From Caenorhabditis elegans (taxonomy: Eukaryota; Nematoda; Chromadorea; Rhabditida; Rhabditidae), in NCBI RefSeq assembly GCF_000002985.6, contig NC_003279.8, positions 13,454,001-13,518,000 on the forward strand: a DNA stretch of 64,000 nt, read 5' to 3'. The notes under the pieces were generated by a model. The model was given only the letters and a program-made list of their open reading frames with translations. It ran no database searches and had not been told where the DNA came from. Numbering within the stretch: position 1 is the stretch's first letter; each line of letters opens with the position of its first letter. Below are positions 1-64,000 of the stretch, in pieces. Made by a program: the position numbers and the translations under genes.

Positions 1-964
1 TAGCATTGCAGGCCTCCAGCCTGTCCTGCTGGAAGTCAGGTTAAAAGTAGCCAACATGTTCAAAAAGTGCGGCCCTCAATTAGATTAGGGAAACAGTAAA
101 AATCTCGAAAAGTCTTCAAAATTGAGTTTTCCTCACGTTATTAAAAATAAGAAATGAAAATTATCGAATTCATCACCAAAAATAGAGAAAGAGAGAGAGT
201 GGTAGAAAAGTTTTTCACGTTTAATTAATCTTTTTGATTTTGCAAAAATTGAATGATGGTCTACATTTTGGAAAGTGGGCCAATTTTTTTCAAAATAGTT
301 TCAAAAAATTGGAAATACGAAGTTCTCTCTTGCGCACAAATTGGAACCAAATGTCAGAAAAACTGAAGATTTGGGGCTGAAAAAACATGAAATTCGTCAG
401 TACAAAGAATACATCCATTTCGACCATACTCCAGAATCCCGCTCAAATCAGTGTTTTAGCCTTCCCAAAAGCGCCCCCCACAATGATGACGATGGAAGGC
501 GCTTTTTTATTTTGTAAGCTATTGAAACAAATTGCTCAAAAACCGCCAATCCTAAGCCAAGATATAAGCTCTCAAAGTGCAGTCACATTTCTCGGGACAC
601 CCCATGTCGAAAACGTGCCCTTATTTTTTATTTCTGTCAAGAATGCAATTTCAGGATTTAATATAGGAAGAGGCAGATTTTGTACTTCCTGGCCAAGTTA
701 TGCACGTTTGTTCGGTGGAGCGCGTTTGCACCCATCTAGCAACTGAACCACCGTGAATAACTCTCTAGTAGAAGCTGGCGAATTGGGCGCACCTGTGTCC
801 GGTTTGAATGTTATAATTTTGTTTATCCAAACAGTACAATATTATTCAATGTGAAAAACAAAAAAACTCTCATAATAATTAAAGAAACGTTTACTTGAAT
901 GCTTCAAATTCCACCGTTTTAGTATAAAAATGCTGTAAAACCTCCAAGTAACCTCCATTCAACA
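1..964. other. Left flank, no convincing gene
   Basis: AT-rich DNA with a slightly richer stretch at about 400-800. An open frame of 119 codons at 387-746 (+) has no recognisable domain, no convincing splice context and low-complexity composition, so I do not call it a gene. The motif TGGAGCGCGTTTGC lies at 716-729; it recurs at several promoters and in mobile palindromes in this window. A TATA-like box (TATAAAA) at about 922-928 precedes the small gene at 965. Confidence 0.5.
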
Positions 965-1159
965 ATGTTACTCAAAACCTTATTCTTCATCCTATTATGC
1001 CTTCTAACTGTTTCCTGTATCAGAAGAGCCACATATTGCAACGTGGCCTGTTCCGAGAGAAATGGAATTTTACACTGTGCTGGAAAAAAGACTGCGGCCG
1101 CGTGTTCTATTGAGCCATCCTGTTTGAAGTGTTTGGCTTATTACTCGAAAAATGTTTAA
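965..1159 (+). CDS. Small secreted cysteine-rich peptide (64 aa)
   Basis: This single-exon frame encodes 64 residues. Residues 1-18 form a clear signal peptide (basic Lys4, then a leucine/phenylalanine-rich core ending in a VSC-type cleavage region). The mature part is short, basic and cysteine-rich, suggesting a disulphide-stabilised extracellular peptide. A TATA-like box lies about 40 bases upstream, and AATAAA at 1187-1192 sits 28 bases after the stop, so the transcription unit looks complete. I do not recognise a family. An antimicrobial or signalling peptide is possible but unsupported. It lies on the opposite strand just beyond the 3' end of ints-8. Confidence 0.5.
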   Translation: MLLKTLFFILLCLLTVSCIRRATYCNVACSERNGILHCAGKKTAAACSIEPSCLKCLAYYSKNV

Positions 1160-1192
1160 TTTTGAAGTTTTTGAAAATTGTTCTCAAATAAA

Positions 1193-1515
1193 CTTTTTTT
1201 TACAAAATTCGGTGAAAATTTGAAAATTATTCGTTTCAGAATCAAAAATTGTGCGAAAAAAAGTTGTAGTTTTTGTGGTTCTGAATAATTTAAATTAAGT
1301 AGGGAAAACAGATTTTCAGCGACAACAATCGACACAATGTCTTAATTGTAAGCCTCTAAATTGTAAGATTTAATTGTAGGCAAAAATCCGAAAAATAAAA
1401 TAAATTACAACAAAGGAGAAATCAAATGTTAAAAAACCCGCGAAAATTGAAAAAAAAAACCATAAAAACTCAAATTTTTCTGAAAATTCAAAAATTTCGC
1501 AAAAAAAAAACGAAT
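1193..1515. other. Convergent 3' spacer
   Basis: Short AT-rich spacer between the small peptide gene (+) and the ints-8 stop codon (-). It presumably holds both 3' ends. I see no other structure. Confidence 0.4.
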
Positions 1516-4500
1516 TCAAACATGTAGTCCAAAATAGATGGAAGAGAGTGCAGTGAGGAATTTGGTAGTTCTTCGATTGATTTCTTGTGTTGCAAGTACC
1601 TGAGGTACATTCTTGTTCGCCGATAGGGAATTCGCTCCGGTATACTGCAAAAAAACATGGATTTTTAGATTGAAACACGCTTTAATTAGTATTGGTATAG
1701 ATTTTAAGCTACAAACTATAAAAGGTATATCTGTGTAGATTATAGTTTGTAGTCTGTTTGTAGTCAAAACTACAAACTACAACCTATTCTCAGTTTCGCA
1801 CAAACATTATAGTTTATAGCGAATTTATGTAATCTCTAAGCTTCACTCAATTCTTTTCACTGTTAAAAATGATAAACTGTCCATCAAACACTACAAAAAC
1901 TATAAACTACACACTTTTATGTATAAATTTACATTTATAATTGTATACGTTAAATAAAAAACTTGAAATAAATACAGTGTGGGAAAGTTCTATAGGACCC
2001 CCCCTAATTTGAAGGTTTGAGGAACTTCCGAAAATTTTTTTGAAAAACTGCTAATGCCGTTCGTTTTTAAATTGAAAAAAACCTATATACATTTTTTTCC
2101 AGAAGTTTATCTCAAAAACTGAGGTCGCGCTGGAAAAAACGTCAAAATCCAGTGTGAAACTTCTATAGGACCCCCCGTTTTTTTTCACGATTTTTACTAA
2201 AATCAACAGATTTTGGAATTTTTGACAAAGCTCAAATCAAGTTTGAGTTAGAAATGAGTTCATATAAGCAGTTTTGACTTTAAAAAATTAATACGAAATG
2301 TTCTCGTGGGATCTCCAGACTGGTTCTGATTCTTCCGATCTTTGATGTTCAAGTCTGTTTCAAGCTTCCTGGTGCTCTCGGTAATGCCAAAACTTGATAA
2401 ACTCTCTTTAACAAGTTCCTACTAAAATTCCTAGCACGCACTTTAGATGTTTCGACTGTGTAGTCAAGCTGATTTGGCAAAATATGCAGCAGGAAACAAT
2501 GGAAGGCTTATCAGGAATCAAATCGTTTTTCTTTGATTACAAGGTTCCATGGGACCAATATTTCAAGTTAAATTGTCCCTCACAGATGTTATTTACTATT
2601 TTTTGCGTGAATTATTAAATGTGGAATTGTGGCATGTGTTGTGGCACACATATAGAGGCTGGAAAGCTTACTTCGAAAGCAGTCTAACTTGCAATGCCTC
2701 GAGGATCTGCCCTTTCGGACACTGAACGCGCTCAGCTGGATGTTATGAAATTGCTCAATGTGTCCCTGCATGAAATGAGTAGGAAAATTTCCCGTTCTCG
2801 ACACTGTATTCGCGAGTATCTGAAGGATCCGGTGAGCTACGGTACATCTAAAAGAGCTCCTCGTCGCAAAGCTCTCTCCGTGCGTGACGAACGAAATGTG
2901 ATTCGTGCTGCCTCCAACTCCTGTAAGACGGCAAGAGATATTCGCAATGAGCTTCAATTGTCTGCTTCAAAAAGGACCATCCTCAATGTCATCAAACGAT
3001 CTGGTGTAATCGTTCGTCAGAAACTTCGCCCTGCTCCGTTACTCTCTGCAGACCATAAACTCAAGCGATTGGAATTTGCTAAGAACAATATGGGAACGAA
3101 TTGGAGTAAAGTGAGAATTTAAAAAAGCAAGAGTGAATAATTAGGATCATTGTTTTAGGTTGTCTTCTCCGATGAAAAGAAATTCAATCTCGATGGGCCT
3201 GACGGTTGCCGCTACTATTGGCGCGATTTGCGCAAGGAACCAATGGTTTTTTCGAGACGTAATTTTGGAGGAGGAACGGTGATGGTTTGGGGAGCGTTCA
3301 CGGAGAAGAAGAAGCTTGAGATACAGTTCGTCAGTAGCAAGATGAACAGCACTGACTATCAGAACGTCTTGGAACTGGAGCTCTCCAAATATCTTCGTCA
3401 CTACTCCAGAAAAGACTTTAGATTTCAGCAGGATAATGCGACAATCCATGTGAGCAACTCAACCCGCGACTATTTCAAGCTCAAGAAGATCAACCTTTTT
3501 GATTGGCCAGCTCGAAGTCCTGATCTCAATCCAATCGAAAATTTGTGGGGGATTCTTGTCCGTATCGTGTATGCTCAGAACAAGACTTACCCAACAGTTG
3601 CATCGTTGAAGCAAGGAATTCTCGACGCTTGGAAGTCTATTCCGGACAACCAGCTGAAAAGTTTGGTCAGATCAATGGAGGACAGACTGTTTGAGATCAT
3701 CCGCACACAAGGAAACCCGATTAACTATTGATCCTTTCTTGATTTTAGTATATGAATGTTCTGTTGTTGATCAAAAATAACTGCAACTTGTTAATACGCT
3801 GTTTCTGACTGGTTTCTTGGGGATGGCGTAAAAATGTTTATGGTGTGTGTGCTAGGAATTTTAGTAGGAACTTGTTAAAGAGAGTTTATCAAGTTTTGGC
3901 ATTACCGAGAGCACCAGGAAGCTTGAAACAGACTTGAACATCAAAGATCGGAAGAATCAGAACCAGTCTGGAGATCCCACGAGAACATTTCGTATTAATT
4001 TTTTAAAGTCAAAACTGCTTATCTGAACTCATTTCTAACTCAAACTTGATTTGAGCTTTGTCAAAAATTCCAAAATCTGTTGATTTTAGTAAAAATCGTG
4101 AAAAAAACGGGGGGTCCTATAGAAGTTTCACACTGGATTTTGACGTTTTTTCCAGCGCGACCTCAGTTTTTGAGATAAACTTCTGGAAAAAAATGTATAT
4201 AGGTTTTTTTCAATTTAAAAACGAATGGCATTAGCAGTTTTTCAAAAAAATTTTCGGAAGTTCCTCAAACCTTCAAATTAGGGGGGGTCCTATAGAACTT
4301 TCCCACACTGTATGTTTTCAATGTTATCTAGACTAATTATGAATTTGCATTTTTTAATATATATTTTTTTTTAATATTTTTTTAAAATATATATATATAT
4401 TAAAAAATGCAAATTCATAATTAGTCTAGATAACATTAAAAACATATTTATTTCAAGTTTTTTATTTAACGTATACAATTATAAATGTAAATTTATACAT

Positions 4501-7500
4501 AAAAGTGTGTAGTTTATAGTTTTTGTAGTGTTTGATGGACTATTTATCATTTTATAACAGTGAAAAGAATTGAGTGAAGCTTAGAGATATCAACTTTGTA
4601 GTTTGTAGTTTTTTTTTCCGAAATCTTTTACTGCAATCAAAACAGTGCCCGGTTTATAGTTTATAGCCACGCAAAAAAAAATCGTGCATTGTAAATACTA
4701 CAAGAACTATGTAGTTTGTAGCCGCAACGAACACGTCTGTAGTATTTTAGTCGTCTAATAATGTAATTACTATGACACATAATAGTAAGTCACAAAAACA
4801 TGCATGTATTTATGTTACAATGCATGTAGTAATATACGCAACATACATGCATTTTTTAGTATTTTCATGCATGTTGTTTCTAATTACTACAAGTAATAAC
4901 ATTATTAGACGACTAGCGTACTAAATAAGAACACTTTGTAGTTTATAGTTTCAGTTTGTAGTGTGTAGCCTCACCAAAGTGTCCAAACTCTTTGTCATCA
5001 TCATCGAATGATAATGCTGACTAAGTAGCTCAATTGCGACAACATCAGTTACATAATCTGCACAATTTGCTCCAACATCCCGTGTCTCATTGTGCTCTAA
5101 CACAGCCATCGCCTTCTGATATGCATTCGTCTTGCCAACTTTCAACCATTGACACGTCAGCAGTGACATTGTCAAATAACCAGCATTTGCAGTACAATAC
5201 CGTAATCTCTGAACTACCGTATCATCGAATACGGTAAATGCGTCGAATGGGGATAGGCGGAGTGTGGGTGAGTGGGCCGTGAAGTATTCCATGTATTTTT
5301 GCGCGGCGCCTTGAAAATCGCGTTCCACGTAGAGAAAGTCGGCGTATGTTCGGATTGTGTCTGGATCGGTTGGTGATAGGGAATACGCTTTTTCTACCAT
5401 CAGCTGAAGCAGTTGACGGACATCATCCGGGTTGGAAATATCGATTTTTGGCCTGAAAAAAAATAAATTTTGTAGTTTGTAGTTTAGCAATTGGTTTTTT
5501 TGTTCGAGATTCATATGGTTTTTGGGGGAAAATCAATGAAAATCGAAAAAAAATAGAAAAATCAACTGAGCCTTGGTTGAGGCTGTGGAATTTTTGTATT
5601 TTATAGTCTCTAAGCCTCAACCAAATTTTCAAAATTTTTAAAATAGATTTTCTAAAACGTTTCGGCTACAAACTACATAAAGTATTCACCAGAAGTTGTA
5701 GTTTGTAGTCAAAATGTGTGATTTTTTCAAGCATTTTTTTTTGAAAAAAAAACGAGAACGCTGTTTTTTGAACTGTCCTTTGAGAAAAAATATACAAAAC
5801 GTTTTGGTATAGTTTTACGCAAAAAATTTATAACAAATTCAAAAAGTGTAGTTTGTAGTCTATGAGCCTCAACCAAGTTCTTTTTTTTAAACTCAACAGC
5901 AAAAACGTAATTTAAGGTTAAAATGACATGTTTTGCTGTTGAATTTTAGAGAAAATCATCGAATAACGAATTTGGTTGAGGCTCACAGACTACAAACTAC
6001 ACTTTTTTTTAATTTTTAATTTTTTCCTAAAATTATATTTTTCAAATTCGTAGAAATTCTACTTTTTGTAAATATTACCTTTACAATAAATTCCGTATAA
6101 AAATTTTGACTACAAACTACAAACATTCTGGTAAATACAACATGTAGTTTGTGGTCAAGTACCAGAAAAATGTTTTAGAAAATTGATTTTAAAAATTAAA
6201 AATATTGGAAATTTGGTTGAGGTTTACTACAAACTAGACTACAAACTACACATTTTTGATTTTTTTTTTTCTTAATTTTTTCGTAGAATTATACCTAAAC
6301 GTAATGCTTAAAAAAAGACTACAAACTACATATTATAAAATATGTAGTTTGTAGTCAACATTTGAAATAATTAAAAATACTCACTCTTTGGTTGAGGCTC
6401 ACAGACTACAAACTACACTTTTCTGAATTTTTTATTGATTTTTTCGAAAAAATTAAATAAAAAATTACACCAAAACGTTATGTTTTTTTTTAAGTTTTGG
6501 TAACATCCTACAATTTTTAAAAATTTTATTTTTTCAAAGAATTAAATCATTTTTGAAGCGATTTTTTTAAAAAGTTGAAAAAATCACATACGCATTAGGA
6601 TCAGGCGTGTACAAATCCAACAATTTTGCATGAATTTTCAAATTGCTCTTCCTTTGTCCAATCACCACCTTATTATGTAGGCATACAGCGTAGGCGAGCA
6701 AGAAATCGACAACTCGTTGGTCTCGAATTAGCGAGAACAAATGAAATAGGTCGGCCAACTCTTTCCGTGTCACTAGCAACGCCTGTTCCACCTCGTTTCC
6801 CCGCCGAAATCCACGTGGCGGTTGGGCTTCAAGTAGTCGTTGGGTTACTGTACGCCAGAAGCCATCGGCACACTTTTTACGTGTTGCCGGATCCGAGTAG
6901 TTGACGAGGTAGGCACCGAACATTCGAGCAATCGGTACCGACTTGAAACGTTCCATTGATAATCTGCAATGTTTTTTTTCAGTGAAAATTTGAAAAAAAA
7001 TTGATTTCCTATAGGGAGAAATTTTGCGTTCAGAAGGAAAAACTTTTTGAAAAAAAAAAATTTTTTCAGATTTTTTTTTTCAAAATTTCTATAGCGAGCT
7101 TCTCTTGTCCTAAAAATAGATTATATGATTTTTAAAAAAAATTTTGCAAAAATTTTAATTTTCTACCAATTTTAATTGTTCGGCGAATTTTGCGTTAGAA
7201 ATTCGATTTAAAATATTGATTTATCGATTTTTAGGTCAAAATTTTCAGTTTCAGAGAATTTTTTCCGGTTTTTATCATGGAAAACGCGAGAAATCTGAAA
7301 AATTCAGGAAATCTTCTTTTTTTTTGTCTGAAAAACTCACTGTCCACCCTTCTCCAACACCGATTGAGCATCGCCAATGTTGATCATTAGGCCGAGACAC
7401 TGCAAAAGAGTATATTATGTAGTTTGTAGGTTGCTAGCAGGGTACCAATTGTCAAATTAGCCGAAAAATTTGGATTTCCAGAAGAAAACTCGCAGAATTG

Positions 7501-10500
7501 GAAATAGAAAAGTGGCAAATTTTTGACAAATTCTGGAAATTGTTACGCTAATAAATCAATAGTTATACCCTTTATATACCTATGCATATATAGCTATAGC
7601 TATAACTATGCCTATGAATATTCCTATACCTATACCTATACCTATACCTATAACTATACCTATAACTATACCTATACCTATACCTATGTGCATAACTAAA
7701 GCTATAGCTATACCCATGCCTATGCATATCCTTTTACCAATACCTATTCCTATCTCTCTACCTTCAACTATACCTATACCTATAACTATTCCTATACTAA
7801 TACCTATGCCTATACCTATACCTGTACCTATATCTATACTTATATCTATACATATATATCTATACGTCACCCGAGCAATTCGTTCGATATATTAGAAACA
7901 TTAGAGATGACGATATTTTCAACTACAAATCCAATCCCGAACCTTATTAATCATTGCAGTTCTGACTACAAACTACAATTTTTACTACACGCTATATTTA
8001 TGAATACCAGTATAGATTGAATAACTTTAAAAATTTGTCAGAATTTTCGAGCTAAATTTAATTTTTTAAGTAGAATTACATACTAAATTCCTTACCAACA
8101 ATCTTATTTTAAAAATTTCTTACTACAAAGTATATTTTGGCTATACCATAGCAACTTTTCAAATGCAAAATGAATTGATATAAAACTACAAACTACACTT
8201 CCCAAATCCATTACCTCATTAATCATTCCAGCACTATAATCATTCGGCACAAAATGATCGGAATTAAAAATGAGCTGAGTCTGCGCGAAATCCCTCTCCA
8301 ACGAGTGTCGTTCCCATGCGAATTGCTGATTCACAATAATCGCCGGCACCTGTATCATTTCGAATGCGGCCGTCATTACCCACGATTCATGGACGAGTTT
8401 TAGCGAGTGCAGCGCCAAACTGAGAACATCTTTAAATTTCTCAAAGTGATGCATTTTCGATAGTTGATCTATTTTACAAAGTAGCAATCGATGCAGGTTG
8501 TAAGTCGGCAAATTTGAATGTTTTTCCAGTTTTTCCATTAGATGCTCAGGCACTTGCATTTTCGTCGGGAACCAGAAGGGTCCGAGTTTTGTTAGAGCAT
8601 TTTGTAGGGTTGGAATATCGTATTCTGTCATTATAATCCAATATGGGTCGGCGGCTCGTGGCAATGGGAAAATTCGACTAATTTCGTGTGTGGATGGTCC
8701 TTGAGCAGCATCGATCTTTCTCTCACCGCTTACTAATTCTGAAATAACGTTAATTCAAACAGACTACAAACTACATTATTACGGGAACAATAAATCATGA
8801 AAATGCTCCACGTACGCATTCTCATGATTTATTGTTCACGTAATATTTTTTGTCTTTCAAGTACTGGGAACAAATCATTATGTTTCCTTTTACCTTTTAT
8901 CTGCAGAAAATTCCTTTAAAAGTCAATTTTTCAAAATTTTACAATTTTTTTTTGTAGTTTGTAGTGTCTCAGCCTCAACCATGGACCAGATTTTGATCAA
9001 AAATTCGTATTTTACTCTAGATTTTACGGTAAAGTAACACCTTTTTTTTGGCATAAGTCTAGTTATTTTTGCTCTGCATTCTGGTTGAGGCTCAGAGACT
9101 ACAAACTACAATTCTGGCACAGCCTCAACCAACTTGCAGGGTTGAAAATGTTTTTCGAGGAGATTTTAACATTTTTTTTCAATTTTTTAATTAGAAAATC
9201 CAAATTTTCGTTGAAAAGTAAACGATTTTGACCCGAAAATAGCGAAAAAACATCAAATTTGTATTTAAAATAAACTGTTGAAAATTTGGGTGAGGCTCAG
9301 GGACTACAAACTACAAAAAGGCTCAGCCTCAACCAATTTTTAGTGTTAAAAATGATTTTAAAAGACATTTTAACTTTTTTTTGCTCAATTTTTGAATCAG
9401 AAAATCTTAATTTTTGTTGAAAAATGTTGAAAATTTACGATTTCGGCTAAAAAATAGCGAAAAAACATCAAATTTGTATTAAAAAGAAGCAGTTGAAATT
9501 TTGAGTGAGGCTCAGAGACTACAAACTACAAAAAGGCTCAGCCTCAACCAATTTTTAGTGTTAAAAATTTGATTTTTTCAGTTAAAAACGATGGTTTTTG
9601 ATGCTTTTTACCTATTTTACAGATAGAAAATTTTAAATTTCGCAAAAATCTTTAAAAATAAACTTTTTTGTTTGGTTTTCGCTCGAAAATAGCTTTAAAT
9701 TTGCAGTTTTTCTCTCAAAAACTCTAAATTTCATGCGTTCCACGTGGCTTTCTATCAATTTAAATACTAATATTAATATTTTCTTCAAAATCTGCCACGT
9801 TACAGCCTGCCATAGCCTTCTGAAACTCTACAATTCCCCTCTAATCACTAGCGCCGCCTCCCCGCACACTCAACACAGCGAGCGGCGGAACCCGCGGGGT
9901 GTCGGCCGCTCGGACACGCTCCCGTATATAACGACGCGGCGCGCGTCAAGTTGTGAGGTTGGCCGGAAGAAGACGGTTGGGAGAGACACAAAGGCCTGAA
10001 ACATGGCCTACACAACTCCCGGGAAGGTCTGAGAGTAGGCCTTTGATGAGATCTAGGAGATCTTCCATTATCCTTATAGAGGAGAGGCTGTAGAAGAAGA
10101 CGTTTCCCCTGCGAGGGTTTGGAAACGGCCTCGGCCAGCAATTCTCGTGTAAATGCTGAGTGCGATCGTCATACCAACACAATTCAGACTAGTCTTCGGC
10201 CAACCTTTTTGTGGGCTTCAGGCTTTCTGTTGGGCCGTTTTAGGCCAAATGATAGAAAGCCACGTGGAAATCATGAATTTAAAGCTATTTTCGAGCGAAA
10301 ATCAGAAAAAAAGTTTATTTTTTAAAGATTTTTGCTGAATTTTACATTTTCTAAATGTAAAATAGGTGAAAAGCATCAAAAACCATAGTTTTTAACTGAA
10401 AAAATCAAATTTTTAACACTAAAAATTGGTTGAGGCTGATCCTTTTTGTAGTTTGTAGTCTCTGAGCCTCACTCAAAATTTCAAAAGTTCTTTTTGATAC

Positions 10501-13500
10501 AAATTTGATGATTTTTCGCTATTTTTCTAGCCGAAATCGTATTTTTCAACATTTTCTTAACAAAATTAGGATTTGCTCAAAATTGATATAACATTATTTA
10601 AAAGTACCGTTAAAGTTGTACCAAAAATAGTGGAAATTTATTTTTTTTTCTAACGTTTCTAACGTTTGAAAATTTGGTTGAGGCTAAACCAGCTTGTAGT
10701 CTATTCATTTTTTTGAGTGAGGCTTCCAATAATTGTAGTTTGTAGTCTATACTATTATTACCTTCCAAAACATGAAAAGCGGGTGGCGGTTCCAATTTCA
10801 AGTGTTCTGATGGTACGGCGAACGTTCTGAGCTGACTAACATCCATTCCATTCGTTTCTAATATATCCCGTAGATCAGAAATCGAGGCGCAGAGGTATTG
10901 AAGATGAGCACGAATGGCGGCGAGTTTTCGTTTGTCTGAAAAAAATTTTTAGTAGAATTTGACGAATTTTCATTTGAAAATGACTTAAATTCGCATTGTT
11001 CCTCCTCGAAAAACACTGAAAAATTCTGCGAAAAATGGTTGAGGCTAACAGAAAAAGTGTAGTTTGTAGTCTACCAAATTCGAACTGACAAGATTTGCTT
11101 TAAAAATCGAATAGAAACCCGAAAAAAACAAACTTTTTGTTTAAAAAACCAGTTTTTCAGGGAAAAATTCGTTAGGAAAAACTTTAAAAACGACAGAAAA
11201 AAAAAGCAAAAAAATTGCGAGAAAATTTGGTTGAGGCTCAGAATCTTGTAGTTTGTAGTCTTCGAGCCAGTTTTTTTAAAGAAAAATGAACTGAAAAGCC
11301 GAGAAATTAATTTTTTAATCCGGAAAACACACTTTTTGTTCCAAAAAATGCTTTTCGGAGAAAAAACTTTGAAAAACGGCTAAAAATTTGCAAAAAAAAA
11401 TTAAAGAAATTTTGGTGAGGCTCAGAAATTTGTAGTTTGTAGTCTCTGAGCCTCAACCAAATTTTGAACACTTTTTTGTTGAAGAAAAATAAGCTAAAAA
11501 TCCGGAAAACAGACTTTTTGCTCCAAAAAACATGCTTTTCGTAGAAAAAAAACGTTGAAAAACGGCTTAAAACTTGCAAAAAAATCCAAGAAATTTTGAT
11601 TGAGGCTCAGAAATTTGTAGTTTGTAGTCTCTGAGCCTCAACCAAATTTTCAACAGTTTATTTTAAATACAAATTTGATGTTTTTTCGCTATTTTCGGGT
11701 CAAAATCGTATTCTTTTCAACGAAAATTTGGGTTTTCTGATTTAAAAAGTTAAAAAAAATGTTAAAATCCCCTCGAAAAACATTTTTCACAATGGAAATT
11801 GGTTATTTTGGAAAAAGGCTGTAAAAAGATTTTGGTTGAGGCTCAAATATTTGTAGTTTGTAGTCTCTGAGCCTCAGCCAAATTTTGAACACTTTTTTGT
11901 TGAAGAAAAATAAGCTAAAAATCCGGAAACACGCTTTTTGTTCGAAAAACTTGCTTTTCGTGGAAAAAACTGGTTTGAAAATTTGGAAAACAGCTTAAAA
12001 CTTGCAAAAATCGAAAATTCCAAGAAATTTTAGTTGAGGCTCAGAAATGTGTATTTTGTAGTCTCTGAGCCTCAACCAATTGACTTTTTGCCGTTTTTTC
12101 AAATGTTTTTAAATGAATTTTTCTTGAAAAGTATTCGAATTTTCTTTTTTTTTGTAGTTTGTAGTGGTTGAGGCTAGCGGCCGCGAACCTCGAATCCCAT
12201 CGGTTTTCCGCTTCAAAACCTTCACAAATCGCTCAATTTCCGCTCGATTTCGTATACTTTCTCGAATACACTCTGGATGTTCATCAATCACCGACAGCGC
12301 CGCATTTTCAGCCAAATACACATTTTGCAGTTGTCCGGTGGTTTCTTGAACACCGCGATGCCTCAAAACTTCACTCCTACGCATTTTTTCATCGTTTAGT
12401 GAATTCAGGTCAAAAACGTAAGGTTTTAAGAGTGAAGATGAAGCCGTTGAGCTGGAATACGGTGTTCCTTGAGCGTTGAGAATTTGACAATAGGATTTGA
12501 AAATCGTCTCGTCAATTGCAACAAGTGGATGGGTTACTGTAGGTTTTACAACACGTGTCAGTATTTTCTTGGCTTCTTGTAGTTCTCCAGAGGTGAATAG
12601 GAATGTCACCAGTTCACTTAGGCACTTATTTGACACGTCACCAGCTGAAAGGAGCACCTTATCGACTTCAAAATCTGCAGATGGATTCTCGATGAGCACA
12701 TTACGATCTCCAAGGAACGCGGCTGTCATGGCTCTGAAAAATTGGAAATTATATGATTTTTGTGTAGTTTGTAGTGTATATGAATTTTAAAAAATATAGC
12801 AATGTTTTTCGATTTTAAAGGAGGACTAACGGTTCGGACGATTTTGAACGTATAGACCCAAAAAATGAGCTCAAATGAACGAATTTCGTAATGAAACTGC
12901 TCAAAAATTATTTATGGCAGTTCAAAATTTTGAAAAAATTACACTGATTATGGCTAAAATCACGAATTTTTCCCATTTTTCCGTGTCACATCTGTCCGAA
13001 GTTAGCCTTTTTTGGAATTATCGTCCTTTATTGCATATATTGGTAGTTTATCTCATTTAATTTCGTTGATTAAGATACATTTATCGGCGATAGGTAACCA
13101 AAAATCATCGAAATTGGTTACCTATTGGCTTTAAATGTACTTTAATCGATGAAATTAAATGAGATAAACTACCAATATATGCAATAAAGGACGATAATTC
13201 CAAAAAAGGCTAACTTCGGACAGATGTGACACGGAAAAATGGGAAAAATTCGTGATTTTAGCCAAAATCAGTGTAATTTTTTCAAAATTTTGAACCGCCA
13301 TAAAAAATTTTTGAATAATTTTTGAGCAGTTTCATTACGAAATTCGTTCATTTGAGCTCATTTTTTGGGTCTATACGTTCAAAACCGTCCGAACAGTTAG
13401 TCCTTCTTTAAAGCAAAAGAGCAAAACAAAAATTAGCGAAAATCACACAAAATTTGTGGAAAAATGGTGTATTTTACAGACTACAAACTACAGAACCTGC

Positions 13501-14608
13501 ATTTACAGGGCTGTGGTTTTGTAGTTTGTAGTGTGAGAGAAAAACTTTGGAAAACGATATTAGAATGTGGGTAATGAATAAAAAATATAGCGATAATTTT
13601 CGATTTGAAAGTTAAAATTTGGTTGAAAAATTGATGTGTGTGAAGACTAGACTACAAACTACACAATTTATAGCAGATTTTTTGCTCTAATTTTAATCAG
13701 AAAATTACAAAATAAATGTAATTAAGCTGGGATTTTACAAAAAAAAATTTTGTAGTTTGTAGTGTGAGAAACTGATATTCGACCTTTCGAGAAAAAAAAA
13801 CGAATTGTCAAAATCAAAAAATTTCTGAAAAAAAAAATTCGAATTTTTTTCCGATGACTTAACTTTTAGGAATCAATTTTTTTTGTATAATTTGAAGAAT
13901 TTTCATTTGAAAAATGACTCAAAATCGTATTGTTTCTTCTTATAAAACACTGAAAAATTCTGCGAAAAATGGTTGAGGCTAACAGAAAAAGTGTAGTTTG
14001 TAGTCTACGCCTCAACCAAATTCAGATTGACAAGATAGGTATTAAAAACTAGAAAAATGCTGATTAATTGGACTAAATATCACACTTTTTGTTCGAAAAA
14101 AACTTGCTTTTCAGGAAAAAATCGTTTGAAAACTCGCAAAAATCGAAAATTAAAAAAAAAAATTTGGTTGAGGCTCAGAAATGTGTAGTTTGTAGGCTCT
14201 GAGCCTCACCCAAATTTTCAGCAGTTCTTTTTAAAAACAAAATTTGATGTTTTTTTCGCTATTTTAGGGTCAAAATCTTGATTTTTTCAACGAAAATTAG
14301 GATTTTCTTCATATAAAATACTGAAAGATTCTGCGAAAAATGGTTGAGGCTAACAGAAAAAGTGTAGTTTGTAGTCTAAGCCTCAACCAAATTCAAATTG
14401 ACAAGATTGGCTGAAAAATTAGAAAAATGCTGATTAATTGGACTAAATATCACACTTTTGTTCGAAAAACTTGCTTTTCAAGAAAAAAAAATAGAAAATT
14501 TTAAAAAAAATTGGTTGAGGCTCAGAAATGTGTAGTTTGTAGTGTAGCTTGCCTGGGCCTCAACCAACTCACTGAGAGCAACTTGTAAAATTCAGAAGTT
14601 TTCTTTTT

Positions 14609-14655
<47 letters not shown>

Positions 14656-16351
14656 CCAGCTATTCAACAAATCTTATCAACTGAAGACCCATACTACAAA
14701 CTACAAAATTTTGTTGGCCTCACTCAGCCATTCTAAAACAGTTGGTTGAGGCTCACACAAATTGTAGTTTGTAGTCTCTGAGCCTCAACCAAAAATATTT
14801 CGGTTTCAAACTAGTTTTTTTGAAGTTTTTAGCGGATTTTTAGCGGATTTTCAGCACTTTCTCGTGCTCACTTCGGTGCCAGTTCAACAAAAGGCTTCAA
14901 AAAGCACTGAATTCCTGGAGCAACAACATCTCGTGGAACTTCTGCCAATTCAGTTATAAATGCTCTCGCTTTCAACACATGTTCCTTTAATTCCATAATT
15001 GTTCTTTGTGTTTTTTCGTGTTTCAGCAGTGCTGGATCAGTTGGCATCAGTTGTCCATTGCTTAAAGTTGTTGGAATTGTGGCTCGCGGAGCCGGCGGTG
15101 CAAGACGATTACGGCGATCTATGGAAAGTACGAAACGGTAGAAGAGCCAATTGCCGAATGTTGCGTCGAGATTCTTTTCGTTGTAGATTCGATAGAAATT
15201 GTCGGCCAGCACACGTAATGTTTGGATTTCGTTGCGAGGAATGCTGGAAAAGTAATTGGTTGAGGCTAAGACTACAAACTACAAAATTGCAAAATTGCAA
15301 AATTAATTGCTGGTTTTCTGAGCAATTTGTGTGAAATTTAAAAACAAAAAGTTTTTTTTTTGTATTTTTCTACAAAATATACAGGAAATTTAACTGAAAA
15401 ACTCTCATAATCTCAATTTTCTGACCAGAAAATTGGTTGAGGCTCAGAAATTTTGTAGTTTGTAGTCTGTGAGCCTCAACCATTTTTAACGCAACTTTTC
15501 ACGAAGTTTTGTAGTTTTCTTTGCCTGGAAGAGCGAAATATTCAATTTTCGATTTAAGATTTTTAAAAATTCGAATTTTTTGGACGTTTCTTGTGAAATT
15601 TCCGAATTTTTTGGAATTTTCGGCATTTTTTTAAATTCTGAATTTCAGAGAAAACCTAAATTTCAGTTTTTTTATAAATTTGAATCTATGAAAAAACATC
15701 CAAAATAATTTGTTTTCAAATTAGCAAATTGGTTGAGGCTCAGACTACAAACTACAATTTCAAAAAATTTAAAAAAATTGAATTTTAAGAAATTTCTCAA
15801 ATTGTTTGAGCATTTAAATCTTTTTTGTTGTATTTTTCCACAAAATATACAAGAAATTTAACTGAAAAACTCTCAAAATCAGAATTTTTGACTAGAAAAT
15901 TGGTTGAGGCTCAGAAATTTTGTAGTTTGTAGTCTGTGAACCTCAACCAACCCACAGAACTCTTCTAGCCTCATTTTCATTCATTTTTCTTCGTTTTTTC
16001 ACCTCAATCAAGTACTCACTTATCAATAATAAACTCTATATCATAATCCAACGCGGCAAACGTGGCCATCGCACACAATCTCATACTTGCCGCCTTTCTC
16101 TCGAAGAGCATCAGCTCCTCGACAGCCAATTTTCCTTTATCTTTTTCCCGTTCGGCGAGGAATCCTTTATCCGTGAATTGCATACATAGTCGTGGGAGTT
16201 CTGCAATGGAAAAGCATGAATTTTCAGGCATAAACGAGCATTTTTCCCTACGTTTTCTCTTTTCCGGGTCCAAAAGCGACTTTGAGATGCATGTTGGGTC
16301 GACGAATAGCTCAAACCACGAAACGTCACCCGTACTCTCCGGATTATCCAT
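1516..16351 (-). CDS. ints-8: Integrator complex subunit 8
   Basis: INTS8 belongs to the nuclear Integrator complex, which cleaves snRNA and other RNA polymerase II transcripts. With INTS6 it docks the PP2A phosphatase. Exons in transcript order: 16252-16351, 16020-16200, 14872-15243, 12189-12733, 10762-10935, 8215-8738, 7341-7399, 6592-6963, 4975-5452, 1516-1644. They total 2934 nt, or 977 residues, close to human INTS8 (995). Recognisable parts are an N-terminal WFELF (residues 12-16; human has WFEF, linked to phosphatase binding), the mid-region TDGIRDKRK segment, a C-terminal helical/TPR-like half (FWRTV, ELADLFHL) and a C-terminus resembling the human LNASNPEEVLQLAAQRRKKK end. The 51-nt first intron (16201-16251) is open in frame, so retention would add 17 residues. 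The donor after 12189 (GTTCGC) is weak but is the only one keeping frame. An acceptor 20 nt upstream of the ATG suits SL1. Tc3 occupies the last intron. The symbol is from memory. Confidence 0.93.
1975..2436 (+). repeat. Tc3 left terminal inverted repeat
   Basis: Complement of 3849-4310, running from the CAGTGTGGG end to the GTGCTAGG/CCTAGCAC boundary. In Tc3 the transposase binds near the outer end and at an internal site of this long repeat. Occasional single-base differences from the right copy are visible (for example around 2270). Confidence 0.93.
2694..3731 (+). CDS. tc3a: Tc3 transposase
   Basis: DDE transposase of Tc3. Exons 2694-3110 and 3159-3731 are joined across a 48-nt GT-AG intron and give 329 residues, the expected Tc3A length. 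The N-terminal about 130 residues form paired-type helix-turn-helix DNA-binding units (SDTERAQLD, HEMSRKISRSRHCIR). The catalytic core shows D144 (FSDEKKF), D231 (QQDNATIH) and E266 (NPIENLWG), the DD34E triad with all three acidic residues present. No stop or frameshift is visible, so the enzyme should be functional if expressed. It reads opposite to the surrounding ints-8 gene. Confidence 0.96.
3849..4310 (-). repeat. Tc3 right terminal inverted repeat
   Basis: Inverted copy of 1975-2436. It ends in CTTTCCCACACTG next to the TA duplication at 4311-4312. Confidence 0.93.
4748..4915. repeat. Short palindromic element (MITE-like)
   Basis: Ends TAGTCGTCTAATAATG and its exact complement enclose 168 bp rich in ATGCATGT-type words. 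It sits between the Tc3-split palindrome and the penultimate ints-8 exon, within the same intron. A small non-autonomous element is the simplest reading. The outermost TA may be its target duplication. Confidence 0.65.
5453..6591. repeat. ints-8 intron built of hairpin-module repeats
   Basis: This intron has no coding potential. It carries several copies of the window-wide module GGTTGAGGCT - TGTAGTTTGTAGT - GAGCCTCAACC in both orientations (for example 5575-5625, 5848-5880, 5970-6003, 6395-6418), separated by poorly conserved AT-rich sequence. The same modules fill most other ints-8 introns. Confidence 0.7.
7563..7858. repeat. Degenerate TATACC hexamer tandem repeat
   Basis: About 300 bp of a six-base repeat, consensus TATACC on the + strand, with drift to TATGCC and TATAAC. 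Because the unit is a multiple of three it stays open in several frames and yields Ile-Pro or Ile-Gly polymers on paper. These are not genes. It lies in the ints-8 intron between 7400 and 8214. Confidence 0.9.
8739..10761. repeat. ints-8 intron with 1.2-kb palindrome and GC-rich core
   Basis: Arms at about 9404-9760 and 10245-10571 are inverted copies of each other. They include the ACTACAAACTACAA modules and a GATAGAAAGCCACGTGG segment at the inner edge. The unpaired core (about 9790-10240) is far more GC-rich than anything nearby and contains a TATATAA at about 9925. The left arm also has a second, tandem copy at about 9190-9360. I find no convincing protein in the core, although open frames exist on the minus strand. 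Confidence 0.7.
8778..8844. repeat. 67-bp near-perfect hairpin
   Basis: ATTACG, then an arm containing AACAATAAATCATGA, a short CCACGTACG loop and the complementary arm. One mismatch (aaaatg/cattct) is visible. It lies in a ints-8 intron just outside the exon ending at 8738. A tiny MITE or a fold-back transcript element is possible; no small-RNA function is claimed. Confidence 0.7.
10936..12188. repeat. ints-8 intron of tandem module units
   Basis: Five or more units of roughly 200-250 bp, each with AT-rich filler (AAAACTTGC, CGGAAAACA-type words) and a GAGGCTCAGA - TGTAGTTTGTAGT - CTGAGCCTCAACC module (about 11050, 11240, 11430, 11620, 11850, 12050). There is no coding signal. Confidence 0.7.
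12819..13407. mobile_element. Palindromic TTAA element, copy 1
   Basis: Ends AGGAGGACTAACGG and its near-complement (AGTCCTTCT) are flanked by TTAA at 12815-12818 and 13408-13411. The whole element is a fold-back of about 589 bp centred near 13113. A near-identical copy lies at 32236-32821. The TTAA target suggests mobilisation by a piggyBac-like or other TTAA-specific transposase; there is no coding capacity. It sits in the ints-8 intron between 12734 and 14871. Confidence 0.85.
13408..14871. repeat. Rest of ints-8 intron: module repeats and CT tract
   Basis: Further copies of the TGTAGTTTGTAGT hairpin module occur in tandem-like units of roughly 360 bp (about 13975, 14180, 14340, 14520, 14770). 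A pure CT dinucleotide run lies at 14613-14650. No gene is seen. Confidence 0.7.
15244..16019. repeat. ints-8 intron, two duplicated module blocks
   Basis: Two roughly 480-bp blocks (about 15265-15490 and 15730-15955) share the order ACTACAAACTACAA, AT filler with TACA(A/G)GAAATTTAACTG, then GGTTGAGGCTCAGAAAT and TGTAGTTTGTAGTCTGTGA. This shows local duplication of composite units rather than single modules. Confidence 0.6.
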
Positions 16352-16374
16352 TAAAAATGCTCAATTTCCGTCTG
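16352..16374 (-). promoter_or_regulatory. ints-8 5' UTR and probable SL1 acceptor
   Basis: On the minus strand GAGTTTCAG ends at 16372, twenty bases before the ATG at 16351. This spacing fits a trans-splice acceptor; an ordinary acceptor for an upstream untranslated exon is the alternative. Confidence 0.55.
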
Positions 16375-17813
16375 AAACTCGGTTTTTTTAGCAAAATACT
16401 GCGGAAATGTCTAAATTCGAAGTTATCCGAGAGGACTACACGGCCGGTGGCCTTGGAAAACGCGCGTGGCCGCGAGGGGGAAATGAAGGGAATTTCCCGT
16501 TTAAAACCAGAATAAATAGCTAATTTTAAAGTATATTCGAGGAATTTTAGTACTGAAATCAAAAATCTGAAAATGAAGTAATATAAATCAAATAAAAATC
16601 TCATTTTATTGAAAGGAAACGCAAAAAAAGGCATTGCAGAGGAATCGTATTGAGATAAAACACGAAAAAATGGGGTAAAATGCGTAGAGAATTTCAAGAA
16701 AAATAACGACGATTTTTAATTATTATATGGCGTTGCTGCTTCTACGAAATAAAGCTAAAGAGAAAGAATGGTGATCACACATGCGGTAGAGAGAGCGGGG
16801 AGAGACAGAAGTAGCGGAATTTTCGAAAGAAAGGTGTAGAATGAGGACAAAAATTGAGAAAATACATTTTAAATTTGGGGAAAAGTAGATGAAAATCGGG
16901 AAAAATCGACTGAAAATTCGAGTTTTTAAGCGAAAAATTGTTGAGTGAGGCTGTGGAATTTTTGTAGTTTGTAGTCTCTGAGCCTCAACCAAATCAGTGG
17001 ATGGTTTTAGCTATGGTTTTCGTAGTTTTTAGTCGATTTTTCTCGCGAAAATTGTCTAAAATCTGGGAAAAAGCTAGCATTTTCGAAAAATAATGTGTAA
17101 ATTCGACGAAATTTCATGAAAGAAATATTTCATAGAAATCTGATAATTTTCAGATTTTTCCACATGAAAAGCTTGAATATAGAAAAATTCTATGAAAAAT
17201 GCTACAATTTCGATTTTTCAGCAAAAAAAAAATAAAAAGTCGTCTAAAATTAACGAATTTTCCACGAAAAGTGTTTCAAAATTTGGGTGAGGCTCAGAAA
17301 CTACAAATTACAATTCTGGCTCAGCCTCACTCAATTGGAATTTTTTGGCATTTTTCTTTAAAATTTAGGATAGAATGGTGAAAATACATTTGAAATTTGG
17401 GGAAAAGTAGATGAAAATCGGGAAAAATCTACTGAAAATTCGAGTTTTTAAACGAAAAGCCTTGGTTGAGGCTGTGGAATATTTGTAGTTTGTAGTCTCT
17501 GAGCCTCAACCAAATCAGTGGATGGTTTTCGCAGTTTTTGGTCGATTTTTCGATTTTTTATTCAAAAAACATGACTTTTAGAAAACAAAAGTTTGAAAAT
17601 TGAAAAATTCGATTTTTCCGCAAAAAAAATATTTGGATTCGACCAAAATAAATGTATTTTCCACGAAAATCGCTTCAAAATTTGGGTGAGGCTCAGAAAC
17701 TACAAACTACAATTCTGGCTCAGCCTCACCCCATCGGAACTCTTTGGCATTTTTCTTTTTTTTTTTTAATTCAAATTTTCAGTCAAATTTCCCCTAAAAA
17801 AGAGAAAATACAA
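16375..17813. other. Intergenic region between the NDRG gene and ints-8
   Basis: Both flanking genes are on the minus strand, so this holds the ints-8 promoter and the NDRG 3' end. It contains a GC-rich patch at about 16440-16480 (GGCCGGTGGCC, AACGCGCGTGG), a purine-rich GAGAGCGGGGAGAGACAGA stretch at about 16790-16808, and three module hairpins (about 16945-16990, 17280-17335, 17460-17515). The roughly 1.4-kb gap argues against a tight SL2 operon. Confidence 0.5.
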
Positions 17814-20181
17814 TCAACATTCATTAGCACTGCTAGCAACGGCAGCAAAGCCTCCATTCTGCGTCTCCTGCATCTTTTTCGTCATCTTCATCACATTAAG
17901 CGTCGGAAAATATCCCAATCCCTGCAAAAAGAGCATCATGCTCTCCGTCACAGCGTCCGGTCGATCGTCAAGCACAAGACCACACGAATCGGATATCTTA
18001 ATCCAATCGGCGTGTGCCGGGTCCAACTTCGTATTCACCTCTACCGTATCCTCAACGTGAGCGCTTCCGGCTCCGACGAGCTGGAGCACAGGGACTTTAA
18101 GCTGAACACCGGTGGTTCCGTCACGTGAGATAGGGAGTGGGGTCCGTTGAATGTAGGATTCAATGAATTCGGCGAGGCTATTCGGATTCGGAAGGTGCTG
18201 GAAGAAGACACGATACTGACGAACGATATCCGGACTGCAACGATCATAATTTCTGCCAAAATGATGCCACATCAGATAATCCACAGTGAATTTTGTCATG
18301 CCAACTTTACGAAGATACGATGTATTCCATTTCTCATATCCCCACTCGACCCATCCCGACTTTCCAGAACAGCAATTGACGAGGACGAGAGCGATGACGC
18401 GGTTCTGGTTTTGAGCTGCGTATCTTAGAAGTACGTTTGCACCAACGCCCACGCCAAATCCGATGAACTGATTGAGTTTGAAGTGATCGGCGACTGATTC
18501 GATCGTTTTTGCGATTCCGTCCATTGTTGGGTAGGTGAAACTGTAATGAAAATTTGGAAAAAAAACTTTTGAATTCTCGGAGAAAATCTTAATTTCATCT
18601 TTTTTTCTTCTGAATCTATGAAAAAACGTCTAAAATAACGCTTTTTCACATTAGAAAATTGGTTGAGGCTCAGAAAGTTTGTAGTTTGTAGTGTGTGTGT
18701 GAGCCTCAACCAGATAATTTTATTTGATTATCTAATTTTCAGTTATAAATAGAGTTTCTAAATACGTGAAAATTCAAAGAAAGAAAAAGGTCAAAATTTT
18801 GGGAAGTCTACTGAATTCCACGTGGAGAAAAATTTGGTGAGGCTAAACATTTTGTAGTTTGTAGTGTGCGAGCCTCAACCAAGAATGTGACATTTTTTGG
18901 TGAGGCTTACAGATTGTGTAGTTTGTAGTCCCTGGGCCTCAACCAACACAAATATTGAAAATTTCGATAAAAATACGTTTTTTAAAGGAATTTTTGGAAA
19001 TTTTCGGAGAAAAATCGTGAGAAAAACGTTTAAATTTTGAATTTTTCTAACGTTTTTGGGAAATTTTTAAACTTTTTCGAATTGTTGTCGGTTTAAATTA
19101 AAGAAAAAATCCATAAAAATAATAAATATCGTCTGAAAATTTCTATAAATTTGAGTTTTTATAACGTTTTTGAAACATTTTGGTATACTTTTTAGCTTAA
19201 AAAATTTGAAAAACCAGAAAATAAAACTTTAAAAAACTCGTTAGATTTCTGTAGTTTGTAGTCTCTGAGCCTCAACCAAATCAAGGTTTTGGGTTTTTTT
19301 AAAAATTTTTCCAAAAATTGTGTTAAAACTGGGGAATTTACACAAAAACTGCTAATTTTAAGAAAAAAAAGTCTAATTTCAAAAGATTTCAATTTGGGTG
19401 AGGCTGTGGGATTATTGTAGTTTGTAGTCTCTGAGCCTCAACCAACGCAAATATTGAAAATTTCGATAAAAATACGTTTTTTAAAGGAATTTTTAGAAAT
19501 TTTCGGGGAAAGTCGGGAGAAAAACGTTAAAATTTTTTTTATTGAATTTTTCTAACGTTTTTTTGAATTTTCTAGTCATTTTATTTTTAAAAAAGTTTTG
19601 GTTTTTTTTTTAAATTTTTCCCAAAATTGTGTTAAAAATGGGGAATTTACACAAAAACTGCTAATTTTAAGAAAAAAATAGTCTAATTTCAAAAGATTTC
19701 AATTTGGGTGAGGCTGTGGGATTTTTGTAGTTTGTAGTCTCTGAGCCTCAACCAAATCAGCAGATTGATTTTTTTTTCCAAAAATTGTGTGAAAACATGG
19801 AAAAAGGCAAGAATTTTCGAGAAATTATACTTTTCCGGAAGCGGCTGAGCATCCATTTCCTGTCCCGGAGCATTCACATTGTAGATGCAGAATTTGTCGG
19901 CGAATTCGGCGATCGACACGAATTGGAAAAAGTTTTGGAAATTGCTTTCCGCTGCAAAATGTACGATTTTAATTCAATTTTTCTGCTAAAAGCTCACAAT
20001 CAAGCCCAAGATCATGAAAAGTGACCATCGGAACCTTTTTCGGATCGTTACGGTCTCCGTAAATCGACACTTTGATAGCTCCAAAGGCCGTGTTCACTTT
20101 TTCTTCGGTGAAATTGTTGGCAGATTCTTCCATTAGAGGCTGCATGTCACGTGTAAATGAGTGCATTTCTATTGATGCCAT
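17814..20181 (-). CDS. NDRG-family alpha/beta-hydrolase-fold protein
   Basis: Exons in transcript order are 19998-20181, 19831-19951 and 17814-18540; 1032 nt encode 343 residues, typical of the N-myc downstream-regulated (NDRG) family. Family features are the TFHDLGLD strand (about residues 52-60), FCIYNVNAPGQE, YPTMD (residues 105-109) and the nucleophile-elbow region GFGVGVGAN (about 129-137). In true hydrolases a serine sits in that elbow. Here it is Gly/Val, consistent with NDRG proteins being non-catalytic. Human NDRGs act in stress response, differentiation and vesicle traffic; the worm role is not inferable from sequence. The ATG lies only 4 bases after TTTTCCAG, a strong SL acceptor. 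I recall this as Y48G10A.3. Confidence 0.92.
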
Positions 20182-20188
20182 GGTTCTG
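20182..20188 (-). promoter_or_regulatory. Trans-splice acceptor of NDRG gene
   Basis: Minus strand TTTTCCAG then AACC then ATGG. A four-base leader after a consensus acceptor is characteristic of SL1 addition and decides the start codon. Confidence 0.65.
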
Positions 20189-22765
20189 GAAAAGTGGTAT
20201 TTAATAGAGGAAATATAAAGGAAACAGTGAAAATAGAGAGAAAATCGAGAAAAATTAGAGAAAATCCAACAAAATCGATATTGGTTGAGGCTGAGAGACT
20301 ACAAACTACAAAATCATCTGAGCCTCAACCAGATTTTATTCGAAAAAACATCTGACTTTTACAACTAAAATAAAGTGAAATACGTCGTTTTGGCTGCTCA
20401 GAATCAAAGAAAAAAATAGTTTGTATGATTGAGGCTGAGGCTACAAACTACAACATCATCTGAGCCTCAGCCAGATTTCATTTGAAAAAATTTGGCGTTT
20501 ACAACTTAAATTAAGTGAAATGAGTAGTGTTGGCTGCTAAAAACCAAAGAAAATATACTTGTATGGTTGAGGCTCAGACTACAAACTACAAAATCCTGTG
20601 AGCCTCAACCAAACTTTATTTGACAAAAGGGATTATTTCCACAATTTCCGAAGGTAAAAGCAAAAAACTTAAGAAAAATGATATTTTTGTGTGAATTCAG
20701 CTATATAAACGCAGGAAATATTGAAAAGTCGATTAAGAGACACAATTTTTCATGCAAAAAATAGGTGGTTGAGGCTAAGTCTCCAAACTACAAACTACAA
20801 AATCGTCTGAGCCTCTCCCAAATTTTGTTTCGAAAAATCGAGGTCATAATGCGAAAAAAAACGAAGAAAAATGAGAGAAAATGAGGCTAGAAGCGTTATG
20901 TGAGTTGGTTGAGGCTATGGCTACAAACTACAAAATTTCTGAGCCTCAACCAATTTTTTAATTAAAAAAAACGTTATTTTGGATGTTTTTTCACAGATGC
21001 TGAATAAAAAAAGCTGAAATTAAGATTTCCTTGAAAATTTCAGAAAAAAAAACACAAAAAAAAACAAAATTTTTCAAAAAACATGCCGAAAATTCGGAAA
21101 TTTCACAAGAAACATCCGAAAATTTTGAATTTTTCAAAATCTTAATTCGAAAATTGAATAAAAATTGAATATTTCGCTTTTCGAGACAAAAAATTACAAC
21201 ACTTTCGTAAAAAAAATTGCGCGAGAAAATGGTTGAGGCTCACAGACTACAAACTACAAAATCATCTGAGCCTCAACCAAATTTTGTTTCGAAAAAAAAC
21301 AAAAATAAACACGATTTTTGACGAAAACACCAAAAAATTGTAGAAAAAGTTGTTTTTTTTTAATTAATCAAGCTCAGAAATGATAAAAACTTTGAAAATG
21401 ATGGTTGAGGCTGTGACTACAAACTACAACTTAGCCTGAGCCTCACCAAAACTGGTTTTAATTGAAATTTGCCAAACAAAGCAAGTTTTTAGGTGAAATT
21501 TGAGTGAAAAAGTAAAAAAGTACGGTGCAGTCGTCTGACACAAATGAAAGTAAGTGAACATATGATCGGAAGCTTGAAAATATCATTGAAATAGTTAGAG
21601 ACGCAGTGAGTCACCAGACAACCAGAAGGAGAGAGAGAGAGAGATACGAGAGACATAAGTCTATTGATTCTGCTGCCAATATTGCTGGGCTTTTGCATTT
21701 GTTGACCCAAAAAGTACAACGGGGCGAAGTTGCAAATTTTGTAGTTTGTAGCCACAGCCTCAACCATTTGTTTGAATGAAAATTAATAGATTTGCCTGAA
21801 TTTATCGAAATTTTAAGCGCATTTTTTAAAAAATACTTTGCAGTTTTACCGTCAGAAAATATAGATATAATCCAGTTTTTAATTAAATTCATTCAAAAAA
21901 AAATTTGGTTGAGGCTCACAGGATTTTGTAGTTTGTAGCCACAGCCTCAATCATTTATTTTTGCATGAAAATTAAGTTTTTGATAGATTTTCGCAGAATT
22001 TCCGGCATTTATCGAAATTTTAATCGAATTTTTTTTAATATTTCGCAGTTTTACCGTTAAAAATTATAGATATAATCGAGCTTTTACGTGTATTAATCCA
22101 ATAAAATTTGGTTGAGGCTCAGATGATTTTGTAGTTTGTAGTCTCTCAGCCTCAACCATTTATTTTTGCATGAAAATTGAGTTTTTGATAGATTTTAGCA
22201 GAATTTCCTGCATTTATCGAAATTTTGATAGAATTTTAAAAAAATATTTTGTCATCTTACCGTTAAAATTTATAGATATAATTCAGTTTTTAGGTGTATT
22301 CAGTGAAAAAAAAAATTGATTGAGGCTCAGGGATGTTGTAGTTTGTAGTCTCTCAGCCTCAACCATCCATTTTTGCTTGAAGAATTACCATTTTTGATAG
22401 ATTTTTACAGATGTTGAGGCATTTCCATATCTAAATTCCCACAAAAATACAACTTTCCTCATGTTTTCTGATTTTGCCTTCGAAAATTATGGAAATAACC
22501 CCATTTTACTCATACTTTTGCAAATAAATTTGGTTGAGGCTAACACGATTTTGTAGTTTGTAGTTTCTCAGCCTCAACCATTTATTCTTGTCATGAAAAT
22601 TGTATTTTTAAACATATTTTCTTTGAATTTAAGCTGCTAGCACAACTTATTTCACTTGATTTTAGGTGTAAAAGTCAGATTTTCATTTTTTTTTCGGTGA
22701 AAATCGCAAAAATGTGTTGAAATTTTTATTTTAATAAATTTAATACGTTAAAAAATGTATCAATG
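20189..22765. repeat. Intergenic repeat field upstream of NDRG gene
   Basis: The hairpin module repeats every 150-250 bp: about 20280-20330, 20430-20470, 20565-20610, 20765-20815, 20905-20950, 21232-21280, 21400-21445, 21735-21765, 21905-21950, 22110-22160, 22320-22365 and 22535-22580. Its orientation switches near 21.5 kb: ACTACAAACTACA reads on + to the left and TGTAGTTTGTAGT on + to the right. The switch flanks a non-repeat island at about 21480-21700 with GAGACGCAG (21598-21606) and a GA tract, a candidate NDRG promoter. Confidence 0.65.
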
Positions 22766-23147
22766 TCGACTTTCGCGGCTCGTGTACTCCCCGAGGAGAA
22801 GTTGGGATGAAAATCGATGGATTTGTCGTTGAAAATCTGAAAATTCTCATAAAAACCTAGTTTTTTACTGACAAAAATTAATAATTTGGAGATAAAATAG
22901 ACGAAAAAAAAGGCCAAAAACTGTAAAATGCTCGAATTTAGACTATTTTCGCCAATTTTTTCTTCGTTTCACAAAGAAATAGCCTATTTCATCTGTTATT
23001 TATAGTTTTTTTGGGTGAAAATTTGAAAGTTTTTTTCCCGAGAATTTGTAGATTTTTAATAAAATCATCGATTTTAATATATAATTCCGGCCAAAAACCG
23101 TAAAATCCATATCCTCGGGGAGTACACAACTTGCGTAAATCGACAAA
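22766..23147. repeat. Inverted-repeat element with CTCCCCGAGGA ends
   Basis: Left end GTCGACTTTCGCGGCTCGTG followed by TACTCCCCGAGGA; the right end is the complement of a diverged copy (GTCGATTTACGCAAGTTGTG, then TACTCCCCGAGGA). The ends share about 75-80% identity over some 33 bp; the interior is AT-rich without a clear hairpin. Element identity unknown. Confidence 0.45.
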
Positions 23148-23380
23148 TGGCAGTGGAAGAGTTTTTTAGCTGAAGAAAATAGGTAAAAAACAAAGTATAA
23201 ACTGGAAAATCTAATGAGATAAAACCAAAAAAAATCGATTTTCGCAACAAAAAAAAATTTGATCTACAAAGGTTCATAATACCAACAAAAAAAAATTGTA
23301 ACATAAATTGAAATAGTGAAGCAAAAAATACGAGATAAAACAGACAACAGGAAGATTTTTTTTTCATTTTTGCATATAAA

Positions 23381-23416
23381 TTAATGGTAGACGGGCGGCT
23401 TCAGATGATGTGCTCT
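23381..23416 (-). other. Possible orphan terminal exon
   Basis: On the minus strand a strong acceptor (CATTTTTCAG) is followed by eleven codons ending RAHHLKPPVYH and TAA, less AT-rich than its surroundings. No small gene around it could supply the upstream exon. Exon 28028-28233 of the B-box-like gene ends in phase 0 and would join it in frame, making an alternative last exon. Its end (H-x-L-K-x-P) resembles that of the normal last exon (H-x-I-K-x-P). Transcript evidence is needed. Confidence 0.25.
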
Positions 23417-25974
23417 CTGAAAAATGAACATTTATATTTTTTTTGTATATCGTAATTAAGGGTGTCGGTTTTTTGATTTTTCCAAAAAAAAAATTAATTG
23501 ATTTTTAAGATTTTATCCATCTAGATGAACAAAATTTGATAAAAAATGGAAAAAATGTTAATTTTGAAAAAAAATTACATTTTCAGAAAAATCGTAACTT
23601 TACGGTTTTCCTATTTTCAGGAAATCGAAAATGTCCAAATTCTCGAAAAAAAAAATCGATTTTTGAATTATTGTTTTTTCGATTTTTACTGAAAAATGAA
23701 CATTTTAGTCATATCGTAGTTTTTGAAAACTTTTTTTGCTTTTTCGGAAAATTGAAAAAATATTGCTTTTTTTTGGCATTTTTCATGGAATTATAATTAT
23801 TTAAATTTTGTCTAGTTTTTTTTTTCAATATTTATACAAAAACTACTAGAATTATTAATAAAAATTAAAATCCATATGGTTTTTTGATTTTTCAAAAAAA
23901 AAAAAACATTTAAAAAAATCGATTTTTCAGATTTTATCCATCTACATGAACAAAATTTGATTTTAAAAAATTGAATTTTTATTGTTAATTTTGAAAAAAA
24001 AATTATATTTACAGAAAATCGAAACATTACGGTTTTTTTTATTTTTAGGAAATCGAAAATGTCCGAAATATCGAAAAAAAAATCGATTTTTTAAATTATT
24101 TTTTTCGATTTTCACTGAAAAATGAAAATTTTTGGCATATCGTAATCAAGGGTGACGGTTTTTAGATTTTTCAACAAAAAAAAAATCTAGATTTTCGAAA
24201 AATGGATTGAATTTTCCTTATTTCCAGAAAAAACTATATATTTTTTAGAATTTTCTGACCGTTTTCTGAAAACTTTTTTGCTTTTTCGGAAAATCGAAAA
24301 AATATTGCTTTTTTTTTGGAATTTTTCATGGAATTATTGAAATTTTGTCTAGTTTTTTTAAAAACATTATTCATACTAAAACTACTAGAATTATTAATAA
24401 AAATTAAAATCCATATGGTTTTTGATTTTTCAAATAAAAAAAATTAAAAATTCGGTTTTTAGGACTTGCTTCATCTTCATGGCCAAAATTTGATGAAAAA
24501 TTGAATTTTAATGTTAATTTTCCAAAAAAAAAATCTATATTTTCAGAAAATCGAATTTTTCTCGGTGTTTTAAAAAATTCGATTATTGGACTTTTTTATT
24601 TTTACTGAAAAATGATTTTTTTTTGGCATTTTTGGAAAAAATCGAATTTTTGGTAATTTTTCTTAATTCCAGATGAAATTTTTTTAAAAATTAGTTTTTC
24701 CATTTCCACCAAGAGTGTCAATTTTTCGGCTTTTTCGGAAAATCGAAAAAATATTGCTTTTTTTTTGGAATTTTTCATGGAATTATTGAAATTTTGTCTA
24801 GTTTTTTAAAAAACATTATTCCTACTAAAACTACTAGAATTATTAATAAAAATTAAAATCCATATGGTTTTTTGATTTTTCAAAAAAAAATTTTTTTTTT
24901 AATTCGATTTTTAGGATTTGTTTCATCGACATGAACAAAATTTGATAAAAACTGAATTTTAATGTTAATTTTCCAAAAAAATTATATTTTCAGAAAAATC
25001 GAAACTTTACGGTTTTTCACTGAAAATGTCCGAATTATCGGAAAAAAATCGATTTTTGAATTTTTTTTTTCGATTTTCACTGTAAAATGAAATTATTTCG
25101 GCATATCTTAATCATAGGTGACGGTTTTTCGATTTTTCAACAAAAAAAGGACTAGATTTTCGAAAAATGGATTGAATTTTCCTTATTTCCAGAAAAAACG
25201 ATATAATTTTTGAATTTTCTGGATATCTTTTTTGCTTTTTCGGAAAATCGAAAAAATATTGCTTTTTTTTGGAATTTTTCGTGCAATTATTGAAATTTTT
25301 TCTAGTTTTTTTTTTCAATATCCATACTAAAACTACTAGAATTATTAATAAAAATTAAAATCCATACGGTTTTTGATTTTTCAAATAAAAAAAATTAAAA
25401 ATTCGATTTTTAGGACTTTTTTCATCTTCATGGCCAAAATTTGATTAAAAAAATTGAATTTTAATGTCAATTTTCCAAAAAAAAAATCTATATTTTCAGA
25501 AAATCGAATTTTTCTCGGTGTTTCGAAAAATTCGATTATTGGACTTTTTTTTTATTTTTACTGAAAAATGAATTTTTTTTGGCATTTTTGAAAAAAAAAC
25601 CAAATTTTTGGTAATTTTTCTTAATTCCAGATGAAATTTTTTTAAAAATTAGTTTTTCCATTTCCACCAAGAGTGTCAATTTTTCGTTTTTTTTTCAGAA
25701 AATCGAGAAACGAAAATTTTTCGATTTTCAGAAAATCGAAAAATTTCGTTTTTTTGAAAAAATTTTCGATTTTTCAAATTAGTTTGATATTTTGGCCATT
25801 ATTCTAGAAATTTTAATGTTTTTCTTATCAATATAAACAAAATTAGTTTTAAAAAAAAATCATATTTTATGGTGTTTTTTTTTCGATTTTCACCGAAAAA
25901 CATTTTTTTCTTTGGCATTTTCGGAAATTTTTTTTGGTTTAAAAAAAAAGTATTCTCAGTAAAACTACTATATA

Positions 25975-26018
<44 letters not shown>
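23417..26018. repeat. AT-rich array derived from a gene 3' end
   Basis: Very AT-rich DNA dominated by GATTTTTC/GAAAAATC words. A segment reading CTACTAGAATTATTAATAAA then AATTAAAATCCATATGG recurs at about 23840-23880, 24380-24420, 24830-24870 and 25335-25380. The real last exon (stop at 26019-26021) reads the same TTAAAATCCATACGG. The units therefore look like copies of the gene's 3' end and trailer. A pure AT tract (25970-26013) adjoins the stop codon. No intact gene is seen. Confidence 0.65.
25970..26013. repeat. AT microsatellite in 3' UTR
   Basis: Roughly twenty AT units immediately downstream of the stop codon of the B-box-like gene (minus strand), so within its 3' UTR. Confidence 0.9.
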
Positions 26019-29000
26019 TTAAAATCCATACGGCCACTTAATGGAATGCTTCTTCTCCATATACTCGATAACTGCCTTCTTTTCAGTTTTACTATGGGTG
26101 AGCTCATTCAAATAATCTGCGGCACGGCGTAATGCTGTCTCCTTTGGCTCAGTTCGAATAAGCATTTTGTAGAGTCGAGTTACAGCAATTGATGTGTAAT
26201 TCTCGCTTTTGATCTGAAATTTCTTTTTTTTTTGAATTTTATATTAGTAAAGGGTTATTTTAAGTTAAAAGAATCGAAAATTTAAAGTTTTTTGAAAAAA
26301 AAGCATAGATTTCCTGAGAAATGGCTCGAAATTTTGGCAATTTTTAAGGATTTTGAGAAAAACCTAAAATTTATCGTTTTTTTTTTCAGAATAGCTTCAG
26401 ACTTTGGAAATTTGTATTTTTTATAGGAAATTGCATGGTTTCTGCATGTTTTTTTTTTCATCAAAATTGAAAATTTGATGAAAAAATTTTTTTTTCGATT
26501 TTTCGATTTTCCGGAAAATTGAAAAATTTAGTTTTCAAATTTTTCGATATTTTGAAAAAAAAAACGATTTCCCTCAAAATAACTTTCAATTTTCGCAATT
26601 TTTCTTTTGAAAAATTGATTTTTTTTGTTAATTTTACAAAAATTTTATTAAAAAAATCATATATTTTCACGTTTTTTCATCGAAATATTGTAATTTTTTT
26701 TAATTTTCCGGAAAATCGGAGCCTTTGAGCGGCAATTCTACAAAATGGTCGATTGCACAATGTTTTTCCAACATTTTTTAATGAAAATTAGTGTCAAAAT
26801 ATAGAAAAATTACTGAAAACCACCATAATTTCAGCTGAAACTATTGAGAAAGTGCTAAAAATTGTGCGGAAAGTTGTAAATTGCAGACAAACGAATTTCG
26901 ATAGTCGGTAATTTGCAACTTTCTGACAATTTTTGAGCACTTTCACAAATGCTTCAGCTAAAAATACGGTGATTTTCAGTAATTTTTCTATATTTTGACA
27001 CTAATTTTCATTAAAGAATGTTGGAAAAACATGGTGCAATCGACCATTTTGTAGAATTGCCACTCAAAGGCTCCGATTTTCCGGAAAATTAAAAAATTAA
27101 AAAAAAAATTACAATATTTCGATGAAAAAACGTAAAAATATCATTTTCTTATAAAATTCTTGTAAAATTAACAACAAAAAAAAATCAAATTTTCAAGTCG
27201 AAAAATTGCCAAAATTGAAAGTTATTTCGCGGAAAATCGGATTTTTTTTCAAAATATCGAAAAGTTTGAAAACTAAATTTTTCGATGTTCCGGAAAATCG
27301 AAGAAACAAAAAAAGAATTCAATTTTTCCATCGAATTTTGTTAATTTTTATTAAAAAAACGTTTAAAAAAACATATAATTTTTTTTTTAAATGATGGTGA
27401 TTTTCAGTAATTTTTCTATATTTTGACACTAATTTTTAATGAAAAATGTTTTTAAAAAAAACATGGTGCAATCGACCAATTTTTTTTTTGAAAACTCGAA
27501 TTTTTTCGCAGAAAATTTCGATTTTTTTGGAATTTCTCGGGCAAAAAGAGAGCAAATTTAAAAAAGTTTCGATTTTCCGGAAAATTTGAAATTAAAAAAA
27601 AACAATATTTCGATGGAAAAACGTAAGAAAAAACATAACAAAAAATTAAATTTTTTAAGTAGAAAAATTTCCAAAAACACTTTTTTTTTCAGAATTGCGA
27701 CAAATTTGAGAAACTAAATTTTTCAATGTTCCGGAAAATTGAAAAATCGAAAAAAAATTTAATTTTTTCCATCAAATTTGGTTAATTTTCACGAAAAAAA
27801 TGCAGAAAACAAGAAAACTTGCAATTTTTAAAAAAAAAATACAAATTTCCAAAGTTTGAAGCTATTTTGAAAAAAAAAGGATAAATTTTAGATTTTTCAG
27901 AAAATCAAAATTTTTTGGAAAAAAAAAATTTCCAAAATTTAGAGTAATTTTTCGAAAAATGTATGTTTTTTTTTCAAAAAACCTGAAATTTTCGATTTTC
28001 GTATTTTTTTCCCCAAGCTTCTTCTACCTGTCCCTTCAACGATTTATTGACAGCGGACGCACCAAATCCGAATCCAAATCCTCCGAATCCACCAGTAACC
28101 TCATCATCAACACTTTGAAGAGCTTTTGCCATGTGAAGAGTGCTCGTAGAGCTCTCAGAGCAAGTTGACGAGAATGGAGAATATTCTTCATTGGCCCATT
28201 CGGTATTCTTCTGAGATGCGTGTTGGCGGCGACCTGAATATTGAAATTTTTGAAATTTCTAAAAAAATTGAACATTTTTTTCGATTACCGAACGAAGTGT
28301 GTGGCTTATCCTGATTGGTTAACTGTTTTGGAAGAGTTCTCGAAACACTTTTGATCTCTTGAGCAGCATTATTTAGAAGGGTCTGCAAAATTCAAATTGC
28401 CGGTTTGCCGGACATTTTGATTTTCGGCAAATTTCCGGCATGCCGGAAATGTTCATTTTCGGCAAATTGCCGGTGTGCCGGAAATTTCTATATTCGGCAA
28501 ATTACCCGTTTCACATAAATTTTCTTTTCTGCAAATTGTTGGTTTGCCGGAAATTTTCAATTCCGGCAATTCGCCAATTTACAGGAAACTTCAATTCCGA
28601 CAATTCGCCGATTTTCCGGAAATTTTAAATTCCGGCAATTCGCCAATTTACAGGAAACTTCAATTTCGGCAAATTGCTGGTTTGCCGGAAATTTTATTTT
28701 TCGGCAAATTGCTGGTTTGCCGGAAATTTTCAATTCCCGGCAATTCGCCAATTTACAGGAAACTTCAATTCCGACAATTCGCCGATTTTCCGGAAATTTT
28801 AAATTCCGGCAATTCGCCAATTTACAGGAAACTTCAATTTCGGCAAATTGCTGGTTTGCCGGAAATTTTATTTTTCGGCAAATTGCTGGTTTGCCGGAAA
28901 TTTTCAATTCCCGGCAAATTGCCGGAAATTTTCATTTTTGGCAAATTGCCGGAAATTTTCATTTTTGGCAAATTGCCGGTTGGCCAGAAACTTTCAATTC

Positions 29001-32000
29001 CGTCAATTTGCCCATTTGCCGGAAATTTTCAATTCCGGCAAAATGCCGATTTGGCGGAAATGTTCAATTCCGGCAATATGCCGGTTTGCCGGAAATGTTC
29101 AATTTTTTGGCAATTTCTCGATTAGCCAGAAACTTTCAATTCTGGCAATTTGTCGATTTTCCGGTTATTGTCCCGGCGCTAGATAGTGCAATCGTGCTCC
29201 AATGTCAATCGAGAAAGACCCGCCTCCATAATTTGGGTCTCGATAGGAATTTGCGGCAAAAACGCAAATTCCTACGTTACTAATAGTTTTTAATGATGTT
29301 TTTTTTACGTTAAAATTGATAAAATAAACATATTATGTAGACGCCTAAAAATGAGAATTTCTTGGTCTCACCACGCAAACAGCGGGTTACTGTAGCTCGT
29401 GTCGATTTACGAGCCGGCGGCAGTAATTTTTATTTAATTTCACAAGATTTTGACATGCCTTCTTAAAGGCGCACTGTTCTTTTTTCACTAAGATGGGTCT
29501 CGGCGCGAAAAGAGGAATTTTTCAATGAATTTACTTCATTTTTTAGCGAATTTTTTCGTTTTTTTTTTCATTTTTTCGGTGAAAAATAGTTTTCAAAACT
29601 GAGTTTAAAATATTTCTAACCGAAAATTGAGAAGAAAACTCTGAAATTCGCTGAAAATGAAGTACATTCATTGAAAAATTCAAGGAAAATAGAAATCCGA
29701 AATACCATAACCTTTTTCGCGCCGAGACCCATTTGAATAAATATATGCGCCTTTAGGAAGGCATGTCAAAACCTTGTGAAATTATTATGCCGGCTCGTAA
29801 ATCGACACGAGCTACAGTAATTCACTGATTCCGCGTGGTGAGACCCAATATCTTTATTTCTTCAATATCGACATAAAAATCATTAGAAACAACGGAAAAT
29901 ATTGCAAAAAAAAAAAGAAAAATCATGAAAAAAGGGTGATGCTGCCAATACCTACCGAGACCCAATTAATGGGGGCGGGGTGTATTCTCAGTGGAGCGCG
30001 ATTGCAATTTGAGTTCAAAATACGCATTTTTGAAGGCTTTTTCTAATGAAAATGTCAATTTTTGCAATTTTTGCTTAAAAAATCGTGATTTTTCGCTATT
30101 CCCTACCATCACTTTCTCGGATTGCTTTCTCAAATAATCGATTCCTTGTTCACGATTATATTTGATCGTACTCAACATTTCATTGACCATACAATGACGT
30201 GAATGCCATTCCTCTATGGTTTTCGCTTGAGAAAGGAAGCTGACGACCGAAATCTTCAAAAAAAAAAAAAGATTTTTAAAATTGAAATTTCCTTGTAAAA
30301 AATGTACTTTTTCCAACTCCACGTGTCCTCCAGATTTAATGATCATCGCATTGTCAACTGGATGAGATTTATCGAGTCTGCACACTTCCTCCATATCCAT
30401 CTCCAATTTCCCGCCGATTTCACGAGAAGCGGTCAGAAACTGAAAAATTTGTTTTAAATTAAAGGTGCACTCTCACTGCAACTTTTTTTGAACGAGGGAC
30501 GAGGAAAAGCGGTTTCTAGGCCATGGCCGAGGGGCCGACAAGATTTAGCGGCAATTTATCTTGCTTTGTTTTCCGCGTGTTTTCTTTTATTTTTCACAGA
30601 TTTTTCCCGTTTTTTTCTTATTAAAACTGATAAGTAAATATTTTTTGCAGATGCTAAAACAATTTACAAGTGAAAAAATTGTGTATTCAGTCGACAAGAA
30701 GTGATGAAAGTGGTCAATGTTATATGATGGATTACGGGAATACTAAACCTAAACTTTTTTCCAAACATGATACATATGCTGCATAGATGCTGAAAGTACC
30801 TGATTTTCATAACGAGACCGCTGAAAAAGTTTTGAGGTTTTCAAAATTCAACTTTTTGTGCAAAAATTTCTACTTTTTCACCAAAAACGTTGAATTTTGA
30901 AAACCTCAAAACTTTTTCAGCGGTCTCGTTATGAAAATCAGGTAGTCTCAGCATTTAAGCAGCATATGTAAGTTTAGGTTTTGTATTCCCGTAATGCATC
31001 ATATTACAATGCCCACTTTAACCGCTGCTTGCCCACTGAATACATAATTTTTTTACTTGGAAATTGTTTTAGCATCTGCAAAAAATATTTACTTATCATC
31101 TGTGAAAAATAAAAGAAAACACGCGGAAAACAAAGCAAGATAAATGGTCGCTGAAACTTGTCGGCCCTCGGCCACGGCCTAGAAACCGCTTTTCCTCGTC
31201 CCTCGTTCAAAAAAAGTTGCAGTGCCTCTGTGGGGAAATTGCTTTAAAACATGCCTATGGGGTCACAATCAGGGGTGAGCGGCAATCGGCGATCGGCGAT
31301 CGCCGATGAAATTTTATAGTCCAAGATAGACCCCTCTGAAGAAGGAAAAAAGGAGTGCTTTTCGTTGCCTAATATTCCTGTTTTTATAAAAAATTATTTG
31401 AAAGAGCTCTTAAAATTAGGATTTTAAAATTGAAAAAAATTAGACGCACACTGATCGGCAATCGGCAATCGGCAAGCGGCGATCGCCGATTTTTTTTTGG
31501 CAATTTGTGATCGCCGATCGCCGAAAAAAAATTTCCATCGGCGATCGGCGACTTTTTTGGGCGGCTGCTCAGCCCTGGTCACAATGGCCAAATAGCATGA
31601 TTAAAAAATTCAAAAAAAATTTCTCAATTTTATATGATTTTTTTTTGAAAATTGAAAAAATCTCAGTTTTCCCCCTAATTCCTATTTGAATTACCGCCAA
31701 TTGAACTCGTTCGATGGAGCGCGCTTGCATTATTTTTATTACTTTAATTTATTTATTAACATTATTTTCACTGATTTTCTTCCCTTTTTTTTGTGTTTTT
31801 GATGGGAATTGGAATGAAAAACCAAGATAAATGCAGAATGTTTGTTAAAAATCACTGAAAAAGCGTAAAACTGTACTCATTATTTTACTGTTTTACGTAT
31901 TTTCAGTGATTTTGCAAACAAACATTCTGCATTTATCTTAGTTTTTCATTCCAATTTCCATCAAAAAAAATACAAAAAAAGTGAAGAAAATCAGTGACAT

Positions 32001-33404
32001 AGTGTGAATAGATGAAATACATTTATAAAAATAATGCAAGCGCGCTCCATCGAACGAGTTCAATTGGCGGAAATTCAAATAGGAATTAGGGGAAAAACTG
32101 AGATTTTTTCAATTTTCAAAAAATCATATAAAATCTAGAGAAATTTTTTGAATATTTTAATCATGATATTCGGTCATTGTGACCCCATATGCGTGTTTTA
32201 AAGCAATTTCCCCACAGAGTGGAGTACACCTTTAAAGGAGGACTAACGGTTCGGACGATTTTGAACATATAGACCCAAAATGAGCTCAAATGAAGGAATT
32301 TCGCAATGAAACTGCTCAAAAATTTTTTATGGCGGTTCAAAATTTTGAAAAAAAATTACACTGATTTTAGCTAAAATCACGAATTTTTCTCTTTTTTTCG
32401 TGCCACATCCATCCGAAGTTGTCTTTTTTGGAATTACCGTCCTTTATTACATATATTGGTAGTTTATCTCATTTAATTTCGTCGATTAAAGTACATTTAT
32501 CGGCGATAGGTAACCAAAAATCATCGAAATTGGTTACCTATCGGCTTTGAATGTACTTTAATCGACGAAATTAAATGAGATAAAATACCAATATATGCAA
32601 TAAAGTACGATAATTCCAAAAAAAGCTAACTTCGGATGGACGTGACACGGAAAAATGGGAAAAAATCGTGATTTTAGCTAAAATCAGTGTAATTTTATCA
32701 AAATTTTGAACCCCCATAAAAAATTTTTGAAAAATTTTTGAGCAGTATCATTACGAAATTCGTTTATTTGAGCTCATTTTGAGTCTATACGTTCAAAATC
32801 GTCCGAACCGTTAGTCCTCCTTTAAAGGTGTACTCCACTCTGTGGGGAAATTGCTTTAAAACACGCATATGGGGTCACAATGACCGAATATCATGATTAA
32901 AATATTCAAAAAATTTCTCTAGATTTTATATGATTTTTTGAAAATTCGGAAAAAAGCCCGTACCGCGAGCTTATCGGCCTTAAGCAAATAGGCCTTGTGA
33001 TGAGCATGATCTCCAAGAAAAGCACACGCTCCACACAAAACTCTCTCTTTTCTGTAGAAAAGTGTCGGAGACTTGACGGATTCCTTCTGCTTCAACGCGT
33101 AACCGCATCCCGGATAGGTGCACGCGAAGAATTGGCTGTGCGGAGCCACTTGCAAGCACATTGAGCACGTTGCGATGGTATCCGAGTACGCCGAGCACTC
33201 TTCAACGGGATTTTCGTCCACACTTTCTTGATAATTTGTGATATCCGGCAGACTCGACGTTTCGCCGTCCGGCATTCGCTCGAAATTCTCGATTGTGTGA
33301 GAGTTTCGCACTGAAAATCGTGAATTTCATATTAATTTTATCATTTTTCATCGGAAAAACTTACTCATTGTACAAATTTGATCCGTTAGTTGATCGATTA
33401 TTTC
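26019..33404 (-). CDS. B-box-like zinc-binding, coiled-coil protein
   Basis: Exons in transcript order: 33365-33404, 32964-33310, 30308-30439, 30107-30253, 28289-28382, 28028-28233, 26019-26213. Starting at the ATG at 33368 it encodes 374 residues. The first exon is also open upstream (EIIDQLTDQICT), so it may continue into an unseen 5' exon. Residues about 50-106 hold C50-C53, C65-C70, C94-C97 and H103/H106 (CSMC, CTYPGC, CGAC, GDHAHH), a B-box-like zinc site. Helical segments follow (EEWHSRHCMVNEML), then a glycine/phenylalanine stretch GGFGGFGFGFG and a charged helical C-terminus (AADYLNELTHSKTEKK). TRIM-like or ubiquitin-linked roles are possible, but no RING is visible. One acceptor is the atypical TTTGAAG at 30254. 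The introns are packed with palindromes. Confidence 0.8.
26480..27300. repeat. Large palindrome in intron of B-box-like gene
   Basis: About 400-bp arms centred near 26885. Both arms contain CGATTTTCCGGAAAA, the word GGAGCCTTTGAG (complement CTCAAAGGCTCC) and GTAATTTTTCTATATTTTGA. A partial third copy of an arm segment occurs at about 27395-27480. The arms differ at scattered bases, so this is an old fold-back element. Confidence 0.75.
28390..29165. repeat. TTTGCCGG tandem array with higher-order repeat
   Basis: Units of about 33-36 bp built of TTGCCGGAAATTTTCAATTC / CCGGCAA words, each internally palindromic. A block of about 180 bp (roughly 28550-28730) is repeated almost unchanged directly after it (roughly 28730-28910), so units were also duplicated as a block. 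Long open frames here (up to 216 codons) are a by-product of unit length. It lies in the intron between exons 28289-28382 and 30107-30253. Confidence 0.85.
29218..29980. mobile_element. Nested inverted-repeat element
   Basis: Outer ends CCCGCCTCCATAATTTGGGT at 29218 and, inverted, CCCGCCCCCATTAATTGGGT at about 29961-29980. Inside lies a second inverted pair (29362-29848) with TTGGTCTCACCACGC ends and long arms around ACGAGCCGGC. Both levels share a GGGTCTCG/CGAGACCC word. This is either one element with two-tier ends or one element inside another. No coding. Confidence 0.65.
30463..31226. mobile_element. Palindromic TTAA element, right end lost
   Basis: Begins at TTAA (30459-30462) with AGGTGCACTCTCACTGCAAC. 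The arms pair around a centre near 30870 and include GAACGAGGGACGAGGAAAAG. The right arm stops at GTTGCAGTG (31223), about eleven bases short of its expected end, and runs directly into the next palindrome. Confidence 0.8.
31227..32231. mobile_element. Palindromic TTAA element with hAT-like insert
   Basis: Fold-back element whose arms contain TGTGGGGAAATTGCTTTAAA, CAATTGAACTCGTTCGATGG and AATGCAGAATG. Its right end AGGTGTACTCCACTC abuts TTAA at 32232-32235; its left end is truncated at the junction with the preceding element. A 308-bp hAT-like insertion lies in the left arm. The motif TGGAGCGCGCTTGC is present in both arms (31715-31728; complement at 32036-32049). A second family member is at 42989-44151. 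Confidence 0.8.
31270..31577. mobile_element. hAT-like element with CGATCGGC core
   Basis: 308 bp with ends CAGGGGTGAGCGGC and, inverted, CAGGGCTGAGCAGC. It is flanked by an exact 8-bp duplication GTCACAAT (31262-31269 and 31578-31585). CAGGG ends and an 8-bp duplication fit the hAT superfamily. Two clusters of CGGCGATCG words frame an AT-rich middle. Non-coding. Confidence 0.85.
32236..32821. mobile_element. Palindromic TTAA element, copy 2
   Basis: Near-identical to 12819-13407: ends AGGAGGACTAACGG, TTAA on both sides (32232-32235 and 32822-32825), fold-back centre near 32530. It is flanked on both sides by inverted identical pieces of the neighbouring palindrome (about 32110-32231 and 32826-32945). 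Confidence 0.88.
32826..32945. repeat. Inverted fragment of the 31227-32231 palindrome
   Basis: About 120 bp that is the base-for-base complement of about 32110-32231. It breaks off inside the arm eighteen bases before the exon at 32964. It preserves the uninterrupted GTCACAAT site, i.e. the empty form of the hAT-like target. Confidence 0.85.
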
Positions 33405-33579
33405 CTGAAACTACATTTTTCGTGAGATTTTTAGGTAAAAATTGAATAAAAACGCTGAAAATAATTTTTAAAGTCGATTTTATCGGGAAAAAACCAAGAA
33501 AAACTCTGAAAATCGGCGGAAAAACAAGAAAAAATGGGAAAATTAATTAATTCGAAAATTTTAAACTTAGCAAGCCGTT

Positions 33580-33626
33580 CTCTGCGTCTTCACTCTCTCG
33601 CGCGTGCCAATGGAGCGCGTTTGCAC
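33580..33626 (+). promoter_or_regulatory. Composite promoter-like motif
   Basis: CTCTGCGTCTTCACTCTC, then a GC-rich spacer, then TGGAGCGCGTTTGC. The same ordered pair is at 35300-35344 and 60373-60418, both just upstream of gene starts. Here it lies upstream of the first recognised exon of the minus-strand B-box-like gene, but oriented +. Confidence 0.5.
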
Positions 33627-33643
33627 TATTTTTTTTTTAATTT

Positions 33644-34982
33644 GAGGGGGTACGTTTTCGTAAGGGGATTTTTTCGTAAGGAACGCTTTCAGTAGGGTAA
33701 TGTGCGGCGCGCCTTTTCGCAAGCCCGCCGCACAGTCCTTCGCAATGCGCCGCACGGCTTTTTGCAATGCGCCGCACGCTTCTTCGTATTTATTTATTTT
33801 TCCAACAGGAAATTTCGAACGGAATTCAATTAAAAACGGATTTTTAATGGAAATTAATTAGTTTTATTCGAGCTAAATACGGATATTTTCAGAATTTTCG
33901 ATGACAAAAACGGGTTTCAATCGATTTCGAATCGATCAAAATTAATATTAATCGAAAATGAGCGTTTCCTTCCCGGAAAAAGAAGAACTTGATGCTGAGA
34001 GTGATCCAGGCGGAGCCAAACGATTAAAATGATAGAAGTGATTTTTTATTCAGTCGAAATGGAAAATAAAACTGCAAACAAAAGTTAATTCGATTAAATT
34101 AAGTAAGAAAAATCATGGCGAAATTTGGATAACCTGAGTATGGAAAATTGTTTCTATAATCCAATGGCACAGAGGTAAACAAAGAGATCAGTGATAGCAT
34201 TTCGGAATTTCCATAAAAGGGAAAAGTTTCTCATTAAAAGCACTGAAACCGGTATAATTCAAAAACACTGAAGTACAGAAATCGGGGTTTTTGTATAATG
34301 GCACAGCGGTTGTTCGATTTCCGGATCGTCTCTTCAAGTCTAGGATCAATGATTTTGATAGTTGAATGGTCTTTTGAATCACTCCTCGCAGGTTTTGATA
34401 GTCGTTGTGATGATACATTCTCTGGAAAACAAAACAAATCGATGTTATATACCTATTTGAGAACTTAAAAAACTACAAAAAGAAACTTGCCTTCAGCTTG
34501 GAAAATTGCTGCTCACTCGGGTTGTTTGTGAACGCTGAAAAATACTTTTCACTCTTCAATTAATCTTTAGACATCAATAATACTTGCCTCTAAAAAAGCG
34601 TTTGGCTCCGCTTGGATCACTCTCAGCATCAAGTTCTTCTTTTTTCCGGGAAGGAAACGCTCATTTTCGATTAATATTAATTTTGATCGATTCGAAATCG
34701 ATTGAAACCCGTTTTTGTCATCGAAAATTCTGAAAATATCCGTATTTAGCTCGAATAAAACTATTTAATTTCCATTAAAAATCCGTTTTTAATTGAATTC
34801 CGTTCGAAATTTCCTGTTGGAAAAATAAATAAATAAATACGAAGAAGCGTGCGGCGCATTGCAAAAAGCCGTGCGGCGCATTGCGAAGGACTGTGCGGCG
34901 GGCTTGCGAAAAGGCGCGCCGCACATTGCCCTACTGAAAGCGTTCCTTACGAAAAAATCCCCTTACGAAAACGTACCCCCTC
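33644..34982. mobile_element. 1.34-kb element with 380-bp inverted repeats
   Basis: Ends GAGGGGGTACGTTTTCG and complement; inverted repeats 33644-34022 and 34599-34982; exact 8-bp target duplication TTTAATTT at 33636-33643 and 34983-34990. The arms contain GC-rich GCCGCACAG/GTGCGGCG words unlike the host. No transposase is present. The unique interior carries most of a small spliced gene. The 8-bp duplication suits hAT, P or Merlin-type transposition, but the ends match none I know. Confidence 0.88.
34188..34664 (-). pseudogene. Broken three-exon gene carried by the element
   Basis: Exons 34588-34664, 34491-34534 and 34188-34421 join in frame downstream (GAKRFFR - AFTNNPSEQQ - KRMYHHNDYQNL) and end at TGA. 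Both introns use GC donors (GCAAGT). The first exon lies in the inverted repeat. From its ATG (34664) the frame dies after eleven codons because of one extra A in a run; the left repeat has the intact run, giving SVSFPEKEELDAESDP. The rest reads as a soluble, basic helical protein that I do not recognise. It may be a captured host gene fragment or a remnant of the element's own gene. Confidence 0.6.
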
Positions 34983-35299
34983 TTTAATTTCGCGAAAAAT
35001 AGTTTTTTGCCGAAAATAGAGTTAATTAGGCTAAAAAGCTGTTTTACAATCAATTTTGTTAAAGAAAAACCGCAAAAAACCTGAAAATTGACGAAAAAAA
35101 GCCAAAAAAAAAAAAAATTTTGCTTTTTAGTTCTACGCAGGAAAAGTGCGGCGATGGGTTTAAAACTAGAGAAATATTAGAAATCGTTAAATTTAATAGT
35201 AGAAAATTACAAAAAACCTAGATTTTCTGTGGAAAATACACGAAAAACAACGAAAAACTTTGGGAATTAAATTAAAAATTCGAAATCTAGCAAATCGTT

Positions 35300-35344
35300 C
35301 TCTACGTCTCCACTCTCTACCGCGTGGCGATGGAGCGCGTTTGC
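35300..35344 (+). promoter_or_regulatory. Composite promoter-like motif upstream of esterase D
   Basis: CTCTACGTCTCCACTCTC, GCGTGGCGA, TGGAGCGCGTTTGC, about 250 bases before the esterase D start and in the same orientation. Closely resembles 33580-33626 and 60373-60418. Confidence 0.55.
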
Positions 35345-35591
35345 TTTTTACTGATTTTAATTAATTTTAATTAATTGAATTTCAGCGTATTTTCGCTGAA
35401 TTTCTAGTGTTTTCCCGATAAAAACAAATCGAAATTCAACGTTTCCACTAATTTCAAGCTTTTTTCCTCTATTTTCAGGAAGTATACGCAAAAATCTGTA
35501 TTTTTCTCTGACGCCTCACTCGGCAATTTTCCACAATTTCTTATCAATTTTGTCTCTTGAACAGTCAAAAAATATCGATTTTTCAGAGAAA

Positions 35592-37055
35592 ATGGCTGCC
35601 ACTTTGGTTTCGAGCAATAGAAGCTTCAAAGGACGGCAATTTGTGTACAAACATGCCAGGTTTGATGAAAAAAATTGAGAAAAAATATATAAATTTAAAA
35701 ATTTAAATTATTTTCAGCTCGACAACTCAATGTGAAATGACATTTGGAGTGTATATTCCGGATCACAAGCCAGACGAGAAGCTTCCAGCGCTTTTTTACC
35801 TTTCCGGCCTCACCTGCACCCACGCGAATTTCATGGAAAAGTCGGGATTCCAGCAATTTGCCTCTAAGCACCGTCTCGTCGTTGTTCACCCGGATACATC
35901 GCCACGTGGAGTCGATGTGGACGGCGATTCGGAAAGTTGGGATTTCGGAAAGGGAGCCGGATTTTATGTGAATGCTACTGTCGAGAAATGGGCGAAAAAC
36001 TATCGAATGTACGATTATATTGTGAAGGAGCTGTTGGAAGAGGTGGTGCCCTCCGTTGCGCCGATTGATTTGGCGAAAATTGGTGAGAAATTCGAGAATT
36101 CTCTGTGAAAATCGACAGATTCAAGTTGGTTGAGGCTCAGAGACTACAAACTACACAACTTGGGAAGCCTCACTCAAATTTGCCAGGCGCAGTGCTATGA
36201 AAAATGTCGAAAAACTGAACAAATTCGGAGTTTTTCGACTAAAATTCTTATTTTTTCGCTCAAAAACTTCAATTTTCATGGTTGAGGCTGATGAATTTTT
36301 GTAGTTTGTAGTGTGAGCCTCAACCAAAATCCGGAATTTTTTGGTGAGGCTCATGTATTTTTGTAGTTTGTAGTGTGCGCCTCAACCAAGAATCGACCAT
36401 TTTTGGTGAGGCTAATGAATTTTGTAGTTTGTAGTTAATAGCCTCAACCAAGAATCGGAACTTTTTTGGTGAGGCTGATAAATTTTGTAGTTTGTAGTGT
36501 GAATTTCAACCTAAATTTACTTGAAATTCATGTTTTTAAACTAAAATTCCAATTTTTCAATAATTATTAATGATTTTTACAAAAAAAAAACTTTTAAAAA
36601 AAATCACAAATTTCACACAAATTGAAAAAAAAACCAATTTTTCAGGAATCTTCGGTCACTCAATGGGCGGCCACGGAGCTCTAACAATCGGTCTCAGGAA
36701 TTCATCGAAATTTCAATCAATTTCCGCATTTGCACCAATTTGCAACCCAATCACCGTTCCATGGGGCCAAAAAGCACTAACCGGATACCTGGGTGACGAG
36801 GACAAATCCACGTGGAATCAATATGACGCTTCTGAAGTACTAAAAGCCTATTCCGGCCCGAAACGCGAGATTCTCGTCGATCAAGGTGCGGCCGACAATT
36901 TCCTGGCTCAACTCAAACCAGAAACGCTGAAATCGAAGGAAAACGCGGAGATTGTGGTCAGAATGCAAGCGGAATTCGATCATTCGTATTATTTTATCGC
37001 AAGCTTCATGGCTGATCATTTCGAACATCATGCAAAGATTTTGAATAAGATTTAA
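35592..37055 (+). CDS. S-formylglutathione hydrolase (esterase D)
   Basis: Hydrolyses S-formylglutathione to formate and glutathione in cytosolic formaldehyde detoxification. Exons 35592-35659, 35718-36082 and 36646-37055 give 280 residues (human ESD 282). Motifs: SGLTCTHANFMEKSGFQ (substrate/oxyanion region), nucleophile elbow GHSMGG with Ser150, Asp228 in DQGAADNFL and His257 in FDHSYYF, a complete catalytic triad. The start is 5 bases after TTTTTCAG (acceptor ending 35586), so SL1 splicing is likely. Intron 2 (36083-36645) holds several hairpin modules. I recall the worm gene as Y48G10A.1. Confidence 0.95.
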
Positions 37056-37766
37056 TTGAGGAAATATATTTATTTATATTTATTTTATTTTCGTCACTTA
37101 TTTAAATTTATTTAAATTTCAATGTTTTTACACTTTTTCAAGAAAAATTTCAGATTTTGTTCGAGTTAAATATTGGTCTTATGTTATTTTAACTCCCAAC
37201 ATTCGTGTAATAAATAAATTATTTTTAGACGCAGACAGGTTAAGTGTCTTAACACAGTACAGTGTAGTCTTCGGAAACGGAATGAGGACGATGATAATGA
37301 TAAAATAATTGATGTTTTCTATTTTTTGTTCATATTGTGTGTATTTTTTTAATTCTAAATTAATACTATTAGTAAGAAAATTTTAATGAACAAAAAATAT
37401 TTATTAGAACAAGAAAACAAATTAAAAATTGAGAAAAAGTGGCAAATGCTGCGGTTTTTTTTGGAAAAATACACGTAAAGCGTCACAAAATAAAATAAAA
37501 AATATATTTACAAGTTTGAATTTTCTAGAAAATTTTTAGGAAAAAGCGAGAGAAAACCGGAATTTTCGAGGTTTCAATTGGAGGGAAATGGCTCCCGGGA
37601 GCAAGAAAAGTGGGCGGGGTTTGATTAGTAAGGATTTTGAAAGAAAATTAAATTTTTAATACAAAAAAAATTTTTTTGGAAAATTTTTTAAAAATTCAAA
37701 ACAAAATTTTTTTTTTCGAAAAATGTAATTTTTCCAAAATTTGTTTGAGACTTTTTATAAAGCAAG
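37056..37766. other. Convergent 3' spacer
   Basis: Lies between the stops of esterase D (+) and the SH2 gene (-). AT-rich, with no repeat module; AATAAA-like words occur at about 37210. Nothing else seen. Confidence 0.4.
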
Positions 37767-39298
37767 CTAAACAGGTTTTAATTGATTTTTCAACACCAAA
37801 TGATCGGCGCCACGTATTGGAAGTGGATGACGTCGGTAGAATGAGATGGCAGAGCTTATCGATCGGAATAGGGGACCTTCTCCTGTAAGAATAGGGGAAT
37901 TTTTAGGAGACATTTTAGTTTTTTTTTGGACCAAATATTGGAGAATATGGTTTAAAAAAAGAGTTTTGTAAAAAAATTCTGAAAAAAAAAATGTTTTGAA
38001 AAAAAATTATTTTTTCAAAATTTCCAAAAAAAAATTTTTTTTTCTGAAAATTTTTCTAATTTATAAAAAAATCCTCTTAAATGTTCCTGTACCTTTAAAA
38101 TAGTCAAAACAATTTTCAAAAAATTGTAGTTTGTAGTGTAAGAGCCTCAACCAATTTTATTCGGCATTTTAATGCATTAATTAATTAATTAATTATGACG
38201 AATAAAATTGGACGTTTTTTTTTTTCAAAATTCTATGATTTTTTTGAAATTTTTGAAATTTCACGGTTGAATTCTGAGGTAGATTACAAGTTTTTCGAAT
38301 TTTTCATTTCAAAATCTGATTTTCCGTTGAAGCTCTCAGTGCAAACTATAATTATATGGAAGTATACTGGAGTATACATATTAGGTTTTTCGTAGAGTTA
38401 CAGAATTTTGAAGTCTAAATTTGAAGGATTATGATGAAAAGTGATATATATTGTATTGTTATTCTTTAAAAAATGTTTAAAAAATTTTCTCAAATTTTTC
38501 AAAAAAAAAAAACTTTTTTTTTGAAAAATTCGAAAAAAAATGTTTTTTTCCAAATGTTTTTCGTTAAAAAATCGATAAAAACTCACCAATAACCCATTTC
38601 TCGCCATTCCACTCAATTTTAATATGCACAACACCTTTTGTAGCCCGTAACGATAAAGCAGCACTCCCCTCACCACGTGATCTGAGCAAATAGTCCCCCA
38701 AATTTCGATTTTCAAGCCTTTTTTCCGCTTCAACTCTATTCATATTTTGTTCCATGTAGATTTCTGAGTCGCTCTGCAATAAATTATCGATTTTTCGGGA
38801 AAAAAATTGGAAAAAACGGAGGTGACCGAGTTTTTTTCTCAATTTTTGAAAGTTTTGTACCTAAAATATTGTATTTCTCATTTGCATATGTAAAAAAGGC
38901 ATTTTTGGAGTGTGGCCGAGTTATATTTTTTCTAGGCCACGTTGCCTGAAATTCAAATTTCCCGCCAAAAATGAAAACTTACAGGCCTCCGACGTTTACT
39001 CTCGTCACGTGGCACTTTCCGTCTTGCGTCGACTGCTGAATTTCCGATTTGAACGAGCTGATTTACGAACGAGGAGCTCGAGCAGAGTGACGGTGAGCCT
39101 GAAACTATAAACTACAAACTACACACTACAAACTATAAACTCACCATGTGGAGAAACCTTTGCATCGCCGGCCGCACTTGTCGATAGCCTAACATCGGCG
39201 GTCGAGAATCTCACAGAATTGGGTCTCGCCAGGAATTCCCACGGAGTATCGTAGTGACCTTCGGATGATCCATAGTCTGCTGCCATTGTCATCATCAT
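37767..39298 (-). CDS. Small SH2-domain adaptor protein
   Basis: Exons 39145-39298, 38983-39098, 38587-38773 and 37767-37882 encode 190 residues. Residues about 91-185 form an SH2 domain: NRVEAEKRL helix, the FLVR-equivalent YLLRSR with phosphotyrosine-binding Arg121, VHIKIEWN strand, and a C-terminal FYRRHPLPIRG segment. The usual first Trp is replaced (IYMEQNM), a mild divergence. The N-terminus has YDTPWEF (residues 16-22), a phosphotyrosine-type docking motif like those of SHB/SHF adaptors, and the middle is basic. There is no kinase or SH3. The likely role is a cytoplasmic tyrosine-kinase signalling adaptor. Three Met codons start the frame; translation may begin at any. Gene name not recalled. 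Confidence 0.9.
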
Positions 39299-39329
39299 TT
39301 TATCCTATTTGGCATGCCTGTAATAAACT

Positions 39330-40020
39330 AGACTAGTTGTTTTTTTTTTAATTTTTTGAAAAAACGACTGTATCTCAAAAACCAGGAGAGCTAGAGAAAA
39401 GTTGTCAACTGACAAATTATTCTACACAAAATTCTGCACATTTTTGTCTCTTACACCAACTTTCTACTTTTCCTCCCCGCCGAGATACACCGCTTCAAAG
39501 TTTTGGAGGAGAGAGAGTGTGGGGGGAGAGCAGAGTGCAGCCTGCTACAGCTCAAAACTTTGAAGCGGTGTATCTCGGCGGGGAAGATTGATAGAAAGTG
39601 AGTGCAAGAAACAAAAATGTTTAGAATTTGATTTCCTATCGAATGGAATAAAGTTTATAATTTTTGGGACTTTTTGAAATTTTCTCAAAAAAAAAGTTGT
39701 TTTTTTTGAATTTTTTGTTAAGCGATAGAGATGAAATTAATATAAGTTTTATCTCTTACAACATTTTTTGTAATCCTTTTTACTACCATCTAGCCAAAGT
39801 TAGAAGCGTTTAAAGTTTTAAAGGGGAGAGAGTGTGGAGGGAGGGGAGAGCGCAGCCTGCTATAGCTCAAAACTTTGAAGCGGTGTATCTCGGCGGGGAG
39901 GAAAAGTAGAAAGTTGGTGCAAGAGACAAAAATGTTTAGAATTTGATTTTCTATCGAATGGTATAACATTTTCCTAAAAATTCTAGGAAATTTTTTTTTC
40001 GAAAATTTTCAAGTTGGGAG
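39330..40020. repeat. Inverted and direct repeats around a CGGCGGGGA word
   Basis: AAAACTTTGAAGCGGTGTAT occurs at about 39547 and 39867 and inverted at about 39482-39502. It is followed by CTCGGCGGGGA and by a GA-rich GGAGAGAGTGTGG stretch. The unit (about 300 bp) therefore exists as an inverted plus direct pair. Non-coding, upstream of the SH2 gene. Confidence 0.6.
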
Positions 40021-42680
40021 AGAGAGAGTGAAAAAGAGAGATGTGCAAGAAGAGGTAATTGGATACTCTAGAAGTTTTCGGGGAGGAATAATAGGATAGG
40101 AGACCAGTAATTTGAGTGTTTGTTGTTGTCGATATTTGTGGTATATTGGAATAATGGAAGAAGTTCTCCTCTCAATGACCAGTAGGAATTTAGACAGTTT
40201 TTACAAGTGTCTTCTTGTTTTTTTTTAAATAAATTGGTTGAGGCACTGTAGTTTGTAGTTTTTAAATTCAAAAAACAATTTGGAGGCTCTTTACAAACGT
40301 GTTACAAGGAATTATTATCAACTTCGAAAAAAAAATGCAATTAATTTACAAAGTAATTATAATAAGGGTTTAGAAAAATCCACGTGGATTATGAAAATAT
40401 GTAGTTTGTAGTCAGAGCATCTTATAAATCATATTTATTTAATTTAACATTTTCAAAACTCCGAAAAACTTTGAAATTTCGAAAAAAATCAAAAAAATAT
40501 CGGAGCAATATTTAGGATATATAAGGTTTTAAAAAATCCACCTGGATTTCAGAAAAGTGTAGCTTGTAGTCTAAGCCTCAACCAATGTACTGTAAATAGG
40601 TTATATGCGAAAAAAAATTGTTTTGCAAATTTTTAAAATTTCGATTAAAAATTCAACTATGAAAATAAATAGTATATTCTATAAAATCAAGAAATACTAG
40701 TTTCAGAAAATTTATAGTTTGTAGTCTTTGCCTTAACCAATAAATTAAATATTAATATATCCTAACAATCATGTTATATTATTTAAAAATAATTTTTTGG
40801 AATTTTTAAAATTTTCGAAATAAAAATTTTGTTAACTATCAAAGTAAGAAATATTTTAATTGTTTGAATTAAGAAATACTATTTTCCAAAAAAGTTGTAG
40901 TTTGTAGTCTTAGCCTCAATCAATAGATATCCTTATATAAATTCACTCATGTTAAATATACTCTTAATCTTTTTAATTTTTTAAAGAAATTTTAAAAATT
41001 TTCAGAAAATGTTTTAACTATAATATTATATTAACGTGAATAAATGTCTAAAAAAAGCATATATTAGTTAAAAATTTGTAGTTTGTAGTGCAAAATCGCT
41101 TTCTCGCTAAGAAACCGCACCAAAGAGTCCCTTCGTACCCTATAAAAAGACTTAGGACCCTCTAGAAAAAGTGCATACAGAAAAGAGAGACGCAGAGATG
41201 AAAGAAGAAGAAGACACGGGGGAGATTAAATTGCGGTTTGAAACGATGTTAATTCGGGTTGGCACTGGTGGCTGGGAGCAAAAGAAGAAGCTTCTAAGAG
41301 AGAGAGGGGAGAGACGCAGAGAAAAGAGAGAAAAGGGGCTCACTAATGACAAAAGGATTGGGAAAAGAAAGGGACAAGCATATGATTGATTGTCTCAAGA
41401 ATCGGAAGTTCTGGAGATCTTTTGGTGAGGCTCAGCTAGGTTTTTTGTAGTTTGTAGTCTCCGAGCCTCAACTAACACTTGGTCTAGAACAAGGAAAATT
41501 CCTACCTATTTTGTTGAGGCTCAGCTAGTCTTTTGTAGTTTGTAGTCTCTCAGCCTCAACCAACTTTGACATTGCACGGTGGGACTTTTAGGAGATATAA
41601 CTTAGGATTGAGTGACCGTATAAAATTGTTCAATATATTATTGAGAAGATAAAGACTTTCTTCTGTTTCTGGTAAGTTTTCAAAAAAATCGAATGACTAT
41701 TCAGTGAAATATTAGAGTTTGAATTTGAAAATTGAAGTTTTCAGTTGAAAAATTCAAACTTTAACTGACTTTTCTGAAATTCTGGATATTTTTTGGGTAG
41801 TTTGATGTTAGTTTTATACATAACATTATGATATTACACAAATTTGTTAGGTTTTAAAAAAACAATCAAATTTTTTTTTTTTTGAAAAATTTTTTTCAAA
41901 ATTTTTTATACTTTTCAAAGTCGATATTTCAAACAATAACTAACCAAAACTGATAGGAAAAATGCAGAAAAAGATTGTTTAGCAGCTGAATGTTCCGGCG
42001 GTAACAAGAAAAAAAAGGAAAAAGAATTTACGGGCGGCAAAATTCCTTTTGTTCTTTCTAATTCCCTTGTGTTGCTCATTGCCACGTGGATAATTACCAT
42101 CAGCTGGTTTGAAAAATTGGTTGAGGCTGGGACTACAAACTACAATCCTAAACTAAAAATGGCTAAACTATTTTAATGATTTTTAAGGAAAATCCCAAAA
42201 ATATTAAAAAATTGAAAACATTGGATTTTTGTCAGTTTTCAACAATTCAAAAAAAACGTGTTTCAAATTCATATATTTTTGTAGAAATTTCACTACAAAC
42301 TACAAAATGTGAGCCTCACCCAAAAAATTTTCGAAAAACGAAGTGGGGGCTCTCTCAGCGCCGTTACATTTTTTATGAGAAAAGAGAGCAAAAAAGTGTG
42401 TTTCCTGTGAGTGAGAAACTTAGTACAACTATGCATTTGAAATTGGGTTATGTTTTGGGACAGACAGACCGAAATTTTGGAAAAAAAACATCCTGTTTTT
42501 ATTGGATTTGAAGAATTGTGACCCTGAAGAGGGAAAAAACTGCAAAATGTTGAAAAATATAAATTTTATTTAATAGTTATTAATACTAATACATATTAAT
42601 ACACATTTAATAAAACACTTTGGGAAAAGTTCATTATTTTTTAGATCAGTTAAGGTAACGACGTGTTTGAGTTCGGTAGC
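40021..42680. other. Intergenic block upstream of SH2 gene
   Basis: Holds scattered hairpin modules (about 40240, 40405, 40560, 40715, 40900, 41085, 41450, 41540, 42115). A distinct purine-rich island at 41160-41390 has GAGACGCAGA twice (41187-41197, 41311-41320). The motif reads TCTGCGTCTC on the minus strand, the orientation of the SH2 gene, so this is a candidate distal promoter. No coding frame is supported. Confidence 0.45.
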
Positions 42681-42689
42681 TAAAAATTC

Positions 42690-42714
42690 ATATATATATA
42701 TATATATATATATA
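42690..42714. repeat. AT microsatellite
   Basis: Twelve AT units at the edge of the tandem repeat field. Confidence 0.9.
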
Positions 42715-42984
42715 CATGAAGGATATAATTTATTAAAACATCTAAATTGACAACATAATCAATATATAATGTGCTACATTTTGTTAGTTGAAAGTTTTTT
42801 AATATCTCAATTTTCTGCAGAGTTACGCCTATTTGAATGTGAGTGACTAAAAGAGTAAATATCTCCGTGAAAAATTAAGTTATCAATAAATTGCTTAATA
42901 ATTAAATAATAAGCATGAAATTTGCCACACATCGTTAGTTATTAACTTTTCGATAACTATTCTCTCCACGGAGTTATAGGGGTT
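42715..42984. repeat. TATCTCAACGG-type diverged tandem repeat, left part
   Basis: Continues beyond the palindrome as 44156-44870. Units share (T)TTTGTTAGTTAACAACTTTT and TATCTC..CGGAAAATG words. Confidence 0.55.
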
Positions 42985-42988
42985 TTAA

Positions 42989-44151
42989 AGGTGGACTACA
43001 CCCTGAGGGGAAATTGCTTTAAAACACGCCTATGGGGTCACAATCAGGGGTGTGCGGCAAATCTCAAAATTTGCCGAGCTCGGCAAATTCGGCAAATCTC
43101 TTTTTTCAATATTTGCCGAGCACGGCAAATTCGGAAAATTCGGCAAATTTGCCGTGCTTAACAAACTCGGAAAATTTTGATAATTTTTGATGTTTTTTGG
43201 AACACCAAAACTACCGAATCCTTAACACACAACTGGTTTCTGAATTAGTTCCGTGTAGTATGTCTGCTTAAGCATAAAACTAACTCAACTTTGTGCCATT
43301 TTACTAAATTTTTGGCGAAAAAATCAATAATTTTAGTCAAAATTGTACTGTAAAATTTTTGACGTGTGCGGCAAATTTCGAAATTTGCCGAGCTCGGCAA
43401 ATTCGGCAAATCTACTTTTTTGAAATTTGCCGTGCTCGGCAAACGGCAAATTCGGCAAATTCGGCAAATTTGCCGCACACCCCTGGTCACAATGACCGAA
43501 TATCATGATAAAAAAATTTTAAACAATTTTCTAGATTTTATATGATTTTTTGAAAATTGAAAAATCTCAGTTTTCCCCTCATTCCTATTTGAATTTCCGC
43601 CAATTGAATTCGTTCGTTGGAGCGCGCTTGCATTATTGTCATAATTGTTTTTATTTATTTTCATTATTTCACTGATTTTATCTATTTTTGCGGGTTTTTC
43701 ATCGGAAAATGAAAGAACCAAACAAGAAAAATGCAAAATTTTTATTAAAAAGTAACTGAGAATGCCTAAAACTCTGAAATTATGCGATCCGACGACGACG
43801 AGCCTGAAATTAGTTTTATTCAGAGTAAAAGTTACTTTTTTATAAAAATTTTGCATTTTTCTTGTTTATTTCTTTCATTTTCCGATGAAAAACCCCCAAA
43901 AAATAGAGAAAATCAGTGAAATAATGAAAATAAATAAAAACAATTATAAAAATAATGCAAGCGCGCTCCAACGAACGAATTCAATTGGCGGAAATTCAAA
44001 TAGGAGTTAGGCAAAAACTGAGATTTTTTCAATTTTCAAAAAATCATATAAAATCTAGAAAATTTTTTTAAATTTTTTTATCATGATATTCGGTCATTGT
44101 GACCCCATAGGCATGTTTTAAAGCAATTTCCCCACAGAGAGGAGTACACCT
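42989..44151. mobile_element. Second palindromic TTAA element with hAT-like insert
   Basis: Same family as 31227-32231, flanked by TTAA (42985-42988 and 44152-44155). Ends AGGTGGACTACACC / complement of AGGTGTACTCC. The arms carry TGGAGCGCGCTTGC (43618-43631; complement 43957-43970). Its left arm is interrupted by the 43045-43485 insert. It has landed inside the TATCTCAACGG tandem repeat field. Confidence 0.85.
43045..43485. mobile_element. hAT-like element with CGGCAAATTTGCCG core
   Basis: 441 bp, ends CAGGGGTGTGCGGCAAAT inverted on both sides, exact 8-bp duplication GTCACAAT at 43037-43044 and 43486-43493. Two blocks of TTTGCCGAGCTCGGCAAA words flank an AT-rich middle. Termini match the element at 31270-31577; the core does not. 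Confidence 0.88.
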
Positions 44152-44155
44152 TTAA

Positions 44156-44900
44156 CGTGGGACAGATTGCCAATACTTTTTCAACCTTGTCTTTAACCGT
44201 CTATATCTCAACGGAAAATGCATTTATCAAAATATTTTTAACTAACAAAATAATCAACATAAAATTTGCTACACATCGCTAGTTATCAATCAAATTGTCG
44301 ATATCTATTTTTTTCCGCGGAGTTACAGGGGTTTAAAGTCAAAGTAAAAAACACGCTGTTCGCCAATCCTATCTTCAAATCCCCATATCTCAACGGAAAA
44401 TGTAGATATTAAAACATTGTTAATTAACGAAATAATCTACATAAAAGTTGCAAAATTTTGTTAGTAAGCAACGTTTTCATAACTGTCCTCTCCGCAGAGT
44501 TATAAAGCTTTGAAGACGGGATAGGTGACCTTCATGTTTTCTACATTGTCTTTACGCCCCTATATCTCAATGAAAAATGCATTTAAAAAGAAATTCACAA
44601 CTAGTCAGATAATATACAAAAAATTTACTACACTTTGTTAGTTAACAACTTTTCCATAACTGTTCACTCTCTAGAGTTATGGGGCTTTGAAGACTACATT
44701 CATGTCATCTACATTGTCTTTAAACTCCCATATCTCAACGAACAATGGATTTAACAAAAAGTTTCCAACTAGCAAAATAATTACCGCAAAATTCCCTACA
44801 TTTTGTTAGTTAGCAATTACTTTCTAGCTCAACTCCCCGCCAAGTTACACAAGTTTTAAAATTTTAGGTACGGAGCTATCAAGCTATCAAATAGGTCTAA
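44156..44900. repeat. TATCTCAACGG-type diverged tandem repeat
   Basis: Four or so units of about 170-180 bp: TATCTCAACGGAAAATGCAT, AACTAACAAAATAAT, CATTTTGTTAGTTA, and a GAGTTA(C/T)A near the end. Diverged 20% or more by eye. No coding. Confidence 0.7.
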
Positions 44901-45842
44901 ATATTGTAGTTTATAGTGTCCTAACCTAGAAAAATGAAGAAAATAGTAAGAATGTGAGAATTTGTGAAAATGGCTGTCAACTTCACGTCGTTTCGTGTCA
45001 ATTGACAAGTGCCCCCCCTCCCCCTCTTCCAATTGCGAAACAAGTCTTTCACTGAGAGAATATAAGTAGAGAGATTATGCAAATTAGAGAGACGCAGACA
45101 CCCAAAGACCATTGTCATTGTTTGGATAAGCTCTCATGGCACTTGATATGATATAGGGAGGTTAAGCATGATATGTCAAGCACGAGGAAGAGAGACAAGT
45201 TGATCTGGTTAGTATGTAGTTTGTAGTCACTGAGCCTCAATTAATATGCTATTGACAACCTTATGAATTAGGTGTTGGTATTAATTTTAATTTAAGAAAA
45301 GTTTCAAAATTTGGTTGAGGCTAAAAGGTTTTGTAGTTTGTAGGAGGTTTAGAGACTACAAACTACACAATAATTCCCCACCACCCATAATTCATAAGAA
45401 ACAAAGGAGATAGGTGTAATTTATGACAGGGGGGGGGGGGGGGGGTCACATGGACATCTGGTGGAAGGGAGGTATCCGTGTAATAAGATACCTCCCAGTT
45501 GAAGACCAAAAAAAAACTTTTTGATGGTTGAGGCTATCGGAGACTACAAACTACAAAGCTGCAAAGCCTTAACCAATTGTCCTTTTTAAGGCTATTTACA
45601 CTATTTATATACAACCTTACATTTGACAAACGGTTAGTCACCACAAAAATGACTAAGATATTAACTTGATTTGTGAGAAACTGGTTGAGGCTAACACTAC
45701 AAACTACAATATCGGCTTAGCCTCACCCAATTTTTTTTTTCAAAATTTTATCAAGTTCATTGCTCCGTAGAATATTTGAGCATACAGTATTGTGTTTCAA
45801 AAATTATTGAAAAAGTGTTGCCACGTCACAAAGTTTTATAGC
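44901..45842. other. Intergenic island with GAGACGCAGA and a G17 run
   Basis: A non-repeat island at about 44960-45190 contains GAGACGCAGA (45089-45098). A homopolymer of 17 G lies at 45429-45445, a potential quadruplex and sequencing-error hotspot. Several hairpin modules follow. Confidence 0.5.
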
Positions 45843-46085
45843 TAATAGTTTGTAGTTTGTAGTTTGTAGTTTGTAGTTTGAAGTTGGTAGTTTGTAGTTT
45901 GTAGTTTGTAGTCTTTAGCCAAATGCTCTGCTCGTATTAAAATCAAGTTGCTCCGTGCAACAATTTTCCACAAAAAAACTTGCCAAAAAATGTTAAAATG
46001 CAACGTGTCTAATGCAATTAGAGTCTTACTATTTAATTTGTAGTCTATAGTTTGTAGTTTGTAGTTTGTAGTTTATAGTTTGTAA
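45843..46085. repeat. Tandem TAGTTTG heptamer array
   Basis: The loop motif of the dispersed module expanded in tandem as TAGTTTG units (about 45848-45922 and 46035-46082) without the GAGGCT flanks. Confidence 0.85.
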
Positions 46086-46537
46086 TACTTAATACAAAAA
46101 TCAACTTGGTCAATGTAAAAATTTTCAAAAACAACAACTTTTTTTTTGTTGGAAAAACTCGTTGTGTTGCACATTATTAAAACTATTGAATAACTATTAA
46201 ACGTATTACAATACCTTAAAAATTATGTAGTTTGTAGTCGCTGAGCCTCACCCAAAATAGCTTACAGTGACGTGGGGGTTCCTAAACCGGAATGGCGTGT
46301 GAATCACGCATTTGTCAGTGGGGTTGGGGAGAAAACGGAATAAAATAGAACCATTTGCTTCCGAACGGGGTCCTGTCACCCATTGAATAAACATTAAGAA
46401 GACTGTCAGAGAGAGGGAGAGAGTGAGAGAGACGCAGACAGTAAAAGATGTCCTCTCCCAACGCAGTCTATTAGTAATTACTAGTGTGAGTGTCAAGTGG
46501 GTGTTGGGTCAGTGCAACGTGGCAGTTATGATAGACT
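46086..46537. other. Intergenic island with GAGACGCAGA
   Basis: About 46260-46510 is a non-repeat, moderately GC-rich stretch with a GAGAGAGGGAGAGAG run and GAGACGCAGA at 46429-46438. Promoter- or enhancer-like by composition only. Confidence 0.4.
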
Positions 46538-46940
46538 ACAAAAAATACAAACTACAAACTATAAACTATAAACTACAAACTACAACTACAAACTACAAGC
46601 TACAAACTACAAACTACAAACTACAAGTAATTATTTCACATAGTTAAGTCTATCTCATATGGTTTTAAAATTAAATGTATGTTGAGTTAACACAATGTGG
46701 CAATTGTTTATCGTTCTATGAAATGATGGACTACAAACTACAAATTACAAACTACAAACTACAAACTACAAACTACAAACTACAAACTACAAATCTACAA
46801 TTTTACATATTAAGTTTATAGAAGTTTTAAAACAATCTCGAATGTTTTTAAAATTCAATGTATGTTGAGTTAACACAATTATTTATCGTTTTACAAGATG
46901 ATAGACTACAAACTACAAACTACAAACTACAAACTATATT
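46538..46940. repeat. Tandem ACAAACT heptamer arrays (opposite strand)
   Basis: Three runs of CTACAAA units (about 46545-46625, 46730-46795, 46905-46936), the complement of the TAGTTTG array, separated by related GTATGTTGAGTTAACACAAT words. The three runs plus spacers form diverged 180-bp-scale repeats. Confidence 0.8.
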
Positions 46941-47310
46941 AAATTCCAAGCTAATACAAGTTTTATAAAAAATTACGAAAAACAAAAAAAAAGCGCCTCG
47001 CCTCCGATTATAACAAGCACACACATATAAACTGACAAATTGTCCGTGTCCCTTTTAGGCTCCGCCCACTTCTTACACACACACGTGGCGACCATCTGGC
47101 ACATCTGTCCCCTCTCACACAGTGTCTGTTTGAGACATGTGTCGTTATGGTTTTCACGATTTCTTCTAGGGTTCAGTGGGTTTTAAGTGCATTTCGGGGA
47201 GGTTAGCAGACTATAAACTACACAATTTAGGTTATACATTTAATGGGGAAAGGGTATTGATGGTGTTGAGTTATGAAATTAAATAGCCTAAAAGTAAGCT
47301 ACTACAAAAT
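46941..47310. other. Unique intergenic island
   Basis: Non-repetitive and richer in GC than its surroundings, with CTCCGCCCACTTC, CACGTGGCG and CACACAGTGTCTG. It could be regulatory. No gene seen. Confidence 0.35.
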
Positions 47311-48480
47311 CTTTTTTATTTTTCGAAAAAAAAAAATTTGAAAAAAATCTGAAATTTATTTTTTTTTGGCTGAAAATTTAGGGTCAAAAAAAAAATTTTT
47401 TTTCGAAATTTTTTTTTTTAATTTTGGAAATTGATTAACAGCGTGTACACTGATAATTTTCAAATTTTGAAACACATTTGTAACGTTTTTTTTCGTGTTT
47501 TCCATGCCGTAACCCTCTTCCAGGAGGCTCTACGATCACCTGGCTTATGGCACAGAAATCCACAAAAAATGTTAACATTGTGTTTTGGAATGATTAACTT
47601 GTTAATTTATGTACTATAAACAATTTCCTAATATTTCAGAAAATAATTGAAAAAAATTTTTTTCGATAAAATCTGAAATTTAGTTTTTTTTGGCTGAAAT
47701 TTTTAGGCCAAAAAAAATATTTTTTTGAATTTTTTTTTTTAATTTTGGAAAATGATTAACAAGGTCTAAATGGGACGTTTTCACATTTCAAATTACAATT
47801 TCGATGAATTTTTTTCGTGTTTTTTGTGCCGTAAACCTCTTCCAGGAGGCTCTATAGATCCTATAGGATCACCTGGCTTATGGCACAGAAATCCACGAAA
47901 AAATGTTAAAATTGTGTTTTCAAATGTTTAATAAGTTAATTTAGGTACTGTGAACTGTTTCCGAATATTTCAGAAAAAAATCGGAAAAAAAAATTTCCGA
48001 AAAAAATCTGAAACTTAAGTTAGTTTTTTTTTTGGCTGAAAATTTAGGGTCAAAAAAATTTTTTTTTACGAAATTTTGTTTTATTCTGGGAAATGATTAC
48101 CAACGTGTACACTGATAATTTTCAAATTTTGAAACACATTTGTAACGTTTTTTTTTCGTGTTTTCCGTGCCGTAAACCTCTTCCAGGAGGCTCTATAGAT
48201 CCTATAGGATCACCTGGCTTATGGCACAGAAATCCACAAAAAACCGGTAAAATTGTGTTTTGGAATGTTTAACTAGTTAATTTAAGTACTATGAGCTATT
48301 GCCTAATATTTCAAAAAAAAAATTTTTTTGGGTCAAAAAAATTTTTTTTTGATTTTTTTTTAATTTCGGAAAATGGTTCACAAACGTCTAAATAGGACAT
48401 TTTCACATTCTAAATTACAATTTCGATGAATTTTTCGTGTTTTCTGTGCCGTACATCATTAGAAAAACATTAAACTTAAA
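47311..48480. repeat. About 350-bp tandem repeat with structured core
   Basis: Units at about 47400-47590, 47740-47930, 48085-48260 and a truncated one at 48390-48465. The core reads GCCGTAAACCTCTTCCAGGA, GGCTCTATAGATCCTATAGG, ATCACCTGGCTTATGGCACA. GTGCCGTAA and TTATGGCAC can pair, enclosing CCAGG/CCTGG, so each core could fold into a stem of some 65 nt. The spacers are AT-rich. Confidence 0.75.
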
Positions 48481-49044
48481 AAAAAAATTGCCTTACATTA
48501 CAAACTACAAAACCCCTATTAACCTCAACCAAAATGACGGACATACCATTAAAAATCAATAAAAAATACGGGTAATTGAAGCGAGTCAGCTGCTCATTTG
48601 ATTTTTCACATTTTTTTTGTAAAGGAGAGAACTGGCTCACTGAGCCAACAGGTGACTAAGTGAAAGAACACGTGTATTGAAGAATGGAACTTAGGGTTGG
48701 CAAATATTTAACAAGTGATCCCATTTTTACTTTGGTTTAATAAACCTGGAAATGAGATTTTTGGGGTTTTGGGAAAATTTGAATTTTTCGAAAAATTCAA
48801 AATTTTGGAAAAAAAAATTTTCTTTTGCAAAATATTTTCGAGTTTTGAATTTTTAACAAATAAATTAATATCGAATTTCTGGGGCCTCCACCACGAAAAC
48901 AAGACAAAATAAGAGATGAGAAGTAGCCCGGAAACCAATTCAAAAAAAAGATTTAGATTCATGATAAGATTTCTTGAGAAAAAGAAAGACACCCCCAGGA
49001 GGCGATACATACATGTTTCGAGATTTCAGAAAATTTCGCAAAAG
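48481..49044. other. Probable ndx-8 promoter region
   Basis: Contains GTCAGCTGCTC, GGCTCACTGAGCC and AACACGTG at about 48575-48680, then AT-rich DNA. An acceptor GAGATTTCAG ends at 49029, fifteen bases before the ATG, fitting SL1 trans-splicing. Confidence 0.45.
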
Positions 49045-52000
49045 ATGAAGTGTGTGGTTAGCCGAGCTGATGACCTCAAACGGATGCTCGATTTGAGTGA
49101 TGTGCCAACGAAATCCCAAGGGGAGCAGGTATGGAGACTACAAATACTACAAACTACAAAAAATTTAGGTTGTTATAAGCATGTTAATTAATAACTACAT
49201 AACTAGATAGTTTTGGCAGCAACTATATAAAATACGAGAATAATTTAAAATTGTATAATTACTATGTATAATGTTATCAGTTGGATAGTTATAATATATC
49301 ATTAAGCTATTTGGAAAATTATAAACTACAAACCAAACTACAAAAAGTATTATGTAACATCTATAATATGCATATTGTTATTAACAAAAAGCTATATTAA
49401 TGTATTGGTGGAGACTACAAACTACACAATTTTTTTCAAGCGAGATATGTATAATGCTATTAGTTAGAATGAAATAGCAATGAATCTTATTGAAAACTAC
49501 AAACTACAAACTACAAACTACAAAGGCCAAATAAAAAGTTACTCGTGAGATGTATAGTGTTATTAATTAGAAAAGCATACCAGTATATTTTTGAGTTGAC
49601 AGACTACAAACTACAATCACGATGTTGTTTTTGTTACGTATATAGCTATAGTGCATATTAATAGGTGAGTATTATTAAAGACTTCAAACTACAAAATGTT
49701 TTGCCGCTGCATAGTGCAGAGATATATTGTGTTAGTTAAACTATGCAACTATCGAGATAATTTTTTACGACTACAAGTTACAAACTAAAATAATATGCTC
49801 AAAAAGTGTTCTTCCAGGATGCAGGAGTCCTGATTCTATTACATGACGATGGAAGTGAGAAATTAAAAGTGTTGTTATGTGTGAGGAGTCGTCAATTGAG
49901 AAGACACCCGGGAGAGGTATGGCTTAGTTACGGGTGAATTGGTTGGAAATTGACCGGTGTGGAAAAAAATATGTGACCATGACATCGGTGAGGGAAGAAT
50001 GCTATATTGAGTGATTAATAAAGGAATTGAGATATGAGCTATTGGTTAGGGCATTTCTGAACGTGTTCATAAAAAACTGATATTGGCATCGGATTCAGCA
50101 TATTGAATAACCTCTGCACCTACATTGTTCAGGTGGCCCGGGGTATTATTATTAGTTAGTATTATTAGTCTGAATTAGATGCAATTCCGATGATATATAA
50201 TCCATACTACTTGGTTTCCAATTAAAAATTTGTATGAAATATTAATTACGTTATTGATACGTTATTGAAATTATGTAACCATGACATTAGTAAACGTATA
50301 ACGAATACTATATTGACTGGTAAGTTTTTTGAGAAAACCCAACTGAATTGAGATATACATAAGTTATTGTGCGACCAACTGCTATGGAGTCAGGTTTAGG
50401 TCATTTCTGAAAAATTTCCTGAAAAACTGATATTGTCATTGGATTCAGCATACCGAATAACCTATATACCTGCAGTCAGGGGTTCTATAGCAATTTTAAG
50501 GAAAAGCACGATGTACAAGATATCAATAGCATTAATGTGTAACGATTATTATATTGAGTGGTGAGTTTTTGATAAAACAAAACGGAACAGAAATATTAGC
50601 TACATTGTTATAAAATCTCTTCATTTAGGGTATTTCTAAACATTTTCATGAAAAACTGATACTGGTAACGAATTCAGCATACCGAATAACCTATGTACCT
50701 GCAGCCAGGGTAGCCTGTAGCAAAAACACTGCGTACAAGATTATAATACATTACAAATAGCATTATTAGTTTGACTTAGAGGTATAATGTATACTGCTTG
50801 GTTTCCAAACAAAAATGAGTACAAATTAATAATAACGGTAATAACAACCAATTAATATTACTGTTAGTATTAATAAAGCATTTTCCCACAGGTATGTTTC
50901 CCGGGTGGAATGATGGATGATGAAGATGGTCAAAACGTCCGTCGGACAGCAATTCGAGAAGCTTATGAGGTAAGTGGTGTGTGTGTTAGCCTCTTGAGAA
51001 AACGATTGGTGTGAATGTGAGAATGGAAGAAGAATAGGAAGACGGGCGGGAGAATGTGACAATCAAAATGGAGACTTGAGAGAGTTCCAGTGGGAATATA
51101 AGAGAATTTTGGGGGTGTCAGAAGAGTTCCTGATTTGGTAAAAAGTGACAAGAGACTAAAAACTATAAACTACAATTTACCAGTAGCAATTACTAATATC
51201 GTTATTAGTCATATTCAATTTAAAATATTCAATAGTTATGTCAAAACTAAAAAAACGAGACGCTATTGACGGTAGTGTTGTTTTTTTCGGTAGGCTCGGC
51301 AAAAGTTTATAATTTGTAGTTATTGAATAGACTACAAACTACAATCTTAGATTAATATGAACAAATGTTTTTATTGACATGAGGTAAGAGTTATAAGCTT
51401 AACTATTGTTTATAACATTAACTATTGTTTTCATTTTTGTAAGGCGAATGTAATTTTTTTCGAATGTTTTAGATTTTTTTGATAACACTTAATTTCGAGA
51501 TTGCTTAAAAAATTAGGAATGCCTATAAATGGTTAAGACTACAAACTACAAAAATATAGCCTCAACCAAACTAAAGCTTCCATACTACCTCCTGTCAGAA
51601 GGAGGCAAAAACTAACTTGGAAAAGTGAAATGACGAAGTAATTATCGGATCAGAGAACTGGTACGGTTAAAGAATTTTTTGTTGCAAAAAATTGTTCGGA
51701 GACCACACTACAAACTACAAAATTGAGGAGCACAGGAAAATTTAACAGAAATTAGGTTTTTTTCGAATTTCAAAAAAAAAATAGGAACGTTTGAAAATTG
51801 CGGAAAATTGCCAAGGTTTCCGACAGAGAGAAGAGACGCAGGCAATTAGCCGGTGTTCTGAGATAAAGGAGAATAGAAATAGTGTAGAGATTGAGGAGAG
51901 TGCAGACACATCGAAGGACATATTTCTTTTTACAGGAAGTCGGTGTCAACGAGAACGACGATTATCTTGTACTTGGCAATCTTCCAGCGTTTCGAGCAAG

Positions 52001-52971
52001 ATTCGGTGTACTTATTCATCCGACTGTCGCCTTGTTGAGGTTGGTACGGGGATACTAACTACAAACTACAAGCTATGAACTACAAACTACAAACTACAAA
52101 CCACAGTATAACCTTTGGCTTGAATTTGATAATGGTTGAGGTTCACATTATAAGCCACAAAATTAGTTTAAGACAACTCTAGTAGTACGTTTGGTTGGCT
52201 ACAAACTACATATTACAAAATACATGATACTATAAACAAGCTGAAAACTACAAACTACAAACTACAAACTATAAACTATAAACTATAAACAATAAACTAC
52301 AAACATTGAGTAGCCCCAACTAGCTAATTTTGAACATTTTTTTTCCGAATTTTGGCAAAACTCCTAGTAGACATAGTTTTAGTTTTTCAACTACAAACTA
52401 CAAAATACAAACTACAAACTATAAACTATGAACTTTGTACATAACTAGCTAATTTTAACTAGCCTCTACATAACTAGTCTCTTCTAGCTAATTTTTTACA
52501 ATTTTTTTTCCGATTTTGACGAAATTCCAACTAAGAAATTTTTAAATTCAGTGATTACAAACTACAAACTACAATTTATTTCCAGACGCCCACCAACATT
52601 TGTTCTTAGCATTGGAGAAGTTGAGAGCATATTCTGGATACCCTTATCCCAATTTCTCGAAGACACCCATCATTCCACATTTCTAATCGATGAGTTCTAT
52701 ATGGTCCACGTATTTCAGGTGGGTTTTGTAGTATTTGTAGTATTTGTAGTATCTGTAGTTTCAGTTTGACGAATATCCAACGACATACGGAGTGACTGCA
52801 CTAATGTGCATAGTGGTGGCGATCGGCTTACTTGGCAAGCTGCCAAATTTCAATTTGATGGGAAATCTGACGATTAGTGATATGCTTGATAAACATTTGG
52901 ATAGTATTGAAATAATACGACATGTCTATGAATTTGCAAGTAGGAAATTTGAACCGAAATCCAAAATTTAG
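49045..52971 (+). CDS. ndx-8: Peroxisomal coenzyme A diphosphatase (Nudix)
   Basis: Hydrolyses CoA and its derivatives to 3',5'-ADP and 4'-phosphopantetheine-containing products. Exons 49045-49128, 49818-49916, 50892-50969, 51936-52039, 52586-52718 and 52765-52971 give 234 residues. The CoA-Nudix signature LLCVRSRQLRRHPGE - VCFPGG spans the exon 2/3 junction (about residues 47-67). The Nudix helix runs GGMMDDED...REAYEEVG (66-90) with metal-binding Glu84, Glu87 and Glu88. The C-terminal tripeptide SKI is a PTS1-like peroxisomal signal. Introns 1-4 are long and full of ACTACAAACTACAAA arrays; intron 2 has a separate tandem repeat. Length and SKI end match my memory of NDX-8. Confidence 0.94.
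49129..49817. repeat. ndx-8 intron 1: ACTACAAACTACAA copies
   Basis: Repeated CTACAAA heptamer clusters about every 60-90 bp (49140, 49325, 49415, 49495, 49600, 49685), alternating with TATATAATGCTATTAGTTAGA-like words that themselves recur. No module flanks (GAGGCT) are present here. Confidence 0.6.
49950..50740. repeat. ndx-8 intron 2 tandem repeat, about 300-bp unit
   Basis: Three diverged units share ATTTCTGAA, GAAAAACTGATATTGGCATC, GGATTCAGCATACCGAATAA and CCTATGTACCTGCAG (about 50050-50130, 50400-50485, 50630-50715). Non-coding; the family is not recognised. Confidence 0.75.
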
Positions 52972-54947
52972 TGAATATATTTATATTATTGCACGCCAAA
53001 ATATTTATATATGTGTATGATGTATATATTTTTAATACGTATAAATGTATTATGTTAACTAATTGTGAGCATACTCTCGAATTTAAACGGTATTAAACGA
53101 TTGTTTGGTTAAAATAAGCATGACAATTGAGATTTTAAATTGGCACGTCTTGAAACAATTGAACAATTTTCTAGTGGTATTTGTAATTGAATCGACTACT
53201 ATTTTGCACCAATTCAATCTGAAAATTTAAAAAATAGACCACCTGAAAAAATTTCGATGGTGAAAGTTAATTAAACACTGATACTTTATTATTACTTTCA
53301 AGGAAAACATTTAATAACGCAGGTTGGTCACATACTTCCATGTGTTGGATTTATGAAGATTAATATTAAGCGATTAATAACATCACACCTGTATTTGTAT
53401 TATATTTACCAAACCAATATGTTGCTGTTTTTGTTAATATAGGTTCAAAAATGTTTAGTTTGTAGTGATATCTCCTTCTTCAAGAAACCTGAGCCATCTT
53501 CCGCCTGTTCTTCGCAAAGTGCAATTTTTACCGGAATTTCGTTTTTTTTTTTGCTCGTTTATTTCCATGACATAGTCATTAAATTTGATACTGTTTATGA
53601 ATTGGTCAAAAAAGAGAAACTATTTTAAAAATTGAGTCATAGAGTGAATCCCATGTTAGGGCATTTCGATAGTACCAATTTTCTCAGTCGACAACATTTT
53701 TGATTAGACATAAATATAAAATGACATGGTGCATTGACAACTTTTTTTGAACATGATGCATTAATTGTTCTAGTAGTAAACAATTTATAGCGTGATATCT
53801 TAATTAACTTGAACGGTTTCAGAAAACTTTCAACTATAAATGTATACCAAATGAAATAACGAACATATTTTTATTGAACAACTTTTTTATTACATCGTTC
53901 TTGTTTTTAGTTCTTCGCAAAGTGCAATTTTAACCGGAATTTCGTTTTTTTTTCAATGCTCCTTGTTTTTCTATTATAATAGTTTTTCATAATTAATTAA
54001 AGTTTCCCAGAGTACTAACTCAACGTGGTGGAATGTGGTTTTGTAGTTTGTAGCCGGGATGCTCGGTAATTTATTTACGCCTCTAAGATATCAATATTGC
54101 AAAATTTAAATATAATTTCTGTGATTCTGATTTCCGGCAATCGGAAGTAACTTTTCTGTGAACTTTGGTATTTACAAGGTTTCCATTTGGCTTTTCAAAA
54201 CTAACATAGAAATACACTATGTATGTTTGAATGAGGTGTGTGAATCATCATAGTTTGTAGCGTTGATTGGTCGAAAATTTTTGAAACTATTGTCAAATAA
54301 AAGATCATGGTTAATAATATAAACTTCTCACAATTTCAAAAAAAAATTGATAAGCGACAAAAAAAAGTTATGAATTTGTTTTGACCGAGGACTTATTGCC
54401 ACTCCTATAGGATTGCACCCCATTGTTCAATTTTGATAGGCTATATCTCAGTTATCGTTTGTTCTATTCAAAAATTGTCAACTAATAAAATATTTGTTAT
54501 TTCTTTTTCTATCATTTCGTAGTTAATAATATTTTAATATCTTTAAAATTAACCGAGATATAACGTTTCAAAGTTAAATTGTCGGATGCAAAACTAAAAA
54601 TAATAATACTAATAATGTTATTATTAATTAATTCATCATCGTTATATTTTCCCTGAAAGATTGCAGGAATTGGTGATGGGGTTAAGTACGTCAGTTAGTC
54701 CTTCCTTCCGTGTACCTCTGACAAAATCTCAAGTGCTTTAACTCTTTCTCCCTCTCTCTTTCTTCTCATACTGTCCCCCTGCCTGTGTGCAAATATATGA
54801 TCTACCTATACAGTGGCGGAGAGAGTAACAGAAGAAGAAGCATCTCCTCAACACACTCTCCACCCCCGCCGGGATTGGCTTCTTGCGCGCATATTTTTCC
54901 AAGTCGCCTCTGGACGCAGAAGTAGTTTTTTGGTGGTGGTTATAATC
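52972..54947. other. Intergenic region between ndx-8 and LITAF gene 1
   Basis: Contains a direct repeat (TTCTTCGCAAAGTGCAATTT plus ACCGGAATTTCGTTTTTTTT) at about 53508-53560 and 53911-53955. The right part (54690-54940) is a C/T- then GC-rich promoter-like stretch with TCTTTCTTCTC and GGACGCAGAAG (54912-54922) before the LITAF start. An open frame runs into that start from about 54812, but without an ATG. Confidence 0.5.
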
Positions 54948-57878
54948 ATGGCGCCAAGCAGATCCCATCCGATTCCTATTCACAGGTTTGTTAGGCTTTT
55001 TTTTTAGAGTTTGGCAACAAAGTTATATTATATTTACCAAAAGGCTTTGAGCATTGTGAGGTAGATTTGAAATTGATACTGCGTCATTGGTTTTTTTTTT
55101 AATTTTGGGTGAGGCTAAAAGACTACAAACTATACTCTCTTTTGGAAATGTTGTTGATGCACCATGCTTTAGTACTTTATCTTTGACCGTTTGTATCTCT
55201 GCTCTTTTTGAAGATAAAAACGAGATATAAGCAGTCAAAAATGGGCAAGACATGGTGCATAGATGTGACTTACCTTTACAGGCTTGTATCTCGGCTTAGT
55301 TTGAAGTTATCAAAAAATGTGAACAGCAAAATTATAGAAAAAGAAATTGCAAGTATTTTGTCAGTTGGAAATTTTTCGATATACCCAAAACTGGCCGAGA
55401 TATGAGTGACCAAATACCAAATAACATGGTGCATCGAGCGCTTGTGGTTGTTGGCCTAATTATGCATGTTACGGAGAGCGATGTCGATGCACCATGTTAT
55501 TTTTTTACCTTAATTTTGTAATTTAAATTTCATAATTATCATTGTTAAAGTAAATTGGCAAGAGAAATAGAGGAAGTACGGTTTTTTTTTCTTTTGTGTG
55601 AAAAATTCATTTTATTTGTTCTTTTGACCAATTTTATTTCCCGCAAAAAGATCAAAAGATGAGTTTTTTATATAGAAAACTGCGTTTCACTATTGTTATA
55701 GTAACGTCTCTACCGTACCACTACAGTAATTCCTAAAAACTTGGAACTAATCTGAGCGTACCTACAGTACCCCTAACTGTATTTTTGGGTCCACGCCACT
55801 GCTACGTAGAAATAATAGGTACCTACCGTAACAAAAATTTGAATTGCAACAAAAAAAATTGGCACTTGACACGTCTCAAATCCCCCCGGAAGCCCAAAAA
55901 ACGCAAGCATTACTACTTGCTCTGCAAACATCGGTGACAATTACTACTTGAGAAATATCCTTTTTGCTCTACTCTTTCCCCACCAAAAAAAATCCGATTT
56001 GCAGTACTTGAGATGGCATCGGATTGAAGTAAATAGTTGCCACGCAGCAGTAACAGGGGAAAAAACATTGAAAAAATTGGGTTGAGATTTGAACTTGGGC
56101 TATTGATTTGGGGAGATTGGGATTTAATGGGGTTATTCAAGTAATGTGGCAAAATTTATTTAAATACATCTTGTTATATACTTGAATACAGTTGTGACGT
56201 AATCTTTCTACACTTTTTAATTTTCCGACATTACTTGAATAACCCTATAAGGATTGTATATTTTAACTAGGTGAATAATATTCTGTAGTTTTACAACGGT
56301 TTGAAAAAAATTTCATCGAGGGCACTCGTGTTTCAAAAACTAGCAATGATATAAAAACGGTTAACTAAAAATTTAATTTACGACATTGTAATTTTTGTTG
56401 CAGCGTAATTTCAAAACTAGCATTGCTATCAAAAAATCATTAACTACCTAGTTGTTCATCAAAACATTAGCGTAATTGTGTTAGTATTCAAATTGAGGGG
56501 AGAGTGGAAGACGCAGACAACGAGAGTACTCTAGCTGTCTGCGTATTTCTAACACTAAATTAGAATACAATATTCATAACCTACAGTACTCAAAAAATCG
56601 TGTTATGTTATAGATCGGCATCGCATACGCCGTCGATGCTTGTGAACGCAAAGAAATATCTATCCGATCGACCACAGCTATTGGATTGTCCACGTTGCAA
56701 GGTGAGTGTTTCAAAAACTTAAACTACACAAATTTGAAAATTTTGAAAAATTGTTGATGCATCATGTCCTGCTCCTCAACTCCTCAACTTTTACAGATTG
56801 TATTTCAGCTCAATTTTAGGTTATCTGAAAATCAAAAAAAACGCAAAATTATACTACTGATAATTTTTGATAAAACCGAAACTAGCCGAATCCAAAGTGA
56901 GGCAATGACATGGTGCATCGACTATCTCATATCTCGATTAATTTTGAAGATAGTTTAAAACATTTAATTACGTGCATGTAGAAAAAGGATAAAAAATGCG
57001 TTGTTAAATAGTTTACAAAATTTTGACGGAACCAAAAATAACTGAGATACGAGCCTCAAAAGTCTAGAACTGTTATGGTGCATCGATCACTTTTAAACCA
57101 TATCTAGTTTCATTTCAAAGACATTAAAAAAAAATTCAACTTCAAAAGTATAAAAAAAGATATAACAAACATTTTGTTAGTTGACAATTTTCTGATAAAA
57201 CTCGATACAACAGAGATACAGGCGGTCAAAGTTCAATGGAACATGGTGCATAGACTATTTTAACTGCGCGTATCTCGGCTGTCTTTGGTTTTATCAAAAA
57301 GTTTTCAACTGACAAAATATTTATTTTTTCCTGTTCTACATTTAGTTGTTAAAGATTTGTTGATATCTTTCGAATGAACTAAGATATGGGTAGTTTTTGA
57401 ACATGGTGCATCGACTATTTTAACACTGCATATCTCAGCTATCTTTGGTTTTATCAAAAAGTTTTCAACTAACAAAATGCCTATTGTGCTCTGTTCTACA
57501 TAGTTGTAGTTGAACATTTGTTGACATCTTTTAAATGAACTGAGATATGGATAGTTTTTGAGCATGGTGCATCGAATAATTTAATAATGGCTATTTGATA
57601 AGTGGGCGACTTCATGTTTTTTGCCTTTAAAAAAATCCTTAACAAAAAAAGAATATAACAAATATTTTCAGGTGCACGGCGAAACGGAGCTTCGTTTCGT
57701 GAACGGCTTCTTCACGTACGTCTCATTCTTCATCATCCTTATTTTCGGTTTCGCTATCCTTCCACTCTTCTTCCTTTGGGTTCCATTTTGTGTTGAAACC
57801 TTTAAAGACGCCGAACATTATTGTCCATCGTGTCGTGCTTGGATCGGAACTTACAGACGTCTCGGAAAATCCACGTAG
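54948..57878 (+). CDS. LITAF-domain membrane protein 1
   Basis: LITAF/SIMPLE-type protein of late endosome and lysosome membranes. Exons 54948-54985, 56614-56701 and 57672-57878 give 110 residues. The zinc-binding halves are C38-P-R-C41 and H91-Y-C93-P-S-C96. Between them a hydrophobic stretch (about 56-83, YVSFFIILIFGFAILPLFF) dips into the membrane as a monotopic helix. The C-terminus WIGTYRRLG is typical. The N-terminus is short and lacks the PPxY motif of vertebrate LITAF. The 1.6-kb first intron and 1-kb second intron hold the ATGGTGCATCGA repeat field. Convergent with the second LITAF gene 575 bp away, so a local duplication with inversion is plausible. Confidence 0.9.
54986..57671. repeat. 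ATGGTGCATCGA repeat field in LITAF gene 1 introns
   Basis: Diverged units of about 100-150 bp on both sides of exon 2: AACATGGTGCATCGACTATT, TATCTCGGCT, TTTGGTTTTATCAAAAAGTT and TTCAACTAACAAAAT (for example 55155-55270, 55390-55440, 55485, 56755, 56900-56930, 57075, 57235-57265, 57400-57480, 57560-57580). The CTCAGCTA...CAACTAACAAAAT part resembles the 42.7-44.9 kb tandem field, so the two may share an origin. Exon 2 (56614-56701) lies intact within the field. Confidence 0.7.
56127..56253. repeat. Small inverted-repeat element
   Basis: GGGGTTATTCAAGTAATGT at about 56132-56150 and the complement CATTACTTGAATAACCCTA at about 56231-56249 enclose about 80 bp of AT-rich DNA with a further paired TACTTGAATACA. 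MITE-like, in LITAF gene 1 intron 1. Confidence 0.6.
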
Positions 57879-58452
57879 ATCTGCCACACGCCGCCCACAC
57901 ACTACAAACTACACTACTAATTTGTTTTTAATTTTTCAAATTGGATTTTATTGTTTTTCTATGGCTTCTTCTTCTTCTTCTTTTTTCAGGTTAATTTCCA
58001 ATGTGGTAATGAATATTTTTATAATTTTTCGTGTTTTTTAGGAAAGCAACTTTGTGGTTTGTCGGCTACAAACTACAATTTTTCTAACGTTTTGCAGTTT
58101 GTAGTCTAGGCCTCAACCAATTTTCTTTAATTTTCATGCGAAACTACCTTTTTCGGCAATTATTTTGAGTGAGGCTCAGAGACTACAAACTACACACATT
58201 TTGAGCCTCAACCAATTTTTATTATTATTTTGGAAAACAATTTTCAGCAATTTTTTTCTGAATTTAAATTTCCAAAACATATTCTAAAATTGTTCAAAAA
58301 AATGTACGTACAAAAAGGAATAATACAAATTTATCAAGACAAGAATTGGGTGAGAATTTAAAGCTTTTCAAGAAAAACGGTCATTATGCAAGAGAGAGAG
58401 AGAGAGAGAAATTAGGCAAGAAATACATGGAAAGGCGAAATTTATCGAATTT
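57879..58452. other. Convergent 3' spacer of the two LITAF genes
   Basis: Contains three hairpin-module copies (about 57900, 58070-58120, 58165-58215) and a GA dinucleotide tract (58393-58409). The modules lie inside or close to both 3' UTRs. Confidence 0.5.
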
Positions 58453-60287
58453 TCAGACCCGATTGAATCGACCCAAAAACTTTTTGCACGCCGGACACGA
58501 GTGATTGACGTCGAGCAGTTGATCGAGAAAGAATGGAACACAACAGAAACACCATGGAATTATGAAGAGGAAGATACCCAGGAATGCAAGAATTGCAAAG
58601 ATTATCCATGGAAGGACTCCTGCGACACGTTCGATGTGCGATACAATGTGATTCTGAAAAAATTGTGTAGTTTGTAGTGTGAAATCCTTGGTTTTTTTAA
58701 ACAAAAAAGGTTCAAATGTTGATGTTTCAGGCTCAATTTCATGTCTTTTTATTAAAAATTAAGAATATCAATTTTTTGAGAACTGGGTGAGGCTACACTA
58801 TTTGTGTAGTTTGTAGTGTAATAATTTTTTATTTATTTTTGAATGAAAGTATGATTTTGAGCCTTACCTTACATGCACTTTATTTTAGAAAATACAACAA
58901 AAAATCCGAAATTTGGTTGAGGCTCAGCAAGCCTTGTAGTTTGTAGTCTTAGCCTCAACCGTATTCAAGATTTTTTCAGCAATTTAAAACAATATTTTCA
59001 CAGAAAAAATCGAGATTTTTTATAGAATTCTATTGATTTTTCGAAAAATTCCTTTTTTTTCGCTGAAAACCATCCTTATTTGAAAAAATAAACTGGTTGA
59101 GGCTAGACTACAAACTACATTTTTTACAGCCTCAACCAAGGCAGAATATGAAAATTTTCCTTGTAAAGCCCAGTTTTAGATGAAATTTTTCGAATTTTAA
59201 GTAAAACTGTGGCATTTTTAAAGATTTTTAGAGCTAAAAATCATGGGATAAGTGGAAAACACCGTTTTTGAATGAAAAAACTCACTTAAACTATGGTTGA
59301 GGCTAAGCAAGATATGTAGTTTGTAGTCTGAGCCTCAACCAATTTTTTAAAAATATTTTACGACAAAATTTAATACATTTTCACAGAAATTGAACAATTT
59401 TCGAGATTTTTCGTATAAAAAATCAATTTTTTTCTGTTGAAATTCAGTTTTTTTTTTACAAAACAGAAATTGGTTGAGGCTAGGCTACAAACTACATTTT
59501 TGACAGCCTCAACCAAGGCAGAACATGAACATTTTTCTTGTAAAACACATTTTCAGTGCAATTTTTTGAAGTTCAAGAAAAACTGTGGCCTTTTTGAACT
59601 GTGGCCTTAAAGCTAAAAAAAGTTGGAAAAACACGATTTTTATACTGAAAACCCCAGAAAATATGGTTGAGGCTAAGCAAAATGTGTAGTTTGTAGTCTG
59701 AGCCTCACTCAATTGGATGAGGCTAGACGTGTTTTGTAGTTTATAGCCGCAAAAACCTCAAAAACAACTAAAAATCGTTGTTTTTCTTTATTTTTCTCTA
59801 TTCGACCGCTAATTATACAGCTCGGCATGAGAAAAAGAGTGATAAGAACAAATTGTCATGGCAACCAGCGGGTTTTTACCCGTTTCTTGGTCGACTTCAC
59901 TTGAAAAATTCCAGTATTCTGCTGCTAAAACTGCTGATATTGATTAAAAAACGAGTTCACCAGAGTTGGCAGTGTTTCTCCCCCAACTTTTGTTACAGAA
60001 TTGCAAAAATGTTGGCCGTGGTGAACACTTCCGCCTCTGGTTTGAAGCTCCCGTAGTTAGTAGTCTTCTACTAACCTGACAATGCGGGCAGTCCATCTCG
60101 ATGGGCATAACGTTGTATGGAGACGTTCGTGACGTTATGTACCTCGAATCGTTCTGTGGATTCGGCTCCGGAGCCTGGAATTTTAGATTTTCAGGCTTCA
60201 AGCCTGATTCGGGCTTCAAGCAAAACTTACGTTCTGCTCAACATCCTCCATTTCGAAATTTGACGGGGAATCTGTTTTGCTCGCCAT
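58453..60287 (-). CDS. LITAF-domain membrane protein 2
   Basis: Exons 60231-60287, 60076-60174 and 58453-58653 encode 118 residues. Zinc-binding halves are C48-P-H-C51 and H103-S-C105-P-A-C108. The hydrophobic stretch 65-95 (PWIIFAILAFLGIFLFIIPW) ends with a WCFCC cluster, a possible palmitoylation site. A proline-rich N-terminus includes SPYNVMPIE. The start is 4 bases after TTTTTTCCAG, a good SL1 acceptor. It diverges from LITAF gene 1 in the N-terminal half and converges with it in orientation. The 1.4-kb intron holds module repeats. The 5' end is 263 bp from the start of the divergent FLYWCH-like gene. Confidence 0.9.
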
Positions 60288-60372
60288 TTTCTGGAAAAAA
60301 TATGTAAAAAGTCGGAAAAAGGAGCAAAAATACACTAGGAATGCGCAAGGGATCACGGGAAATGCGTCAACT

Positions 60373-60418
60373 CTCTGCGTCTCTACTCTCTACGGCGTGG
60401 CGGTGGAGCGCGCTTGCT
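60373..60418 (+). promoter_or_regulatory. Composite promoter-like motif between divergent genes
   Basis: CTCTGCGTCTCTACTCTC, GGCGTGGCGG, TGGAGCGCGCTTGC. It lies 132 bp before the FLYWCH-like start and about 90 bp before the LITAF gene 2 start on the other strand, so it may serve both. Same architecture as 33580 and 35300. Confidence 0.6.
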
Positions 60419-60549
60419 CGAAAACAATTTGAATTGAGTTTCTTTTTGTTTTTTTTTTGTCTTCCAATTTTATGTAACGCAGCTTTCTTTTTATTTCAAT
60501 GATTTTCATGTTAAAAAAAAACAAAATAAAAAATAAAAATTTTTTGCAG

Positions 60550-62786
60550 ATGTCCGAGCTGGACACCGTAATAAAGAATGCAGAGGAAATAGCAATTCAG
60601 GAGGATGAGGAAATTATAGAAGAAGTAATTGAAGAAGAGCAAGTGCCATGGCTGGGCCCCACAGACGTTATGGAGGTGATATAATATTCTGAAATTAAGA
60701 AAAATTTTAAAAAATCCCGAATAGATAATAAAAAATCGATTTTATTTCAGGGTCAAGGCGAATACTACCAATCCGAAGAGCTTCTCGAGCACGAAATGGT
60801 CGAATACGAGGACGCCGAGCCATATCAATCATTTCTGCCGATTCGCGACGGTGCTCCGTACTTTTCACTGAATCTGCCCGATCTTTTGAGCAAAGCTCAT
60901 CAAATTACGCAGGATACTGGCGTTATTGTGCGACTTACATCCTGTTTCAACAAGAAATGTCAGCGACAGGTGGCTTGTGGCGGTTGCTTGTACACGATTA
61001 AGGATTATGTACGGATTTATTGATTTTTATTAATTTTTTCCGAGTGAAAATCTTATGAAAAGCTTTTAAAAGCATTATTACTGAAGAAAATTCATCTTTT
61101 TTGAGTTTAAAAGAGTATTTTAACATTTTTGGGGGCTTTTAAAGCGAAAAATCACGAAAAATTCAAAGAAAACCTCGATTTAAATATGGTTGAGGCTAAT
61201 TAAAATGTGTAGTTTGTAGTCTCAGCCTCAACCAATTCTTTGTGAGGCTAGACTAATTCTGTAGTTTGTAGTCTTAGAATCTCAACCTCTTCATTTTAAT
61301 TGCCGAACGAAAACCTAAATTTTTCACTGAAAACTGCAAATTGGTTGAGGCTATGACTACAAACTACACGAAACTAAGCCTCAACAAATCCCATATCATA
61401 GTTTGGTTGAGGCTCACACTACAAACTACAGTTTTTCTCAGCCTCACTTAAATAAAGTTAGGCACGAAAAAGTGTTTCAAGATTTTTCATTTTATTTTTT
61501 TAAAGCGAAAAATCATTGAAAAATTGAAAAAAAAACACGCTTTTTCTTTAAATTGAAAAACTTGATTAAAACATGGTTGAGGCTAATAAAAATGTGTAGT
61601 TTGTAGTGTAAGCCTCAGCCATGTATTTTTTCCCCGAATTTCAACGAAATTCGCATTTTGAAAAAAATTCACGCATATTTTCCAAGGATTCTGAGTAAAA
61701 TTCCCAAATTTTCCAAAGGAAAACCTCAATTTTTCTCTAAAAACTGCAAATTGGTTGAGGCTATGACTACAAACTACAAAAAACTAAGCCTCAACCAATC
61801 TCAAATCATAGTTTGGTTGAGGCTCACACTACAAACTACAGGTTTTTTGTAAGCCTCACTCAAAATTAAAAAAATTGTTCATCAAAATAACTGAAATAAA
61901 AAGGTTTTTCTAGTAAAAATCATGATTTAAAAAATCGTTGAAAATTGTTCAATTTGACTACAAACTACAAAAACTAAGCCTCAACCAATCGCCACACTAC
62001 AAACTACAGTTTTTCTCAGCCTCACTCAAAATTTTCCGCCTGTAGATTAAATGTGAACGTTTTCGTTGTAAAAAATACGATTTAAAACGGAAAAATCGTT
62101 GAAAATTGTTTAATTTGACTACAAACTACAAAAAACTAAGCCTCAACCAATCTCAAATCATAGTTTGGTTGAGGCTCACACTACAAACTACAGGTTTTTT
62201 GTAAGCCTCACTCAAAATTGTTCATCAAAATAACTGAAATAAAATGGTTTTTGTTGTGAAAACCACGTGAAAATTGTAAAATTTGACTACAAACTACAAT
62301 TTTCTCACCATCATTTTCTTGCAGGTTTCCGACATTCAATGGAACAATTGGACATGCATCAACCCCCAGTGCTTCGGTGAAATCCGTACAACTCCAGATT
62401 TTCGTGATATTCGTGAAGTACACGGACACACGGCAAATTGTCCACCGCCCGACGAAATTCAAATCGCCGTTCGCATCGCCGTCTACGACACCCGTCTTCT
62501 CGCCGAATTCACCGATACTCCGTTGGAAAATCTGTATTTCGGTGCAGTTGAGAGGCTTAAAATCGATTGCGCCGATGGTTTTGTGCTATTCCCACCGTTT
62601 GAGGTCGTGAAATCCACGTTGGAAGATCATCGGCACAATAAGATTTATCGAAAGCGATTTGAGATGCAAAATTTACGCGATAAACAGCGGAAAATGAATA
62701 TGACACCGGATGAGGTGGTTTTTGCTGAGAATACGTCTGGAATGATTCGGTTTCGAAGGACTAAACCGTTTCCGATGGTACTGTGA
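60550..62786 (+). CDS. FLYWCH-like zinc-finger protein
   Basis: Exons 60550-60675, 60751-61008 and 62325-62786 encode 281 residues. The first 65 residues are strongly acidic (EEIAIQEDEEIIEEVIEEE). Residues about 107-167 have CFNKKC, CGGC, then W137-T-C139-x4-C144, TTPD, and H161-G-H163, which fits the FLYWCH-type zinc finger (W-x-C-x4-C...H-x-H) with an extra Cys group before it. The C-terminal half (EIQIAVRIAVYDTRLLAEF; basic KIYRKRFEMQNLRDKQRK) matches the post-finger region of nematode FLYWCH relatives. It is likely a nuclear DNA-binding regulator. The ATG directly follows TTTTTGCAG, so the SL acceptor touches the start codon. Intron 2 (61009-62324) is packed with hairpin modules. Confidence 0.8.
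61009..62324. repeat. FLYWCH-like gene intron 2 of composite repeats
   Basis: At least four composite units, each a GGTTGAGGCTATGACTACAA-type module followed by GGTTGAGGCTCACACTACAA and a TCAGCCTCACT end. The segment at about 61745-61862 recurs almost unchanged at about 62095-62215 and partly at 61330-61450 and 61950-62030. Recent tandem duplication. Confidence 0.7.
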
Positions 62787-64000
62787 ACAGAAAAACGGAG
62801 AAAAATAGTGCAGAAAACCCTTTAAAACCCGCAAAAAAAATTGGTGAGGCTCAGAGAATCTTGTAGTTTGTAGTCTCTGGGCCTCAACCAATATTTATTA
62901 TAGCGATTTTTTTTCGGTTTTCGAATAGATTTTGGTTTTTTTTCACTTTTTTCCTATAAAATTCGAAAAATATAGATAAATTTTGCTTGTTTTGCACAAA
63001 AAAGTGTTTTTTTGCGCAAAAAACCCCATGAAGCACACGAAAAAATTTGGTGAGGCTCAGAGAATTGTGTAGTTTGTAGTCTCTGAGCCTCAACCAATTT
63101 TCTTTATTTTTTTCTTGGAAAAAAGGTGAAAAATAACAGTTTTCTCAGCAATTTTTTTGCTATTTATCACAATTTCTGCATTTGCATCAGAAAATCGAAT
63201 GGTTGAGGCTCAGACTACAAACTACACTTTTTCATAGCCTCAACCACCACAAAAAATTCAATTTTTCGGAGTTAACTTTGCTAAAATTACGCCATTTTCA
63301 CCTAAAAATTGGAAAAAAAATTCATGTTATTGGCTACAAACTACAATAACCTTTTGGTGAGGCTCTCAAATTTTGTAGTTTGTAGTGTCTGAGCCTCAAC
63401 CAAATTTAATTTTTTGATTGAAATGGTTGAGGCTAAGCGCATATTGTAGTTTGTAGTGTATTTTCACGAATACGGACTCATTTTTCTCAGGTTTTCTTGA
63501 AAAAAAAAATTTTTTAAGCTAAAAAACGGGACAAAAATTAGGTTTTATTTAGAATATGGTTGAGGTTATCAAATGTTGTAGTTTGTAGTCTGATAGCCTC
63601 ACCCAATTAATCTGGTTTTCTCAGAATTTTCTCGAAAATCGCTCGAAAACGGTGAAATCCGGTATTTTTTTAAAATAAAAAATCACAGTGTTTCATAGAT
63701 TTACAAAATATGGTTGAGGCTCTTCGATTTTGTAGTTTGTAGTGGGTGAGCCTCAACCAAAAATTACCGAATTTTCACGAAAACTGGCGCAATTTTCTCG
63801 GATATTCATGATTTTTAACCCAAATTGTCACTAAAACATAGTTTTTCGTCGAAAAAGAGACTACAAACTACACATTTTTCAAGCTATATAAACAATTAAA
63901 AATTTGAAATATGGTTGAGGCCATCATAGTTTGTAGTTTGTAGTATGAGCCTCAACAAAAAAAACAGTTTTAAAAAAATGTTAAATAGCACTTTTAAAAC
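62787..64000. repeat. Right flank of module repeats
   Basis: Downstream of the FLYWCH-like gene to the window end there are only hairpin modules about every 90-200 bp (62840, 63050, 63200, 63340, 63430, 63560, 63715, 63860, 63915) in AT-rich filler. No gene seen. Confidence 0.65.

Follow-up and report, generated by a model that had tools for sequence, protein, structure and literature searches.

The closest described systems to the two inserts analysed here are elements of the hAT superfamily, such as hobo and Hermes, together with its MITEs. An 8-bp target site duplication of the pattern nTnnnnAn has been described for Hermes (PMC10368747) and for hobo (PMC3276498), and both insert families have it in common with these systems; the hobo motif GTNCGNAC is also near the GTnnnnAC tendency of the families, as far as these two sources describe it (PMC3276498, Table 4; PMC10368747). 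Hermes carries subterminal repeats that are bound by BED fingers (PMC10368747), and the core words of the inserts, CGGCGATCG and CGGCAAATTTGCCG, are likewise short, repeated and partly palindromic. By analogy, these words could act as transposase-binding subterminal repeats. The germline-promoter MITEs CELE2 and CERP2 (PMC9757741) are also abundant C. elegans MITEs with repeated motifs, and are likened here by description only. Among the literature matches listed, we found no published account of this insert pair and no paper on nested MITE hotspots that matched all aspects; the matches for the core motif words were chance ones, judged by their titles, and two further papers that were listed concern plants and mosquitoes.

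We analysed a window of 64,000 bases, in which the two inserts, of 308 bp (insert 1) and 441 bp (insert 2), occupy the equivalent point in two copies (A and B) of one long palindromic element. Both have CAGGG...CCCTG termini, and each is flanked by a perfect 8-bp duplication, GTCACAAT. A sequence-only reading of the window had placed the two inserts, their ends, the flanking GTCACAAT and the equal position in the palindrome, and all of these were confirmed to the base. Inserts 1 and 2 were the sole hits in the 64 kb when the window was scanned for CAGGG...CCCTG pairs that lie 100–3000 bp apart and carry a perfect 8-bp duplication. The coordinates of the locus are collected in Table 1.

Table 1. 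Features of the locus (positions are those of the window, except in the first row).
Feature	Position	Strand	Description
Window	13454001–13518000 of contig C1		assembly of 100,286,401 bases, 7 contigs
Insert 1, hAT MITE, family 1	31270–31577	+	CAGGGGTGAGCGGC...GCTGCTCAGCCCTG ends, CGGCGATCG words
Insert 2, hAT-type MITE, family 2	43045–43485	+	CAGGGGTGTGCGGC...GCCGCACACCCCTG ends, CGGCAAATTTGCCG words
Left GTCACAAT target site duplication, insert 1	31262–31269	+	
Right GTCACAAT target site duplication, insert 1	31578–31585	+	
Left GTCACAAT target site duplication, insert 2	43037–43044	+	
Right GTCACAAT target site duplication, insert 2	43486–43493	+	
Host palindromic element, copy A	31226–32235	.	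left arm 31226–31269 + 31578–31855, right arm to 32235; inverted repeats, arm matches
Host palindromic element, copy B	42985–44156	.	inverted repeats, arm matches
Empty mirror site, right arm of host A	32176–32219	-	inverted repeat, window scan
Empty mirror site, right arm of host B	44096–44155	-	inverted repeat, window scan
Partial further host arm, site empty	32826–32953	+	adjoins pal2
pal2, second, different palindrome, abutting host A	32233–32826	.	inverted repeats

The termini of the two inserts are much alike and their cores are not. The terminal 16 bp are 94% identical, and beyond them the longest match between the inserts is 26 bp and consists of short CGGC-type words, which are common to both; the cores are thus unrelated, as the sequence-only reading had stated. 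The families can be told apart up to their terminal bases, with AGC versus TGC following CAGGGGTG and with a second terminal difference of CTGCTCAGCCCTG versus GCACACCCCTG. The terminal inverted repeats of family 1 begin CAG, reading CAGGGGTGAGCGGC at one end and CAGGGCTGAGCAGC at the other.

The palindromic structure gives every host copy two mirror sites; in A and B alike, the insert occupies the left arm and the right arm has none. The left arm of A is without its ~17 outer bp, the match beginning at arm position 18. Two empty sites had been proposed before, and both are indeed empty; the first of them (32110–32231) is not a separate copy of the palindrome, being the right arm of host A itself, and the second is the partial arm that adjoins pal2. 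At 32104–32953, a 96% inverted repeat with 224-bp arms extends at either end out of pal2 into sequence of the host arm; pal2 is thus enclosed by two host arms arranged in mirror order. In another copy of pal2, at a different locus (L090:301-676), lies a family-1 hAT copy. The host palindrome may be a PALTTTAAA-type palindromic DNA element of C. elegans, to use the Repbase name, although this identity is a guess. The two are alike in being long, near-perfect palindromes with TTTAAA-like ends. The name PALTTTAAA3 appears in PMC6873666.

Both inserts belong to dispersed families. Insert 1, searched against the genome, gave 99 match rows, which stem from 34 first-pass candidates spread over six contigs; insert 2 gave more than 150 match rows when 40 of 721 candidates were scored. 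Family ends occur 1534 times genome-wide at ≤1 mismatch, against 10 for the control. We determined a target profile from fetched insert loci (L084–L132), for which 20 of 39 regions were sampled for family 2. Insertion sites with their own 8-bp duplications numbered 37 and came from 36 of the 49 loci; the other 13, in which no end pair 120–800 bp apart was accompanied by a duplication at ≤1 mismatch, were left out of the profile. The duplications match at 8/8 bases in 34 sites and at 7/8 in three, and conform to the nTnnnnAn type, with T at position 2 in 33/37 and A at position 7 in 31/37. Family 1 contributed 20 sites from 29 fetched loci (18 perfect duplications, two with one mismatch); nine of the 29 had no duplication under the size limits used, and three of the 20 sites (L106, L107 and L109) have a different right end and may represent a sub-type. 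Family 2 contributed 17 sites from 16 of 20 fetched loci, with T at position 2 in 17/17 and A at position 7 in 15/17.

These matches bear on whether the two inserts came to lie close together through local hopping or in a burst along this arm of the chromosome. Their 12-kb spacing would fit such an event. So would the location of the top-scoring further match to insert 2 (95% identical from end to end, with 40 of 721 candidates scored), which lies only 73.5 kb off on the same contig (C1:13423523-13423963; L113). However, among the same scored candidates a partial match to positions 20–405 of insert 2 is 97% identical and lies on C4, so the nearest relative of insert 2 is not clearly local; the best other match of insert 1 is on C5, at 82%, and nothing dates the two events together. 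We regard local hopping as very improbable.

The inserts had been called hAT-like from their sequence, and this assignment is borne out by the nTnnnnAn 8-bp duplications at the 37 other sites and by an element that combines a hAT domain with family-1 ends. The genome contains 13 matches to the hAT dimerisation domain, one of which (C1:11305958-11306197, minus strand) falls within L103, a locus fetched because insert 1 matches it and one of the nine family-1 loci without a duplication under the size limits. There, a 1685-bp element (L103:460-2144, minus strand) has the left and right ends of family 1 and is flanked on each side by GTGCACAT, a perfect duplication of 8 bp. Its 130-aa open stretch matches PF05699 at 44 bits (cut-off 21.4), and a second open stretch of the locus (1388–1648, minus strand) gave no Pfam match at 0.01. 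At the level of sequence, family 1 is thus tied to the hAT superfamily by a domain-bearing element that shares its ends, whereas the tie of family 2 is through the shared end and target type only. One small MITE family is in this way connected to a hAT element with matching ends. L103 also contains an exact 820-bp inverted duplication (40–859 and 2682–3501) that copies the right end of the hAT element with its flank, and, by eye from the translation, reverse-transcriptase-like open stretches.

The shared 14–16 bp ends and the same target type suggest that both families are probably mobilised by the same or closely related hAT transposases. Such a transposase would recognise the shared ends and integrate each element at a fitting target, which would be cut with an 8-bp stagger at each insertion, repair then giving rise to the duplication.

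We surveyed the palindrome family for other filled arms. A 29-mer from the outer arm occurs 352 times genome-wide at ≤3 mismatches (control, 0), and a 29-mer across the empty site 300 times at the same tolerance. The junction GTCACAATCAGGGG, by comparison, has exactly two occurrences in the 100.3-Mb assembly. Exact matches to the arm junction with CAGGGGTG are confined to A and B. A longer pattern gave two more places at 3 mismatches, C2:2299156 and C2:8081442, and both were rejected as a third hAT-filled arm: their ends are hAT-like, but the 301 bases read at each contain no palindrome sequence. No further arm with an element of the CAGGGGTG type at the site was found at ≤3 mismatches. At the right-hand junction, CCCTG was present only at A and B among 15 matches, the other 13 being without this end. 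We then read individual arms in the window and in 71 loci chosen around 100 of the 352 arms, which yielded 136 arms at ≤3 mismatches and 143 at ≤4. Of the 143, 138 were intact and empty at the site, two were filled and three were classed as other: one is cut by the end of its locus, and two keep GACCGAAT just after the site and then diverge.

The sequence-only reading had offered, as one of two explanations, that a single insert-bearing palindrome copy gave rise to both A and B and that the core of one insert was later rewritten by tandem-repeat turnover; a variant would have the core swapped by recombination at the shared ends. The equal position, the equal first 8 bp and the mere 12 kb between the inserts are what such co-amplification would produce. 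The relationships of the arms argue against it. The left arm of A is nearest to its own right arm (90%) and the left arm of B to an empty copy at L039 (95%), whereas the two filled arms are 82% identical to each other and rank 57 and 71 of 120 in each other's comparisons. A and B are therefore not sister copies, by these identities and by a tree of 121 arms, and the nearest relatives of both are empty. The maximum-likelihood tree has two gains of the filled state, forced by its starred branches, and single-gain trees made up 0% of 200 bootstrap trees, in a bootstrap that was not fully settled. Each insert, moreover, shows the features of its own family right up to its terminal bases. No similarity was found between the 3-kb flanks of A and B, so a segmental duplication that took in the surrounding sequence is rejected as well, for the 3 kb compared on each side. 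Simple co-amplification with core replacement is thus refuted by the separate dispersed families, with other 8-bp duplications elsewhere, the unshared flanks and the two gains; with the recombination variant included, we consider the explanation extremely unlikely.

Since A and B are not sisters, no other copy was seen to share an insert, the tree has two gains and the flanks are unshared, the inserts go back to two separate events. We conclude that, very probably, two non-autonomous hAT elements of different families independently entered the same 8 bp of two palindrome copies that were already dispersed. The recurrence of the position would be due to the fit of GTCACAAT to nTnnnnAn and to its presence in hundreds of copies, and not to anything special about the palindrome.

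The other explanation put forward from the sequence was a repeated insertion hotspot; its element of independent insertion holds, and for the hotspot itself the evidence amounts to a mild, unproven hint. We asked how well the target fits the preference of the families. In the 37-site profile GTCACAAT has a weight of ~8.7 times the average and ranks sixth of 321 arm positions (third by family-1 sites alone, 36th by the 17 family-2 sites alone), and in a 111-site profile its weight is 5.5 and its rank 11th. The fit to the preference is therefore real but middling. If between half and all of the 1534 family ends count as insertions (767–1534), then with 352 arms 0.015–0.031 insertions are expected genome-wide at the GTCACAAT position, and the probability of two or more is 1e-4 to 5e-4; the number of coincident pairs expected anywhere in an arm of this palindrome family is 0.006–0.023. 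Arm pairs 2–12 kb apart, with the A–B pair included, make up 15 of 4919 (~0.3%) among the listed arms, a total that excludes 31 pairs <2 kb apart. In our judgement the coincidence is rare taken alone, and milder given the many repeat families and a case picked because it was seen. The same proviso applies to what the sequence-only reading had set against itself, namely distinct families at many unrelated sites with no excess at this one: the families are distinct and occur at many unrelated sites, and at this site two insertions were seen where 0.015–0.031 were expected, in a case chosen for having been seen.

In a real hotspot, some property of the spot, such as local DNA shape or the quasi-palindrome GGTCA-CAA-TGACC in which the 8-mer lies, would draw insertions beyond the 8-bp preference. 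The mapped arms show four interruptions. Three are element insertions, namely the two hAT inserts and an insert in L066; the fourth, in L035, is a local expansion of TAA type around position 280. The hAT target is at arm positions 54–61 and the L066 insert lies between 52 and 56, so that all three element insertions (3/3) fall within ~10 bp, and the Drosophila target motifs of such elements are described as palindromes that reach past the duplication (PMC3276498). However, such hAT elements are present at the site in just two of the 352 arms, the great majority of the examined arms being intact, and among 39 sites compared no pair other than A and B shares one repeat position; a few other pairs have common flanking repeats, but at different positions. 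The L066 insert (L066:846-1486) is an unrelated palindromic element of ~640 bp that is another kind of event, since it lacks a clean duplication of 8 bp and the host has lost ~3 bases. We therefore view a hotspot of this kind as unlikely, and find it quite improbable that the spot around GTCACAAT is a structural insertion hotspot for several kinds of element, with dispersed palindromes as landing pads for younger ones.

With independent insertion as the preferred reading, the case is an ordinary nested MITE insertion, twice at one target, with a mildly surprising coincidence of place. It provides a clear natural case of nested insertion, each host copy supplying its own control in the form of its empty mirror arm, and a warning that an identical junction in two repeat copies does not establish common descent.

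Two further observations concern elements with similar ends or settings elsewhere in the genome. On C4, a family-1 copy (L100) and a family-2 copy (L129) lie ~2 kb apart, each within one of two inverted copies of another repeat but not at equivalent positions of it. At L134:206-270, a third type of core, with CGGCAATTGCCG words, is present behind a CAGGGGTGCGCGGC end that resembles the ends of the inserts.
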